Part shown: piece by piece, positions 1-10,245 of the stretch
How positions within the stretch are numbered: position 1 is the stretch's first letter
How the letters are laid out: every line of letters begins with the position of its first letter
From: Candidatus Mcinerneyibacteriota bacterium
GTDB taxonomy: Bacteria; AUK180; JAQVHJ01
Length of the DNA: 10,245 bases
Assembly: GCA_030630935.1 (NCBI GenBank)
Contig: DAOVMD010000075.1
Coordinates: 1-10,245, forward strand
Direction of reading: 5' to 3'
Position numbers and translations under genes: made by a program
Notes under the pieces: generated by a model
The model's input: only the letters and a program-made list of their open reading frames with translations
The model's database searches: none
Told to the model about the DNA's origin: nothing

Positions 1-120
1 AATTCTTCAGCAGGTCGGCGACCAAAGGGAGTAGATCCCGATTTTTTATATCGGGAGAACTTAAGAGAACAAAAAGAAACAAACAAAAAGAAAAATATTT
101 AACAGGGACCTTTACGAGAC
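1..120. repeat. Interspersed hairpin repeat with purine-rich tail
   Basis: No gene is visible here. A perfect 7-bp inverted repeat, TCCCGAT (36-42) and ATCGGGA (50-56), is followed by an A/G-rich tail with many AAAAAG and AACAAA runs, and then by TTTAACAGGGACC near 100-113. The same architecture (CCCGA hairpin, purine tail, AACAGGGA) recurs around 2604-2724, 6208-6275 and 10074-10245. This copy is therefore treated as a member of an interspersed family and not as a terminator for an unseen upstream gene. It could still terminate a gene ending before position 1, but no T-tract follows the stem. Confidence 0.6.
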
Positions 121-180
121 TTATAAGTGGCTTATTTAAATTGTTTATATATGTTTAAAACTGCTATTGCTTAATAAGAC

Positions 181-465
181 ATTTGAATGCAAAATTAACT
201 ACTGAACACGTTGAACACACTGAAAAAAAATGTTTGCATTTGAATACTGTAACGAATGCTATTATAACAACATTTCAACACTTTAACAATCTCAACTCTC
301 GCACATTTGAACACATGCAGAGCATGTATATAATAACTCTTGAACAATTGAACCATCACAACTTGTTTAGCATTTGAACGGTTTATTAACACTTCAACAA
401 TTGAACTATTAAAACATTTTTAACATTTTAACGTTTTTCAACTCTTGAACTATTTAACTCTTATT
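181..465 (-). repeat. Degenerate octamer repeat array (GTTNAANN), copy 1
   Basis: Read on the minus strand this stretch is a string of units such as GTTCAATT, GTTGAAGT, GTTCAAAT and GTTAAAGT, often spaced exactly eight bases apart. A perfect hairpin, ACATGC (313-318) and GCATGT (322-327) with a 3-base loop, lies inside it. Short ORFs run through on both strands, but they merely translate the repeat (Asn, Leu, Glu, His rich), lack ribosome sites and resemble no protein. Related arrays occur at 5675-5795 and 8425-8480. Confidence 0.65.
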
Positions 466-469
466 TACC

Positions 470-498
470 TTGATAATCGTATGGATTTATGATATACT
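470..498 (+). promoter_or_regulatory. Sigma70-type promoter for the lipoprotein gene
   Basis: TTGATA (470-475) and TATACT (493-498) are separated by 17 bases. The predicted start near 505 leaves a short leader of about 18 bases that carries the GAGG ribosome site at 513-516. Confidence 0.7.
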
Positions 499-522
499 AA
501 AATATAGATAATGAGGATTAGA

Positions 523-1227
523 ATGAAGAAGAGATATTTTTACATTCTTAGTTTGTTGTTAATTATATTGTTATTACAATCATGTTCATCGAATTATTTG
601 AAGGAAAAGAGGCATTATATTAAAATAAATAGATACAAAAAAAATGTTTCCCAGGAATATGGTAAAAACAGTTTCTCTCTTTCAAAATTAGATATTAAGG
701 AAGAGGATATTAAATGGACATTGAGAGTGAAGTTCAAAGATTATATTAGTTCGGATATAATTAATGATATCATTGAAAATAATAATTGCACTATTTTTTC
801 AAAGAAAGAAGATAATTTTTATTATATCTTAACTCCTGGGGAAAAGAACTATAAAAATGTTTCTTTTTATTATCAATTATTTAAAGACTTGAATCAAGTT
901 GCTTTAAATAAATCAACAAAAGGAAAAGAAGTATATTATTCGGAACTATTAGATTTTTCTTTTGAGTATTATACCCCTATTGGTGAAGAAGGTTTATCAG
1001 TAATTTTTAGAGAAAATCTTACATCAGATCAGAAAAAAGAATTTTTACTAAAGTATAAAATGAAAATCTTGTTATTTGAAGATTATAAAAAAACTCTTTC
1101 AGAATCAAATTATCTTTATGTTAACTTCCCAGCAGAAGATTTTTTAGAAATTTATACACAATTAATTAAAGATGGTAGGGTGAAAAGAGTTGAATTTTGT
1201 TACGCAATTATTGTAATGGCAAAATGA
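523..1227 (+). CDS. Lipoprotein of unknown function with two similar halves
   Basis: Predicted lipoprotein of 234 residues. The N-terminus MKKRYFYI is followed by a leucine/isoleucine-rich core and a lipobox LQSC, with the acylated cysteine at residue 21, so export by Sec and anchoring by signal peptidase II are expected. I chose the ATG at 523 over the one at 511 because GAGG at 513-516 sits six bases before it; the upstream ATG would overlap its own ribosome site. The mature part is lysine- and tyrosine-rich. Two segments, about residues 67-128 and 159-226, follow a similar pattern: V-x-F then S-D, a helix, a hydrophobic strand, an F/Y-rich helix and a closing V. This suggests a duplicated alpha/beta unit, loosely like subtilase pro-domain (I9/fervidolysin-N) folds; that comparison is inference. 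No catalytic motif is visible. It stands alone, with repeats on both sides, and ends in TGA. Confidence 0.8.
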   Translation: MKKRYFYILSLLLIILLLQSCSSNYLKEKRHYIKINRYKKNVSQEYGKNSFSLSKLDIKEEDIKWTLRVKFKDYISSDIINDIIENNNCTIFSKKEDNFYYILTPGEKNYKNVSFYYQLFKDLNQVALNKSTKGKEVYYSELLDFSFEYYTPIGEEGLSVIFRENLTSDQKKEFLLKYKMKILLFEDYKKTLSESNYLYVNFPAEDFLEIYTQLIKDGRVKRVEFCYAIIVMAK

Positions 1228-1482
1228 ACAGGATTAAAGTAAAAAAGTAAAAAGTGAATGACCGGCACCCTATTTTGCGTTTGTTTATAACGATTGGTGT
1301 ATAAAGATTCAACTGAATGCAAAAAGAATTTTAACAGGGATGGACGGGATTAACGGGATTGAAAGATAGCATCACTTCACTCTGCAAGTAAAAATTAATA
1401 ATGAACAATGAAGGGGGTTTCACACCCATAAATCATAGATGTGTAGCGAAGATCTAGCAAAGCGTCAAGCGAAGCGAAACTA
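1228..1482. repeat. Repeat mosaic between lipoprotein and HEPN gene
   Basis: No coding signal is seen. Pieces recognised are: AATAGGGTGCCGGTCAT on the minus strand (about 1258-1275); TTTTAACAGGGA followed by GGACGGGATTAACGGGATT, a type of intergenic repeat common in many genomes (1329-1362); GCATCACTTCACTCTGCA (1369-1386), which matches 8215-8232 with two differences; a GGGTTTCACACCC mini-hairpin near 1415-1427; and GAAGATCTAGCAAAGCGTC (1448-1466), which matches 6112-6130 with two differences. No convincing terminator was found for either convergent gene. Confidence 0.6.
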
Positions 1483-1926
1483 TTATGACTGGATTTTCTC
1501 TAATAATTCTTTCATTTGTTCAAGAAATAACTTAGCAGAATTCAAGGCATTTTTAGCATCATCATTTGCTGCAAAAAAACTTAAATTATATTGATTATTA
1601 TGTCTGATATTTCTGTGGTAATCAAGAAGTTCAGTCCACTTTTCATTAAGTTTCTCAGTTTTAACATATTTTTCATGAAGGTATCTTGAAACACATAAAT
1701 GATTCTTCTCCCTCCAACCATCATTAAATAAAATTGCTCTTGCTGAATGAAACATTACCATATAGGAAGCAATTACGGAGGAATTAAAGGCCATACTTTC
1801 TAAAGTTATCTTTGATTCAAGTAACCATTTTTCAGCTTTTTCAATTGAACGTGAAGCATTATCTTTAGATGGAGGAATCCTTCTTAAAAACCCGCCCTCA
1901 ACGCAATCGTTATAACTGTAAGTCAT
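1483..1926 (-). CDS. HEPN-domain protein (putative RNase toxin of an MNT/HEPN pair)
   Basis: A 147-residue, almost wholly alpha-helical protein of the HEPN superfamily, closest in feel to the UPF0332 branch. Visible family features are the 'SYMVMFHSARAILF' helix (about residues 54-67), 'DGWREKNH' (69-76), which resembles the loop of UPF0332 proteins, and the late polar motif R105-N-I-R108-H109 followed by Y113. That last motif is where HEPN RNases carry their R-x4-6-H catalytic residues and where HepT toxins carry an H-x-Y modified by the partner. The spacing here (R-x3-H-x3-Y) is not the textbook form. In known MNT/HEPN systems the HEPN protein is an RNase and the nucleotidyltransferase neutralises it by AMPylation. 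The gene starts inside the end of the upstream nucleotidyltransferase gene (17-base overlap), so the two are co-transcribed and probably translationally coupled. It ends in TAA. A non-toxic role is possible. Confidence 0.8.
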   Translation of the reverse strand: MTYSYNDCVEGGFLRRIPPSKDNASRSIEKAEKWLLESKITLESMAFNSSVIASYMVMFHSARAILFNDGWREKNHLCVSRYLHEKYVKTEKLNEKWTELLDYHRNIRHNNQYNLSFFAANDDAKNALNSAKLFLEQMKELLEKIQS

Positions 1927-2449
1927 TTAATTCTCCATAAATAATTATAGAACCAAATACAAGAGAGTTGTAAAATAAATTATCCTCGGTTTTGAGGTGT
2001 TTAATTTTCTTTGATGTAAGAAACAGAATGTTAATCTTATCTATTTTTGTAGAAATTTCAGAAGATAGTTTTGCAAGTTTGTTTTCACTTACTTCATCAT
2101 GTATTATCCAAAAATCAACATCAGATTCTTCATTGTTCTCTCCTTTTGCACAACTTCCATATATGCCTGCTGATTTGATAAAATCATATTTTTTCAAAAC
2201 AATAATAGATAATTTCTTTATATTTAACAATATTTTTATTCCTCTTCCAATAGCAGAATTTGCAACAAGATATTTCCCGTTTACTTTTTTTAAAATACTT
2301 TCCTTTACTAAAATATTTAGATATTTTGAAACCAGACCTTTACTGACTTTCAATTTAGAAGCAATTCTGTTGACACTTATTATGCCTTTCATGAAAATCA
2401 CTTCATTGAGTATTTTAGTTCTTTCCTTAGTTGAAAATAACTTTTCCAT
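1910..2449 (-). CDS. Winged-HTH / minimal nucleotidyltransferase fusion (MNT antitoxin)
   Basis: A 179-residue two-domain protein. Residues 1-65 form a winged helix-turn-helix: 'VNRIASKLKVSKGLVSKYLNI' spans the two helices, followed by 'ILKKVNGKYLV' as the wing. Residues about 85-175 are a minimal nucleotidyltransferase: G98-S99-C-A-K-G is the phosphate-binding turn, and S109-D110-V-D112-F-W is the metal-binding Asp pair. The third acidic position normally found on the later strand seems to be Asn140 in 'KINILFL', so activity may be weak or changed. In MNT/HEPN systems this partner AMPylates and neutralises the HEPN toxin; the fused DNA-binding domain suggests it also represses its own operon. 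ATG 2449 has GAGGTG upstream at good spacing. The gene lies first in the operon and its 3' end overlaps the HEPN gene. Confidence 0.85.
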   Translation of the reverse strand: MEKLFSTKERTKILNEVIFMKGIISVNRIASKLKVSKGLVSKYLNILVKESILKKVNGKYLVANSAIGRGIKILLNIKKLSIIVLKKYDFIKSAGIYGSCAKGENNEESDVDFWIIHDEVSENKLAKLSSEISTKIDKINILFLTSKKIKHLKTEDNLFYNSLVFGSIIIYGELNDLQL

Positions 2450-2471
2450 GTTTACACCTCATAAACATATT

Positions 2472-2488
2472 GTTCACAGTACGTGAAC
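2472..2488. promoter_or_regulatory. Palindromic operator candidate of the MNT/HEPN operon
   Basis: GTTCAC and GTGAAC form perfect 6-base arms around AGTAC. A further TGTTCA half-site follows at 2493-2498. The palindrome lies just downstream of the -10 box, over the early transcript, where a bound repressor would block transcription. The winged-HTH antitoxin is the obvious candidate binder, but this is inference. Confidence 0.55.
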
Positions 2489-2499
2489 CCTTTGTTCAT

Positions 2500-2528
2500 A
2501 TTATATAAACATTTTTTAGATTTGTCAA
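2500..2528 (-). promoter_or_regulatory. Consensus sigma70 promoter for the MNT/HEPN operon
   Basis: On the minus strand, TTGACA (2528-2523) and TATAAT (2505-2500) are both perfect consensus hexamers with the ideal 17-base spacer. Such a strong promoter with a palindrome at the start site is typical of an autorepressed toxin-antitoxin operon. Confidence 0.85.
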
Positions 2529-2563
2529 GTGTTTTTTTGCTCTTGATGTTACAATATGAAAAA
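2523..2563 (-). repeat. 41-bp promoter-upstream block, copy A
   Basis: This segment matches 8149-8189 at 36 of 41 positions by eye. The final 20 bases (plus-strand TGATGTTACAATATGAAAAA) are identical. It begins at the -35 hexamer and runs upstream, so both copies stand in the same place relative to their promoters. Confidence 0.75.
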
Positions 2564-2603
2564 GTAATAATGTTGCGACCATAAGATATTAAGGGGAGTC
2601 AGT

Positions 2604-2724
2604 CGGAAGTTTACCCCGAATTTATTTCGGGGATGAGGATACAACCGAATCGGGAAAGACTATTAAGGAAAAAGAAAAAAACAAAAAACAAAAAGAATAA
2701 TTTTAACCACTAGTAAACTCCGGA
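2604..2724. repeat. Hairpin repeat CCCCGAA/TTCGGGG with purine tail
   Basis: A perfect inverted repeat, CCCCGAA (2614-2620) and TTCGGGG (2626-2632), is flanked on the left by CGGAAGTTTA, which on the other strand is the TAAACTTCCG arm of this family. An AAAAAGAAAAAAAC-type tail and TAAACTCCGGA (2714-2724) follow. The same TAAACTCCGGA word follows CCCG hairpins at 6227-6237 and 10134-10144. No gene is visible from 2564 to 2734. Confidence 0.65.
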
Positions 2725-2734
2725 GATTTTTTCC

Positions 2735-2763
2735 TTGAAAAGTTACATTGTTTTTGTTATAAT
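2735..2763 (+). promoter_or_regulatory. Sigma70-type promoter for the peptide/ABC transporter operon
   Basis: TTGAAA (2735-2740) and TATAAT (2758-2763) are separated by exactly 17 bases. A strong ribosome site and a 20-codon ORF lie immediately downstream. Confidence 0.8.
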
Positions 2764-2783
2764 TAAAAAAACGAGGAGTTATT

Positions 2784-2846
2784 ATGTCGAAGAAATTTGC
2801 TTTATTTTCATCTAAAGGATTTTACTTTACCCCGTCGACCTTTTAA
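2784..2846 (+). CDS. Twenty-residue peptide ORF ahead of an ABC exporter
   Basis: ATG at 2784 is preceded five bases earlier by GAGGAG (2773-2778), and TAA closes the frame at 2844. The peptide starts MSKKFALFSSKG and ends FYFTPSTF: a basic N-terminus, then a Ser/Thr- and aromatic-rich tail with five Phe and one Tyr in total. It is the first ORF after a strong promoter and lies 34 bases before the ABC ATPase gene. I do not recognise it. It could be a secreted peptide (signal or bacteriocin-like) exported by the adjoining transporter, a leader peptide controlling the transporter, or chance. The perfectly placed promoter and ribosome site argue for translation. No modifying enzyme such as a radical SAM protein is next to it in this window. 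Confidence 0.5.
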   Translation: MSKKFALFSSKGFYFTPSTF

Positions 2847-2880
2847 TACTATTTATAAAAGAGATTTTTAGGAGCTTAGT

Positions 2881-3852
2881 CTGAAAAAGGATTTATTAAT
2901 TGTAAAAAATTTATCGAAATCATTTTGGAATAAAAAAGAAAAACAATATGATGTTATAATTTCAGATATTTCGTTTAATATAAGCGAGAATGAAGCGGTA
3001 GGATTGTTAGGTAACAATGGTGCGGGAAAATCAACAATTCTTAGATGTATATCCGGATTAATGAAACCTGATTCCGGAGAGGTGATTTTAGACGGTATCA
3101 ATAAAGATAATAAAAAGCGAGCATTTCTCTCCAGAATGTTTCTGTTAATTGAAGGTTCGCAAATGTGTTTCCCAAGATTTACGGTCTGGGAGAACCTTAA
3201 GTACATTTCAAGATTACGGGGAATGGATTTTAAAAAGAAATCAGATGCAGCATTAAATTACCTGGAAATATTTCAATTAACAGAGAAGAAAAATTCATTA
3301 ATGCAAATCCTATCTACAGGAATGCAAAAAAAGGTTTCTATTATTATGTCTTTAATCTCCGATGCTAAATTAGTAATAATGGACGAACCTGTTTCAAGTT
3401 TGGACCTTGAAACAAGAGAAGCATTTCTTTCTCAATTTCTAAATGCGATTAAGCAGAATAAAGAAAAATCATTTCTCATTACATCTCACGATCTTAGATT
3501 TATAGAAAGAAGTTGTGATAAGGTAATCTTATTGTCGAAAGGAAAAATAGTTGCCCAGGATAATGTTAAAAACCTTAAAAGTATATTCTCTTCAAGTACT
3601 TTTTTAATTATAGGATCTATTAATAATATCAAAGATATTGAAATAGTTTGTAATAAATTCCCCGGAACAAAGATATTAGAAAGCGAAAACCCAATTAAGA
3701 TTGAATATAATTTTATTCAACAAGGAAGTTATCAAGATATTTATCCTTTTCTTAACGCTCTTAAGACAATAGAATTCCAAATCAATTCTGTTGAAAAAGC
3801 AGTTCCAGACCTCGAGTTTATTTACAAAAAACTAATATTTAAACGAGATTAG
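2881..3852 (+). CDS. ABC transporter ATP-binding protein (ABC-2 / multidrug exporter type), CTG start
   Basis: ATPase subunit of an ABC-2 type exporter (CcmA/DrrA/NatA-like), 323 residues if begun at CTG 2881. Motifs in order: N-terminal strand 'LLIVKNLSKSFW'; Walker A G44-NNGAGKS-T52; 'EGSQMCFPRFTVWENL', the Q-loop region; signature LSTGM at 144-148; Walker B 'LVIMDEP' ending D168-E169-P170; D-loop SSLD; H-loop 'ITSHD' with His203. A C-terminal extension of about 90 residues follows, as in drug and antibiotic exporters. No ATG, GTG or TTG lies between the in-frame stop at 2869 and codon 42. CTG 2881, with AGGAG six bases upstream, restores the whole N-terminal strand, so CTG (or less likely ATT 2899) must be the start. 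The gene ends in TAG, one base before the permease gene. It would energise export of an unknown substrate. Confidence 0.9.
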   Translation: MKKDLLIVKNLSKSFWNKKEKQYDVIISDISFNISENEAVGLLGNNGAGKSTILRCISGLMKPDSGEVILDGINKDNKKRAFLSRMFLLIEGSQMCFPRFTVWENLKYISRLRGMDFKKKSDAALNYLEIFQLTEKKNSLMQILSTGMQKKVSIIMSLISDAKLVIMDEPVSSLDLETREAFLSQFLNAIKQNKEKSFLITSHDLRFIERSCDKVILLSKGKIVAQDNVKNLKSIFSSSTFLIIGSINNIKDIEIVCNKFPGTKILESENPIKIEYNFIQQGSYQDIYPFLNALKTIEFQINSVEKAVPDLEFIYKKLIFKRD

Positions 3853-3853
3853 T

Positions 3854-4615
3854 ATGAAATATTTAATTACAATTATTGAAATGAAAATTATTGAAAGTAA
3901 GCGCTATTCATTTCAACTAATAACTGATATTATAAAAAAGATTCTACTTTTTGTATTGGTTTTCTATGGGATAAAATTTGGATTAAAGGGATATATTAAT
4001 TATGATTCTTCAGCTGTTTTAATAATAAACTATGTGTCGTTTATCTTTGTATTTATCAGTTTATTAATTCCAAGCATTGTTACACAAGAATATATAAAGT
4101 TAAATTTATTGGAGTTTTTCTATTCTTTACCTAAACCCTTTTTTGTCTTTCTAATCTTACGAACATTTATTGAGATTTTATTTGAATTGGTCCTAAATGT
4201 AATCATTATATTTATTCTATAAATATTCTTCAAAAGTTTAGGGATGTTTAATTTGAATTTCTTAATAATTTTATTGCTTCTTCTTATTTCAAGTATTGGA
4301 ACAATCGGTTTGGGACTTCTAATGGCAGGTTTAACTCTTTATCATAAGAAAATCGGCGGGATAATGGGGTTCTATATGTCAGCTTATTTCGCGGTATCAA
4401 TATTTCTGAAAAACACAATGTTTGTAAATCTCTTACCGTTCTACAAAACATTCGGAATAATTAATGAAATTATTAAATACAACGAAATTAATATTGGCGG
4501 AGATGATATCCTATTAATATTTTTATCTACAATTCCATACTTTTTATTAGGATTATTAATCTTTAAAATCTCAGAAAAATGTGCATTGAAAAAGGGAAAC
4601 TTAAAAGAGATTTAA
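3854..4615 (+). pseudogene. ABC-2 type permease, split by one in-frame TAA
   Basis: Membrane subunit partner of the ATPase, starting one base after its stop. A single frame runs from 3854 to 4615 (253 codons plus TAA, a normal length for this family) but is interrupted by TAA at 4220-4222. The first part (122 residues) has about three membrane helices near residues 29-47, 55-76 and 96-122. After the stop the same frame continues, with an ATG at 4244, for about three more helices, including 'FLIILLLLLISSIGTIGLGLL' and 'ILLIFLSTIPYFLLGLLIF'. Together they make the six-helix ABC-2 layout. The likely reading is a recent nonsense mutation. Alternatives are a sequencing error, or two separately translated half-permeases: ATG 4244 lies 21 bases after the stop, preceded only by a weak AGGG directly abutting it. 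Confidence 0.8.
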
Positions 4616-4632
4616 TAATACAAATTATAAAA

Positions 4633-4650
4633 GAATAGAGTGCCGATCTT
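4633..4650 (+). repeat. Gene-end repeat element, diverged copy
   Basis: GAATAGAGTGCCGATCTT is a diverged copy of the GAATAGGGTGCCGGTCTATG element found at 8390 and 9722. As at those sites, it begins shortly after a stop codon. It is flanked by AAAAGA and TCTTTTATTTTTT, which could make a weak stem followed by T's, so it may also act as the permease terminator. Confidence 0.45.
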
Positions 4651-4705
4651 TTATTTTTTACTTGATTTAGATGTGTTTTTATTTCGCTAATATATTATTT
4701 TTTTC

Positions 4706-4734
4706 TTGCTTTTTGGTGACAAATAGTACATAAT
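4706..4734 (+). promoter_or_regulatory. Putative promoter of the AbiE operon
   Basis: TTGCTT (4706-4711), 17 bases, then CATAAT (4729-4734). CATAAT is repeated at 4742-4747, and an ATTATTGTTGC stretch follows, giving imperfect symmetry that an AbiEi-type autorepressor might bind. No Shine-Dalgarno precedes the ATG at 4782. A TATAAT lies at 4772-4777 without a clear -35, so a near-leaderless transcript is an alternative. Confidence 0.45.
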
Positions 4735-4781
4735 GTATATGCATAATAACCCTAAACGCATTATTGTTGCATATAATTAAC

Positions 4782-5582
4782 ATGGATAGAGAAAAAAGGA
4801 ATAAAAGGACAGTTTTATCAGAAAAGGAAGCAGACTTACTTGAGACGTTGGTTAGCAGGTTTGGTGAGGTCGTTCGCTTTGAGGAGATTTATTCTCTATT
4901 GAAAGGTGAGCAGAGACGGTAGGTTACGCGTAATTTGGTATATAAACTGGAAAAGAATGGCTGGTTTGTCAGAATTAAGAAAGGGACATATTATATATCC
5001 GATTTAAATTCAAGAGGATTTTTAAAATTATCTCCTTATAAAACCGCACAGGTGATAGCAGAGGATTCTTATATTTCGTTTGAGAACTCACTACAATTTC
5101 ATAAAATGTTTGATCAGTTATTAAGAACCTATACATCAGTTTCTTTAAATCAACATAGAGATAGAGAGATCAATAATTTAGTATTCAAGTACAAGAAGAC
5201 CACTCCTGATCATTATTATGGTTGGGAAGAAGAGAACATAGAAAACTATTTAGTAAGGATCGCTACTCCTGAAAAGGCTATTATAGATATGCTTTATTTT
5301 AATAGAGAGCTCTTAACCGTAGATTTGATTCTTGAGATTTTGAGGAATTACGAAAAAGATTTTAATTTTAATAAGCTATTTGAGTTTTCTAAACGAAACA
5401 AAATAATCATTACCCGGGCTTTGGGTTTTATATTTGATTTATTAAAATTTGATTCCACAAAATTTCATGAAATAATAAAAACTCGTAATGACTCTGCGAA
5501 TCTAACTAAGGATGCTGAAATTTTTAATAGTAAGTGGCGGTTGTATTATAATAAAGAATTGAGGAAATATGAAGATTTTTAA
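4782..5582 (+). pseudogene. abiEi: AbiEi-type antitoxin/repressor with an amber codon
   Basis: The frame from ATG 4782 to TAA 5582 (266 codons) reads as an AbiEi family protein, the repressor-antitoxin of type IV AbiE toxin-antitoxin and phage-abortive systems. An N-terminal winged helix-turn-helix (about residues 12-75) ends in 'LEKNGWFVRIKKGTYYI', a hallmark of the family. The middle has 'SYISFENSLQFH' and 'RIATPEKAIIDMLYF', the conserved region of AbiEi/predicted transcriptional regulator proteins. TAG at 4920-4922 (codon 47) cuts the recognition-helix region in 'GEQRR*VTRNL'. A CAG-to-TAG change would explain it. Translation could restart at TTG 4935, but that product would lack most of the DNA-binding domain. 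The 3' end overlaps the abiEii start by 14 bases, the usual arrangement of this pair. Confidence 0.8.
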
Positions 5583-5985
5583 ATTTGAATTAATGAACCG
5601 ACGTCAGCTTGAACAGATTAACAAGCGTACTTTAAAGTATCATCTTGCTGCAGCAGAAAAGGGGAAAAAGTTAAATTGTTAAAGAGTTAAAAAGATGTTG
5701 AAGAGTGCGGAAGCTAGGATAGTTCAATTGTTGAAATGTTAAAAAACGTTAAAGTGTGCTGGGGCTTTGATAGTTCAAATGTTAAAATGTTATTGTAGAT
5801 TTTCGGAGGATGTTGATTTTACGGCAGTTGATAAAGATAAAATTCTATCTAATTGGCAGGTTGCGAAACAGCAGCAGGAAAAAGCAACCTGCGAGATTTA
5901 CTGCACTGAAGAAGTATCAGGTTCTGACATTGAAAAATTAATCAATAATTTTAAATTCAATGAGATTGCAAAAAACGCAGATTAA
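5569..5985 (+). pseudogene. abiEii: AbiEii nucleotidyltransferase toxin, core replaced by repeats
   Basis: Remnant of the AbiEii toxin gene. ATG 5569, with GAGG four bases upstream, begins 'RRQLEQINKRTLKYHLAAAEK', matching the conserved AbiEii N-terminus. 'RFSEDVDFTAVD', the family's metal-binding Asp motif, resumes at 5797 in the same frame. Between them (about 5662-5796, 135 bases) the expected stretch with the K-G-G-T-A nucleotide-binding motif is gone. GTTNAANN octamer repeat DNA with stops at 5680 and 5740 stands in its place. After 'DKDKILSNWQVAK' the sequence no longer looks like AbiEii, and the frame ends at TAA 5985, whereas family members continue for some 200 residues more. The gene cannot encode an active toxin. 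Its loss makes the loss of abiEi unsurprising. Confidence 0.75.
5675..5795 (+). repeat. Octamer repeat array inside abiEii, copy 2
   Basis: Units GTTAAATT/GTTAAAGA and GTTCAATT-GTTGAAAT-GTTAAAAA form the array. A larger direct repeat of about 49 bases is visible: AGTGCGG...GATAGTTCAATTGTTGAAATG (5704-5741), then AGTGTGCTGGG...GATAGTTCAAATGTTAAAATG (5753-5792). It occupies the place of the AbiEii active-site segment. Confidence 0.65.
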
Positions 5986-6465
5986 GAAAATAATTAGGCA
6001 TGAATTGTGAACCAATGAACCCCAGCACCAAATGGATGCACGGCACTGCATGTAGGGTTCGTAGCGCAGGAATGTTTTGTATTATATATGACAATGCAGT
6101 AATGTCGCATTGAAGATCTAGCGAAGTGTCCAGAGCCTTCGCCCTGACTAGAAGAATTTAATCCTCCCGTATGAAAAAAAAGAACAAAAAAAAGAAATAT
6201 TATTTACCGCCCCGAAAAAAACGGGATAAACTCCGGATGCAGAGAAAAATAAAATCAAAGGAAAAAAATAAAGACTTAATTTGCATTATATATGACAATG
6301 CTTTCATCTATAAAACAACTATTTCCGCGTCCAGATACCCTAACAAAGTGCGTGGTTCTGGGTCGGTTCTCTGATATCTGCTCTCTGTTCAAGCAACGGA
6401 GTTGCTTGAGAATGCGACGTGTTCAGTAGTTATAAAATCCTTAGTGTAAACATTTATTTACTAAC
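5986..6465. repeat. Mosaic of short hairpin repeats
   Basis: No believable gene is seen; the Lys-rich ORF at 6171-6374 is translated repeat DNA. Recognisable pieces are: ATGCA/TGCAT hairpin (6036-6051); GTAGGGTTCGTAGCGCAGG (6052-6070), similar to 9839-9857; TTGTATTATATATGACAATGC (6077-6097), repeated at 6281-6301 with one change and more loosely at 9871-9891, always as a GCATT...AATGC-like stem; GAAGATCTAGCGAAGTGTC (6112-6130), as at 1448; CCCG/CGGG hairpin (6211-6225) followed by TAAACTCCGGA; TGCTCTCTGTTC (6379-6390), inverted at 9767-9778; and a perfect 8-bp hairpin, CAAGCAAC/GTTGCTTG (6390-6408), which could end transcripts. Confidence 0.6.
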
Positions 6466-7467
6466 TTAAATATCTTCAAAAAAGTGTCCCTGTTTCGTTT
6501 CATTATTATTCGTGGGGGCATCTTGTTTAAGTAATTTCATTACAAAATTCTTTACGGCAGTATTCTTTTCTTCTAAACCGCTCTGAACAAATGAAGGCCC
6601 AAAAATTTCAAACCCGAATTTATAAACATTTTTTCGAACCTCACCATTTCCGAGATCTAAAAATCTGTCGAAGATTTTTCTGACGAATTCCAAGTCAAGT
6701 TTATTCTGAAGTCTATAAACAGCTTCGACCAAGCCTTTATAAATTGGGTAAAGAGAACGGCTATTAAGTGTTTTCGTTTCCTGAAATATATTTTCAATTT
6801 CCTCCTCCGGATTATCGGACAAGAGACAACCCCATAAAGCGGCATACTGATTTACGGCAGTTGGCATCATGTAATTCTGATAGTATTTGCTTAGAATCCT
6901 TCCCAATGCGAATTTAGTAATTACTTCTTCTAAATGCTCTGATGGGATTTCTTTAAATGTTTCATCATTCTGATTTAAATCATGTAAGGCTTCATCAAGT
7001 TCTTCTTCAGTTACGTATGCCCAGGGCGGATATGTGTCATGGTTTTCCTGTAAAAGGTAAGTTGTATAAAGTATTTTATGTTCTTTCTCTATTGGTTCTA
7101 TTTCCATAAGCATTCTAAACAATTTTCTCGTTTTAATTTTTGAAAATCTCAAGTTCAGAAAGCAAACACCAAGAGACATTCTTTCTTCAGGAGTATATGC
7201 TTGATTCCCAGCTGTTACTTTCCATAGCATGAGAGTTGTTTCATGGTCAATTGTATTATAATAATGGACATGGAGGACAATATTTGTTATGAATTTTTGA
7301 ATCTCTCTAAAAAGCAATGGTTTCTTTAAAGAACTAATCAGATTCATTAAATGTTCTATCTTTTCTTCAGTTTCAGGATAAGAATTCAAAATTATATCGA
7401 CTTCTGAAAGTTCCTTTTTGTCACTTATGGGAATGATATTCGTGATAGTTTTCTTCTTTTTAGACAT
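6466..7467 (-). CDS. Uncharacterised helical protein, second gene of a two-gene operon
   Basis: A 333-residue, acidic, soluble protein that I do not recognise. No signal peptide or membrane segment is seen. The first 18 residues are Lys/Ile-rich and probably disordered. The rest reads as successive amphipathic helices ('KIEHLMNLISSLKKPLLFREIQKF', 'MSLGVCFLNLRFSKIKTRKLFRMLMEIEPIEKEHKILYTTYLL', 'IENIFQETKTLNSRSLYPIYKGLVEAVYRLQ'), consistent with a helical-repeat (TPR/HEAT-like) scaffold. The C-terminal 20 residues are polar (NNNETKQG). There is no obvious catalytic motif. GGAGGTGAG lies just before ATG 7467. The gene follows the 191-residue gene by 44 bases on the same strand with no terminator between them, so both should be on one mRNA. 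It ends in TAA at 6466. Its intact frame amid broken neighbours suggests it is maintained. Confidence 0.75.
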   Translation of the reverse strand: MSKKKKTITNIIPISDKKELSEVDIILNSYPETEEKIEHLMNLISSLKKPLLFREIQKFITNIVLHVHYYNTIDHETTLMLWKVTAGNQAYTPEERMSLGVCFLNLRFSKIKTRKLFRMLMEIEPIEKEHKILYTTYLLQENHDTYPPWAYVTEEELDEALHDLNQNDETFKEIPSEHLEEVITKFALGRILSKYYQNYMMPTAVNQYAALWGCLLSDNPEEEIENIFQETKTLNSRSLYPIYKGLVEAVYRLQNKLDLEFVRKIFDRFLDLGNGEVRKNVYKFGFEIFGPSFVQSGLEEKNTAVKNFVMKLLKQDAPTNNNETKQGHFFEDI

Positions 7468-7511
7468 TAGGGCTCACCTCCATTTTTATTTTAAATACAA
7501 ATGTCTTGACA

Positions 7512-8087
7512 TTACATTAGATTGTAAAACAATTCTTTGCCTAAATGCGGGCAATAATCATTCAATATTTCTTCTAAAGATGATGATGAGCTCAAGAATA
7601 TCCAATCATCAATACTTCCTAAAAAACAAAATCGTTCTACTATAAATTCTCTTTTCTTCTCATTCTCTAAGGTGAATCTCAGCATAGGTGTGTATGTTGC
7701 GAACTTATCTAATATATTAATTAATTTTTTATTTGCAATATTAAAAGAATTAGTTAAATTAAGAATGTGACTGTAATCTTCCTGATCTTTCAGATAAATA
7801 GTTATAGTTTTTTTCTTATAATCAATAATGAAATACTTTGAATCAAGATATTTCCTAATACTGCGATCAACTAATTCTAACTCTTCGTTTTTAATTGGAG
7901 AGACCAGTTTTCTCCGCATAAAAACCTGAGCATTTGGATTTTCATAAATCTCATATCCATCAGGGATAATAAACACGAGGTTGCCTGTGTTACTCTTTGA
8001 AAAGTAATATTTATTCTTGCCGGTTTTTGTTTGACCTTCATGAAGGTAATAAATATCGCCCTTTCTATTCGTCCAGGTTATTGCCAT
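7512..8087 (-). CDS. Conserved protein of unknown function, first gene of the operon
   Basis: A 191-residue soluble protein. The N-terminus 'ITWTNRKGDIYYLHEGQTKTGK' leads into 'YYFSKSNTGNLVFIIPDGYEIYENPNAQVF' (residues 27-56), where IPDGYEIYENPNAQVFMRR has the look of a strongly conserved beta-rich domain. From memory, similar W-N-R-K-G ... IP-x-GYEIYE-NPN proteins occur scattered across bacteria without known function. The C-terminal third has 'EFIVERFCFLGSIDDWIFL' (148-165) and 'YCPHLGKELFYNLM', which appear to belong to the same family, so the gene looks full length. The Tyr/Lys-rich middle (about 80-130) is less distinctive. AGGAGGTGA sits directly before ATG 8087. It is transcribed from the promoter at 8126-8154 and followed by the 333-residue gene. 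No function can be assigned. Confidence 0.8.
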   Translation of the reverse strand: MAITWTNRKGDIYYLHEGQTKTGKNKYYFSKSNTGNLVFIIPDGYEIYENPNAQVFMRRKLVSPIKNEELELVDRSIRKYLDSKYFIIDYKKKTITIYLKDQEDYSHILNLTNSFNIANKKLINILDKFATYTPMLRFTLENEKKREFIVERFCFLGSIDDWIFLSSSSSLEEILNDYCPHLGKELFYNLM

Positions 8088-8125
8088 TTCACCTCCTCTT
8101 GTATAATTATTATTTTCATAATGTT

Positions 8126-8154
8126 ATTTTAAATAATTTTTCTTAAATTGTCAA
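8126..8154 (-). promoter_or_regulatory. Sigma70 promoter of the two-gene unknown operon
   Basis: On the minus strand, TTGACA (8154-8149), 17 bases, TAAAAT (8131-8126). The leader to ATG 8087 contains AGGAGGTGA. The -35 box and its upstream flank belong to the same 41-bp block as the MNT/HEPN promoter. Confidence 0.8.
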
Positions 8155-8189
8155 GTATTATTTTACCCCTGATGTTACAATATGAAAAA
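8149..8189 (-). repeat. 41-bp promoter-upstream block, copy B
   Basis: Partner of 2523-2563: five mismatches in 41 bases, all within a 13-base stretch, with the distal 20 bases identical. Beyond this block the two loci diverge on both sides, and the downstream core-promoter spacers are unrelated. That makes it a discrete shared element and not part of a larger duplication. Confidence 0.75.
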
Positions 8190-8196
8190 TGACAAA

Positions 8197-8232
8197 TTTT
8201 TAACAGGGACTATTGCATCGCTTCGCTCTGCA
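8197..8232. repeat. TTTAACAGGGA plus GCATCGCTTCGCTCTGCA repeat pair
   Basis: TTTTTAACAGGGAC is followed by GCATCGCTTCGCTCTGCA (8215-8232). The same two words occur together at 1329-1386, and the first also near 100-112 and, altered, near 10195. Confidence 0.55.
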
Positions 8233-8244
8233 TTTATGATTGAT

Positions 8245-8303
8245 GGTTATTGACAAGATAAAAAGAGACCGGAAAACGATTGACTTTTATCTTGCCAATA
8301 ACC
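8245..8303. repeat. Long inverted repeat, 19-bp arms with a 21-base loop
   Basis: GGTTATTGACAAGATAAAA (8245-8263) and TTTTATCTTGCCAATAACC (8285-8303) are reverse complements apart from one position. No T-tract follows the right arm, so it is a poor classical terminator. The stem is longer than any other in the window. Confidence 0.75.
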
Positions 8304-8390
8304 GATGATGATAATGAAATACTTATATGGGTAGAGAAAAACAATATTCTTGAAAAATTTAAAGTTAATGACATAATTGAAGGAGTTTAG
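8262..8390 (+). pseudogene. Possible C-terminal gene fragment
   Basis: An open frame of 42 codons lies between TAA 8259 and TAG 8388 without an ATG. It translates to a protein-like sequence including 'DDDNEILIWVEKNNILEKF' and 'KVNDIIEGV', with normal amino-acid make-up, unlike the repeat-derived ORFs nearby. I do not recognise it. Its 5' part overlaps the inverted repeat, and a repeat element starts at the last base of the stop codon, as with real genes here. It may be the tail of a deleted gene, or chance. Confidence 0.35.
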
Positions 8391-8414
8391 AATAGGGTGC
8401 CGGTCTATGACTTA
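8390..8414 (+). repeat. Gene-end repeat element, copy 2
   Basis: The element GAATAGGGTGCCGGTC followed by TATGACTTA matches 9722-9746 at 24 of 25 positions. The first G is the last base of the preceding TAG. Confidence 0.7.
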
Positions 8415-8424
8415 TAACTCGATA

Positions 8425-8480
8425 AAGTGTTTAAGTGTTCAATGCATGCTTTGCATGCGTTCAAGTGTTCAAATGTTTTA
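8425..8480 (+). repeat. Octamer repeat array, copy 3, with GCATGC hairpin
   Basis: Units GTTTAAGT-GTTCAATG, then hairpin GCATGC-TTT-GCATGC (8444-8458), then GTTCAAGT-GTTCAAAT-GTTTTATA. The hairpin followed by GTTCAA is almost the same as the minus-strand reading of 313-327 in copy 1. The stretch 8481-8533 shows nothing else. Confidence 0.65.
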
Positions 8481-8533
8481 TAAGACCGCATCGACTATCA
8501 TCGATGCATTCCAAAAATAAAAAAATAAACCAA

Positions 8534-8562
8534 TTGACTTTTTTGTATTTATCAAGTATACT
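8534..8562 (+). promoter_or_regulatory. Sigma70 promoter upstream of the YhcG-like pseudogene
   Basis: TTGACT (8534-8539), 17 bases, TATACT (8557-8562). The predicted transcript would carry a leader of about 120 bases before ATG 8690. That leader contains AATAAGGGT (near 8624) and its partial inverse ACCCTATT (near 8658-8665), which could close a long loop. Confidence 0.65.
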
Positions 8563-8689
8563 ATATATAAGCTAATAATTAAGGATGGATCAAAAAAAAG
8601 AAATATAAGTAAGAAATAAGGGTGGTGTACAGACTCTAATTAGTGCTTGTGAACGGGACCCTATTAAAACCTGAAATATAGGAGAAAGT

Positions 8690-9721
8690 ATGGATGGGAA
8701 AATGGTAAAGAAATAATTAAAGAATCTGATTGAGGAAATTAAAAACAAGATCTATCAATCACAATAGGAAGCATTAAAGAAGGTTAATAAGGAGCTCATT
8801 TCTCTTTACTGGGGAATTGGTGAAAGTATTGTAAAAAGGCAGGAAAAATATAATTGGGGAAAATCTGTAGTTGAAAATATTTCTCATGAGCTTCAAAAAG
8901 AGTTCCCCAGTATTAAAGGATTTTCTGCTGCAAATTTATGGAGAACACGAAATTTCTATAATACATATTTAAGGAATCAAAAACTCGCAACATTGTCGCG
9001 AGAAATATCCTGGTCACATAATATCGCTATAATGGAAAAATGTAAAGATAATGAGGAAAGGGAATTCTATATGATAACATCAAAAAAGTATGGCTGGACT
9101 TATAGAGTTCTAATAAATCAGATAGAAAATCAAACATACCAAAAGTTCTTATCAAATCAAACAAATTTTGATAAAACAGTTTCTAAAAAAATGAAAAATC
9201 AAGCGAAACTTACAGTAAAGGATGAGTATACATTTGATTTTCTGGAATTGGGTGAAGATCACTCGGAAAAGGAATTAGAAATTCATTTAGTAAATAATAT
9301 AAGGAATTTTCTAATAGAAATGGGTGGATATTTTACTTTTATTGGGAATTAGTTTAGAATTGAAGTGGGGGGTGAAGAGTTTTTTATTGATTTACTTTTA
9401 TTTCACAGAAAATTACGATGCCTTATAGCAATTGAATTGAAGATAGGGAAATTCAAACCAGAGTATGCCGGGAAAATGCAATTTTATTTATCTGTTTTAA
9501 ATGACAAAATGAGAATAGAAAATGAAAATCCAAGTATTGGAATTATAATTTGCAAAGATAAGAATAGAACCATTGTCGAATATAGTTTAAAGGATTTAAA
9601 TAACCAAATTGGTGTAGCTTCCTACAAAATGAGAAAGACTTTACCTAAAGAGTTAAAAAGATATCTACCTTCCTCAGAAGAAATTGTTAGAAATCTGTTT
9701 GACTTTGATGAGACAAAATGA
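8690..9721 (+). pseudogene. DUF1016 / YhcG-type PD-(D/E)xK nuclease, three in-frame stops
   Basis: One frame from ATG 8690 (AGGAG five bases upstream) to TGA 9721 covers 343 codons, a normal length for YhcG/DUF1016 proteins. It is broken by TAA 8714, TAG 8765 and TAG 9350. Family signatures are clear: 'EALKKVNKELISLYWGIGESIV' at the N-terminus, 'GFSAANLWRTRNFY', 'REISWSHNIAIMEKC', then the nuclease domain 'FRIEVGGEEFFIDLLLFHRKLRCLIAIELKIGKFKPEYAGKMQFYL', with the catalytic Asp in FFIDL and the E-x-K in IELKI. Family comparison from memory puts Tyr at the second stop and Gln at the third (CAG to TAG). Catalytic residues survive, so decay looks recent. Such proteins occur beside restriction-modification and other defence genes and resemble Holliday-junction-type nucleases. 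No intact product can be made without readthrough. Confidence 0.85.
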
Positions 9722-9746
9722 GAATGGGGTGCCGGTCTATGACTTA
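9722..9746 (+). repeat. Gene-end repeat element, copy 3
   Basis: GAATGGGGTGCCGGTC followed by TATGACTTA begins at the base after the pseudogene's TGA. One mismatch to 8390-8414. Confidence 0.7.
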
Positions 9747-9960
9747 AACAGATATCAGATAGTTGAGAACAGAGAGCATACAGCTTCGCTGCGCTCCGCA
9801 ATGAATAAGTAAGAATGAATAATAAACCATAGAACCACGTAGGGTTCATGGCGCAGAAATGAAGAATGTTTTGCATTAGAGATTTCAATGCTTTGTTTTA
9901 GAGCTACTGTTGGGGGTAAAACCCCATTGTTTATGGCTAATACCAATACTTTTCAAAGTA
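9747..9960. repeat. Repeat mosaic
   Basis: Pieces shared with 5986-6465 are CAGATATCAG (9749-9758), GAACAGAGAGCA (9767-9778, inverted relative to 6379-6390), GTAGGGTTCATGGCGCAG (9839-9856) and the GCATT...AATGC stem (9873-9891). There is also an AGCTTCGCTGCGCTCCGCA stretch (9782-9800), a perfect GGGGTAAAACCCC mini-hairpin (9914-9926), and TACTTTTCAAAGTA (about 9948-9961), a near-gapless palindrome. The minus-strand ORFs crossing here are translated repeats and were not called. Confidence 0.55.
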
Positions 9961-9975
9961 CTAACCTTCATTCCG

Positions 9976-10010
9976 AAATCAGGAAGGGTGCTTGCACCCC
10001 AGTCTGATTT
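9976..10010 (+). other. Nested stem-loop
   Basis: Outer arms AAATCAG (9976-9982) and CTGATTT (10004-10010) enclose an inner stem GGGTG-CTTG-CACCC (9986-9999). The two-tier fold of 35 bases, ending CTGATTTTG, could be a terminator-like structure or part of a small structured RNA, but no promoter is assigned to it. Confidence 0.5.
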
Positions 10011-10073
10011 TGACCATGATTGAAAATAATAACATTAAAAGTTTAAAGAACAATTGAATGCAAATTTTCACCA

Positions 10074-10245
10074 CCCCGAACTACGTAGAGATTCGGGGTA
10101 AACTCAGGACATCCCGAAGCAAAAAATTCGGGATAAACTCCGGACGCAGCGAAAAAAAATAAAACAAACTCGCTTCGCTCAAACTTTTTAAATTTACAGG
10201 GAACTGAAGAGAACTAACGAGAACTTTTTAAAGACAAAAACAAAA
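10074..10245. repeat. Double CCCGAA hairpin repeat with purine tail
   Basis: Hairpin one is CCCCGAA (10074-10080) and TTCGGGG (10092-10098), with palindrome CTACGTAG in its loop. Hairpin two is TCCCGAA (10112-10118) and TTCGGGA (10127-10133). Each is followed by TAAACTC(A/C)GGA (10099-10109, 10134-10144). An A-rich tail, CTCGCTTCGCTC (10168-10179), ACAGGGAAC and an AACTTTTTAAAGACAAAAAC end follow. No gene is visible from 10011 to the window end. Confidence 0.65.

Follow-up and report, generated by a model that had tools for sequence, protein, structure and literature searches.

Among the members of the IS1202 family, as defined in a 2023 survey, some generate long target-site duplications (TSDs), and the survey saw no evidence that these target a conserved sequence (PMC10132070). 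The elements described here share with these members (such as ISTde1, ISCARN53, ISCARN62, ISCARN63 and ISHahy13) TGT...ACA-type ends, imperfect inverted repeats of ~25 bp, a further internal repeat unit close to the end and a TSD of 15-18 bp (PMC10132070); they differ from the published group in having the upstream edge of a -35 hexamer as their target, and the element in our sequence is a miniature inverted-repeat element (MITE) lacking a transposase. The ISAjo2 group of the same family, which targets dif/pdif sites, inserts 5 bp, i.e. the length of its TSD, from the XerC site, and its transposase was proposed to contact XerC (PMC10132070). As in our case, the TSD adjoins a protein-binding site and no extra targeting protein is encoded; by contrast, ISAjo2 elements use the XerC side of dif-like sites and a TSD of 5 bp, whereas here the target is a promoter and the TSD is 15-18 bp. 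IS481EU elements of parabasalids have related DDE transposases, TGT ends and TSD classes of ~4, 15 and 25 bp, but their host is eukaryotic and the accessible part of their description names no promoter target (PMC10045372). Finally, Correia and other promoter-bearing bacterial MITEs are also small inverted-repeat elements that often lie just upstream of genes, but they carry internal promoters (PMC10969869), whereas here the promoter is a pre-existing target outside the element.

The window, i.e. the whole 10,245-nucleotide stretch analysed, contains a 41-bp block twice (positions 2523-2563 and 8149-8189). On recomparison, the two copies agreed at 36 of 41 positions with the final 20 bases identical and each starting at a minus-strand -35 hexamer, exactly as originally reported; both open with TGTCAA on the plus strand, minus-strand gene starts lie downstream of both promoters, and a repeat finder aligned them over 76 nt with 75% identity. 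All five mismatches are confined to the 15 nt that separate the -35 hexamer from the identical 20-mer, in agreement with this spacer being duplicated host DNA outside the repeat proper. We conclude, with a probability of roughly 0.86 for the explanation as a whole, that the block joins the -35 box of a host promoter to a 15-bp TSD and the latter to the decayed remains of the left end of a non-autonomous MITE, which is a member or a close relative of the long-TSD IS1202 group, and that this group as a whole, rather than the MITE alone, inserts beside sigma-70-type promoters. No second TSD copy was found within the window for either remnant, and the TSDs of these two remnants are presumed from those of complete relatives (Table 1).

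Table 1. Coordinates of the two MITE junctions in the window and of the genes behind the two promoters
Feature	Position	Strand	Basis
-10 hexamer TATAAT, promoter of the nucleotidyltransferase/HEPN operon	2500..2505	-	sequence, 17 nt from -35
-35 hexamer TTGACA (TGTCAA on +), copy 1, adjoining the TSD	2523..2528	-	
Presumed 15-bp TSD GTGTTTTTTTGCTCT, promoter-side copy, partner lost	2529..2543	.	inferred from TSDs of complete relatives
MITE left-end remnant, copy 1 (TGATGTTACAATATGAAAAA)	2544..2563	.	
-10 hexamer TAAAAT, copy 2 promoter	8126..8131	-	sequence, 17 nt from -35
-35 hexamer TTGACA, copy 2	8149..8154	-	
Presumed 15-bp TSD GTATTATTTTACCCC, promoter-side copy	8155..8169	.	inferred from TSDs of complete relatives
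MITE left-end remnant, copy 2, truncated after 19-20 bp	8170..8189	.	
Nucleotidyltransferase behind promoter 1	1910-2449	-	Polbeta 1e-10 (Pfam), weak MntA match
HEPN protein behind promoter 1	1483-1926	-	Pfam HEPN 4e-16
Two proteins behind promoter 2	7512-8087, 6466-7467	-	no Pfam or NCBIfam match (6466..8087)

The host genome contains ~28 copies of the MITE at dispersed positions. With up to three mismatches allowed, the 3.16-Mb genome has 23 matches to the 20-mer, well beyond chance expectation, whereas the reversed control pattern does not occur; two of the 23 matches (L026 and L027) resemble chance hits. Most copies run on into a longer repeat (TGATGTTACAATATGAAAATGTTAACATTAATTACTAAATAGAAATGTTAAC...) of 139-140 bp, which is identical on four contigs at unrelated loci and at which contigs break. 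Relatives of the MITE are present in three metagenome-assembled genomes (MAGs) of the host's class: the host version also occurs in STE_202, and a related version (TATTGTTACAATATGAAAATGTTAA) occurs in AUK180 and CSMAG_2929, two MAGs from another family of the same class. The AAATGTTAA unit recurs 26 bp inward in most long copies, and four complete MITEs of 130-293 bp with a right end of the type TGTTATTCCAAAGTCAAAATGTTAA were identified in CSMAG_2929 (G005). The exact MITE core was not found in viral contigs. In one host locus (L016; G000:C438, 28-99), two left ends form a 72-bp palindrome flanked by divergent promoters, both of which have their -35 hexamer at exactly 15 nt; this palindrome probably represents two insertions fused by rearrangement. 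A second dispersed repeat of ~26 nt (GGGTGCCGGTC...) is present in the window at 1260, 4634, 8391 and 9721 in both orientations, and its motif also borders a MITE copy in L015.

We examined the relation between the other genomic copies and promoters, all promoters in this study being predicted from the sequence. Among 49 independent left ends with adequate flanking sequence, 44 had a -35 hexamer at 14-16 nt (23 of 25 in the host and 21 of 24 in the relatives) and a -10 hexamer ~17 nt further on, while five lacked a -35 hexamer; thus, the other genomic copies did not refute the link to promoters, as a lack of any such relation would have done. The mean -10 match at the left ends was 5.35 of 6 in the host and 5.48 in the relatives, compared to 3.1 at the remaining TTGACA-like sites of these loci. 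The spacer between the -35 hexamer and the MITE has a different sequence at each copy, and IS200/IS605-type ends with a fixed cleavage distance were ruled out because the spacer is variable host DNA.

Beyond the right end of the four complete MITEs in CSMAG_2929, the spacer recurs at 15/15, 14/15, 14/15 and 13/15 positions; in the last of these, where the spacing is 16, the duplication can be read as one of 16 bp. A fifth element, which spans two contigs, is flanked on either side by the identical 16-mer ATAATAAGAAGATCGG (16/16). In the host genome, the duplication flanking an element of ~320 bp (C138) matched at 12/15 positions, which is no better than its own shuffled control. In total, a TSD of ~15-18 bp, as in the long-TSD IS1202 group, is present in five MITE copies, and because the complete elements have a copy of the spacer on the far side, they are inverted-repeat MITEs with a duplication that adjoins the -35 hexamer. 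These observations bear on the original prediction that the block could be a shared activator site or UP-like element. On such a reading, a regulator would bind a 20-25-bp block at ~-61 and activate each promoter. A site of this kind would fit the constant distance from the -35 hexamer and the frequent retention of the inner 25 bp amid decay of the remainder; however, the spacer is duplicated at the far side of complete copies, and the 139-140-bp flanking repeat is identical at four unrelated loci. The prediction is therefore not supported, and a common activator site was rejected on the TSDs.

The genes behind the MITE-flanked promoters encode four aminoacyl-tRNA synthetases (GluRS, GlyRS alpha, LysRS and MetRS), IF-3, HrcA, a V-type ATPase, GcvT, an EutN-type protein, a TGS GTPase and a sodium symporter as well as tRNA-Met and a cluster led by tRNA-Gly. 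An activator site is expected to be non-mobile and to serve a co-regulated set of genes; here, TSDs are present and the genes are unrelated and form no regulon, and we therefore regard regulator binding as very unlikely. The block had alternatively been proposed to be the edge of a mobile unit that brings a promoter to accessory genes. The first part of this proposal holds. The second does not: these genes are unrelated and often essential, which speaks against promoter delivery to accessory genes, and the element inserts beside promoters that already exist, such as those of the aminoacyl-tRNA synthetases, IF-3, HrcA and tRNAs. Carriage of the promoter by the mobile unit was ruled out because spacers, -10 boxes and genes vary behind identical elements.

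Several additional features were observed in the window. The overlapping nucleotidyltransferase and HEPN genes (1483-2449, minus strand) resemble a HEPN/MNT toxin-antitoxin pair, and the nucleotidyltransferase has an N-terminal helix-turn-helix-like stretch. At 8700-9721 (plus strand), a gene for a YhcG-type PDDEXK nuclease is interrupted by an in-frame stop codon close to 9352, with the full Pfam match in the second part only. Imperfect tandem repeats of 51-53 bp rich in TTGAACAATTGAAC-like units lie at 331-471 and, in inverted orientation, at 5675-5791.

Because the TSD of 15-16 bp and the TGT-type ends are reminiscent of the IS1202 family, we analysed this family in other genomes. NF033594 transposases were present in 48 of 386 genomes, and a second genome set contained additional ones. 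A TSD finder blind to the flanks yielded an unbiased set of 19 independent insertions from 11 genomes. In 17 of these 19 insertions, TTG starts precisely at the outer boundary of the TSD (binomial P ~4e-23), and in none does it start at offsets 1-4. All 17 have a -10 hexamer matching at least 4/6 positions at 16-18 nt, and 14 of the 17 have one matching at least 5/6; for any TTG in the same loci, the corresponding values are 20% and 3%. Moreover, a copy on a plasmid of Paenibacillus cellulosilyticus with an 18-bp TSD adjoins TTGACC-N17-TATAAT; this promoter-like sequence lies within a gene, since the open frame around the copy can be read as an IS3-type transposase. Including this copy, 18 of 20 insertions with TSDs of 15-18 bp adjoin a promoter TTG. 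Similarly, three copies without a clean TSD (L201, L203 and L249) have a full promoter 16-17 nt away, and all five recent identical copies in one genome (G255) are in register. As these autonomous elements have other end sequences and yet show the same register as the MITE, they provide a further argument against an activator site.

The same insertions speak to the possibility that insertion is random and only copies just upstream of promoters survive selection. An insertion upstream of the -35 hexamer spares the gene and would be expected to survive well; however, selection would hardly set an exact register of 17 of 19 insertions at offset 0 with none at offsets 1-4, the Paenibacillus copy has the same target within a coding frame, and the five G255 copies are recent. 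Thus, we consider survival after random insertion highly improbable and favour targeting of promoters by the elements.

Two of the 20 TSD insertions are not at promoters, and the exceptions are L223 (G659) and an IS present in four copies in G433. All four copies of this IS1202-type element (L220, L239, L246 and L248) are off promoters, one having a 17-bp TSD, and it is possible that the element represents a sub-lineage with a different target. The transposases of the elements L165-L254 score above the NF033594 cut-off, and the IS1202-type transposases have a Q seven residues past the catalytic E, in agreement with the family description (PMC10132070). One element (G548; 1327 bp, 17-bp TSD) fits the figures published for ISTde1 and is a candidate for this element; a DNA search with the 1327-bp element against plasmids gave no match, as did a PDB sequence search with one transposase. 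Plasmid relatives are annotated as IS1202-like ISEsa1, and no long TSD was seen in four of the five inspected (Aliivibrio, Kosakonia, Roseibium and Rhizobium). Also, the IS usually has an outward-facing TTGACA, a -35-like hexamer, at one terminus (L195, L205 and L208); therefore, hybrid outward promoters might additionally arise from some of the insertions.

The assignment of the MITE to this group rests on its ends, TSD and target, because searches of the host genome (NF033594, rve PF00665 and alignment A3) detected only unrelated transposases and no IS1202-type transposase was found in the host or its relatives, the host MAG being 80% complete and broken at these repeats. On an end profile built from 12 IS1202-type elements, the MITE ends score 2.7-19.2, whereas permutations score -27 +/- 9; real IS1202-type ends left out in turn reach 9.3-28.3. 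The right end of the MITE starts with TGT and the left end with TGA or TAT, so that the TGT rule holds at one end only. Its inner repeat (AAATGTTAA) resembles the additional inner transposase site of the family (PMC10132070), in which the inner part of the inverted repeat recurs, and is a putative site of this kind. Altogether, these features suggest that the MITE was mobilised by an IS1202-type transposase that is now missing.

The insertions place one strand-transfer point at the upstream boundary of the -35 hexamer and the second one 15-18 bp farther from the promoter, which leaves the promoter and the DNA immediately upstream intact. In the mechanism that we propose, the transposase would find its site through a promoter bound by sigma/RNA polymerase. 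Across the 18 targets, clear information is present only at the -35 and -10 hexamers, and TTG is the most conserved feature, with its G at 2.5 bits. Recognition via promoter-bound sigma/RNA polymerase rather than by unaided reading of DNA is fairly probable, because both hexamers are conserved at the right spacing while the spacer is not. Alternatively, the transposase itself might read promoter-like DNA (TTG... plus a -10 hexamer) without help from RNA polymerase. The prominence of TTG and the presence of the identical motif, TGTCAA, at usually one IS end are in line with direct reading; however, the -10 hexamer remains ~17 nt away even when the -35 hexamer is weak (TTGCAT, TTGTTT, TTGCCG or TTGTAA), and the spacer is not constrained in sequence, as would be expected if polymerase were bound to the promoters. 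We therefore view direct reading as a tentative alternative and prefer guidance by the polymerase. In yeast, Ty3 integration is placed precisely at promoters and leaves the gene unharmed. There is about an even chance that the long-TSD IS1202 group is the bacterial counterpart, i.e. that it is promoter-directed, its transposase docking on promoters occupied by sigma-70/RNA polymerase and joining the element across the 15-18 bp immediately upstream of the -35 hexamer; Ty3 itself is an unrelated eukaryotic retrotransposon, and guidance by the transcription machinery is proposed here from target composition.

We found no literature report of promoter targeting by the long-TSD IS1202 group, with preprints and most subscription journals lying outside the search, and the promoter target is thus provisionally new. 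It supplies a target, testable and at base-pair precision, for a group that lacked one in the 2023 survey. If true, this would be a group of bacterial transposons that lands at promoters and leaves them intact, which is relevant to the rewiring of expression by insertions and to site-selective integration without extra targeting proteins. Moreover, such insertions could be used as promoter footprints in the genomes of uncultured organisms.
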